A stretch of DNA of 39,660 nt from Nitrospirota bacterium (GTDB lineage: Bacteria; Nitrospirota; Nitrospiria; Nitrospirales; NS-4), in assembly GCA_005877615.1 (NCBI GenBank), contig VBOD01000111.1:1-39660 (forward strand). The letters run 5' to 3'. The notes beneath the pieces are model-generated. The model made no database searches. It saw nothing but the letters and a program-made list of their open reading frames with translations, and had not been told where the DNA came from. Each line of letters opens with the position of its first letter. Position 1 is the first letter of the stretch. Below, in pieces: positions 1 to 39,660 of the stretch. The position numbers and the translations under genes were made by a program.

Positions 1-1363
1 TCTTCCCATCCTCGAAATTGAATTGGTAGTCCACTTTGAAGACTGTGTCCTCGATGGGACGGAAGTTAAGTCCAAAGGTCAGACGTTCACGTTTGGTGTC
101 GGAAAACTCGCTGTTGGTGTTGATGGAGTCCCAGCGGACCACGGCCGTAAAGGTTGAAGCCTCCGTGAAATAGGACGGGGCCCAGCGTCGCAGGAATTGC
201 GGCAAGAAGTGGTAGTTGCCCTGTACGTAATAGCCATCCATGCGACGGGGCAAGGGCACCTGATTGCCGAGGTAATTAGCTTCCGTGGCCTGAGCGCCGT
301 CCAGTTCCAAATGGTTGTCACGGGCGTAGACCCACGCCGCCTCGCCTATCAGTTCAAAGGGCCCCCGCTGGAAGGTCCAGTCCGCGGCCCAGATGGCGAG
401 GGGCCGCTTGCTGGCCGGATCGTATGAGCCATAGTAGCCCGAGCCGCCGACCTCGACACCAAGGATTGGGCTGAAGGCCACACGGCCGACGACAGCTTTG
501 CCGTTGTTGTTGTCCAGTCCGTCTTCCGCCGTGGACACACGCTGCCGTGCGTCCCTTAGTCCTTTAGCTGCAGTTATCAGCGGAGTGATGCCATCGTAGC
601 CGTTGAAGCCCTGCGTCGCATACAATTCGTAATCCAGCTTCGACAATCGAGTCGGGTAGAACGTCCCGTAAAAGCCGGCGCCAGTTTCCGACAAGGTGGA
701 TGGGATGATGGCGGTGGCGACCAGCGGGCGGTCCGAGAAATCGTTGAGCGGGGAGTCGTGCAGGAGGTTAAATTTGCCAACAGGCAAGAGGATGATGCCA
801 GCACGGAAATTGAGTTTCTCGTGGATCAGGTAGTCGATCGTCGCGAATTCTAGACTGACCTCAATGCCTCCGGAGTCTGTTTGAGTAGACTTTGACCGGA
901 TGCCATGTTCGATCTCCAGCTCGGCGGCAACCTTGAGACGGTCCGTGATGTCCGAGTAGAAGAACGGGACGAACCGCTGTTGGTCGAACGAGCTGCTGCC
1001 GGCTCCGGTGCTGGGTTGGCCGATGCCAGTAGATTTGCTGCTGCTGAACAAACGGTACTGCAGGTCCATGTACCCGCCGACCGTCGTCCGGGGCGAGGAC
1101 ACGAACGGCTTGGCGTAGATGAGCTTACCGCTCCCGGTGCTGCCGAAACCCAGCGGTTTCTCGCCCGTCTTCATCTCTTTTTCTTTCTCTTTGCCTTCCT
1201 TGGCTTCTCTGGCCTCGTGCTCGGTCAGCTCCTCCACCAATTTCTCCAGCCGCTTGATCCGCTCCTCGAGCGCCTTCTCGGTCTTCTCATCTGCTACAGC
1301 TTCAAGTGGGATGCCGCCCAGAAGGCAGGCTGCGAGGGCCCCGATGATGGCTAATCGTCGCAT
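1..1363 (-). CDS. Outer-membrane porin (OprO/P-like), C-terminus cut by window edge
   Basis: The frame is open from ATG 1363 to the left edge, giving 454 codons; the end of the barrel is outside the window. Residues 1-24 form a signal peptide (cleavage near AVA-DE). Residues 26-66 are a charged, Lys/Glu-rich coiled-coil stretch, as in porins with a periplasmic N-terminal helix. After it come alternating aromatic/polar strands typical of a 16-18-strand beta barrel, with a 'GKFNLLHDSPLNDFSDRPLV' loop like that of phosphate-selective-type porins. The start is supported by the ribosome site GAGGAGGAACATC just before ATG. It lies 62 nt downstream of fbpC on the same strand and has a Fur-box-like inverted repeat in its leader, so an iron-responsive porin is inferred. 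Substrate unknown. Confidence 0.8.
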   Translation of the reverse strand, partial: MRRLAIIGALAACLLGGIPLEAVADEKTEKALEERIKRLEKLVEELTEHEAREAKEGKEKEKEMKTGEKPLGFGSTGSGKLIYAKPFVSSPRTTVGGYMDLQYRLFSSSKSTGIGQPSTGAGSSSFDQQRFVPFFYSDITDRLKVAAELEIEHGIRSKSTQTDSGGIEVSLEFATIDYLIHEKLNFRAGIILLPVGKFNLLHDSPLNDFSDRPLVATAIIPSTLSETGAGFYGTFYPTRLSKLDYELYATQGFNGYDGITPLITAAKGLRDARQRVSTAEDGLDNNNGKAVVGRVAFSPILGVEVGGSGYYGSYDPASKRPLAIWAADWTFQRGPFELIGEAAWVYARDNHLELDGAQATEANYLGNQVPLPRRMDGYYVQGNYHFLPQFLRRWAPSYFTEASTFTAVVRWDSINTNSEFSDTKRERLTFGLNFRPIEDTVFKVDYQFNFEDGK

Positions 1364-1385
1364 GATGTTCCTCCTCGATGAAGAT

Positions 1386-1410
1386 GTAATTGCGACTCGT
1401 TCTCAATTAC
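1386..1410 (-). promoter_or_regulatory. Putative Fur-type operator upstream of porin
   Basis: The inverted repeat GTAATTG-N11-CAATTAC contains on the minus strand the word TAATTGAGAACGA (1397-1409). The same 13 nt occur immediately upstream of fur. The match to the classic 7-1-7 Fur box is only partial (about 9 of 14 positions), so assignment to Fur rests mainly on the shared word and on the iron-uptake neighbours. Confidence 0.5.
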
Positions 1411-1425
1411 ACGCACAAAAAAAGA

Positions 1426-2466
1426 CTAACTCTTCAGGAACGTGACGATATGAGTCGCCACGATCTTGAGATCCACTGAACTGCCGATGGGATACACAGT
1501 GGTGGAGCCTTCGCTGCTGTGCACGTGCTGCCCGGAGGGCAGAATCACGGTATAGAGGTTCTCGGAGCCACGGAACTGGCGCCCGACGATCCGCGCCCCG
1601 CCTGGCGAGGCAGGCACGATGTGCACGTCGTCGGGCCGGATCATGATCTCCACAGCGGCTCCCGGAGGGTGTTCCCCGACGTTCTCGAAGATGCCCACCT
1701 CGGTGTGGATCTTGCCGTTGTCTACGCGTCCCAGGAGAAAGTCGGCCTGGCCGACGAAGTTGGCGACGAAGGGCGTCGAGGGCGTGTGATAGATGGCCTC
1801 AGGCGTGTCGACCTGCTCCAGCCGCCCGTGGTTCAGCACGGCGACCCGGTCGGCCATGGCGAAGGCTTCGTCGTGGTCGTGCGTGACGAGCACGGCCGTC
1901 GTGCCGGTGAGGCGGAGGATTTCCTCCACTTCTTCCCGCATCTGGCCCCGCATGTCGGGATCCAGGTTGCTGAACGGCTCGTCCAGGAGCAGGACGATGG
2001 GTTTGGGGGCGAGCGCGCGGGCGAGCGCCACCCGTTGCTGCTGGCCGCCGGAGAGCTCGTGCGTGTAGCGGTCCTCGAAGCCCGTGAGTCCAACGAGGTC
2101 CAGCGTCTGAGCGACCATGTGCACGGCAGCCGCCTTCTCCAGGCGCCGAAGCCCGAAGGCGACGTTCTCCGCCACGGTGAGGTGCGGGAACAGCGCGTAG
2201 TCCTGAAAGACCATGCCCACGCCGCGCTCTTCCGGCACCACCCAATGGGCGGCGTCGCAGACCGGGCGGCCAGCGATCGTGATCGCGCCGGCATGGGGCC
2301 GCTCGAAGCCTGCGATCGCCCGGAGCACCGTGGTCTTGCCGCAGCCGCTGGGGCCCAGGATGGACAGGGCGGCGCCTTCTTCCACCGCGAGCGTGAGGTC
2401 AGACAGGGCCGGCGCGGCAGCGTTGGGATAGGTGAGCGAGATCTGGGACAGCTCGATCAGCGTCAT
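1426..2466 (-). CDS. fbpC: Iron(III) ABC transporter ATP-binding protein FbpC
   Basis: The ATPase subunit of a periplasmic ferric-ion importer, 346 aa. The Walker A motif GPSGCGKT is at residues 38-45. It is followed by a Q-loop (VFQDYALFP), the signature LSGGQQQR, Walker B (IVLLLDEPF) and the H-loop (LVTHDHDEAFA). The last 100 or so residues match the regulatory TOBE-like extension of FbpC/PotA proteins (IMIRPDDVHIV). The start ATG 2466 overlaps the fbpB stop (ATGA), giving a family-typical N-terminus. The open frame continues upstream to 2871, but only as a shadow of fbpB. It is the last gene of fur-fbpA-fbpB-fbpC. Confidence 0.93.
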   Translation of the reverse strand: MTLIELSQISLTYPNAAAPALSDLTLAVEEGAALSILGPSGCGKTTVLRAIAGFERPHAGAITIAGRPVCDAAHWVVPEERGVGMVFQDYALFPHLTVAENVAFGLRRLEKAAAVHMVAQTLDLVGLTGFEDRYTHELSGGQQQRVALARALAPKPIVLLLDEPFSNLDPDMRGQMREEVEEILRLTGTTAVLVTHDHDEAFAMADRVAVLNHGRLEQVDTPEAIYHTPSTPFVANFVGQADFLLGRVDNGKIHTEVGIFENVGEHPPGAAVEIMIRPDDVHIVPASPGGARIVGRQFRGSENLYTVILPSGQHVHSSEGSTTVYPIGSSVDLKIVATHIVTFLKS

Positions 2467-4085
2467 ACGAGTTTCTTCTCCCGCAGCCGCGTGACCACCA
2501 TCCACGGCAGCGCCGTGAACGCGATGAGCAGCAGGGCCATGACCGCAGCCCGCGCGTACTCCGCCTCCACGGTGTGGATGTAGACCCGCACCGGCAGCGT
2601 GTCGAACCCGGCCGGCCGCAGCAGCAGCGTGGCGTCCAGCTCTTTCATGGCGGAGATGAACACGAGCGCCCAGACCGCGAACAGCGTGGGGCGGACCAAG
2701 GGCGCAAGGATGCGGCGCAGCACGCGCCACGGGGAGGCGGCGAGCGAACGGGCCGCTTCTTCCAGGTGCGGGTTGATGCCCGCGATCGCCGCGTCCACGC
2801 CCTGGACTGACTGGGTCAGAAAGCGGATCAGATAGGCCACGACGAGGACCCCGACCGTGCCGTACAACCACGGGACGTAGGTGTTGTACAGGAGGATCAG
2901 ACTCAAGCCGAGGACGGTGCCCGGGATCGCGTAGCCGATCTGGATGGTGCCGGGCAGCAGCGCGCCGGTGCGGGGCGGCGTATGCCGCGCAGTGAACGCG
3001 ATAAGGAGTCCGAGGATCACCGCGAGCGTGGCGGCGAGGCCCGCCAACAAGAGGCTGTTCTTAATGTAGTCGCCTTGCTCGCGGACGACTTCGAGGAAGT
3101 GGCCGACTGAGCCGGTCTGCGCCAGCAGCACGCCCAGCGGGATGAACACCGACAGGCCCAGGACCGCGCCCACCAGCAGGGCGGCGGGCCAGCGCCACCG
3201 GCCGAGGTGGAGGGACCGCGCGAGTCGCGCAGTACCGGTGATCGTAACGTACGAACGACGGTGCAGGAGCATTTGCTGCCCCACCAGGACGGCGATGGTG
3301 ATCAGGACGAGCACGAACGACAGCAGGGCGGCGGCGGCCTGATCGAACCGCGTGTTGAGCTGATGGTAGATGGCGGTGGTGAATACCTGCACGCGGAGCA
3401 GCGACGGCGAGCCGAAGTCCGACAGCGCGTAGAGGAAGGCCAGGAGGCCGCCCGCCAGGATGCTTGGCCGGAGCATCGGCAGCGTGGCGCGGCGGAACAC
3501 ACCCAAGGGGCTCTCGCCCAGCGAGCGCGCGGTCTCTTCGATGGAGGGGTTGGTCGCCTCCAGCGCCGCGCTGACGAGCAGGAAGATGTACGGATAGGTG
3601 AACAGGCCCAGCACGAAGACCCCGCCCCAGAAGCCGTAGATGTTCACCCACTGCTGCGGCGCCCCGATCAGCGTGCTCAGCCAGGTGTTCACCGACCCGA
3701 CCGGCCCCAGCAGCGCGATGTAGGACATGGCGCCGATGTAGGACGGGATCGCGAGCGGGATCACCGCCAGCCACCGGCAGAGATTCCGGAACGGCAGATC
3801 GGTGCGGATGACGAGCCAGGCGAGCGGCAGGGCCAGGAGCATCGCCCAGATCGTTGCGAGCGTCGCGAGCGACAGGGTCATGGCGGCCAAGCCGACGAGC
3901 GAGCCGATCGTGACGGCCCCGAGTTCGCCGGCTTTCAAGGCCGCGGCGGCCAGATACAGCAGCGGAGGCAGGACCAGCAGGCCCACGACGGCCAGCAGCA
4001 AGAAGGTGCCAATCTGCGCGAGCCAGCCGGAAGCCGGGGCGAGCGACGATGAGGGTGTGAGAGTGATGGGGCCGGCCTGCGTCAT
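2463..4085 (-). CDS. fbpB: Iron(III) ABC transporter permease FbpB (two fused permease domains)
   Basis: An inner-membrane permease of 540 aa with about 12 hydrophobic segments, the length expected for the duplicated FbpB/SfuB type. Each half carries an EAA loop that contacts the ATPase: EETARSLGESPLGVFRRATLP in the first half and EEAARSLAASPWRVLRRILAP in the second. The first helix starts near residue 24 after a short cytoplasmic tail. ATG 4085 is one nucleotide from the fbpA stop, and the 3' end overlaps fbpC by 4 nt, so the three transporter genes are probably translated together. Specificity for iron is inferred from the FbpA neighbour and from fur. Confidence 0.93.
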   Translation of the reverse strand: MTQAGPITLTPSSSLAPASGWLAQIGTFLLLAVVGLLVLPPLLYLAAAALKAGELGAVTIGSLVGLAAMTLSLATLATIWAMLLALPLAWLVIRTDLPFRNLCRWLAVIPLAIPSYIGAMSYIALLGPVGSVNTWLSTLIGAPQQWVNIYGFWGGVFVLGLFTYPYIFLLVSAALEATNPSIEETARSLGESPLGVFRRATLPMLRPSILAGGLLAFLYALSDFGSPSLLRVQVFTTAIYHQLNTRFDQAAAALLSFVLVLITIAVLVGQQMLLHRRSYVTITGTARLARSLHLGRWRWPAALLVGAVLGLSVFIPLGVLLAQTGSVGHFLEVVREQGDYIKNSLLLAGLAATLAVILGLLIAFTARHTPPRTGALLPGTIQIGYAIPGTVLGLSLILLYNTYVPWLYGTVGVLVVAYLIRFLTQSVQGVDAAIAGINPHLEEAARSLAASPWRVLRRILAPLVRPTLFAVWALVFISAMKELDATLLLRPAGFDTLPVRVYIHTVEAEYARAAVMALLLIAFTALPWMVVTRLREKKLV

Positions 4086-4086
4086 C

Positions 4087-5127
4087 TCACCAGTTCGGAT
4101 TCAGCGAGGTGAGCAGCGTGAGCGTCGCCTCTTCCAGGTCGGCGAGTCGCTGGGCCGTGACGGCGGTCCGCTTGATGGATTGGAGCGGGGGCACCTCGCT
4201 CGAGTTCACGCCGGCGATCAGGGGGATCTCATAATCCTGCGTGACAAGAATGCGCTGGCCGTCGGGCGAGAGGAGAAAATCAATGAACTTGCGGGCGGAC
4301 TCCGGATTGGCTGTGCCTTTGATCACGGCAACGGCGTTGGGATTGACCGGCGTGCCGAACCCGCCGGACTCCTGGTCCGGGTATACCACGTCCACGGGCA
4401 GGTTGGCCTGTCGCGCCAGATAGTAGTTGGGCGAGTTGGTCAGGCCGATCGCGAACTCGCCGCGCCCCACGCCCTGCCAGACCTCGGTGTTGTCCGTCAG
4501 GATCTTGAGGTCGTTCGCGTGCAGGCCCTTCAGGTAGTCGCGGGCGAACGTCTCCCCTTTGATCGCGACGAGCGCGGTGGCCCACGCCAGCGTCGTCCGC
4601 TCGCGGGTTCCGGCGATGGCGAGCCTCCCTTTCCATTTAGGGTTGGTCAGCTCGAAGATCGACCTGGGCACGTCCTTCTCGGGGACCAGATTCTTGTTAT
4701 AGAGGATGATGCGCGCCCGGCCGGAGATCCCGGTCCACGTCCCTGCCGCGCTCCGAAAGTCCTCGGGCACGGTCTTGGTCGCGGCCGACTGGTACGGATC
4801 CAGCAGGCCTTCCTTGGTCAGGATCTCCACGATGCCGCTTTCCGTGGAGATGTAGAGATCGCCGCGCGGGCGGGCCTTCTCCATGCGGATCTCGTTGGCC
4901 AGGCCCGAGGTCTTGCCGACTTTCAGGTCCACCTGGATGCCGGTCTGCTTCGTGAACGCGTCCACGACCGGCTTGATTGCCTTCTCCTTGCGGCCCGAAT
5001 AGATCACCAGCCGGTCGGCCGCGTCGGCTGTGGCAGGCAGCAGCCCTGCCACGAACGCGAAGAGAACGCCGGCTAGCACGACCGTCACAATACGCCCTTC
5101 AATTTTTGCACTTGCTGCAGAGGCCAT
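4087..5127 (-). CDS. fbpA: Periplasmic iron(III)-binding protein FbpA
   Basis: The solute-binding protein of the ferric ABC importer, about 346 aa. An N-terminal signal peptide (VTVVLAGVLFAFVAGLLP, cleavage near ADA-AD) precedes the LVIYSGRKEKAIKPVV start typical of transferrin-like class II binding proteins. The adjacent tyrosines in SPNYYLARQ fit the iron-coordinating Tyr pair of FbpA. The start is ambiguous. ATG 5127 has a GGAG site, gives positive residues in the signal-peptide n-region and overlaps fur by 29 nt. GTG 5088, just after the fur stop with AAGGG upstream, is the alternative and would give 333 aa. It is the second gene of the fur-fbp unit. Confidence 0.92.
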   Translation of the reverse strand: MASAASAKIEGRIVTVVLAGVLFAFVAGLLPATADAADRLVIYSGRKEKAIKPVVDAFTKQTGIQVDLKVGKTSGLANEIRMEKARPRGDLYISTESGIVEILTKEGLLDPYQSAATKTVPEDFRSAAGTWTGISGRARIILYNKNLVPEKDVPRSIFELTNPKWKGRLAIAGTRERTTLAWATALVAIKGETFARDYLKGLHANDLKILTDNTEVWQGVGRGEFAIGLTNSPNYYLARQANLPVDVVYPDQESGGFGTPVNPNAVAVIKGTANPESARKFIDFLLSPDGQRILVTQDYEIPLIAGVNSSEVPPLQSIKRTAVTAQRLADLEEATLTLLTSLNPNW

Positions 5128-5527
5128 AGAGCTCCAGCTTGTGCGTGGTGATAGTGAACCCGTGCCGTCGGGCGACCTCTTCCTGTAAATGCTCGATGTC
5201 ACAGTTTTCGAACTCGATGATCGTCCCGCAGTGGGTGCAGATCATATGGTCGTGGTGGCGCTTGTGGACCACGTTGTCGTAATGCGTCTGCGAGCCGAAG
5301 TGCCGCTCCTGGGCGATGCCGGACTCGCACAGCAGGTTCAAGGTCCGGTAAATGGTCGCCAGGCCGATATGCGGTTTGTGGCGGCCCAGCATCCGGTAGA
5401 GCTGTTCGGCCGTGATGTGCTCGTTGCGGAGGAAGGTGTCTAGGATGACCTCCCGCTGCTTGGTGACCTTGAGCCCGTGCTTGGCGAGGTGCTCCCGCAA
5501 GATCCCCAGCTCCTTGACGTGCTTCAT
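5099..5527 (-). CDS. fur: Ferric uptake regulator Fur
   Basis: A Fur-family metal-responsive repressor of 142 aa, the usual length. The winged-helix DNA-reading helix is GLATIYRTLNLL (residues 55-66). The regulatory site KRHHDHMIC is at 89-97. Two structural zinc pairs are C97-x2-C100 and C137-x2-C140. ATG 5527 has the ribosome site GAGGTAGG. It is the first gene of a unit with the ferric transporter, which favours true Fur over Zur or PerR. A strong Fur-box-like sequence overlaps the predicted promoter, so autoregulation is likely. Confidence 0.93.
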   Translation of the reverse strand: MKHVKELGILREHLAKHGLKVTKQREVILDTFLRNEHITAEQLYRMLGRHKPHIGLATIYRTLNLLCESGIAQERHFGSQTHYDNVVHKRHHDHMICTHCGTIIEFENCDIEHLQEEVARRHGFTITTHKLELYGLCSKCKN

Positions 5528-5540
5528 GGCCTACCTCGAC

Positions 5541-5586
5541 TAATTGAGAACGATTATTAATACCGTATTCTTCTGGAGGCCGTCAA
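5541..5586 (-). promoter_or_regulatory. fur-fbpABC promoter with overlapping Fur box
   Basis: On the minus strand a -35 TTGACG (5586-5581) and a -10 TATTAA (5562-5557) are separated by 18 nt. The -10 overlaps TAATTGAGAACGATTATTAA (5541-5560). The 15-mer TGAGAACGATTATTA (5545-5559) matches the 7-1-7 Fur consensus TGATAATNATTATCA at 12 of 14 specified positions. Fur-Fe(II) bound here would cover the -10 region. Confidence 0.7.
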
Positions 5587-5664
5587 GTAGGGGCGCACCT
5601 ATGTGTGCGTCCGCCTTGTGGGTGGCCACGCGGGACATGGGCGGACACACAGGTCCGCCCCTAC
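5587..5664. repeat. Dispersed palindromic repeat, copy 1
   Basis: The ends GTAGGGGCGCACC and GGTCCGCCCCTAC are inverted copies with one mismatch. The right half (GGGCGGACACACAGGTCCGC and onward) is nearly identical to 13076-13104, differing at one of about 29 positions. It lies in the spacer between divergent fur and the 5704 gene. It has no coding potential and looks like a short REP/MITE-type element. Confidence 0.75.
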
Positions 5665-5668
5665 GCCG

Positions 5669-5698
5669 TTGACAAGGCTTGCGGGGGTTGGCCATAAT
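5669..5698 (+). promoter_or_regulatory. Sigma-70-type promoter for the 5704 gene
   Basis: A perfect -35 TTGACA (5669-5674), an 18-nt spacer and -10 CATAAT (5693-5698, 5 of 6 match). Transcription would begin near 5704-5705, at the GTG start codon itself, implying a leaderless mRNA. Confidence 0.6.
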
Positions 5699-5703
5699 CC
5701 GGC

Positions 5704-6300
5704 GTGCGTTCGCCCGCCGAGACCATCGTTGACCGGCTCCTGTTATTGTTCCTCCTCAAGACCGCCGCGCCGTACGGCATCGACGGGGATGTCAAGTTCC
5801 AGCAGCTCGTCTTCCTCTCGGAATTGCAGATGCTGTACGGCCGGCAGGCCAAGGGCTTCCATTACCGGTTCTTCCGGTACGCCTACGGGGGTTACAGCAA
5901 GGACCTGCAGGACGACTTCGTGGGGCTCGGGGCAAAAAAGTTCCTGGACCCGGCGGCCTGGAAGCTCACGACGGCGGGGGAGACCGTGGTGAAGGTCATG
6001 CCGAACGCGGTGAAGGGCCACTCGCCCAACGAGGACATCGTGGCGATCATTCAGGACATCGTCAAGGCGTACGGCAAGTTCGACAGCTCCAGCATCGTGC
6101 CGGAGGTCGAGAAGATCGAGCTGATCCTGCCGGAGAAGGCGGACGCCGATGTCGAGGGCGTAGTCCATCAGCAGGAATCCCTGCCCATCGGGCATGTGTC
6201 CTTCCATGCGCACCTGCTGGTCCCGGAGCGGATCGAGACCTCCAAGGAGTTCAAGCTGAAGGACGATCTGCTCGCGGTGCTCCAGGGCATCCTGAAATGA
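5704..6300 (+). CDS. Panacea/SocA (DUF4065)-like protein
   Basis: 198 aa. The segment VKFQQLVFLSELQMLYG (residues 30-46) followed by FHYRFFRYAYGGYSKDLQDDF (52-72) resembles the conserved core of YwgA/Panacea (DUF4065) proteins, which read 'K.QKLvFLae' then 'F..yrYGPfS..l..dl'. Several members of that family are antitoxins or proteolysis adaptors (SocA), but others have no known role, and no toxin gene is adjacent here. GTG 5704 is chosen from a consensus promoter whose start point falls on it; there is no Shine-Dalgarno. The 3' end overlaps gpsA (ATGA), so it is probably co-transcribed with gpsA-larB. Family placement is moderate and function is open. Confidence 0.7.
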   Translation: MRSPAETIVDRLLLLFLLKTAAPYGIDGDVKFQQLVFLSELQMLYGRQAKGFHYRFFRYAYGGYSKDLQDDFVGLGAKKFLDPAAWKLTTAGETVVKVMPNAVKGHSPNEDIVAIIQDIVKAYGKFDSSSIVPEVEKIELILPEKADADVEGVVHQQESLPIGHVSFHAHLLVPERIETSKEFKLKDDLLAVLQGILK

Positions 6301-7307
6301 GCGCGCCGATCGCGGTGATCGGCGCGGGCGCCTGGGGAACCGCCCTGGCCTGGCTCCTGGCCGGGAAGGGCGAGCAGGTCCGGCTCTGGGCGTTCGAGTC
6401 CGAAGTGGCCGCCGGGATCGTGGCCAATCACGAGAACAAACTCTTTCTGCCCGGGGTCTCGTTGCCGGCCTCGTTGGAGCCTACCACGTCGCTTGCGGAA
6501 GCGGTTGACGGTGTCACGCTGGTCGTCTTCGTGGTGCCGTCCCATGCGGCCGCCAAGGTCGCGGCTTCACTGGTGCCCCACCTTCCGGCCGGCGTGCCGC
6601 TTGTCACCGCGACCAAGGGCATCGAGCCGGAGAAGATCCGGCTCATCTCGGAGCTGCTCGAAGAGACGCTCCCGGCGCGCCGCGGGCCGGTGTTCGCGCT
6701 CTCCGGCCCGAGTTTCGCCGTGGAAGTGTGCCGGCATCTCCCCACGGCGGTCGCGCTGGCCGGGTCGCCGGGCGCGCAGGCGGAAGCACTGCAGCGCCTC
6801 TTGATGACGCCCGCGTTCCGCGTCTACCTGAGCGAGGATCGAATCGGCGTGCAGCTCGGCGGCGCGTTGAAGAACGTGATCGCGCTGGCGGCGGGCGTGG
6901 TGGACGGACTCGGGCTCGGGCACAACACCCGCGCCGCGCTCATCACGCGGGGTCTGGCCGAGATGGTCCGTCTTGGCGTGGCGATGGGCGCTGATGCTCG
7001 CACCTTCGCGGGTCTCTCGGGGATCGGTGACCTTGCCCTCACCTGCACCGGAGGGCTCAGCCGGAACCGGTCGGTGGGGGTCCAGCTCGGACAGGGGAAA
7101 AAGCTTGCCGATATCCTCGCCGGGACGCGCACCGTGGCGGAAGGGGTCGGCACTGCCAAGGCGGCGAAGGCCCTCGCCGAGCGCTACCGGGTGGAGATGC
7201 CCATCGTCCGGGAGGTGTGCGCGGTGCTCTTCGAGGGCAAAGATCCCCGGCGCGCCGTCACGGACCTGATGGAGCGGGCCGCGCGCCCGGAAATTGATCA
7301 ATCATGA
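6297..7307 (+). CDS. gpsA: Glycerol-3-phosphate dehydrogenase [NAD(P)+]
   Basis: It reduces dihydroxyacetone phosphate to sn-glycerol 3-phosphate for phospholipid synthesis in the cytosol. At 336 aa it has the family length. The nucleotide-binding loop IGAGAWGTALAWLLAGKG begins at residue 5. Other family motifs are TKGIEP, LSGPSFAVEV and the catalytic-lysine block LGGALKNVIALAAGVVDGL, followed by GLGHNTRAALITRGLAEM. It starts within the stop of the upstream gene (ATGA) and its own stop overlaps larB, so three genes are probably translationally coupled. Confidence 0.95.
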   Translation: MSAPIAVIGAGAWGTALAWLLAGKGEQVRLWAFESEVAAGIVANHENKLFLPGVSLPASLEPTTSLAEAVDGVTLVVFVVPSHAAAKVAASLVPHLPAGVPLVTATKGIEPEKIRLISELLEETLPARRGPVFALSGPSFAVEVCRHLPTAVALAGSPGAQAEALQRLLMTPAFRVYLSEDRIGVQLGGALKNVIALAAGVVDGLGLGHNTRAALITRGLAEMVRLGVAMGADARTFAGLSGIGDLALTCTGGLSRNRSVGVQLGQGKKLADILAGTRTVAEGVGTAKAAKALAERYRVEMPIVREVCAVLFEGKDPRRAVTDLMERAARPEIDQS

Positions 7308-8074
7308 CAGCGGATCGCATCCGGCAGTTGCTGGCGCAGGTGCAGGCCGGCCGGCTCAACGCCGAGGAAGCCTCGCGCCGCCTGAAGACGCTGCCTTACG
7401 AGAACCTCGGGTTCGCCGCGGTGGACCACCATCGCGTCTTCCGGCAGGGGATGGCCGAGGCGATCTTCTGCGAGGGGAAGACGACCGCCCAGGCGGTCGC
7501 GATCGCCCGCCGGCTGCTACGCAACCGTCATCCGGTGCTGGCCACGCGGGTCGAGCCGGCCCTGGCGCGCGCCCTGCTGCGGCTGGACCGCCGCGCCCGC
7601 TACGAGCCGCTGGGGCGGACGGTCGTACTCGCGCCGCCGAAAGGCTGGGGCACCCGCGCGCTGCGCGGCGCGGGCCACGTCGTGATCATGACGGCCGGCA
7701 CGGCGGACATGTCAGTGGCCGAGGAGGCGCGCGTGACGGCGCAGGTGCTGGGCGACCGCGTAACGACGCTCTATGACGTCGGCGTGGCTGGGCTGCACCG
7801 GTTGCTGGATCGCTACGAGCTCTTGGAGGCGGCGAAGGTGCTGGTCGTGGTCGCCGGCATGGACGGGGCCCTGCCGAGCGTCGTGGGCGGGATGTTCGGT
7901 CAGCCGGTGATCGCCGTGCCAACGAGCCGCGGGTACGGGGCCAGCTTCGGCGGGCTCTCGGCGCTGCTGGCCATGCTCAATTCCTGCGCCGCCGGCGTGG
8001 GGGTCGTCAACATTGATAACGGGTACGGGGCCGCCTGCGTCGCCCACCGCATCAATTCGCTCAGCGCGTCCTGA
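7304..8074 (+). CDS. larB: Nickel-pincer cofactor biosynthesis protein LarB
   Basis: In the known Lar pathway LarB carboxylates and hydrolyses nicotinic acid adenine dinucleotide, the first step to the nickel-pincer nucleotide cofactor of lactate racemase and related enzymes. This 256-aa protein has the typical AIR-carboxylase (PurE)-like C-terminal half: VVIMTAGTADMSVAEEA, LYDVGVAGLHRLL, VVAGMDGALPSVVGG and the ending GVGVVNIDNGYGAAC. The N-terminal helical part includes YENLGFAAVDHHR. It overlaps gpsA by 4 nt. larC follows about 0.6 kb later; larE and larA are not in the window. Confidence 0.92.
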   Translation: MTADRIRQLLAQVQAGRLNAEEASRRLKTLPYENLGFAAVDHHRVFRQGMAEAIFCEGKTTAQAVAIARRLLRNRHPVLATRVEPALARALLRLDRRARYEPLGRTVVLAPPKGWGTRALRGAGHVVIMTAGTADMSVAEEARVTAQVLGDRVTTLYDVGVAGLHRLLDRYELLEAAKVLVVVAGMDGALPSVVGGMFGQPVIAVPTSRGYGASFGGLSALLAMLNSCAAGVGVVNIDNGYGAACVAHRINSLSAS

Positions 8075-8585
8075 CCTCGAATTTCCCCCGCTTCTTCAGC
8101 GAGGCCTCCCGCATCAGGGGACCGTTCTTCCCCGGCACCAGCAGCTTGGCCTGCACCTGGTAGTCGTACAGCCCGTCGGCGACGATGCGCCTGGTATGGT
8201 CGGTCCCGTCCCACATCTGCATGACTTGGACCTGAGGCGGGATGCTCTTCGCGCCGTCGGCCCCGGCCGCCGCGTCGTTCGCGACCGCCTGGCGGTTCGT
8301 CAGCAGGCGGAACGATGTCTTCGACGGCGAGGTGATCAGGGTCGTCACGTCCAGCAATGCGTCACCCGGAACGCTCTTCGGCAGTGCTACCGTGATCGTC
8401 AGGGTCAGCGGATGCTCGTTGAGAAAGAAGGGCATCGGCGTCGCCTCGACGGACAGGATCTTGAGGTCCGGAAACTTCCCTTTGACCTTGGCGCTGGCTG
8501 CGTGGCTTGGTGCATGAAGGGACGTGGCGAGCACCCCGACGCTGATGGCGATCGCCACCGCGACGGTTCGCATCATCGAGGACAA
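8061..8585 (-). CDS. Secreted protein of unknown function
   Basis: 174 aa (ATG 8585; internal Met codons at residues 4 and 5 are alternatives). A signal peptide (TVAVAIAISVGVLATSLHA, cleavage near SHA-AS) leads to a beta-rich sequence with PDLKILSVEATPMPFFL early and DGLYDYQVQAKLL late. The late part is reminiscent of the Ig-like 'DG.Y.Y.v.a' strand of FlgD-like and other all-beta secreted domains. The protein has no cysteines. It converges on larB with a 14-nt overlap and is divergent from larC across 85 nt. I do not recognise a named family, and a specific role cannot be assigned. Confidence 0.75.
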   Translation of the reverse strand: MSSMMRTVAVAIAISVGVLATSLHAPSHAASAKVKGKFPDLKILSVEATPMPFFLNEHPLTLTITVALPKSVPGDALLDVTTLITSPSKTSFRLLTNRQAVANDAAAGADGAKSIPPQVQVMQMWDGTDHTRRIVADGLYDYQVQAKLLVPGKNGPLMREASLKKRGKFEVRTR

Positions 8586-8670
8586 TGAGAGTGTGGCATG
8601 CTAGTCAACCACATAACACAACGTGCCACCCCTGGTCAACGAATAGCAAAGACTCAAGCGCTTTGCTAAG

Positions 8671-9858
8671 ATGGCCTTCTCTATGCGCATCGCCTACTTC
8701 GACTGCTTCTCCGGCGTCAGCGGTGACATGTGCCTGGGCGCGCTCGTGGACTCCGGGTTGCCGCTTGCCGATCTCGTGCAGGGCCTCGAGGTCCTGCGGC
8801 TCCGGGGCTTCTCTCTCCGCAGCCGGCGGGTGGCCCGCGGCGCGCTGTCCGGCACCAAGGTGGACGTCCTCATCGAGAAGGGACGGGACCGAATGTTGAG
8901 CTTGCGGGACGTCCGCCGGGTGCTCAAGGCGGCGCACCTCCCGGAGCCGGTGCGCGACCGGTCGCTCGCGGTCTTCGATCGACTCGCCGAGGCCGAGGGC
9001 CTCGCGCACCGCACGCCGGCGGCCAAGGTCCACTTCCATGAACTGGGCAGCCTTGATTCGCTGGTGGACGTGGTGGGCACCGTGCTCGGCTGCCACCTCC
9101 TCGGCGTGGAGGCGCTCTACGTCTCGGCCATCAATGTCGGCTCCGGGACCAGCCGGTCCGAGCACGGCGTCATCCCTGCGCCGGGCCCTGCGACGGCCGC
9201 GCTGCTGAAAGGCCTGTCGGTGTACGCGGCGGGGCCGCGCTTCGAGCTGACGACGCCCACCGGCGCGGCGCTGATGGCGACGCTGAGCGCCGGTTCCGGC
9301 TCGATGCCGGCGATGACGGTCACCTCCATCGGCTACGGCGCGGGCGAGGCCGATCCGCCCGGCTGGCCAAACGCCGTGAGGGTCTTCGTCGGCGACACGC
9401 TGGAGCCGGCGGAGTCCGATCGCGTCGCCATGCTGGAGACTAACCTCGACGACATGAACCCGCAGGGGTACGACCTGCTGATCGAGCGCCTGCTGGCGCG
9501 CGGTGCGCTGGACGTCACGCTGACGCCGGTGATCATGAAGCGCGGCCGGCCCGGCATCGTCCTGAGCGTACTGGCCGATCCGGCCAAGGTGGAGCCGGTG
9601 CTCAAGGTCCTCTTCGCCGAGACGACGACGTTGGGCGTGCGCGTGCAGGAGGTCGCGCGTCGTCTCCTCGCGCGGGAGCTGACCGAAGTGGCCACGCGGT
9701 TCGGCCCGGTGCGTGTCAAGGTGGCGAAGGCGGCGGGACGCAGCCTGAAGGCCCGTCCGGAGTACCAGGACTGCAAGCGGATCGCGGAGCAGACCGGCCT
9801 GCCGCTGCGGGACGTCGTGCGCGAGGTCGAGCGCGCCCTCCGCCGCCTGCGGAACTGA
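8671..9858 (+). CDS. larC: Nickel insertion protein LarC, single-frame
   Basis: LarC is the CTP-dependent cyclometallase that inserts nickel into the pincer nucleotide. The sequence has RIAYFDCFSGVSGDM at the N-terminus, VHFHELGSLDSLVDVVG near residue 115, the TPTGAALMA segment and, in the C-terminal half, LETNLDDMNPQGYDLL and PVIMKRGRPG. It is one uninterrupted frame, unlike the lactobacillus gene that needs a ribosomal frameshift. ATG 8671 gives 395 aa. ATG 8683 fits the family N-terminus and lies 10 nt after a -10-like TAAGAT (8667-8672), so it may be the real start. It heads a run of metal-handling genes. Confidence 0.92.
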   Translation: MAFSMRIAYFDCFSGVSGDMCLGALVDSGLPLADLVQGLEVLRLRGFSLRSRRVARGALSGTKVDVLIEKGRDRMLSLRDVRRVLKAAHLPEPVRDRSLAVFDRLAEAEGLAHRTPAAKVHFHELGSLDSLVDVVGTVLGCHLLGVEALYVSAINVGSGTSRSEHGVIPAPGPATAALLKGLSVYAAGPRFELTTPTGAALMATLSAGSGSMPAMTVTSIGYGAGEADPPGWPNAVRVFVGDTLEPAESDRVAMLETNLDDMNPQGYDLLIERLLARGALDVTLTPVIMKRGRPGIVLSVLADPAKVEPVLKVLFAETTTLGVRVQEVARRLLARELTEVATRFGPVRVKVAKAAGRSLKARPEYQDCKRIAEQTGLPLRDVVREVERALRRLRN

Positions 9859-9866
9859 CGCGCGCC

Positions 9867-10859
9867 ATGCTCCTCTCGCTGCTGCTCTTTCTTGTGGCGA
9901 TCGGGATCATCCTCGGCGGCGCCGCGGTCTTCACGAACGCCGTCGAGTGGCTGGGCCGGCGGCTCGGCATCTCCGACGGCGCCATCGGGAGCATCCTGGC
10001 CGGCATCGCGACTGCGCTGCCCGAGACGCTGATTCCCGTCATCGCCATTTTCTGGGGCACGAGCCAGGCCGAAACCGACATTGGCATCGGCGCCATTCTT
10101 GGCGCGCCGCTGATGCTGGGCACGCTGGTCCTGCCGCTGCTGGCCGGCTTCCTCCTGCTTCTGGGGCGGATGCGGAAGCGGGCGGACCAGTTCGAATTGG
10201 ACTACCCCGCCGTTCGCCATGACCTGGGCTTCTTCCTGGCGGCCTACGGCCTGGCGCTGCTCGTGTCGGTTGTCCCGGCGCGGGCCTTGCACTACGCGAC
10301 GGCTGTCGGGCTCTTGCTCATGTATGCGTGGTACGTCAAGATTCACATGACGAGCGGCAAGGTCAGCGAGCTGGAGCTGGATCCCTTGTACTTCTCGCGC
10401 CGCGCCGGCCGGCCGGCAACCGCGCTGATCGTGACGCAGGTTCTCGGCGGGCTGGGGCTGCTCATCGGGGGCGCGCACCTATTCGTCCACGTCGTCAAGG
10501 ACGCCGCGCTCGGCATGGGCGTCTCGCCTCTCGTGCTCGCCCTGCTCGTCGCGCCGATCGCGACGGAACTGCCGGAGACGATGAACAGCTTCTTCTGGGT
10601 CCATCAGAAGAAGGACACGCTGGCGGTGGGCAACATCACTGGGGCGATGGTGTTCCAAGGGACGTTTCCGGTGTCGGTGGGCTTGGTCGGCACCGGCTGG
10701 AACCTGGATGCGGGCGCCATGCTCAGCGTGGCGCTGCCGCTCGTCGGGGCAGTGCTGGGCCTGGCTCAGATCCAGAAGATCGGGCGATTGGACCCGCGCA
10801 TCGTGCTGTTGTCAGTCCTGCTGTATGCTGGGTACATGGGCTATTTGATCTTGCGATGA
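9867..10859 (+). CDS. CaCA-family Na+/Ca2+ exchanger-type membrane protein
   Basis: 330 aa with about ten hydrophobic helices arranged as two inverted halves. Each half has an alpha-repeat: GSILAGIATALPETLIPVIA (residues 41-60) and LLVAPIATELPETMNSF (226-242). The conserved acidic residue in the PE(T) motif marks calcium/cation antiporters of the YrbG/CaxA kind. It begins 8 nt after larC and overlaps the following CDF gene (ATGA). The transported ion could be Ca2+ or another divalent cation; the sequence does not settle it. Confidence 0.88.
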   Translation: MLLSLLLFLVAIGIILGGAAVFTNAVEWLGRRLGISDGAIGSILAGIATALPETLIPVIAIFWGTSQAETDIGIGAILGAPLMLGTLVLPLLAGFLLLLGRMRKRADQFELDYPAVRHDLGFFLAAYGLALLVSVVPARALHYATAVGLLLMYAWYVKIHMTSGKVSELELDPLYFSRRAGRPATALIVTQVLGGLGLLIGGAHLFVHVVKDAALGMGVSPLVLALLVAPIATELPETMNSFFWVHQKKDTLAVGNITGAMVFQGTFPVSVGLVGTGWNLDAGAMLSVALPLVGAVLGLAQIQKIGRLDPRIVLLSVLLYAGYMGYLILR

Positions 10860-11758
10860 GCCGGCGCGGCCAGACGAGTGGAGTTTTCACGGAGGACGCC
10901 GCCGCGCGTGAGACGCGCCGCATCCTCTGGATCGTCCTGTGGCTGAACCTCGGCGTCGCCGCGGCGAAGTTCGGCTACGGGTTCCTCACCGGCTCGGTGA
11001 GCATGCAGGCCGACGGCATCCATTCCTCCTTCGACGGCCTGTCGAACGTGATCGGGTTGATCGGACTCTGGGCGGCAGCCCATCCGCCCGACGCCCTGCA
11101 CCCGTACGGCCGCAAGAAGTACGAGACCTTTGCCGCGGCGGCGATTGGACTGATGCTGTTCGGGACCTGCCTCTACATTCTTCGGAACAGCTACCTCCAC
11201 TGGCGCGAGTCCGTCGTGCCGATGGTGACCGGGATCAGCTTCGGGGTCATGCTCGGGACGATGGCGGTCAACTGGGGGGTCATGACCTGGGAACGGCGGC
11301 GCGGCGCGCGCCTCCAGAGCGAGATCCTCCTCGCGGACTCCCGCCATACGGCGAGCGACATCCTCTCGTCCCTATCAGTCCTGATCGGCCTGGCGGCGGT
11401 GACCGCGGGCTATCCGCTGTTTGACCCGATCGCCGGCGTGGTCATCGCGGGGTTCATCGGCCGCACAGGGCTGCTGGTGCTCCAGGAGGCAACGCAGTCC
11501 CTCGCCGACCGGGCGCGTCTGGACGCCGACGCGATCCGCGAGGTCGCGCTTACCGTGGCGGGCGTGCGCTGCTGCGACGAGATACGCACCCGCGGGCTCT
11601 CCCGGCACGTCTTCATGGACTTGTGCATCCACGTGGATCCGGCCATGACGATCGTCCGCGCCCACACCGTCGCGCACGACGTGGAGGACAAGCTCAAGCA
11701 GGCGTTCCCCGGCGTGGCTGAGGTGGTCGTGCACGTCGAGCCGGAAGACCATGGATGA
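10856..11758 (+). CDS. Cation diffusion facilitator (Zn-type) transporter
   Basis: A proton-coupled divalent metal exporter of the inner membrane, 300 aa. The transport site is HSSFD (H56, D60) in TM2 and HTASD (H164, D168) in TM5. This HxxxD/HxxxD arrangement is characteristic of zinc-preferring CDF proteins rather than the Asp-only iron/zinc site of FieF. The conserved LHPYGRKKYE loop follows TM2. The cytoplasmic ferredoxin-like domain contains VFMDLCIHVDP and ends EVVVHVEPEDHG. ATG 10856 overlaps the exchanger stop; the longer upstream open frame is a shadow. The 3' end overlaps the M28 gene by 8 nt. Confidence 0.92.
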   Translation: MSRRGQTSGVFTEDAAARETRRILWIVLWLNLGVAAAKFGYGFLTGSVSMQADGIHSSFDGLSNVIGLIGLWAAAHPPDALHPYGRKKYETFAAAAIGLMLFGTCLYILRNSYLHWRESVVPMVTGISFGVMLGTMAVNWGVMTWERRRGARLQSEILLADSRHTASDILSSLSVLIGLAAVTAGYPLFDPIAGVVIAGFIGRTGLLVLQEATQSLADRARLDADAIREVALTVAGVRCCDEIRTRGLSRHVFMDLCIHVDPAMTIVRAHTVAHDVEDKLKQAFPGVAEVVVHVEPEDHG

Positions 11759-12983
11759 GACGCTGTTATCCCACCTTGGTACCCTGATCGGAGAACGCCA
11801 TCCGGTCACTGCTCCCGCCGCCCTCCGCCGCACCGAAGCCTATCTCGCAGAACAGTTCACGCGCTTGGGGCTGGACATCTCGACTCACCCGTTCAAGGCG
11901 CTGGGAGGCACCTACCGCAATGTCATTGCGGAAAAAAGGGGACAGTCCCCTTTTCCGCCGCTGATCATCGCGGCGCACTACGACACGGTCGAAGCATCTC
12001 CCGGCGCCGACGATAACGCTAGCGCGCTGGCGGTGCTGCTCGAGGTCGCCCGCAGTCTTCGGGGCGTTCCGATGACCAGAAGTGTCCGCTTCATCGCGTT
12101 CTGTTTGGAAGAGGAAAACTTGTTGGGCAGCCTGGCCTACGCCGCATCCCTCCAGACCGCCAACGAGGAGATCTGCGGCGCCATCGTGATGGAGTGTGTC
12201 GGCTACGCGCGTTCTGAGGAAGGCTCGCAGCAAAAGCCGCCCGGCGTGCCGGTCGCCGTGCCGACCGTGGGGGACTTTCTCGGGATCGTGGGGAATGCCG
12301 CCTCCGCGCACTTGGTCAAGGCAGTGGAAGCCGCTGCCAACCACGCCGTGCCGGATCTCAAGACGATCTCGCTCGTGGTGCCCGGCAATGGCGAGCTGCT
12401 GCCGGACACGCGGCGCAGCGACCATGCGGCCTTCTGGCACTACGGCTATCCGGCGGTGATGCTGACCGATACCGCCAACTTCCGTAATCCCCATTACCAC
12501 CAGCCGACCGACACTCTCGACACATTGAACCTGGCGTTCATGGAGCAGGTCGCCCGCGCCGTCGCCGCCGCGGCGATTGCTCTGTGCTCCACCGCACAGT
12601 CCACTGCAGAGAGGCGAACAGGCGTGTCCCTCTGGAAAGAAGCGGCGCTCACGGTTCCGCACTTGGCGGCGCTCGTGGCCAACCTCCTGGCGGACCGGCG
12701 CGTGCCGGCACAGGCGAAGGCCACGCTTGCCGGCGTCGTGGCCTATCTCGCCATGCCGTTCGACCTGATCCCGGACTTCATCCCGGTCCTGGGGTATCTG
12801 GACGACCTGGTGTTGGTGGTCCTCGTCTTCGACGGCGTGGTGAATCAGATTGACGAGGCGATCGTGGCGGAATACTGGAAGGGCGATCCGGCCACGCTGC
12901 AGCGGTTGAGGGCGATGTCGCGGCGGGCGGCGCGATTCGTTCCGGGGTGGATCAAAAGGAAGCTGTTCGGCGGGAAGGATTAA
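11751..12983 (+). CDS. M28 metallopeptidase fused to a YkvA (DUF1232) domain
   Basis: 410 aa. Residues 1-280 are an M28 (aminopeptidase/glutaminyl-cyclase-like) zinc peptidase: HYDT with H76 and D78, the bridging-metal aspartate in GADDNASA (87-88), the catalytic EEEN (120-123), and the late ligand in PHYHQPTDT (about H250). No signal peptide is seen, so it may be cytosolic. Residues 320-362 match YkvA/DUF1232 (LAMPFDLIPDFIPVLGYLDDL), a short helical, probably membrane-associated domain. A basic tail ends the protein. A REP-like hairpin at 11928-11958 is part of the coding sequence. It overlaps the CDF gene by 8 nt. Confidence 0.85.
   Translation: MDETLLSHLGTLIGERHPVTAPAALRRTEAYLAEQFTRLGLDISTHPFKALGGTYRNVIAEKRGQSPFPPLIIAAHYDTVEASPGADDNASALAVLLEVARSLRGVPMTRSVRFIAFCLEEENLLGSLAYAASLQTANEEICGAIVMECVGYARSEEGSQQKPPGVPVAVPTVGDFLGIVGNAASAHLVKAVEAAANHAVPDLKTISLVVPGNGELLPDTRRSDHAAFWHYGYPAVMLTDTANFRNPHYHQPTDTLDTLNLAFMEQVARAVAAAAIALCSTAQSTAERRTGVSLWKEAALTVPHLAALVANLLADRRVPAQAKATLAGVVAYLAMPFDLIPDFIPVLGYLDDLVLVVLVFDGVVNQIDEAIVAEYWKGDPATLQRLRAMSRRAARFVPGWIKRKLFGGKD
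11928..11958. repeat. Palindromic element inside the M28 coding sequence
   Basis: The arms GCGGAAAA-AAGGGGA and TCCCCTTTTCCGC pair over 13 bp around a CAG loop, with a two-A bulge. The core GGGGACAGTCCCC is a word seen in dispersed repeats of many bacteria. It encodes AEKRGQSPFP, between the strand ending NVI and the strand LIIAAHYDT, and so probably a surface loop. It keeps the frame. Confidence 0.65.
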
Positions 12984-13044
12984 GAACGGGTCCTATCGCC
13001 TGCGGCTCGCGGGTCCTGCCGCCGATCGGCACCTTCATTTCTTC

Positions 13045-13102
13045 GTAGGGGCAACCCTATGTGGTTGCCCTCTCCTGGGCGGACACGCAGGTCCGCCCCT
13101 AC
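13045..13102. repeat. Dispersed palindromic repeat, copy 2
   Basis: It begins GTAGGGGCAACCC and ends GGTCCGCCCCTAC. An inner hairpin is formed by GGGGCAACC and GGTTGCCC, and another by GGGCGGAC and GTCCGCCC. The right half is nearly identical to the copy at 5587-5664. It lies upstream of the pcm-like gene, 61 nt after the M28 gene. Confidence 0.75.
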
Positions 13103-13172
13103 GCATCAAGGCCTGGATCGGTGCCACCCGCCATATGAAAATACTTCCCGCCGTGGTGAGAGGAGAGGTTGG

Positions 13173-13919
13173 ATGAGGTGCCGGAGGTTCTGGATCGCCG
13201 CCGTGCTTGGAGCGCAGCTTCTGGCGCCGGGGTGCGGCGACGGCTTCGATGGTTCCGATGCCGGAGCGCCTTCGTCAGATCCCACGCGCCAAGCGGAGCG
13301 GGAGCGGATGGTCGAGCGCCAGATCGAGGCGCGCGGCGTCAAGGACACGGCGGTGCTCAGAGCGATGCGCCAGGTGCCGCGTCACCTGTTCGTGCCGGTC
13401 TCCTATGCGCCCCAGGCTTACCGGGACGGTCCGCTGGCGCTCGGCCACGGCCAAATGATCTCCCAGCCTTATATCGTGGCCTTCATGGCCGAAGCGCTGC
13501 GGCTGCGCGGCGATGACAGGGTGCTCGAGATCGGCACCGGCTCGGGCTATCAGACTGCGGTCCTGGCCCAGCTTGCCCGCGACGTGTTCTCCATCGAGAT
13601 CGTGAAGCCGCTGGCGGAGCAGGCCGCCGCGAAGCTCGAGGAACTGGGCTATGCAAACGTGCAGGTGCGGGCCGGCGATGGCTATCAAGGCTGGCCGGAG
13701 CACGCGCCCTACGACGCGATCCTCGTCAGTGCCGCGCCCGACCACATCCCGCAACCGCTGCTGGACCAACTCGCCGTCGGCGGGCGGATGATCCTTCCAC
13801 TTGGCAAGAAATTCTCCCAGGACCTCATGCTGATCCGCCGCACCCACTCGGGCTACGAGCGCACCCCGCTCCTGCCCGTTGCCTTCGTTCCGATGACCGG
13901 CGAGGCTCAAGAAAGATAG
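13173..13919 (+). CDS. pcm: L-isoaspartyl O-methyltransferase with lipoprotein signal
   Basis: 248 aa. The N-terminus (basic RCRRF, a hydrophobic stretch, then LLAPGC) is a lipoprotein signal with the lipobox cysteine at residue 23. After a Ser/Asp-rich linker comes a full PCMT domain: the substrate loop LGHGQMISQPYIVAFMAEAL, SAM motif I VLEIGTGSGYQTAVLA, and RAGDGYQGWPEHAPYDAILV. The enzyme methylates isoaspartyl residues for protein repair. A lipid-anchored or exported form is unusual because S-adenosylmethionine is cytosolic. ATG 13173 is chosen from its AGGAG site; the frame is open to 13059 but overlaps the repeat. Confidence 0.9.
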   Translation: MRCRRFWIAAVLGAQLLAPGCGDGFDGSDAGAPSSDPTRQAERERMVERQIEARGVKDTAVLRAMRQVPRHLFVPVSYAPQAYRDGPLALGHGQMISQPYIVAFMAEALRLRGDDRVLEIGTGSGYQTAVLAQLARDVFSIEIVKPLAEQAAAKLEELGYANVQVRAGDGYQGWPEHAPYDAILVSAAPDHIPQPLLDQLAVGGRMILPLGKKFSQDLMLIRRTHSGYERTPLLPVAFVPMTGEAQER

Positions 13920-14330
13920 TCATTCAGTAAACTTGATGCCGGTCGTCTGGACTTCGCGGTAGGGGAGCAGCCAGACCAGCGACTCGTCCTGCAAGTCCCC
14001 TACCTGGATGCGGTTGCCCCACGGGTCGCGGAAATCGCAGCGGAAGTGCGGCTCCAGCTTCAGCCCGTACTTCTGGGTAAGCTTCTCCCGCACCTCCTTT
14101 ATCTGCGCCTCATCGCGCACCATGATGCCGAAGTGCTTCACGCGGTCCGGGCGGAGCTCCTTCACTTCGAAGATGGCCATGAACTGGTGCTCCCCCAACT
14201 TGCACCAGGCCGCGCCCTCGCCGCCCCGCAGCATCTCGAGATCGAACACGTCAGCATAAAACGCCACGGCCTTCTCGGCGTTGTCCACCTCGATGGCGAC
14301 GTGGTTGCACCCGTAGACCTGCACAGCCAT
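13920..14330 (-). CDS. VOC-superfamily (glyoxalase/bleomycin-resistance-like) protein
   Basis: 136 aa, one vicinal-oxygen-chelate module of two beta-alpha-beta-beta-beta repeats. It starts GCNHVAIEVDNAEKAVAFYADVF, with the metal-ligand-type histidine near residue 10. The second repeat has VKHFGIMVRDEAQIKEV and ends FRDPWGNRIQVGDL, the usual 'DP.GN.i.l' close. Such proteins act as metal-dependent lyases, dioxygenases or resistance proteins, and the sequence does not identify the substrate. It abuts the pcm stop convergently with no gap. Confidence 0.85.
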   Translation of the reverse strand: MAVQVYGCNHVAIEVDNAEKAVAFYADVFDLEMLRGGEGAAWCKLGEHQFMAIFEVKELRPDRVKHFGIMVRDEAQIKEVREKLTQKYGLKLEPHFRCDFRDPWGNRIQVGDLQDESLVWLLPYREVQTTGIKFTE

Positions 14331-14433
14331 ACCGATTCCCCCTGAGTTGAGTCTGTCCCTCTACTCACGCCGGCCCTCCGGCGTCTCCCGGCATCATAAC
14401 AGACGACACCGATCGAAAGTCGGGAAGAAAGTG

Positions 14434-14439
14434 TACAAT
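14434..14439 (+). promoter_or_regulatory. Possible -10 for PilZ-pdxA-rsmA
   Basis: TACAAT (5 of 6 match to TATAAT) lies 39 nt before the PilZ ATG. No convincing -35 is visible. An AAGGAGGGGG run at 14453-14462 follows, 16 nt from ATG 14479. Confidence 0.35.
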
Positions 14440-14478
14440 AGGGGCACTCCCTAAGGAGGGGGAACAGCCATATCCCTG

Positions 14479-14817
14479 ATGCGTCGCCTATGGGGCTTTC
14501 TTCGAGGACGACCCTTTCAGCCGGAGGGCCGGGAGCAGCGCGAATTCAAACGGGTCCTGGTGCGGTTTGCTCTCGCGTTTGCGGGAGAGCACAAAAAAGG
14601 CAAGGGGATCGCGCGCGATCTCTCGCTCGGGGGTTGCATGATGGAGACGGACACGCCGCTGCCTGCTGACACGATCCTTGAGCTCAAGCTCTTCGTGGCG
14701 GAGGCGGAAATGCCCATCGAGGTCGCTGCTTCAGTGCGGTGGGCTGACGGCCAACGGATGGGGATCAAATTTCTCCGCATCCGCGACCAGGACCGCTTCC
14801 GGAAGTTTCTATCGTGA
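14479..14817 (+). CDS. Single-domain PilZ protein
   Basis: 112 aa. The c-di-GMP signature is present: an arginine-containing RxxxR-type segment EFKRVLVRF (about residues 22-30) and DLSLGGC (about 48-54), corresponding to (D/N)xSxxG. The C-terminal beta strand MGIKFLRI is typical. c-di-GMP binding is expected from the family. The Shine-Dalgarno AAGGAGGGGG is 16 nt upstream, farther than usual, so the true start may be a rarer codon slightly upstream such as ATA 14470. The stop overlaps the pdxA GTG by 4 nt. Confidence 0.88.
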   Translation: MRRLWGFLRGRPFQPEGREQREFKRVLVRFALAFAGEHKKGKGIARDLSLGGCMMETDTPLPADTILELKLFVAEAEMPIEVAASVRWADGQRMGIKFLRIRDQDRFRKFLS

Positions 14818-15833
14818 GAACAGCCGTTAAAACCGCTAAGCCTCTGCTCGGCATCACGATGGGTGATCCGGCGGGAATCGGCCCGGAGGTCATCGTGAAG
14901 GCCCTGTCGCGCCCGGGCGTGCGGCGCGTGTGCCGGCCGCTGGTCATCGGCTCGCCCGAGGTGCTGGCCAGGACGGTCAGCGCGTTGAAGGCGCCGCTGA
15001 AGGTCCGCAGCGTGGACCTGTCCGGCTTCGCGGCGCCGGACGCGGTCATTCCGGTGCTCGACCCGCTCCCGCAGCCGCTCGGGCCGTTCACGCCGGGGAA
15101 GGTGTCCCAGGAGACCGGCGCGGCCCAGGCCGTCTATGTGGAGGAGGCGGTCGAGCGGGCCCTGGACGGGAGCATCGCCGCCATCGTAACGGCGCCGATC
15201 AGCAAGGAGGCGATCAACCTCGCCGGCTATGCCTATCCCGGCCATACCGAGATGCTGGCCGACCTGACGGGCGCCATGGAGGTCGGCATGATGATCGTCG
15301 GCGGGCCGCTGCGCATCCTCTTCGCCACCATCCATGCGGCGATCAAGGACGTGCCGGCGCTCCTCACGCCAGAGCGGATCGCGCAGGCGATCCGGCTGTG
15401 CCATCGCGGGCTGACGGAGCTCTTCGGCATCAAGCGCCCGCGGATCGCGGTGGCGGCTCTGAACCCGCACGCCGGCGAGGGCGGGCTGTTCGGGACCGAG
15501 GAGCGCACGGCCATCGGGCCCGGCATCGAGCGGGCGCTGGCGCAGGGGTTCCCGTCTGTCGGGCCGCTGCCGGCGGACACGCTCATCCGGCAGGCGGCGC
15601 AGGGCAAGTACGATGCGGTGGTAGCCATGTACCACGACCAGGGCCTGATCCCGCTGAAGCTCGCCGCCTTCGGCAAGTCGGTCAACATCACGGTGGGCCT
15701 GCCGATCATCCGCACGTCCGTGGATCACGGCACCGCCTATGACATCGTCGGCAGGGGCGTTGCCGATGACGGCAGTCTCAGCGAGGCGATCAGGCTCGCC
15801 GCGCAGTTCGCGGAGAACCGGCTCTCGCAATGA
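14814..15833 (+). CDS. pdxA: 4-hydroxythreonine-4-phosphate dehydrogenase PdxA
   Basis: It oxidises 4-phosphohydroxy-L-threonine in the DXP-dependent pathway to pyridoxal phosphate. At 339 aa it has the family length. Motifs are TMGDPAGIGPEV near the N-terminus, TAPISKEAINLAGYAYPGHTEML with the zinc histidine, a second histidine in FATIHAAIKDVP, and MYHDQGLIPLKL followed by TSVDHGTAYDI. The start is GTG 14814, within the PilZ stop. The 3' end overlaps rsmA by 4 nt, as in the common pdxA-rsmA pairing of bacteria. Confidence 0.95.
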   Translation: MRTAVKTAKPLLGITMGDPAGIGPEVIVKALSRPGVRRVCRPLVIGSPEVLARTVSALKAPLKVRSVDLSGFAAPDAVIPVLDPLPQPLGPFTPGKVSQETGAAQAVYVEEAVERALDGSIAAIVTAPISKEAINLAGYAYPGHTEMLADLTGAMEVGMMIVGGPLRILFATIHAAIKDVPALLTPERIAQAIRLCHRGLTELFGIKRPRIAVAALNPHAGEGGLFGTEERTAIGPGIERALAQGFPSVGPLPADTLIRQAAQGKYDAVVAMYHDQGLIPLKLAAFGKSVNITVGLPIIRTSVDHGTAYDIVGRGVADDGSLSEAIRLAAQFAENRLSQ

Positions 15834-16654
15834 CGCGCCCCGGCCCTCGCGCCAGCGCCGCGCCCGCGCATGTCCCGCGCAGGTCCCTGGGGCAGCACTT
15901 CCTGATCGACAAGAACATCGTCCACAAGATCGTCCGCCTGGCCGAGCTGCAGCCTGGCGAGACGGTGCTGGAGATCGGCCCGGGGCGGGGGATCCTGACG
16001 GATGCGCTGCTGGACAGCTCCGGGCTCGTGGTCGCCGTGGAACTGGACGCCGCCCTCTGCGCGCACCTCCGCGCGACGCTGAGACGCCGGTCGAACTTCC
16101 GCCTGGTCGAGGGCGACGCGCTGACGTTCGATTACGCGCAGGTGCCGAGCCCGTTTCTGGTGGTGGCCAACCTGCCGTACTACGTCTCGACGCCGCTGCT
16201 GTTCCGCCTGCTGGAGGATCGGCGGCGCATCGACCGTCTGGTGCTGATGCTCCAGGAGGAGGTGGTCGCGCGCCTGGCCGCGGCGCCCGGAGGCAGGGAC
16301 TACGGGGCGCTCTCCATCGCGGCGCAGTTCTACTGCGAGGTGCGGCAGGCGTTCCGGGTGCCGCCCACATGCTTTCGCCCGAAGCCGCAGGTGGGGTCGG
16401 CGGTCGTCGTGCTCACGCCGTTGCGGAAGCCGCGCGTCTCGGTGGCGGACGAAGCGTTCTTCTTCCGGATCGTGCGTGCCGGGTTTGCGCACCGGCGAAA
16501 GGCTCTGCCGAATTCGCTGCGCGATGAGGGCTTCGAAGGCGGGCCGACGGCCGCGGCATTGGAGCAGGCCGGCATCGATCCCCGCCGCCGCGCCGAGACG
16601 TTGAGCATCGAGGAATTCGCCGCGTTGACCGACGCGCTGCTCAGCTTGAGCTAG
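15830..16654 (+). CDS. rsmA: 16S rRNA dimethyladenosine transferase RsmA (KsgA)
   Basis: It dimethylates two adjacent adenosines near the 3' end of 16S rRNA during 30S maturation. 274 aa. SLGQHFLIDKNIV (from residue 19) is the family N-terminal motif. SAM motif I is VLEIGPGRGILTDALL, the acidic motif II is VAVELD, and the catalytic motif IV is VANLPYYVSTPLLF. CFRPKPQVGSAVV and FAHRRKALPNSL are in the C-terminal part. It overlaps pdxA by 4 nt and converges with a 4-nt overlap on the O-methyltransferase-like gene. Confidence 0.95.
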   Translation: MTRPGPRASAAPAHVPRRSLGQHFLIDKNIVHKIVRLAELQPGETVLEIGPGRGILTDALLDSSGLVVAVELDAALCAHLRATLRRRSNFRLVEGDALTFDYAQVPSPFLVVANLPYYVSTPLLFRLLEDRRRIDRLVLMLQEEVVARLAAAPGGRDYGALSIAAQFYCEVRQAFRVPPTCFRPKPQVGSAVVVLTPLRKPRVSVADEAFFFRIVRAGFAHRRKALPNSLRDEGFEGGPTAAALEQAGIDPRRRAETLSIEEFAALTDALLSLS

Positions 16655-17676
16655 CGCTCTCTCGACGCTTCGATTAGACCGTTCTCTCCGTCTTTTCTTC
16701 TCCCAATCCCTGTCAGCAACTTGACGCGTCGGTAACCGGCCTTGCGCAGCCAGTGCATCACGTCCCGCGACGCATAAGTGTTGCCGGTGTCGGTGAAGAG
16801 CAGCATGGTCAGGGCGAACGCCGTCGTGTCGATAGGATACAGCCCGCGCGGGTCGGTGAGGAACGCGTCGTGGATGATCAGGCGCCCGTCCGGGGTGAGG
16901 GCCTTGCGGATCTTGCGGAAGAGCCCCACGTTCTGCGCCGGCGCGTAGATGTGGATGATGTTCGACAGCCAGACCACGTCGTAGCGGCCGGGTAGAGGAT
17001 CGCTCATGAAATCCAGCGTCGCGAAGCTCAGCCGGGCCTTGGCGGGATGCGTCGCCGCGATCTCGCGCGCGACCTTGAGGGCTGTGGGGCGATCCGCCGC
17101 CGTGGCGCGCAGGGCCGGGTTCGCCGCGAGGAAGGCCATGGCGTAGGTACCGGGCCCGCCGCCCAAATCCAGCAGGGTGCGCGCCCGGCGCAGGTCGAGG
17201 AACCGGGCGACCGTCTTCGCCTGCTCACGGCTCCGGTGGTGCATCGCCCAGGTGAAGCTGCGGCGCCAGGCGGGCGACTCTGGCTCATCCGCGTCCAGCG
17301 GCTTGCCCGAGCGGACGCTGTCGGTGAGCTGCGTGAAATCGTGCCAGTGGTTCGTGATGAGGTCGAGGTAGGCACCGCGATAGGCCGGGCTCCGCCGGTT
17401 CAGCTCCGTGCGCGTCAGCAGCGTGTTCCGATAGGCGGAGCCGCGCTTGACCAGCAGGCCCAGCGCGGCGAGGATCCGGCAGAGAATGTCGAGCCCCCGC
17501 TGGTCGGCTCGGAGGCGGCGTGCCAGCGCTGCGATCGGCCAGGTGCGGGCTCCGATGGCGGTGAAGAGATCGAACTCCAGCGCGGACAGGATGGCGCGGG
17601 AATACTGGTAGAGCTGGGCGACGTTGCGGAAGTCATCGAAGATCCTGATCGGGTAGGTGCCAAGAGTGCGCGCCAC
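16651..17676 (-). CDS. SAM-dependent O-methyltransferase family 2-like protein
   Basis: 341 aa. An N-terminal helical/winged-helix dimerisation part (IRIFDDFRNVAQLYQYSRAI and ALARRLRADQRGLDILCRIL) precedes the methyltransferase fold. SAM motif I is LLDLGGGPGTYAMAFL. Later motifs are RYDVVWLSNIIHIYAP and LTPDGRLIIHDAFL, as in hydroxyindole/polyketide O-methyltransferase-like proteins. The start is taken as GTG 17676, where homology begins. The open frame reaches 18267, but its upstream part has no family features and crosses a likely promoter and terminator. A -10-like TATACT sits 6 nt before the GTG. The substrate is unknown; no biosynthetic cluster surrounds it. Confidence 0.82.
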   Translation of the reverse strand: MARTLGTYPIRIFDDFRNVAQLYQYSRAILSALEFDLFTAIGARTWPIAALARRLRADQRGLDILCRILAALGLLVKRGSAYRNTLLTRTELNRRSPAYRGAYLDLITNHWHDFTQLTDSVRSGKPLDADEPESPAWRRSFTWAMHHRSREQAKTVARFLDLRRARTLLDLGGGPGTYAMAFLAANPALRATAADRPTALKVAREIAATHPAKARLSFATLDFMSDPLPGRYDVVWLSNIIHIYAPAQNVGLFRKIRKALTPDGRLIIHDAFLTDPRGLYPIDTTAFALTMLLFTDTGNTYASRDVMHWLRKAGYRRVKLLTGIGRRKDGENGLIEASRER

Positions 17677-17754
17677 ACCCGCAGTATAGCATCCCCGGTG
17701 AAGCCGCTGTCCGAGGTCGGCGGGTCCGTAGTATCTCGTTAGGGAAAGGTCGAA

Positions 17755-17783
17755 TTGACAGGACAGCCGGAGAGGATTACGAT
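17755..17783 (+). promoter_or_regulatory. Sigma-70-type promoter for the 17833 small ORF
   Basis: A perfect -35 TTGACA (17755-17760), a 17-nt spacer and -10 TACGAT (17778-17783, 4 of 6). It predicts a transcript from about 17790, giving a leader of about 43 nt with a strong ribosome site. Confidence 0.6.
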
Positions 17784-17832
17784 GATCTCGCACTCGCGAA
17801 GGGTGTCTGTCATAGAGAGAGGAGGTGCTCGT

Positions 17833-18102
17833 ATGAACGAACTCACTCCTCCGGACAATGCAGGCCCGCTGGCGACGGGAACTGTCTCGCCGCGGTGGGC
17901 CTTCCGCTCGGAGCCGAATCCTTCTCCGTATGCTTCCAGGGTGGCGCCTCTTGGTGCGCGGTCGCTGAACAGCGACACACAAGCACTCTGGGCGACGGAA
18001 CACAGCCTGCAAGGTGAGGGGCTGTGGATCTGGCGACGACGGCGGTGCCCAACTGACTGTCGTAGGCGGGTCCGACATAGGCGACCAATAGTGGACTGTT
18101 GA
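17833..18102 (+). CDS. Small Arg/Cys-tailed ORF of unknown function
   Basis: 89 codons from ATG 17833, preceded by AGAGGAGGTGCTCGT, one of the best Shine-Dalgarno sequences in the window (AGGAGGT, 6-nt spacing). The N-terminal half is Pro/Ser/Ala rich. The C-terminus is strongly basic, with WRRRRC, TDCRRRVRHRR and a final Cys, giving three cysteines in the last 20 or so residues. There is no signal peptide or transmembrane segment. A promoter 50 nt upstream and a perfect palindromic terminator 19 nt downstream frame it as a single-gene unit. Alternatively the transcript may be a regulatory RNA. I recognise no family. It lies in the 525-nt spacer between the O-methyltransferase-like gene and ftsK. 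Confidence 0.45.
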   Translation: MNELTPPDNAGPLATGTVSPRWAFRSEPNPSPYASRVAPLGARSLNSDTQALWATEHSLQGEGLWIWRRRRCPTDCRRRVRHRRPIVDC

Positions 18103-18120
18103 GGCGCCCCAAGCGCCGCG

Positions 18121-18148
18121 AGGGCTACCTTCCCGGGAAGGTAGCCCT
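18121..18148 (+). terminator. Perfect palindromic terminator hairpin
   Basis: AGGGCTACCTTCCC is followed directly by its exact reverse complement, 14 bp per arm, then TCGTATTT. The T-tract is weak. A smaller hairpin GGCGC-CCCAA-GCGCC (18103-18117) comes just before. It ends the small-ORF transcript and separates it from ftsK. Confidence 0.7.
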
Positions 18149-18201
18149 TCGTATTTCCCGCTTACTACCTGCAGGGGAATCATTGATCTCGCCCCCTTGA
18201 T

Positions 18202-20619
18202 ATGGTAGCCTCCCCCACAATGGCCGCTGCTGGTACGAGTAAAAGCGGAGCGGCAGGGACCCGCCATGAGATGGCGGGGGTGGTGCTACTCACCTTGGCC
18301 CTGCTCCTCGGCCTCTCGCTGCTGTCCTACTCTCCACGCGATCCGATTCTGTTCGAAGAGTCCTTTCATCCGGAGTCCATTCAAAACCTGATCGGCCAGG
18401 TCGGGATGACGCTGGCCACCGGCGTCTTTGCGGCCGTCGGGGGCGGGGGCTATCTCGTGCCGATCGCACTGGGGATCCTGGGGAGCCGGTGCTTCCTCCG
18501 GGGCGGATTGGGGGTCACGCTCCGCAGCGCCGGCGGCTTCACGGCGTTGCTCCTGTTCTTGTCCATGTTGCTGGCGCTGCACCTGTCTGGCGTGCCGACG
18601 ATCAGTAGCGGGTGGGTTCAGGAAGGACTGGCGGGCGGGCATGTCGGCGGCGCGCTCAGCGGGCTGCTCGTGACGTACTTCGCGCCGGTGGGCGCCCACA
18701 TCGTGATGATTGCCGGGTTGCTCCTGTCCGTGCTCGTCGCGTTGCCGGTCTCGCTGGTCGCGCTCGGCCAACAGTGGGGGGAGATGGCGGCGACGCTTCG
18801 CGAGTGGGTCCAGGAACAGTGGGACCAGTTCCAGGCGCGTACGGGCGAGAAGCCCAATCGCGGCAGGGACAAACCGATCAAGATCATCAGGCTGAAGCCG
18901 GTCGTGCCGGTAGATGCGGAGGTCGTTCAGGCGGCAGACAGCGCCGAGACCGTGGAGCCGGCGTTGCTGAGCCAGCCGGCGTACCGTCGCCGCAAGAGGA
19001 AGCTCGCCATCGCGGGGCATCGCTCGGAGCAACTTATCTTGCCACACGTCGTGGACGTGGCCGGGTACGTGCTGCCAGACCCGGCTGTGCTGCTGAGCGA
19101 TCCGGCGGTGCGCGTGGATCGGCTCACCGACGAAGAGATCCGCGCGCAGGCTCAGGTGCTGACCCAGGCCCTGGCGAATTTCGGGATCGACGGCCAGGTG
19201 ATCCAGACGCACGTGGGCCCCGTCGTGACGATGTACGAATTCGAGCCGGCCCCCGGCGTCAAAGTGGCCCGCATCGTGAACCTCGCCGACGATCTCGCGC
19301 TGGCCATGCGGGCGATCAGCATCCGCATCGTCGCGCCCATCCCCGGCAAGTCGGTGGTCGGGATCGAAGTGCCCAACCCGCGGCGCGAAGACGTGATGCT
19401 CAAGGAGATCGTCCTGAGCGAGGCCTCTGTTGGCTCGCGCTCGCCGTTGAAGCTGGCGCTGGGCAAGGACATCTTCGGCAGGCCCGTCGTGGCGGACCTC
19501 CGGAGTATGCCGCACCTGCTCGTTGCGGGCGCCACGGGATCGGGCAAGAGCGTCGGCCTCAACACGATGATCCTGAGCCTCCTCTTCACGGCGCGCCCGG
19601 ACGAGGTCAAGTTCCTGCTGATCGACCCCAAGATGCTCGAGCTGACGGTGTACGAGGGCATCCCGCATCTGTGGCGTCCGGTCATTACGCAGCCCAAGGC
19701 CGCCTCGCGCGGGCTCATGCTGGCCGTCAAGGAGATGGGCCGCCGCTATAAGCTGATGGCCGAGTACGGCGCGCGCAACATTGATGCGTACAACCGCGCC
19801 GTCGCGGAGGCCCGGGGCGTCCCGCCGCCGCAACCCCTGGAGACGCCGGAGGGGGAGGTCGTACCCTGCACGGAGCCGCAGCCGGCGCATCTCTCGGAAG
19901 AGGAGCGGCTGGCATCGGGCGAGACGGAGGCTCTCGGCGGCCCGGAGGCGCAGACGCCGCCGGCGCCGCTCCCCTACCTGGTCATCGTCATTGACGAGCT
20001 AGCCGACCTGATGTTGGTCGCATCGAAGGAGGTCGAGGACTCCATCACCAAGCTTGCGCAGATGGCGCGGGCTGCCGGGATCCACCTGATCCTCGCCACG
20101 CAGCGACCCTCCGTGGACGTGCTGACCGGCCTCATCAAGGCGAACTTCCCGGCGCGTATTGCGTTCCAGGTCGCCTCGAAGACCGACTCGCGCACGATCC
20201 TCGACCAGAACGGCGCCGATCAGTTGCTGGGTCGCGGCGACATGCTCTACCTCGCCACCGGCAGCGGCAAGCTGATCCGCGTGCACGGCGCCTACGTGCC
20301 GGAGAGTGATCTGCGCAAGGTCGTGGAGTTCGTCCAGGGCCAGGGCAGTCCGGCCTTTGCCGAGGAGGCGGTGCCAGTGGAGGCGGAGGTGCCCGGCGAA
20401 GACGCCGATCGGGACGAGATGTACGAGAGGGCCAAGGAGATCGTGATCGGTACCGGGCAGGCCTCGGCCTCGTTTCTGCAGCGCCGGCTCCGCATCGGCT
20501 ATCCCCGCGCAGCCCGCATGATCGAGATGATGGAGCAGGACGGCATCGTCGGCGCGATGTCGAGAGACGGCCGCCGGGAAGTGCTCGTCAAGCGCGTGGG
20601 TGTGGATGAAGGACTATGA
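18202..20619 (+). CDS. ftsK: DNA translocase FtsK
   Basis: A septum-located, ATP-driven DNA pump that clears and aligns the chromosome termini at division. 805 aa. Four hydrophobic helices lie within residues 15-195. A short basic/acidic linker follows, then the motor: Walker A GATGSGKSVGLNTM (about residue 443), Walker B LVIVIDELADLML, and ILATQRPSVDVLTGLIKANFPARIAF. The motor carries an acidic Pro-rich insertion (about 535-585) before Walker B. The C-terminal gamma winged helix (SASFLQRRLRIGYPRAARMI) is complete. ATG 18202 and in-frame ATG 18220 are both possible; neither has a clear ribosome site, and TATGGT at 18201-18206 could be a -10 favouring the second. Confidence 0.95.
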   Translation: MVASPTMAAAGTSKSGAAGTRHEMAGVVLLTLALLLGLSLLSYSPRDPILFEESFHPESIQNLIGQVGMTLATGVFAAVGGGGYLVPIALGILGSRCFLRGGLGVTLRSAGGFTALLLFLSMLLALHLSGVPTISSGWVQEGLAGGHVGGALSGLLVTYFAPVGAHIVMIAGLLLSVLVALPVSLVALGQQWGEMAATLREWVQEQWDQFQARTGEKPNRGRDKPIKIIRLKPVVPVDAEVVQAADSAETVEPALLSQPAYRRRKRKLAIAGHRSEQLILPHVVDVAGYVLPDPAVLLSDPAVRVDRLTDEEIRAQAQVLTQALANFGIDGQVIQTHVGPVVTMYEFEPAPGVKVARIVNLADDLALAMRAISIRIVAPIPGKSVVGIEVPNPRREDVMLKEIVLSEASVGSRSPLKLALGKDIFGRPVVADLRSMPHLLVAGATGSGKSVGLNTMILSLLFTARPDEVKFLLIDPKMLELTVYEGIPHLWRPVITQPKAASRGLMLAVKEMGRRYKLMAEYGARNIDAYNRAVAEARGVPPPQPLETPEGEVVPCTEPQPAHLSEEERLASGETEALGGPEAQTPPAPLPYLVIVIDELADLMLVASKEVEDSITKLAQMARAAGIHLILATQRPSVDVLTGLIKANFPARIAFQVASKTDSRTILDQNGADQLLGRGDMLYLATGSGKLIRVHGAYVPESDLRKVVEFVQGQGSPAFAEEAVPVEAEVPGEDADRDEMYERAKEIVIGTGQASASFLQRRLRIGYPRAARMIEMMEQDGIVGAMSRDGRREVLVKRVGVDEGL

Positions 20620-21308
20620 CCCGCCGCGCGTTCGCGAGGGGCGTGGCCCTGGCCGCGCTCGCGCTGGGGACCGCCTGGCTGCCGGCGCCCGCCTGCGCCG
20701 GGGATCCCGTGAAGGATCTGGTGCGGAAGGTCGAGGCCCGCTACCAGAAGACGACCGACCTCACTGCTGAATTCTCCCAGTCCACGGACATCAAGGGGTT
20801 TGCCAAGCCGCTCCAGTCGTCCGGCCGGGTTTACATCAAGCGGCCGGGCAAGCTCCGGTGGGATTACCTGGCGCCCACGCTCGAGCAGATCTTCGTGGAG
20901 AACGACAAGATCCAGTTCTACATCCCCGAGCACAAGCAGGTGATGGTTGGGCAGCTTTCCAAGATGGCCAACTCCCAGGCCCCATTCCAACTGCTTCAAG
21001 GCATCGGGCGGCTGGACCGTCACTACCTCGTCACGGCCGCGCCGGACGGAGCCAAAGGGAGCGGGGGCCTTCCGCTCCTCAGTCTGACCCGCCCCGACGA
21101 CGGCCCGGATCAGCCGCGGATCGTCGTCGAAGTGGACCCGGGCTCCCACTTCCTGCGCCGGGTCGAGCTGCACGACGTGAACGGGAACGTATCCACCTTC
21201 ACGTTCAGCGCGTTCCTGGCGAATACTGGCCTCAAGGACAAGCTGTTTGAGTTCACCGTGCCCCAGGACGCGGAAGTCATCAACGCCCCGACGCTGGCGG
21301 TCCCCTGA
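20616..21308 (+). CDS. lolA: Outer-membrane lipoprotein carrier LolA
   Basis: A periplasmic chaperone that takes lipoproteins from LolCDE to the outer membrane. 230 aa, with a signal peptide to about residue 28 (PACAG). The family opening VRKVEARYQKTTDLTAEFSQS, the strand SGRVYIKRPGKLRWDY and the following FVENDKIQFYIPEHKQV are classic LolA. The C-terminal half keeps FLRRVELHDVNGNVSTFTF and LFEFTVPQDAEVI. It overlaps the ftsK stop (ATGA). An ftsK-lolA pair is common in Gram-negative bacteria. Confidence 0.93.
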   Translation: MTRRAFARGVALAALALGTAWLPAPACAGDPVKDLVRKVEARYQKTTDLTAEFSQSTDIKGFAKPLQSSGRVYIKRPGKLRWDYLAPTLEQIFVENDKIQFYIPEHKQVMVGQLSKMANSQAPFQLLQGIGRLDRHYLVTAAPDGAKGSGGLPLLSLTRPDDGPDQPRIVVEVDPGSHFLRRVELHDVNGNVSTFTFSAFLANTGLKDKLFEFTVPQDAEVINAPTLAVP

Positions 21309-21314
21309 CTGCTC

Positions 21315-21704
21315 ATGCCCTGGACCGCCAAATGGATCGCCGCCATCGTCGGGACGTTCGTCCTCCTGGTCATTGCCGACCGCATCTGGTATGTGCAGGA
21401 GATGAAAGCCCTGGCCGCTAAGCTCGGCATGGAGTGGTCCAAGATCGAGCGGCGCGGGACCTTCCCCTACGAGTACTACAAGAAAGTGGTCCACTACGGC
21501 ATGGCGAAGGACGAGGTCCGCAAGATCATGGTCCACTACGCCAGCGTCGAGGAGAAGCAGTACGGGAACTACGTGTACGAGACCTACTACTATCGCTTCG
21601 GGACCTTGAGCCGCCACGGCGTTCGGGTCGAGTACGACCAGTTGGGGCGGGTCCGCAAAGTGGACGATGCGCCGCCCGTCCCGCCGCAGGACTTCTCGAA
21701 GTAA
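21315..21704 (+). CDS. Membrane-anchored small protein, BamE/SmpA-like fold suspected
   Basis: 129 aa. One N-terminal transmembrane or uncleaved signal helix (residues 5-21, IAAIVGTFVLLVIADRI) is followed by a soluble part, probably periplasmic. The segment YGMAKDEVRKIMVHYASVEE, then YVYETYYYRFGTL and GVRVEYDQLGRVRKVD, follows the alpha-alpha-beta-beta-beta order of BamE/SmpA domains ('G.t.deV...lG.P', then aromatic strands ending 'f..gkv..v'). It has no lipobox cysteine, unlike BamE. It starts 6 nt after lolA, so it probably belongs to the envelope operon. The family call is an inference from pattern only. Confidence 0.72.
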   Translation: MPWTAKWIAAIVGTFVLLVIADRIWYVQEMKALAAKLGMEWSKIERRGTFPYEYYKKVVHYGMAKDEVRKIMVHYASVEEKQYGNYVYETYYYRFGTLSRHGVRVEYDQLGRVRKVDDAPPVPPQDFSK

Positions 21705-21800
21705 CTCCTAGTGCAAAGTACGAGATTCCATTTAACGCTTCCAGAGCCTAACATAAACCCTCAACCAGTTTACGGGGACAGGTCAAAACGGAGGGTGCTC

Positions 21801-21828
21801 TTGACACTATCTGAAACTGAATTATAAT
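21801..21828 (+). promoter_or_regulatory. Fully consensus promoter of the RND efflux unit
   Basis: TTGACA (21801-21806), a 16-nt spacer and TATAAT (21823-21828) match both hexamers 6 of 6. The predicted start point, about 21835, is only about 3 nt before ATG 21838. Confidence 0.75.
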
Positions 21829-21837
21829 ACAGGAATC

Positions 21838-22161
21838 ATGTTACGGAATATGCCTGTCAATCAAAGAGTGCGGATACTTCTCCTGGCCTTCATCGTTTTG
21901 GGCGGGATGTGCTGGCTGGACACTTTTGATCTGAGCGATGACATTCCATTGCCTCAGCCTCTAACGGTGGTGCAGCAGGCCCTTGCACCTGCTGAGGAGA
22001 ACCGAGAAGATCTCCTGGGTTTGTTACATGGTCAGCAGGTCGCTTGGTGTGTCGCTTTGTTTATTTCACAACCACAGATGCTTCCTGTTCCCAGTGCTCT
22101 CTCCGTACCGCCACAGTCCGACCTACCCCTCTATCAACGATTTTCGACGTATCGCATCTGA
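21838..22161 (+). CDS. Small membrane protein preceding the efflux genes
   Basis: 107 aa from ATG 21838 (ATG 21850 is an alternative). One hydrophobic helix, VRILLLAFIVLGGMCW (residues 11-26), may be a signal anchor. The rest is Pro/Gln-rich with acidic patches (AEENREDLLGL) and one further Cys. It lies directly behind a consensus promoter, and the predicted mRNA has almost no leader. The TolC-type gene begins 93 nt after its stop, so the ORF may act as a leader cistron or an accessory/metal-sensing protein of the efflux system. Base composition is lower in GC than its neighbours. I recognise no family. Confidence 0.6.
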   Translation: MLRNMPVNQRVRILLLAFIVLGGMCWLDTFDLSDDIPLPQPLTVVQQALAPAEENREDLLGLLHGQQVAWCVALFISQPQMLPVPSALSVPPQSDLPLYQRFSTYRI

Positions 22162-22254
22162 TCTTCACGATACGTGAAGGTCGGGTGTGAGCGGTCACTC
22201 TCAGCCGCTTGCGACCAACTGTTCTACTGTCGGCTAGCGGTTTCCAGGAGTCTT

Positions 22255-23565
22255 ATGATCGTTTTCTCGAACACCCGTGGTACGAGGCTACGGGCCTGGC
22301 TTGGCTGCGCGGCGATCGCTGCGGGACTGCTGTGCGGCGCGTCCTTCGGCGCGGAGCCTGCGCTCCAGTCTCCGGCTGGCGCTGAAGCCCTCAGCCTGAC
22401 CGTGGACGAGGCGATGGCGCTCTTTCTCAAGCAGAACCTGGATCTGCTCATGGCCCAGTACGGGATCGATTCCGCCAAGGGGTTGGAAGTCACGGCGAGG
22501 CTCTTTCCCAATCCCAACATGAGCGTCGATGTCACCGGCGGGATGACCCTGTCGTTCGGGCAGGTCGGTGTCCTCGCCCTGCGGATCGACCAGCTCTTCG
22601 AGTTGGCCGGCAAAAGGGGCTATCGGCAGGAAAGCGCGAAGTATGGCGTCCAATCGGCTGAGGCGTCCTTTGCGGACGCCGTGCGGACCTTGGGCTTCGC
22701 CGTGAAAGACGCCTTCTACCACGTGTTCCAGGCCAGGCAGAAACTGGAACTGGCCCAGCTGAACAGTGTGAATTTCGCCGAGGTGGTCAAGATCAACGAC
22801 ATCCGCTTCAAGAAGGGGGCCATCCCCGAGGTTGATTTAATCAAGCTGCGGGTACAGCTGGTGGACTTCCAGAACCAGGTGATCACGGCCACCCAGGAGT
22901 ATCTGGCGGCGCAGAACACTCTCAAAGGCCTGCTCGGCCTCAAACCCACGGTCGTGCTGAATGTGGCGGGCGACCTTGAATACAAGTCCCGCACGCTGTC
23001 CCTGGAAACCTTGAAGGCGGACGCGTTGCAGTCGCGTCCGGATGTCCTGGCCAAGACGCGAACCGTGTCGCAAAAGGACGCGAGTCTGAAATTGGCGCGG
23101 GCTTTCCGGGTGCCCGATGTGACGATCGGGGCGGACACGACGATGGAGGGGCCCCAGGGACCCAATACGCCGCACCAATATGGCTTTGGGCTGAGCGTGC
23201 CGCTGCCCCTGTTCAATCGCAATCAAGGGGGCATCCTCCAGGCCGAGGCCGATCTTAAGGTCGCGCAGACCGATCTGGACAAGACCCGGTTGCTGGTTGA
23301 AATCGACGTCGAGAATGCGTACCGTGACTTTACCCAGACGCAGATGCTAGTCCAGGCGTATCGTGGGGGCACCGTTAACGACGCCAAGGAGGTCAAGGAC
23401 ATCGCGACGAAGGCGTACCAGCGGGGGGGCACGACCATCCTCGATCTGCTCGACGCTTTTCGGACGTTCAACACCACCATGCAGGGGTACATCAACGCGC
23501 TGTACGCCTATCAGCGAAGCTTGTTGGCGATCGACGCGGCGGTGGGGCGAGAGGTGACGCGGTGA
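22255..23565 (+). CDS. Outer-membrane factor of heavy-metal RND efflux (CzcC-like)
   Basis: A TolC-family channel of 436 aa. The signal peptide (RAWLGCAAIAAGLLCGASFGA) follows ATG 22255, which has CAGGAG 4 nt upstream. The open frame from 22174 lacks such support. Two OEP repeats are visible: LTVDEAMALFLKQNLDLLMAQ opens the first, and FGLSVPLPLFNRNQGGILQAEADL in the second is the CzcC/CusC-type 'PLPLFNRNQG' signature. Long helices (YRDFTQTQMLVQAYRG) form the periplasmic tunnel. The stop overlaps the adaptor gene by 4 nt. Confidence 0.9.
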   Translation: MIVFSNTRGTRLRAWLGCAAIAAGLLCGASFGAEPALQSPAGAEALSLTVDEAMALFLKQNLDLLMAQYGIDSAKGLEVTARLFPNPNMSVDVTGGMTLSFGQVGVLALRIDQLFELAGKRGYRQESAKYGVQSAEASFADAVRTLGFAVKDAFYHVFQARQKLELAQLNSVNFAEVVKINDIRFKKGAIPEVDLIKLRVQLVDFQNQVITATQEYLAAQNTLKGLLGLKPTVVLNVAGDLEYKSRTLSLETLKADALQSRPDVLAKTRTVSQKDASLKLARAFRVPDVTIGADTTMEGPQGPNTPHQYGFGLSVPLPLFNRNQGGILQAEADLKVAQTDLDKTRLLVEIDVENAYRDFTQTQMLVQAYRGGTVNDAKEVKDIATKAYQRGGTTILDLLDAFRTFNTTMQGYINALYAYQRSLLAIDAAVGREVTR

Positions 23566-24710
23566 CCGTGCGGCTCGTGACCGGTTGCGTGTTGCTGGCG
23601 TTGCTGGCGAGTGGCTGCGGCGAAGGGGGGAAGACTGAGGCCGTTCAACCTGCCGACAAGCCCAAGCCGGCCGGGCAGGCGAATCACAGCCCGGAGCTCC
23701 GGCCGCAGATCGTCGTTGAGACAGCGCAGCTCAAACCCATCTCTGGAGACCTGTCCCTGCCCGGCAAGGTCCAGTACAGCGAAGACCGATATGCCAAGGT
23801 TTCCTCGCCGGTTGTGGGGCGTGTCGTTGAAGTGCGTGCGAAGCTTGGCGACAAGGTGGCCGCCGGCCAGGTCCTGTTGAGCATTGAGAGCGCGGACATC
23901 GGGGCCGCCTATTCCGATTTCGTCAAGGCGGAGTCGGACCTGAATCTCGCCAAGCGGAACTACGAGCTTGCCAAGGACCTGTACGAAACCAAGGCCCTAT
24001 CCAAGAAAGACCTAGTCCAGTCGGAGAACGACTTTTTGAAAGCGCAGGCCGAATTCAGGCGTGCACGGCAACGCCTGCTCGGACTGCGCGTGCCAGCCGA
24101 AGAGCTGGACAAGCCGCGGGCGGAGCGCCTGATCACCTCACGTTTCGATCTCAAATCCCCGTTGACCGGTACGGTGGTCGAGCGGAACGTGACGGTGGGC
24201 CAGACGGTGGGCGCCGATCCCACGCAGATGCTCTATACCATCGCCGATCTGAACGTGCTGCAGGTCGTAGCCGAGGTCTATGAGCGGGACCTGAGCAGCG
24301 TGTCCAAGGAGGCGCCCGTCACGGTCACGGTCGAAGCCTATCCGGATGAGACGTTCCCGGGCACGATCGCCTACGTCGGGGACGTGGTGGATCCGACGAC
24401 GCGGACGATCAAGGTCCGGTGCAACGTGACGAATCGCGACCTCAAGCTCAAACCGGAAATGTTCGCGCGGGTGAGGCTTAAGGTCGGGTCCAGCACGCCG
24501 GTACTGGCCGTCCCCAAAGAGGCCGTAATTGAGGTGGCGGGCCAGCCCTTCGTCTTCGTGCAATCGGCGGACGGTCGGTACGTGCGGCGGCCGGTGGTGA
24601 CCGGGGCGATATCGGGCGATACCATTCAAATCCGGGAGGGACTGCAGGCCGGGGAGCGGGTGGTCGTCAAAGGGGCGCTGCTGCTCAAGGGCGAGCAGGA
24701 GAAGGGGTAG
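23562..24710 (+). CDS. RND efflux periplasmic adaptor (CzcB-like), lipoprotein
   Basis: A membrane-fusion protein of 382 aa with GTG start 23562 in the overlap with the outer-membrane factor gene. The N-terminus ends in the lipobox LLASGC, so it is anchored to the inner membrane by lipid. Then come the lipoyl half-motif VSSPVVGRVVEVRAKLGDKV, a helical hairpin (about residues 105-175), the second lipoyl half DLKSPLTGTVVERNVTVGQTV and beta-barrel segments (TIAYVGDVVDPTTRTIKVRC). It has no His-rich metal-binding extension like that of some CzcB/CusB proteins. It ends directly before the pump gene. Confidence 0.92.
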   Translation: MTVRLVTGCVLLALLASGCGEGGKTEAVQPADKPKPAGQANHSPELRPQIVVETAQLKPISGDLSLPGKVQYSEDRYAKVSSPVVGRVVEVRAKLGDKVAAGQVLLSIESADIGAAYSDFVKAESDLNLAKRNYELAKDLYETKALSKKDLVQSENDFLKAQAEFRRARQRLLGLRVPAEELDKPRAERLITSRFDLKSPLTGTVVERNVTVGQTVGADPTQMLYTIADLNVLQVVAEVYERDLSSVSKEAPVTVTVEAYPDETFPGTIAYVGDVVDPTTRTIKVRCNVTNRDLKLKPEMFARVRLKVGSSTPVLAVPKEAVIEVAGQPFVFVQSADGRYVRRPVVTGAISGDTIQIREGLQAGERVVVKGALLLKGEQEKG

Positions 24711-27700
24711 ATGATTGCCCGGATCGTCGAGCTGGCGCTGGCTCAGCGGCTCCTCGTTCTAACGCTCGGCATCGTCCTTCTTTTCGGCGGCCTCTACGCC
24801 TTCCACGTCCTTGACGTGGTCGCCTATCCGGACCCATCGCCGCCGATGGTCGAGGTGATCACCCAGTATCCCGGGTGGTCCGCCGAGGAAATCGAACGGC
24901 TGATCACGATCCCGCTCGAGACAGCCCTGAACGGCATGCCCGGGCTGACCGATCTGCGCTCAATCTCGATTTTCGGCCTGAGCGACATCAAAGCATATTT
25001 CGACTTCGCTACCGACTACTACTTCGACCGCCAGGAAGTGCTGAACCGCGTCAACATGGTCTCGCTGTTCGGCGGGGTGCAGCCACAGCTTTCGCCCTGG
25101 TCGGCCATCGCCGAGATCTACCGTTACGAGCTGACGGGTCCGCCGGAGCTTTCCTTGAGTGACCTGAAGGCGACCCAGGACTGGCAGCTCCAGCGCCAGT
25201 TCAAGCAGGTCCGCGGGATCATTGACGTGACGGCCTTCGGCGGGACGACGAAGGAGTACCATGTGGACATCGATCCGGGGAGCCTGCTCCAGTACAACGT
25301 CACGCTGGGTCAGGTTCTCAATGCGCTTGCCAACAGCAACGCCAACGTCGGCGGCAACTATCTGACAGTCGGCGCGCAGAGTTTCAACGTGCGCGGCGTC
25401 GGTTTGATCCGGGACTTGAGCGACATCGAGAACGTCGTCGTCGCGGAGAAGGGCAGCACGCCGATCTATGTCAAGAATGTCGCGAGGGTGGCCTATGGCT
25501 ATCGCGTCCGTCTGGGCAAGGTAGGGATCGACGACCGCGACGATGTGGTGGAAGGTATCGTCCTGCTTCAGCGCCAGGCGAAGGCCATTCCGACGCTGGA
25601 GCGGGTGCGGAAGAAGGTCGAGCAATTGAACCACGGACGCCTTCCGACCGGCGTTCAGATCAAAACCTTCTATGATCGGACCGATCTGATCCAGATCACG
25701 ATCAAGACCATCATGGAGATCCTGTTCAGTGGGATGGTGCTCGTGTTCCTGCTCCTGTTCGTGTTTTTGGGCAACATGCGTGCGGCCCTCATTGTAGCCC
25801 TGACGGTACCCATGGCCCTGCTGTTCACCTTCTCCATGATGGTGTCGGTGGGGGAGTCGGCCAATCTGATCTCCCTCGGCGCCATCGACTTCGGGATCAT
25901 CGTGGACTCGGCGCTGATCATGGTCGAGGCGATCTTCCTGCAACTCAGCCATCATGCGGCCCAGCAGCGTCCGGTGGGGGTGACGATCGTGCGCGCGGCC
26001 CGGCACGTGGGCCGTCCGATCTTCTTCTCGACGCTCATCATCCTGGTCGCGTTCATCCCGCTCTTCACGATGATCGGGGTCCCGGGCAAGATCTTCGCGC
26101 CGATGTCGGTCACCTACGGGTTCGCGCTCTTGGGCGCACTGCTGATCGCCGTGACGCTCAGCCCGGTTCTGTGCGCGCTGTTGCTGAAGCCGCCGCTACC
26201 GGAAAAGGACACGCGATTCGTCGCGTGGCTCAAGAGGCTCTACCTGGTCACCCTCCGCCGGGTCCTCGCGAACCGCGGCCTCACGGTCGCGCTGGCAGCG
26301 GGACTCCTGCTCATCGCGCTGGCGGCGCTTCCGTTGATGGGCGGCGAGTTCATGCCGGCTCTGGAAGAGGGTAATCTCTGGGTGCGGGCGACGATGCCGG
26401 TGGACATCTCATTCAACGAAGCGGCCCGGATTGCGGCCGAGGCGCGGAGCGTCTTCCGCGCGCACCCGGCGGTCAAATCCGTGGCCTCGCAACTCGGTCG
26501 CCCGGACGACGGGACGGACCCCACGAGCTTTTTCAACGCGGAGTTTTTCGTCAACCTCAAGCCACGAGACGAATGGCCGCCAGGGCTCGACAAGCACGGG
26601 ATCATCCATGAGATCGAGGAGCAACTGAAGACGTTTCCCGGCATCATCTTCAATTTCTCTCAGGCGATCCAGGACAACGTCGAGGAAGCAATGTCCGGCG
26701 TCAAGGGGGAGAACTCGATCAAGCTGTTCGGCCGTGATCTCGCGCAGCTCGAGGCCACGGCGCTTCGGATTGAGCGGGTGATGAAGCCCATTCCCGGCGT
26801 CGCCGATCTCGGTGTGTTCCGGCTGCTGGGACAGCCGAATCTGCTCATCCAGGTGGATCGGACCGCCTGCGCCCGGTACGGCGTGCTGGTCTCGGATGTC
26901 AACGCGGTTGTGCAGGCGGCCATCGGAGGCCAGGCGGTGACCCAGGTCATCGAAGGCGAGCGGCGGTTCGATCTAGTCGTCCGCTTCCTGCCGCAATATC
27001 GGCAGGACATTCAGACGATCAGCAACATCCAGGTCGCCACGCCGGACGGCGCGCGGATCCCGCTCAAGCAGCTCGCCACTCTCACCGACCAGACCGGCGC
27101 GTTCATCATTTATCGAGAGAACAACGAGCGGTACATCCCGATCAAGTTCAGCGTGCGCGGCCGCGATCTGGCGAGCACCGTCCGCGACGTCCTGGCCAAG
27201 ATCGGAGAGAACGTGTCATTGCCTCCGGGTGTGCGGTATGAAGTGGCTGGCCAGTATGATCAGCTCCGGGATGAGCAGCGGCGGCTCGCCGTGATCGTGC
27301 CCGTGAGCCTGGTCGTGATCCTCTTCCTGCTCTATTTGACTTTCAACTCCTTTACCGATGCCTTTCTGGTCCTGGCCACCGTGCCGTTCGCGCTGATCGG
27401 CGGGATCCTATCGTTGGTGCTGACCGGGACGCACTTCAGCATCTCCGCCGCCGTGGGCATCATCTCGCTCATTGGCGTGGCCATCCTCGGCGGGGTGCTG
27501 TTGATCTCCCGCATCAAGGAGTTGTTGCTCGAAGGCGTCAGGCTTGAGGACGCGATCATGCGGTCAGCGGAATCGCAGATGCGGCCGATCCTCATGGCCA
27601 CGCTGGGCGCCGCAATCGGGCTGCTGCCTGCGGCAGTCGCGACGGGCATCGGCGCGCAAACCCAGCAGCCGCTCGCGCGCGTGGTCGTCGGCGGGATGCT

Positions 27701-27839
27701 GACGGCCGCCGTGCTGATCCTAGTCGTGTTGCCGGTCCTGTACTCGCTGTTCAGCACAAGCGACGGAGCGGGGCCGGAGCCTGGCATCCCGCCGGAGCTA
27801 CCCCAGGATACGCGAACGGGTAAGGACCATGTGGCTTAA
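24711..27839 (+). CDS. CzcA-type heavy-metal RND efflux pump
   Basis: The proton-driven inner-membrane pump of the tripartite system. 1042 aa, the family length, with 12 predicted transmembrane helices and two large periplasmic loops. TM4 carries DFGIIVDSALIMVEA (residues 393-407). D393, D399 and E406 are spaced as in CzcA (D402, D408, E415), which defines heavy-metal (HME) rather than drug RND pumps. The usual GA and VEN of that motif read SA and VEA here, so substrate range may differ. It starts right after the adaptor stop. Its stop lies 11 nt inside the next gene. Confidence 0.93.
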   Translation: MIARIVELALAQRLLVLTLGIVLLFGGLYAFHVLDVVAYPDPSPPMVEVITQYPGWSAEEIERLITIPLETALNGMPGLTDLRSISIFGLSDIKAYFDFATDYYFDRQEVLNRVNMVSLFGGVQPQLSPWSAIAEIYRYELTGPPELSLSDLKATQDWQLQRQFKQVRGIIDVTAFGGTTKEYHVDIDPGSLLQYNVTLGQVLNALANSNANVGGNYLTVGAQSFNVRGVGLIRDLSDIENVVVAEKGSTPIYVKNVARVAYGYRVRLGKVGIDDRDDVVEGIVLLQRQAKAIPTLERVRKKVEQLNHGRLPTGVQIKTFYDRTDLIQITIKTIMEILFSGMVLVFLLLFVFLGNMRAALIVALTVPMALLFTFSMMVSVGESANLISLGAIDFGIIVDSALIMVEAIFLQLSHHAAQQRPVGVTIVRAARHVGRPIFFSTLIILVAFIPLFTMIGVPGKIFAPMSVTYGFALLGALLIAVTLSPVLCALLLKPPLPEKDTRFVAWLKRLYLVTLRRVLANRGLTVALAAGLLLIALAALPLMGGEFMPALEEGNLWVRATMPVDISFNEAARIAAEARSVFRAHPAVKSVASQLGRPDDGTDPTSFFNAEFFVNLKPRDEWPPGLDKHGIIHEIEEQLKTFPGIIFNFSQAIQDNVEEAMSGVKGENSIKLFGRDLAQLEATALRIERVMKPIPGVADLGVFRLLGQPNLLIQVDRTACARYGVLVSDVNAVVQAAIGGQAVTQVIEGERRFDLVVRFLPQYRQDIQTISNIQVATPDGARIPLKQLATLTDQTGAFIIYRENNERYIPIKFSVRGRDLASTVRDVLAKIGENVSLPPGVRYEVAGQYDQLRDEQRRLAVIVPVSLVVILFLLYLTFNSFTDAFLVLATVPFALIGGILSLVLTGTHFSISAAVGIISLIGVAILGGVLLISRIKELLLEGVRLEDAIMRSAESQMRPILMATLGAAIGLLPAAVATGIGAQTQQPLARVVVGGMLTAAVLILVVLPVLYSLFSTSDGAGPEPGIPPELPQDTRTGKDHVA

Positions 27840-29643
27840 GCGCTGGTTGCTCGGCCATCCCCTCGCGACCAAGCAGGCCGCTCACGAGCGGCTGTCTAAT
27901 CCCATCGCGTTAGCGGTCTTCTCGTCGGACCCGCTCTCCTCGGTCGCCTACGCCACCGAGGAAATCCTCCTCGTCTTGGTGTTGGCCGGCACGGCCGCCC
28001 TGCACTACTCCCTCGGGATCAGCCTCGTGATCGTCGGCCTGGTGGCCATTCTCACCGTGTCCTACCGTCAGACCATCTACGCCTATCCGTCGGGCGGCGG
28101 GGCGTATGTCGTGGCCAAGTGCACCCTGGGCGAGCACCCGGGGCTTGTCGCGGCCGCGGCCCTGCTGATCGACTACGTCCTCACGGTGGCCGTGAGCGTT
28201 GCGGCGGGGATCGCCGCGATCACCTCCGCGGTGCCGGAGTTGCACGAGCATCGCGTGGGCTTGGGTCTTCTGGCGATCGCCGTCTTGACCTGGGGCAATC
28301 TGCGAGGCGTCCGGGAGTCGGGGAAGATCTTCGCGGTGCCGACCTACCTGTTCGTCGGCAGCCTGGGGTTGGTGATCGTCACCGGCCTGGGGCGGATGCT
28401 CTTCGGCGCCGAGGAGGCGCCCCCGCCCCCGCCCGTTCCGGCGGTGGAAGGGCTCACGCTGTTTCTGCTCCTTCGCGCGTTCTCCTCCGGCTGCACCGCC
28501 TTGACCGGCATCGAGGCGATCTCGAACGGCGTGCCGGCCTTCCGGCCCCCGGCGTCGAAGAACGCCGCGACCACTATGATCTGGATGGCTGCGATCCTGG
28601 GAAGCCTGTTTCTGGGTCTCACCATCCTGGCCTATGTCTACGGGCTCGTGCCGCGCGAGGAAGAGACACTGATCTCCCAGATCGCGCGAATCTCGCTCGG
28701 CGGGGGCGTCCTGTACTATTTCATGCAGGTCGCGACGATGCTGATCCTGATCCTCGCGGCGAACACAAGCTACAACGGCTTTCCGCGCCTAGCCAGCCTG
28801 CTGGCGCAGGACAGCTTTCTGCCGCACCAGATGCGTAGCGTTGGTGACCGGTTGGCGTTCTCGAACGGGATTTTCATCCTGGGGCTGAGCGCGGCGTTCC
28901 TGCTGATCTTCTTTCGCGGCCAGACGCACGCGTTGATCCCGCTGTACGCCGTCGGGGTCTTCCTGTCCTTCACGCTCTGCCAGGCGGGCATGGTCAGGCA
29001 CTGGCAAGACCGCAAGGGCCGCGGCTGGCGGAAGAAATTCGCGATCAATCTGACGGGCGCCGTCGCGACCGGCGTGGCCACCGTGGTCTTGGCCATCACG
29101 AAGTTCACGCACGGCGCTTGGATGGTGATCTTTCTCATCCCACTCCTCATCAGCATGTTCAAGAAGATCCAGTGGCACTACAAGATGGCCGACTGGCAGC
29201 TGTCGCTGGCCATGTACGACCGGCCTAAGCACTCGCCGCCGAACGTTGTGGTGATGCCGATCGGGAGCGTGAACCGGGCGGTCATCATCGCCTTGGACTA
29301 CGTCCGGCAGAGGGCGCAGGACATCCGCGCGGTGCACGTGGACGTGGATCCCGACGAGACCGCGAAGGTCAAGGCAGACTGGGAGAAGTGGGGCGCCGGC
29401 ATTCCCCTGGTGATCCTGCCCTCGCCGTATCGGTCGTTTATCCAGCCGTTGCTCGACTATATCGAAAAAGTCCGGCAGGAGAATCCCGGCGGGTGGGTCA
29501 CGGTCGTGCTGGGGGAGGTTCTGCCCGCACGCTGGTGGGAGAACCTGCTGCACAATCAACGCGCGCTGCTGATTAAGGCCGCGCTGCTCTTCAAATTCCG
29601 CGTGATCGTCACCGACGTCCCTTACCATCTGGGGCCCTACTAG
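27829..29643 (+). CDS. APC-superfamily permease, KimA-like potassium transporter
   Basis: 604 aa. Residues 1-460 contain about 12 transmembrane helices. ALAVFSSDPLSSVAYATEEIL near residue 30 and YRQTIYAYPSGGGAYVV near 85 match the KimA (formerly YdaO) group of the KUP/APC superfamily, known in Bacillus as a high-affinity K+ importer. Residues 465-604 form a cytosolic domain (VVVMPIGSVNRAVIIALDYV, then VTVVLGEVLPARWWENLLHNQ) like the regulatory tail of that group. The start overlaps czcA by 11 nt and has AAGGA upstream. Potassium as substrate is inferred from family only. Confidence 0.85.
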   Translation: MWLKRWLLGHPLATKQAAHERLSNPIALAVFSSDPLSSVAYATEEILLVLVLAGTAALHYSLGISLVIVGLVAILTVSYRQTIYAYPSGGGAYVVAKCTLGEHPGLVAAAALLIDYVLTVAVSVAAGIAAITSAVPELHEHRVGLGLLAIAVLTWGNLRGVRESGKIFAVPTYLFVGSLGLVIVTGLGRMLFGAEEAPPPPPVPAVEGLTLFLLLRAFSSGCTALTGIEAISNGVPAFRPPASKNAATTMIWMAAILGSLFLGLTILAYVYGLVPREEETLISQIARISLGGGVLYYFMQVATMLILILAANTSYNGFPRLASLLAQDSFLPHQMRSVGDRLAFSNGIFILGLSAAFLLIFFRGQTHALIPLYAVGVFLSFTLCQAGMVRHWQDRKGRGWRKKFAINLTGAVATGVATVVLAITKFTHGAWMVIFLIPLLISMFKKIQWHYKMADWQLSLAMYDRPKHSPPNVVVMPIGSVNRAVIIALDYVRQRAQDIRAVHVDVDPDETAKVKADWEKWGAGIPLVILPSPYRSFIQPLLDYIEKVRQENPGGWVTVVLGEVLPARWWENLLHNQRALLIKAALLFKFRVIVTDVPYHLGPY

Positions 29644-29726
29644 CCTTCCGCTGTGGGGTCTTTCGGTCCCTCTTCAGACCGTGCTAGAGTACTTCTCTCA
29701 TCGCTGTTGTTGATTGGAGGCGTGGT

Positions 29727-31436
29727 ATGCGGCGGTCGTGCGTGTCGCCTTCGCGTGTTTTTCTAGTGACCGTACTGGCGTGCATCGCCTCAGGCCTGTG
29801 GTGGGCGCTGTTGTTCGCCCCGGCTGCGGGCGCGGCGCCGGCGGCCCAGTACGCGAAGAAGGGAAAGCGGCCGCCGGCCAAGCCCTCTCCGGTGATCGCG
29901 GCGGCCAAGCAGTATGCGGAAGCCATCGCCTCGGGCGATCGGGTGGCGTTCGGGCGGCTCGACTTCGACTGCCAGTTCGCGCTGGTCTCGGCCGCTGCCG
30001 CGCCGTTCAAGGATTTTCCGCCAGGGTCCGATCCGGTCTACGGGCAGTGCTGGACGATACTGGTTCAGGCCCATGACGCCGCCGTCGAGCAACGGGATGA
30101 GGGGGTCAATGCGATCTGGCCGGGCAATGGATTCCTGGTGTTCTACAGGAACGAGCTCGCCAGCTACCCGCCGTCGTTTTATGTGATGGATCGGCTGGGC
30201 CTGTCGCCGCCGGGCGGGGGCCTGCGGGTCGAGCCGGTGGACAGCGCGCCCATTCCGGAAGCCTCGTTCCGGATGCGCCCGGGCGCGCCCCTGGTGTCGG
30301 TGCTGGCCGCGGTGGTCCGGCTCCGGGTCATCTATAAGGATCCGATCACTTCGCCGGTTACGTACGCCCCCGAGGAGTACAACCTGACCGCCACGGTCAA
30401 GACCACTGCGCAGGCGCTGAAGGCGGTCACCGTCAAATGGGTGGTGCTGTCGGGCCTGCGGAAGCTGGGGTTCCCTGGTGACACGGCTGTGCTGAATCTG
30501 CGGGTGGCCGGCCCCGGCGGGGATCCCGTTCCATTCGTGGCCGCGACCGGCGGCTACATCCCCGATTCCGGCGCCTGGTGGAAGCCGACCGACGCGCCCG
30601 AGGTGCTGAGCGCCGCGCTCCAACGCATGGCGCAGTACGCCGAGCAACGCGACCGCATCGCGCTGTTGAATCGCGTGCTGATCGTGGACCCCGGCCACGT
30701 GGCCGCGCTGACGATACTTACAGGTGAGCTCTACCAGACGCTGGTGAACGCCGGCGCTGCCGTGCACCACGTGCCGATCGGCGATGCGGCGCTGGCCGCC
30801 CGCTTCAACGAGCTCTACTGGAACGCCTACGCCCAGGCGTCCCGCATCGACATCTCCTACCCGAGGAACATGATCGGGAAGGACGGCATCGCCGCGCCGA
30901 CCCCGGCCGACCATCTGTACCGGATGCTCCCTGCGATGGAGCGACTCGCGCGCCTGCAACCGGACGATCTGGAGAATCGGATTCGCCTGGGCAACGCCTA
31001 TCGGTGGAACAACGACCCGCAGGGGGCCATCGCCGCGCATGAGGTGGTGCTGAAGGTCATCCCACCGGAGCGGACGGCGTTCAAGGCGCGCGTTCTGCTG
31101 GAGTTGGCCTGGTCCCGCATCGCCAAGGTCGCCTGGGACCGCATGTTGGATGATCCAGGCCTCGTGCAGGCGTACAAGGAGGCGGAGGAGGCGTTCAAGC
31201 TGACGGATCGGCCGCTGGACAAGTTCACGGCTGCCTACACGATGGCTTACAGCCTGGCTTACATGCCGAACCGCGACAACCACGCGATGCTGGAGAAGCT
31301 GACCGAGGCGCGCCGTTGGTATTTGCAGTTGGCCGGCGCCTCCGTGGACTCGTGGCGCTATCTGCTCCTGAACGACACGCTCAAAGGCGTCGTCGAAGCC
31401 GACCCAGCCTTCAAACCCCTCCTCACCGCGTCGTAA
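29727..31436 (+). CDS. Exported protein of unknown function with TPR-like C-terminal part
   Basis: 569 aa with a good ribosome site (TTGGAGGCGTGGT before ATG 29727). The signal peptide is residues 1-36 (cleavage near AGA-AP), followed by a basic Lys/Pro linker. Residues 50-200 are mixed alpha/beta with two cysteines. Residues 200-290 look beta-rich. From about 300 the sequence is helical, and LARLQPDDLENRIRLGNAYRW followed by NDPQGAIAAHEVVLKVIPP reads like a tetratricopeptide pair. It is a single gene between the KimA-like gene and a convergent membrane gene. I do not recognise the full-length family. Confidence 0.8.
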   Translation: MRRSCVSPSRVFLVTVLACIASGLWWALLFAPAAGAAPAAQYAKKGKRPPAKPSPVIAAAKQYAEAIASGDRVAFGRLDFDCQFALVSAAAAPFKDFPPGSDPVYGQCWTILVQAHDAAVEQRDEGVNAIWPGNGFLVFYRNELASYPPSFYVMDRLGLSPPGGGLRVEPVDSAPIPEASFRMRPGAPLVSVLAAVVRLRVIYKDPITSPVTYAPEEYNLTATVKTTAQALKAVTVKWVVLSGLRKLGFPGDTAVLNLRVAGPGGDPVPFVAATGGYIPDSGAWWKPTDAPEVLSAALQRMAQYAEQRDRIALLNRVLIVDPGHVAALTILTGELYQTLVNAGAAVHHVPIGDAALAARFNELYWNAYAQASRIDISYPRNMIGKDGIAAPTPADHLYRMLPAMERLARLQPDDLENRIRLGNAYRWNNDPQGAIAAHEVVLKVIPPERTAFKARVLLELAWSRIAKVAWDRMLDDPGLVQAYKEAEEAFKLTDRPLDKFTAAYTMAYSLAYMPNRDNHAMLEKLTEARRWYLQLAGASVDSWRYLLLNDTLKGVVEADPAFKPLLTAS

Positions 31437-31452
31437 CTACCCTAGATAGTGT

Positions 31453-31965
31453 TTAGTGATGCAGGTGCTTCATGGTCGAGGCCATAAGCACGATGAAGAT
31501 GCCGAACCAGAAGGACGCGCGAAGAAACGGGACGCCTTCCGGGTCCTTCTCTTCGTCGTCTGATTTGCCCTTCTCTTCGGGCTCGGGCGGAAAGATGATG
31601 TTGTACAGGAAGAGCGTCATGATGCACATGACGAAGAAGAGCTTGATGCCCAGCGCGATCAGGTACGGGTTAGTGAACCCTTCCCCGTTGGTCGCCTTCA
31701 TCAGCCGGTTGACGTAGGCGATGTTGATCCCGCCGGTGACCAGGATGATCAGCATGAGGGCACCGATGATCCGCTGGTACTTCCGGTAGATGGCGTTGGC
31801 GAGCGGCTTGACGAGCTCGCCCGGGACCGATTTCCTCAGCGAGGGCACGACGGCCATCATCAGCAGGCCCAGCCCGCCGATCCAGAGGATGGCGGACATC
31901 AGGTGGAGCCAGTGGTTCACGATCGGGATCCACTGGTTAATGAATGCGTCGATGAACTTGTCCAT
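31453..31965 (-). CDS. CopD-like four-helix membrane protein
   Basis: 170 aa with four hydrophobic helices: about residues 17-38, 67-86, 102-125 and 147-163. VNHWLHLMSAILWIGGLGLLMM resembles the first helix of CopD/DUF-type membrane proteins with a conserved histidine pair, and MKHLHH ends the protein. A charged loop EPEEKGKSDDEEKDPEG separates helices 3 and 4. Histidines in helix 1 and at the C-terminus could bind haem or copper, as inferred from related proteins. ATG 31965 overlaps the radical SAM stop by one base (TGATG), so it is the third gene of the USP/PCP_red operon. Confidence 0.8.
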   Translation of the reverse strand: MDKFIDAFINQWIPIVNHWLHLMSAILWIGGLGLLMMAVVPSLRKSVPGELVKPLANAIYRKYQRIIGALMLIILVTGGINIAYVNRLMKATNGEGFTNPYLIALGIKLFFVMCIMTLFLYNIIFPPEPEEKGKSDDEEKDPEGVPFLRASFWFGIFIVLMASTMKHLHH

Positions 31966-33326
31966 CAGAATTTGAACACGGGTTTCTCGTTGCCGAAGCG
32001 CGCTTTGCGGAGCTCTTCCATGAACTCCGGCGTGATCACCGACAGCCCGCGCTCACGGGCCTTGGCCTCCACGCTCTTCTTGACCATCGCCTGCATGAAG
32101 TAGGGGATGCGCTTGAAGCGGGCCGCGGCCTCGTCGGACCAACGCACCCCGAACTTCTCCGGGGCGGTGTCCACGCCGATCTCGTTGACCTTGACCTTGG
32201 GGCCGCCCTTCGGGGTGTAGAGGCACCACTCGTCCGCGTCCAGCCAGTCCCCGTGGTCGGCGTAGGGGCGGGCGCGGCACCCGCCGCAGATGTCGGAGTA
32301 CTCGCAATCCGCGCACTTGCCCTTGAGCTTCGGCTCGCGGAACGAGTCGAACACCTCCGAGCGCTCCCACAGGTCCACGAAGCTGACCTCCCGCACGTTG
32401 CCCGCGCTCAACGGCATGTACGGGCACGGGGTGAGGTTCCCTTCCGGCGTCACGCGGGCGTAGTTCGTGCCGGCGAGGCAGCCGCCGCCCATGTAGCCGG
32501 TGGCTTTGGTGATCGGCGAGTTGGGGTCGCGCTCGTACGCGATGCGCTTGAAGTGCGGCGCGCACCGGGCACGCACCAGCATGTCGGGATACTGCTGCTG
32601 CACGTCCACGAGGTACGTGAGCACCTCCTCGTACTGCGGGGGCGTGATGTCGGTCATCTCCTCGCCGCGGCCCGTGCAGACCAGGAAGAACAGGTTCAAC
32701 ACGCGGGCGCCCAGCTTGTGCGTGAACGCGACCATCTCGGGCACCTCGCGGTAGTTCATCGGGGAGACGCTGAAGTGGACCTGGAACTGCAGCCCGGTGC
32801 GCTTGCAGGCCTCGATGCCGGCCATCGTGCGCGCCCACGCGCCGGGGAGCCCGCGGAACGCGTCATGCTTGGCGGGGTCCACCGAGTCCACGCTGATGCC
32901 CATGCCCATCACGCCGATCTCGACCAGTTCCTTGGCCAGCGCGTCATCGATCAGCATTCCGTTGGTCCCGAAGACGACCATGAAGCCGCCCTTGACGGCG
33001 TAGCGGGCGATGTCGAGGATGTCCGGGCGGGTGAGCGGCTCGCCGCCGGTGATGACGACGATTGCGTGCTTGTTCACGATCGCCATCTGGTCCAGCAGCG
33101 TGCACACCTCCTGCGTTGTCAGTTCGTCGGCCGCGCCGGACACCCGGGTCGTCGCGTCGAGGTAGCAGTGCCCGCAGCGGAGGTTGCACCGCTTGGTGAG
33201 GTTCAGCGCGATGAGGTAAGGCTTCCAGTCATTCTGCGGGGTGGGCTTGCGACCCTCCGGCAGGAGGCCGGGCCGGTTGATGTACCGTAGGGGGATCGGA
33301 TTGATGAGCTGGAGCGAGTCGTTCAC
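31965..33326 (-). CDS. NirJ/AhbD-like radical SAM/SPASM protein with C-terminal PCP_red domain
   Basis: 453 aa, start GTG 33326. The radical SAM cluster is C47-x3-C51-x2-C54, with GGEP at 94-97. Auxiliary cysteines C255, C283, C301, C338, C341, C347, C350 and C368, with GGCRARPYADHGDWLDADEWC at 348-368, follow the layout of NirJ/AhbC/AhbD enzymes of haem d1 and siroheme-dependent haem synthesis. Residues 394-441 (VRWSDEAAARFKRIPYFMQAMV and following) are a PCP_red domain, found at the end of protochlorophyllide reductase subunit B. It overlaps the upstream USP-PCP_red gene by 4 nt (GTGA). Tetrapyrrole chemistry is likely but not proven. The frame upstream to 33965 is a shadow. Confidence 0.88.
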   Translation of the reverse strand: MNDSLQLINPIPLRYINRPGLLPEGRKPTPQNDWKPYLIALNLTKRCNLRCGHCYLDATTRVSGAADELTTQEVCTLLDQMAIVNKHAIVVITGGEPLTRPDILDIARYAVKGGFMVVFGTNGMLIDDALAKELVEIGVMGMGISVDSVDPAKHDAFRGLPGAWARTMAGIEACKRTGLQFQVHFSVSPMNYREVPEMVAFTHKLGARVLNLFFLVCTGRGEEMTDITPPQYEEVLTYLVDVQQQYPDMLVRARCAPHFKRIAYERDPNSPITKATGYMGGGCLAGTNYARVTPEGNLTPCPYMPLSAGNVREVSFVDLWERSEVFDSFREPKLKGKCADCEYSDICGGCRARPYADHGDWLDADEWCLYTPKGGPKVKVNEIGVDTAPEKFGVRWSDEAAARFKRIPYFMQAMVKKSVEAKARERGLSVITPEFMEELRKARFGNEKPVFKF

Positions 33327-35365
33327 GACTGCTTGTTGCCGATCAAGCTCTCGATGATGTCCTTGAGGTTGCCGGTCTTCATGGCCTCTTCCATGTAGCC
33401 CTTGGCCTGCTCGATCCCGGCCTCCGCGATCTCGTAGGTGATGGTCGTCGCGGCGATCTTCTCGGCGTGCTTCTCGATCAAGGCCCGCGTGCAATCGCGC
33501 ATGTAGCCGGCCGGCGCCCGTTCGAGGCGGGCCACCGCGTCGGGGGTCCAGGTGAAACGGGAACCCTGGGGCGTGGCGGGCGGTGCTCCTGCCTTCTCGG
33601 GCGGCGGGAACGCGCCGGTGCCCTTGTTGGCGAAGATCGGCGTGTACTCCTCGCTGGCGGCCTCGTCGATGTAGGGCTTGGCGAACTCCAGCGTGATGGT
33701 GGTCATGCCCATCTTGCGGGCGATCTTCTCGATCTTGGCCTTGCACCGGCGGCGCTGGAAGCCGGCAGGGACCGCGCGGATGGCCTCCTTGGCGTCCTTG
33801 GTCCAGGTCATCGGCACGTCGTCGTAGGCGAGCTCGGTCTCGAGCGTGCCCTCGGTCTTGGCGGCCGCCTCGAACATGCTCTTGTCGATCAGCGTGAACG
33901 TGTCGCCGGCGGCCTTGCAGATCGGGCACATGACGGGCTGGTCGCCCTTCGCCGTGTAGCCGCACCTGCTGCAGAGCCAGTAGTTCTGGCTCATCCGGTC
34001 CAGGTAGGCCTGCGTGCCCGGGCTGACCGCGGGCTTCTCTTCCACGACGCCGGCCATCATGCCGGAGAGCGTCGAACCCATCATATCGCGGGCCACGCCG
34101 TCATCGGCCTTCATCGCGTTGCGGTCAATCCCCTGCGCGTCCAGCGTGGCGCCGAGCTGCTTCATGGCATCCATCGCGCCCTTGGGCAGGATGTGGCCGA
34201 CGGCCGCGTCCACCACCGAGTTGCTGATGATCGTGTGGCCCTTCTCGATCGCGTACCGGTGGATGGCGGTCTTGGCCACGCCGCGGGCGAACACTGGGAT
34301 CTTCTCCATGCGGCGGAGGGCTTCTTCCGTCCACGCGATGGTGTATTCGGCCTGCTGGTCGATCGGCGGGACGTACTTCTTGTTGGAGATCATCACGTGG
34401 CAGTCCACCATGCGTAATAGATTTTCGGCGTTCGAGCCGATGTCCATGTCGTCGTCGCTGTGCACGCCGATCCGGCCCAGCACCAGCATCCAGGGCTTCT
34501 CGCGGCGGACGTACTGGAGCACCTTCTCGAAGGCTTTGCCGTCCAGCAGCGTGGTCTTGATGTCCTGCCCTTCGGCTTGGGCGATCTCGCGGCCGATGTC
34601 GAGGTGCGCCTGGTAGATCTTGGCCAGCCCGCTGTCAATGATCTCCTCATGCAGCTTTTCCTGCTCCTTGAAGCGGAAGACCTTGCCGGCCTCCTCGTTG
34701 AGGACGCCGGAGATGCTGTGGAAGGCGGCGTAGTGGAAGTAGGGATCGAAGGCTGAGACGGCCTCGACCGTCTTGTTCAAGGCCTTGCCGAGCGCCAACG
34801 CGGTCTTGAGGCCGCCGAACGAAAAGTGGCTGCCGTCCAGCGCGACCAGGATGGAGCCGCCGTTCATCGGCAGGGTGTTCTTGATGACGAAGATGTCCGA
34901 CGCGCGCACCCGCCGGACCACGCGTTCCGTGACGCCGCCGATGACGCTGTCCTTCACGGCGCCCACGCCCAGGGCGCCCATGATGACGAGGTCGTAGGCG
35001 TTGGTGTTGATGTCTTCGACGAGGACCTTGAAGTTCCGGCCTTCCAGCGACCGCCGTTCGACCGGAATGTTCGCCTCGGCGGCCTTCTTGTCTACGATAT
35101 CCAGGTAGGAGTCGGTGATGATCTGCAGGCCGCGGGTGATCAGCGAATCGTGGATCTGCCGCTGCCGCTCGAGTTCGTTTTCGTCGTGGTATTCCTCGGG
35201 GAGGCCCGCTTCCATCTGCTTGAAGCGCTTGTCGTGCATCTTTGCCGCGTACACATGGCTGCCGACGAGTTTGGCCCCGAACGTCTTCGCCAACAAGACT
35301 CCGACATCCAACGCCATGTTCGAGTAGTCGGAGTTGTCAACCGGGACGTAAATCGTCTTATACAT
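33323..35365 (-). CDS. Tandem universal stress protein fused to PCP_red and rubredoxin-like domains
   Basis: 680 aa. USP domain 1 spans 1-163 with ATP-loop pattern G130-x2-G133-x9-G143. USP domain 2 spans 167-328 with the exact pattern G297-x2-G300-x9-G310-S311. PCP_red copies lie at about 341-392 (YTIAWTEEALRRMEKIPVFARG), 517-567 (PMTWTKDAKEAIRAVPAGF) and 603-653 (FTWTPDAVARLERAPAGYM). Between copies 1 and 2 is a rubredoxin/rubrerythrin-like zinc or iron ribbon, C465-x2-C468 and C480-x2-C483. No signal peptide, so cytosolic. ATG 35365 has AAGGAG. It is the first gene of a unit with the radical SAM and CopD-like genes. The architecture suggests nucleotide sensing coupled to redox or tetrapyrrole handling (inference). 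Confidence 0.9.
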   Translation of the reverse strand: MYKTIYVPVDNSDYSNMALDVGVLLAKTFGAKLVGSHVYAAKMHDKRFKQMEAGLPEEYHDENELERQRQIHDSLITRGLQIITDSYLDIVDKKAAEANIPVERRSLEGRNFKVLVEDINTNAYDLVIMGALGVGAVKDSVIGGVTERVVRRVRASDIFVIKNTLPMNGGSILVALDGSHFSFGGLKTALALGKALNKTVEAVSAFDPYFHYAAFHSISGVLNEEAGKVFRFKEQEKLHEEIIDSGLAKIYQAHLDIGREIAQAEGQDIKTTLLDGKAFEKVLQYVRREKPWMLVLGRIGVHSDDDMDIGSNAENLLRMVDCHVMISNKKYVPPIDQQAEYTIAWTEEALRRMEKIPVFARGVAKTAIHRYAIEKGHTIISNSVVDAAVGHILPKGAMDAMKQLGATLDAQGIDRNAMKADDGVARDMMGSTLSGMMAGVVEEKPAVSPGTQAYLDRMSQNYWLCSRCGYTAKGDQPVMCPICKAAGDTFTLIDKSMFEAAAKTEGTLETELAYDDVPMTWTKDAKEAIRAVPAGFQRRRCKAKIEKIARKMGMTTITLEFAKPYIDEAASEEYTPIFANKGTGAFPPPEKAGAPPATPQGSRFTWTPDAVARLERAPAGYMRDCTRALIEKHAEKIAATTITYEIAEAGIEQAKGYMEEAMKTGNLKDIIESLIGNKQS

Positions 35366-35553
35366 GCCGTCTCCTTACAGGGACAAAGAAGCTACTCCAT
35401 CCGTGTCGGAAGGTGTCGGTAGCCTGTGGGATCGTCCTTTTTCGGGGCCCCTTTTTTATGTTCTAAAAGGGCAAAAGAACAACGTATCCTAGCACCGGAT
35501 TTTGAGGAAATGCAACAGTTTTCTAGGCTGGAAACGGGCCCCATGCGGGTCAC

Positions 35554-37185
35554 TCAGGAGGGCGTGGAGGCTCCGGTTTTCGCCGGAGATTTACGTGTGT
35601 TGAGAATCGCTTCCAGGGTCAGCAACACGTCGCGTCCGGAGTTCAATTCCACCCCCCGGAGGAGGCTCGCGTCGGCATAGCGACTGCCCCTTACGTCCAA
35701 GGCCGGAGAGGGATTGGCCAGGGCACCGGACCAGGGCCGAGGATCGCGGCTGCCGGTGCGGGACCCCGTCTTGCGGTTCCAGGCCGCGAGGCAGGCCTTG
35801 CCGATCAGCTTGTTGAGCGGAGCGGGGTTGTACAGCATCTTCCGGATGCTGGACGGGCTCAGCACCAGCGGGTTATAGCCGGACGTCAGATACCCTTCGT
35901 CCAGTAGCCGCCCCTCTAGATCTGTGTGCGGTTGGATGCCCAGGAAGAACATCATCGGAAAGACGCGGTCCTCGCCCAGGATCGCCGCGACTCTCTTGTA
36001 CGACTCGATGGAGTCACGCAGCGTCGCTTCCGTCTCATCGGGAGCGTTGAGCGAGTAGTTCAGGATCACCTTCCCTTTGAACCCGGCTTCGGCCAGGTGG
36101 CGGCAGCCGTCGTACAGGCGGTCGAGCACGAAGCCCATGTGGAGGCCGTTCAGGACCTCCGGCGAGCCCGAGGTGATGGCCACTTCCAGGTCGCCGACGC
36201 CAGAGCGGACCATGAGCTTGGCGAACTCGCTGGTGATGAGCGACGTGCGGATGTAGCCGGACCACTCGATCTCCAGGCGCTCAGCGATGATTCGCTCCAT
36301 GATCTCGGTGCACTGGGGGTAGGCGGCTTTGCCGGTGATGAACTGGGCGTCGGTGAACCAGAACCGGCGCGTGCCCCACTGGCGATAGTGCTGCGCGATG
36401 TCGTTTACGACCCGCGCGGCCGGGCGATACCGGACGGACTTGCCTTCCAGGTAGGGGTAGAGACAGAAGGCGCAGTCGTACGGGCACCCGCGCTTGCTCT
36501 GTACCCCGATGCAATCGTCCGTGTAGGCGGTGTACTGCGGGAAGATCTCCGTGATATACGGGAGGTCCACGGACAGGTCGTCGAGACCGGTGTAGCTCTG
36601 TCCGGTGCCGGTGATGGTCTTGCCGTTCTGGCGTGCGATGAACCGCTCGCCGTCGAGTGGTTTGCCTTCGACCATTTTCAGCACGGCCTCTTCGCCCTCG
36701 CCCAGGATGCCGATGGTGCCCTCCGGCAGCTTCTCGATGAGCTGCTCGGCGAAGGCGCCGAAGGCCCCGCCGCCGATCATGATCTGCGCGCCGGGGCAAA
36801 CCTTCCGGATCAGCCAGGCGTGCGCCAGGTTGGCCCGGATGCCGGAGTAGTACTGGTAGAGCGATTTCAGGCCGGAGAGCGACGCCGCGAGTTTCTTGAA
36901 AGGGTTGGGCGAGTAGTAGAAGTTGAACGCTTGCTCCAGGGAGGCGTCCCCTTCATGCGGCGAGAAGATCTGGATGTCGCGCCAGGAGAAGCAGACCAGG
37001 TCGGGGCGAACGTCCACCGCGGTCTCGCGCACGGCCCTGGCGCGCTCGCCAGGGGGAATCTGCGACAGGTCGAGGATGCGCTGGCGGACGTCGGGGTGGC
37101 GCTTGTGGATGTAGTCGGCGAGATAGGTGCAGCCGACCGGATAGATCGGCTTGCAGGGCAGAAAGATGTAGAGGATGCTCTTCAC
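35554..37185 (-). CDS. B12-binding-type radical SAM protein
   Basis: 543 aa. The N-terminal 200 residues fit a cobalamin-binding Rossmann domain: PVGCTYLADYIHKRHPD, and MIGGGAFGAFAEQLIEKLPEG followed by GILGEGEEAVLKM, the usual 'GG....pe.....d....GEGE' block. The radical SAM cluster is RGCPYDCAFC (C-x3-C-x2-C). The AdoMet barrel follows (FWFTDAQFI, LEVAITSGSPEVLNGLHMG). Relatives include BchE-, HpnP/HpnR- and methylthiotransferase-type enzymes; the substrate cannot be told. The last 70 residues are Arg/Ser-rich and unlike the rest. The start overlaps the UbiE-like gene by 4 nt, so the pair is coupled. Confidence 0.85.
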   Translation of the reverse strand: MKSILYIFLPCKPIYPVGCTYLADYIHKRHPDVRQRILDLSQIPPGERARAVRETAVDVRPDLVCFSWRDIQIFSPHEGDASLEQAFNFYYSPNPFKKLAASLSGLKSLYQYYSGIRANLAHAWLIRKVCPGAQIMIGGGAFGAFAEQLIEKLPEGTIGILGEGEEAVLKMVEGKPLDGERFIARQNGKTITGTGQSYTGLDDLSVDLPYITEIFPQYTAYTDDCIGVQSKRGCPYDCAFCLYPYLEGKSVRYRPAARVVNDIAQHYRQWGTRRFWFTDAQFITGKAAYPQCTEIMERIIAERLEIEWSGYIRTSLITSEFAKLMVRSGVGDLEVAITSGSPEVLNGLHMGFVLDRLYDGCRHLAEAGFKGKVILNYSLNAPDETEATLRDSIESYKRVAAILGEDRVFPMMFFLGIQPHTDLEGRLLDEGYLTSGYNPLVLSPSSIRKMLYNPAPLNKLIGKACLAAWNRKTGSRTGSRDPRPWSGALANPSPALDVRGSRYADASLLRGVELNSGRDVLLTLEAILNTRKSPAKTGASTPS

Positions 37186-37931
37186 TTGACGGCGAGGTGG
37201 ATGGCGACGATGCCGCCGCTCAGGTTGTGGTATTCGACCTTCTGGAAGCCGACTTCACGCAGTAGGCGCGCCAGCCCGTTCTGATCTGGAAAGGAGCGGA
37301 TCGAGGCCGGCAGATACTGATAGACGCCGGTCGTGTCCCCGGAGAGCCTGGTCCCGATCCATGGCAGCAAGGTGAACGAATACCAGTCGTACAGCCGGCG
37401 CAGCCAGCCTGCCACGGGGTGCGAGAACTCGAGGCAGATGAGCCGCCCGCCGGGCTTCAGCACGCGTCGGATCTCCTGAAGAGCCTGCGACAGGTTCGCG
37501 ACGTTCCGCATGCAGAAGCCCGTGGTCACCGCGTCGAATACGCTATCCGGGACGCACAGCCGCTCGGCGTTGGCCTGGACGCAGAGGATTTGGCGCTGCA
37601 AGCGGGCGGTCCGCACCTTCTGCAAGCCGATGGCCAGCATGGGGCCGTTGAGGTCTACCGCTACGACCCGCGCGTGCTCACCCAGGCGCCGCGCTGCCAG
37701 TAGCGCCAGATCGGCGGTGCCTGCACCGACATCCAATACGACTCGGCTGTCTACTATGAGGTGCGCCGCCGCTTGACTTTTCCAGGAGTGGTGCAGGCCT
37801 AGGCTCAGCAGCGAGTTGTTCAGGTCGTAGTAGCGGGCGATCGAGGAGAACATCCGCTGGACGGCCTGCTCCTTCTGCGGCCCTGTGCCCGCCGGCGGCG
37901 CGGTCTGCCTCTGCTCTTCCAACGTCAGCAT
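37182..37931 (-). CDS. ubiE: UbiE/MenG-family quinone C-methyltransferase
   Basis: 249 aa. Family blocks are present in order: FSSIARYYDLNNSLLSLGLHHSWK, SAM motif I VLDVGAGTADLALLAARRLG, VDLNGPMLAIG, TGFCMRNVANLSQALQEIRRVLKPGG and LICLEFSHPVAG. UbiE/MenG methylates demethylmenaquinone (or a ubiquinone precursor) in the last steps of quinone synthesis. The usual FG(I/L)RN reads FCMRN, and the usual YD.MN reads YDLNN. With the coupled B12 radical SAM gene, a modified quinone or a different substrate is possible. ATG 37931 gives a normal N-terminus. Confidence 0.87.
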   Translation of the reverse strand: MLTLEEQRQTAPPAGTGPQKEQAVQRMFSSIARYYDLNNSLLSLGLHHSWKSQAAAHLIVDSRVVLDVGAGTADLALLAARRLGEHARVVAVDLNGPMLAIGLQKVRTARLQRQILCVQANAERLCVPDSVFDAVTTGFCMRNVANLSQALQEIRRVLKPGGRLICLEFSHPVAGWLRRLYDWYSFTLLPWIGTRLSGDTTGVYQYLPASIRSFPDQNGLARLLREVGFQKVEYHNLSGGIVAIHLAVK

Positions 37932-37987
37932 AGGAAAGGCATCGTATCACCCGCCGAAGATGCACGGCAAGCAGCCCAACGGGCACC

Positions 37988-38410
37988 CTATTCCTTGACT
38001 TCCCAGTGAGGATTCCAGGCGATTTCCCAGAGGTGGCCGTCCAAATCCTGGAAGTATCCGGCGTATCCTCCCCAAAAGCGGTCGTGCGCAGGGTCAGTGA
38101 TGGTGGCACCTGCTTGTGCTGCCTGCTTCATGACCGCATCGACTTCCTGTTTGGATTTGACGTTATGGCCGATGGAGAATTCTGTCGGGCTTGACGGACC
38201 TAAAGCTACCTTTGCATCCTTGGCCAGGGATTTTTGGGGCCACAGCGCAAGGATCAAATCGTCGTTCATGTCAAAGAAGACAACGGCTCCGTCCTCGAAT
38301 TCCGTGCCGATGATCCCTTCCGTCGCCAAACCCATCCCATCGCGGTAAAATGCCAGAGACTTTTCCAAATTGCTGACGCCTAACGTGATGACTTTAATCC
38401 GTGGTTTCAT
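37988..38410 (-). CDS. VOC-superfamily glyoxalase-like protein
   Basis: 140 aa. KVITLGVSNLEKSLAFYRDGMGL opens the first VOC repeat. AVVFFDMNDDLILALWP, the central PSSPTEFSIGHNV and the end WGGYAGYFQDLDGHLWEIAWNP give the second repeat with the typical 'f.DpdGh.wei' close. Metal-ligand-type residues (His in IGHN, Glu in WEIAW) are present. Function is probably a lyase or dioxygenase-like role of unknown substrate. GC is lower than in the UbiE-like gene beside it. It is not overlapped with neighbours. Confidence 0.87.
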   Translation of the reverse strand: MKPRIKVITLGVSNLEKSLAFYRDGMGLATEGIIGTEFEDGAVVFFDMNDDLILALWPQKSLAKDAKVALGPSSPTEFSIGHNVKSKQEVDAVMKQAAQAGATITDPAHDRFWGGYAGYFQDLDGHLWEIAWNPHWEVKE

Positions 38411-38485
38411 ATCTCACCTGACGAGTAATCACTACCCTCCAGGAGGGAGTTGTTCAGGTCATATTAGGCGTTACCTTTCGAAGTG

Positions 38486-39079
38486 CTAAGCCTTTTCTTC
38501 CAGAAACGCTATTCGAAATTGAACTGCTAGGCCAACAAGCATGACAATTCCAAACAGCACGAGAACCTCTAAGGCAGACGCTCTAACAAACAGGACTACC
38601 AGCACGACAAGAAGGTACGCAACTTGGGCAAACAACGTGGAGATCATTGCGTACTCATTAAACGATTGGAGATCTCTTTGTGCGAGCCACGCAATTGGGC
38701 TTGTCGCTACACCGTACGACCAAAACAACATTGGGATGATTGAGCTGCTGTCTGCCCGCCGTGCAAAGAAATTCAGGACCAGAACACACCAGAGGGTTAA
38801 GACTGCAAACGGGTACAACGTTCTGAGAAAGACTAAAAAGTAGAAAGCTGGTTTATTCCCCTCTTCGGCAAAGGCAGTCGCCTGCGCCTCAAAAAGCATT
38901 CCGGGCATCATGGTGATCCAGAGCAAGAAACCACCACCGACAAGCAGTAGGAGGCCGTACCCGATAGAGCCCCACTGGCCGAGTATCGCGAGCCATATGC
39001 CTGCTACGATTCCAACAGAACCAATTATCAAAGTGAGAGGAACGGCTGATGAACTGGCGATTTTGGCGAAGTCATTCAT
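38486..39079 (-). CDS. Multi-pass membrane protein of unknown function
   Basis: 197 aa with about six hydrophobic helices (starting near residues 14, 38, 80, 112, 145 and 165) and few charges between them. No family motif is recognised. GC is distinctly lower (around 45-50 percent by eye) than the mid-60s of the window, and codon use is AT-richer (many ATT, ACA, AAA on the coding strand). This suggests recent acquisition. It lies alone between the VOC gene and uvrA; a ribosome-like GGGGTGCCCA precedes ATG 39079. Confidence 0.7.
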
Positions 39080-39189
39080 TGGGCACCCCCTCTTTTCATA
39101 GGGGCAGTAATTAGGCTTGCGGCAACCGTGGCGATTCTCCCCGCTTTGCGAGGACCTGTCAATATTCTCAGAAGCCCGCCGTTCGGGCC

Positions 39190-39218
39190 TTGTGGGGTTT
39201 TAGTGCGTCGGTTAGAAT
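39190..39218 (+). promoter_or_regulatory. Putative uvrA promoter
   Basis: TTGTGG (39190-39195), a 17-nt spacer and TAGAAT (39213-39218, 5 of 6 match). The hexamer ends 8 nt before ATG 39227, so the mRNA would have almost no leader. No LexA-like box was recognised. Confidence 0.45.
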
Positions 39219-39226
39219 GACGGTCT

Positions 39227-39660
39227 ATGCCTGATCCTCGCTCCATCGTCATCAAGGGCGCGCGCGAGCACAACCTCAAGAACCTGGACCTCACGCTCCC
39301 GCGTGACAAACTGATTGTCATCACCGGCCTCTCCGGCTCAGGCAAGTCGTCGCTGGCGTTCGACACGATCTACGCCGAGGGCCAGCGCCGCTACGTGGAG
39401 TCTCTCTCCGCCTACGCGCGCCAATTCCTCGAGCAGATGGACAAGCCCGATGTGGATTCCATCGAAGGGCTCTCGCCGGCCATCGCCATCGAGCAGAAGA
39501 CCACGTCGCGCAATCCCCGTTCCACCGTCGGAACCGTCACCGAGATCTACGACTACCTCCGCCTGCTCTTCGCGCGAATTGGCCGTCCGCACTGCCCGCA
39601 GTGCGGCGATCCGATCACCGCGCAGACAGTCCAGCAGATGGTGGATGCGCTCATGGCGCA
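39227..39660 (+). CDS. uvrA: Excinuclease ABC subunit A, 5' part
   Basis: The damage-recognition ATPase of nucleotide-excision repair; the window holds the first 144 codons. Visible are [16 protein letters not shown], Walker [10 protein letters not shown] (residues 34-42), [20 protein letters not shown], the [21 protein letters not shown] insertion, and the first zinc pair C123-x2-C126 (HCPQCGDP). ATG 39227 gives the standard N-terminus. The gene continues beyond the right edge. Confidence 0.96.

Follow-up and report, generated by a model that had tools for sequence, protein, structure and literature searches.

The three-gene locus

The stretch of DNA analysed here, referred to as the window, is the 39,660-nt contig VBOD01000111.1 of a Nitrospirota bacterium (GCA_005877615.1; lineage Nitrospirales; NS-4). 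Positions 35365-31453 of its minus strand harbor three coupled genes, which encode a USP-PCP_red protein, a radical SAM/SPASM-PCP_red protein and a four-helix protein (Table 1). The first two genes overlap by the four nucleotides GTGA, and the radical SAM gene is joined to the membrane gene by a one-nucleotide overlap within TGATG. An earlier examination of the letters alone, here called the sequence-only reading, had proposed this coupled unit, and its coordinates, strand and overlaps were all confirmed. Elsewhere the window contains three genes for RND-type efflux (22174-27839; outer membrane efflux protein, CusB/HlyD-type fusion protein and AcrB-type pump) and a gene for a LarC-type nickel insertion protein (8671-9858; PF01969, 439 bits).

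Table 1. Features of the three-gene unit and of its upstream neighbours in the window.
Feature	Position	Strand	Evidence
USP-PCP_red protein, 680 aa	33323..35365	-	domain profiles; conserved adjoining radical SAM gene
First USP domain (residues 1-154)	34904..35365	-	PF00582
PCP_red copy 1, USP protein	34202..34333	-	55 bits, above cut-off
Rubredoxin-like domain (residues 463-490), USP protein	33896..33979	-	PF21349, 28 bits vs cut-off 26.5
PCP_red copy 2, USP protein	33683..33805	-	41.9 bits, above cut-off
PCP_red copy 3, USP protein	33422..33550	-	30.1 bits, slightly below cut-off 32.5
Radical SAM/SPASM-PCP_red protein, 453 aa, GTG start at 33326	31965..33326	-	NCBIfam/Pfam profiles; own clade in tree
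Radical SAM motif CNLRCGHC (residues 47-54)	33165..33188	-	kept in 53/53 aligned sequences
Auxiliary-cysteine region C255-C368 with CAPHxxR motif	32223..32564	-	cysteines and motif as in AhbD
PCP_red domain, radical SAM protein	32007..32141	-	57.4 bits
Four-helix CopD/HemJ-like membrane protein, 170 aa	31453..31965	-	conserved His18, His21, Lys108, His167, His169
B12-type radical SAM gene (slr0320-like), upstream neighbour outside core unit	35554..37185	-	446.6 bits, below cut-off 775
Methylplastoquinone methyltransferase MpqE, upstream neighbour outside core unit	37182..37931	-	389.9 bits vs cut-off 335

The radical SAM enzyme

The CxxxCxxC motif of the radical SAM protein is formed by C47, C51 and C54, and auxiliary cysteines are located at C255, C283, C301, C338, C341, C347, C350 and C368. 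The latter include the pattern CX2CX5CX20-21C, which has been given for NirJ of haem d1 synthesis (PMC10548856). All eight match AhbD, which agrees with the suggestion that the cysteines are laid out as in haem d1 and alternative-haem enzymes. The combination of the eight cysteines and the CAPHxxR motif is absent from NirJ, PqqE, MftC and GDL. The nearest NCBIfam models were NirJ2 (318.4 bits vs a cut-off of 500), AhbD (311.7 vs 500) and NirJ (173.1 vs 515). Matches to the defence family viperin were owed to the shared radical SAM core.

A maximum-likelihood tree was calculated from 53 sequences, including references for AhbD, TIGR04053, NirJ, PqqE, MftC and GDL. Since several deep joins lie on long branches, the clades alone were used. 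All 35 PCP_red-bearing radical SAM enzymes form a single clade (support 98/98). The AhbD group is a separate clade (97/98), and the TIGR04053 group, whose Thermus member adjoins nirS, is a third (100/100). NirJ and the peptide maturases PqqE, MftC and GDL are placed apart from the PCP_red-bearing clade. The comparison with NirJ, AhbD and PqqE that the sequence-only reading had called for thus yields a distinct clade outside the peptide-modifying references, and its placement of the protein with haem enzymes holds in that the protein belongs to the AhbD/NirJ haem-modifying class. Iron tetrapyrroles are the substrates of AhbC, AhbD and NirJ alike (PMC7242693). AlphaFold models built from close relatives alone reached pLDDT values of 49.5 and 60.9, too weak to place PCP_red relative to the active site. 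A plasmid search returned no relative above 35% identity among the matches listed.

The USP protein and PCP_red domains

In the USP protein, two USP domains are followed by a PCP_red domain, a rubredoxin-like domain and two more PCP_red domains. The Usp profile (PF00582) scored 104.3 bits, above the Pfam cut-off, and PCP_red (PF08369) exceeded its cut-off in both the USP and the radical SAM protein. Four PCP_red copies had been counted in the two soluble proteins from the sequence alone. This number stands, with three copies in the USP protein and one in the radical SAM protein; taken singly in a DNA scan, three of the four are above the Pfam cut-off. The rubredoxin-like domain was absent from that earlier description.

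PCP_red is the C-terminal domain of the protochlorophyllide reductase subunit BchB. The 1.82 Mb genome to which the window belongs contains ten PCP_red matches. Other PCP_red proteins in this genome are a repeat protein on contig C121 and, on contig C98, a protein that begins with a zinc-ribbon-like segment, has two PCP_red copies and is encoded next to an Mrp-type Fe-S carrier. Counterparts of both adjoin the USP/radical SAM pair in genome G163 (f and G numbers label the families and genomes of the sampled set, L numbers the loci read). In G169 the repeat PCP_red protein sits between the radical SAM and CopD-like genes, and G152 and G163 have a haem-oxygenase-like iron protein (PF14518) between the repeat and the two-copy PCP_red protein. 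This clustering of PCP_red proteins supports a role of the domain as the common docking unit of one system.

The genomes G152 and G163 share a conserved cluster (L138:5866-9487 and L082:7629-10760) of an Mrp-type ATPase, the zinc-ribbon-like PCP_red protein, the haem-oxygenase-like iron protein and the repeat PCP_red protein. In families f13 and f21 (e.g. G058, G066) a single PCP_red match was observed, and the radical SAM-PCP_red gene was not found.

The third gene

The four helices, the histidines in helix 1 (His18 and His21) and the HLHH tail, here KHLHH, noted earlier for the membrane protein were seen again. All 52 homologues compared have Trp19, His21 and Lys108, and 47-49 of them have His18, His167 and His169. 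Four helices put both ends of the protein on the same side, so the conserved histidines could form a single metal or haem site. The matches to CopD (PF05425, 30.7 vs 32.1 bits) and DUF4149 are just under the cut-offs, and that to HemJ (PF03653) is weak (14 vs 34.2 bits, E 0.06).

A CopD/HemJ-like protein is the third gene product in most Nitrospiria. In families f28, f29, f36, f38 and f39 the position is taken by a conserved PNPOx-like protein (weak match, E 0.009), for which no credible match was found in the PDB, and in f18 by a small membrane protein plus HmuY (PF14064, E 1.3e-20), a member of a haem-binding family. This change between lineages indicates that the USP and radical SAM genes are the core of the unit and the third gene a replaceable partner.

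Conservation across genomes

A contig search with a single protein identified near-identical loci in four near relatives and one fragment, from Nitrospirae/Nitrospirales metagenome genomes. Among 58 related genomes, nearly every member of three Nitrospirales families has the radical SAM gene, at an identity of roughly 70% or higher, and the USP and membrane genes adjoin it on the same contig. Missing cases are mostly contig breaks or genomes of low completeness; in G027, which is 95% complete, close homologues of all three genes are missing. A fourth family, f4, keeps the USP gene next to the membrane gene and has a radical SAM relative (48-49% identity) at another location. A survey of 296 genomes from the phylum showed the radical SAM-PCP_red gene in further classes as well, and most of the loci read have a USP gene next to it. 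Neighbourhood conservation, which had been named as a check on the unit, is thus found for the trio in three Nitrospirales families and for the USP/radical SAM pair throughout the phylum. These genes stand side by side in dozens of genomes, far more often than chance would allow.

No description of the three-gene unit was found in the literature searched. The unit is real, conserved and, as far as this literature shows, undescribed, and its enzyme is a variant within the radical SAM haem-modifying enzymes.

In three f3 genomes (loci L049, L051 and L058), divergent genes for SAM synthetase and S-adenosylhomocysteinase, identified by eye from the sequence, flank the trio.

Haem-related neighbourhoods

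In other lineages the radical SAM gene is often surrounded by genes for proteins that make, bind or contain haem, in line with the haem context assumed by the sequence-only reading. In G264 the USP/radical SAM pair directly adjoins a haem d1 locus, which encodes two cytochrome d1-domain proteins (421 and 185 bits), a third d1-type propeller protein, a NirJ-like protein (349 bits), a PNPOx-like protein and a fused siroheme decarboxylase, whose AhbA (247 bits) and AhbB (243 bits) parts are both above cut-off. In f20 the radical SAM enzyme and a repeat PCP_red protein form one fused protein, and HemY (291 bits, above cut-off) comes next. HemL (620 bits) precedes the pair in G180, and in G186 the radical SAM gene is followed by one cytochrome c gene and then NosZ (844 bits). 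The neighbours in f28, f29, f33 and f36 comprise, in various combinations, a bd-like oxidase, cytochromes c, an ethylbenzene-dehydrogenase-type haem protein, an NXR-like molybdoenzyme and TorD.

Co-occurrence with bd-like oxidases

The distribution of the enzyme was compared with that of bd-like oxidases, whose OR-N label rests on gene context and literature rather than on a tree, in 182 sampled genomes outside the class Nitrospiria. A genome was scored as lacking the radical SAM gene from a match table truncated at E 1e-60, and these absences were checked against a PCP_red search. Both genes are present in 23 genomes, the enzyme alone in four, the oxidase alone in one and neither in 154, with the caveat on enzyme absence that some PCP_red protein also occurs in about two dozen further genomes. 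This corresponds to a Fisher p of 4.7e-24 and, stratified over six families, a chi-square of 21, whereas the control with canonical CydB gave a negative association (both 4, enzyme alone 23, CydB alone 70, neither 85; p=0.003); as the sampled genomes are related, the p-values overstate independence. The bd-like gene lies elsewhere in the genome from the pair in seven genomes (G111, G128, G139, G180, G186, G259 and G264). Linkage on one island therefore does not explain all of the co-occurrence.

Inside Nitrospiria both the enzyme and a bd-like oxidase are present in nearly all sampled genomes, which leaves little contrast. Three genomes of this class (G254, G262 and G283) harbor a bd-like oxidase without the radical SAM-PCP_red enzyme, and in Nitrospirales the unit does not adjoin the oxidase. 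The association may reflect a shared respiratory lifestyle. The sequence-only reading had envisaged delivery of a cofactor to a membrane protein; the membrane protein of the third gene is replaced by unrelated proteins in other lineages, and a bd-like respiratory oxidase, whose gene may be close to the unit or at a distance from it, is the better supported client.

Alternative explanations

The unit might be part of a stress or oxygen response that repairs or recycles haem or Fe-S proteins and involves no dedicated new cofactor. This would fit the USP and rubredoxin-like domains as well as the clustering of Mrp and PF14518 (haem-oxygenase-like) proteins with other PCP_red proteins. Moreover, USP proteins, not individually identified, rise at low oxygen in Nitrospira marina (PMC8115632). 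However, the enzyme is associated specifically with bd-like oxidases, and its association with canonical CydB is negative, a pattern not expected from a general stress role. We consider this explanation rather improbable.

Alternatively, the radical SAM protein could be a haem b synthase (coproheme decarboxylase), i.e. an AhbD with an extra domain. Its closest families, AhbD and NirJ2, and the identical auxiliary cysteines are compatible with this, as is genome G152, the sole genome in which searches for HemQ, HemN and canonical AhbD found none of the three. Yet a HemQ-family protein is present in the Nitrospirales checked; this family also includes chlorite dismutase. HemN is above cut-off in families f6 and f20 and in genome G010. 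A separate canonical AhbD occurs in seven checked genomes (G147, G128, G205, G251, G282, G227 and G059) with scores of 430-522 bits. The AhbD cut-off is 500, and unambiguous AhbDs adjoining hem genes here score 430-449 as well. At the AhbD loci L112, L113 and L129-L134 the gene adjoins HemE and in some is near HemY. The coexistence with AhbD, HemQ or HemN in nearly all checked genomes indicates that the radical SAM-PCP_red protein is not the housekeeping haem b enzyme. Together with the distinct clade and the score below the AhbD cut-off, this makes a haem b synthase unlikely.

Some of the loci L112 and L129-L134, which come from several other classes, also contain a likely ferrochelatase, as a coproporphyrin pathway with AhbD in place of HemQ would lead one to expect. 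In nine f3 genomes (G009, G012, G018, G021, G027, G029, G034, G043 and G049) a HemQ-family protein is present and no ferrochelatase (PF00762) was found, the complete genomes included.

A contribution to methylplastoquinone synthesis or electron flow, rather than to haem, is suggested by the coupled MpqE and slr0320-like genes (35554-37931) directly upstream of the trio, an order that recurs in f1 and f2 genomes. The slr0320-like B12 radical SAM protein may itself have a role in methylplastoquinone synthesis, and Nitrospira use methylplastoquinones (PMC12324825). In f3 and most other classes, however, the unit is not beside these genes, and the enzyme class acts on tetrapyrroles (PMC7242693), which renders this reading very doubtful.

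Least probable, and hardly to be expected, is a SPASM maturase that builds a peptide-derived cofactor, because, common as this architecture is among RiPP maturases and conceivable as PCP_red would be as a peptide-binding recognition domain, the enzyme lies outside PqqE, MftC and GDL in the tree, its gene neighbours are haem-related, and the 188-base gap upstream contains no conserved small ORF, no peptide precursor being found there. Of the two targets offered by the sequence-only reading, a tetrapyrrole or a peptide-bound cofactor, the former is thus favored by the enzyme class and the haem-related neighbours, and tree position and upstream gap speak against the latter.

Proposed function

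Nitrospirales account for a large part of the world's nitrite oxidation and comammox. To our knowledge, the haem type of their OR-N bd-like oxidases is not established. Nitrospira are reported to be without a canonical haem-copper terminal oxidase (PMC6606698), and cbb3 is encoded in some Nitrospira genomes (PMC8115632). The OR-N bd-like enzymes have been proposed as replacement terminal oxidases and are experimentally uncharacterised (PMC10839748, PMC12342949).

Against this background, there is about an even chance that the unit represents, in this genome, a module found throughout the phylum that modifies and handles haem and serves OR-N bd-like/NXR-type respiratory enzymes. That the substrate of the radical SAM enzyme is a tetrapyrrole is probable. 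For bd-like/NXR-type respiration as the client of the module the chances are roughly balanced, and a wholly new haem as the product appears doubtful. Equally tentative is the stronger form of this proposal, in which the enzyme would make a novel haem as the dedicated cofactor of the OR-N bd-like oxidases and PCP_red would be a general tetrapyrrole carrier in the phylum.

For substrate, reaction, product and client, and for the roles of PCP_red, the USP protein and the third protein, we infer the following scheme. The radical SAM enzyme would alter an iron tetrapyrrole using SAM and its auxiliary Fe-S clusters, and the PCP_red domains, present on the enzyme and on its USP partner, are predicted to hold, dock or pass on the tetrapyrrole. 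The USP/rubredoxin protein may act as a nucleotide-responsive scaffold or as an electron relay. The third protein, which is CopD/HemJ-like here and PNPOx-like or HmuY elsewhere, might accept the haem or pass it on. As putative clients we regard the haem-containing respiratory enzymes typical of nitrite oxidisers, in particular the OR-N cytochrome bd-like oxidases.

A special haem would be indicated by a conserved radical SAM enzyme of the AhbD-like kind that accompanies these oxidases throughout the phylum, and the haem type of the OR-N oxidases thereby becomes directly testable in culturable Nitrospira. The data also suggest that PCP_red, known from chlorophyll synthesis, has been reused as a tetrapyrrole-handling unit in non-phototrophs.

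Comparison with known systems

The enzyme resembles AhbD (TIGR04545) in its radical SAM/SPASM fold, the same eight auxiliary cysteines and the CAPHxxR motif. It differs from AhbD by the extra PCP_red domain, by its separate clade, by a score of 312 bits against a cut-off of 500 and by its coexistence with a true AhbD. With NirJ (TIGR04051) and NirJ2 (TIGR04055) it shares membership of the haem-modifying radical SAM superfamily and the CX2CX5CX20C motif, and one relative, that of G264, is encoded beside a haem d1 locus. However, the enzyme is below both cut-offs, that d1 locus contains a separate NirJ-like gene, and NirJ lacks C255, C283, C301 and C350.

The PCP_red domains match the C-terminal domain of BchB and Asr4154 (PDB) in sequence, but the nitrogenase-like BchN/BchB body of BchB/ChlB (DPOR) is absent from the unit, in which PCP_red is fused to radical SAM, USP and rubredoxin-like domains instead. 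CopD, DUF4149 and HemJ share four helices and a conserved histidine in helix 1 with the membrane protein, whose Pfam matches are all below the gathering cut-offs. Finally, a bd-like/alternative NxrC/cytochrome c cluster has been described in Nitrospira moscoviensis and Nitrospina, and the portions of these descriptions that were searched mention no radical SAM or cofactor-making partner (PMC6606698, PMC3578206). A gene set matching this OR-N cluster flanks the USP/radical SAM pair in several genomes outside Nitrospiria.
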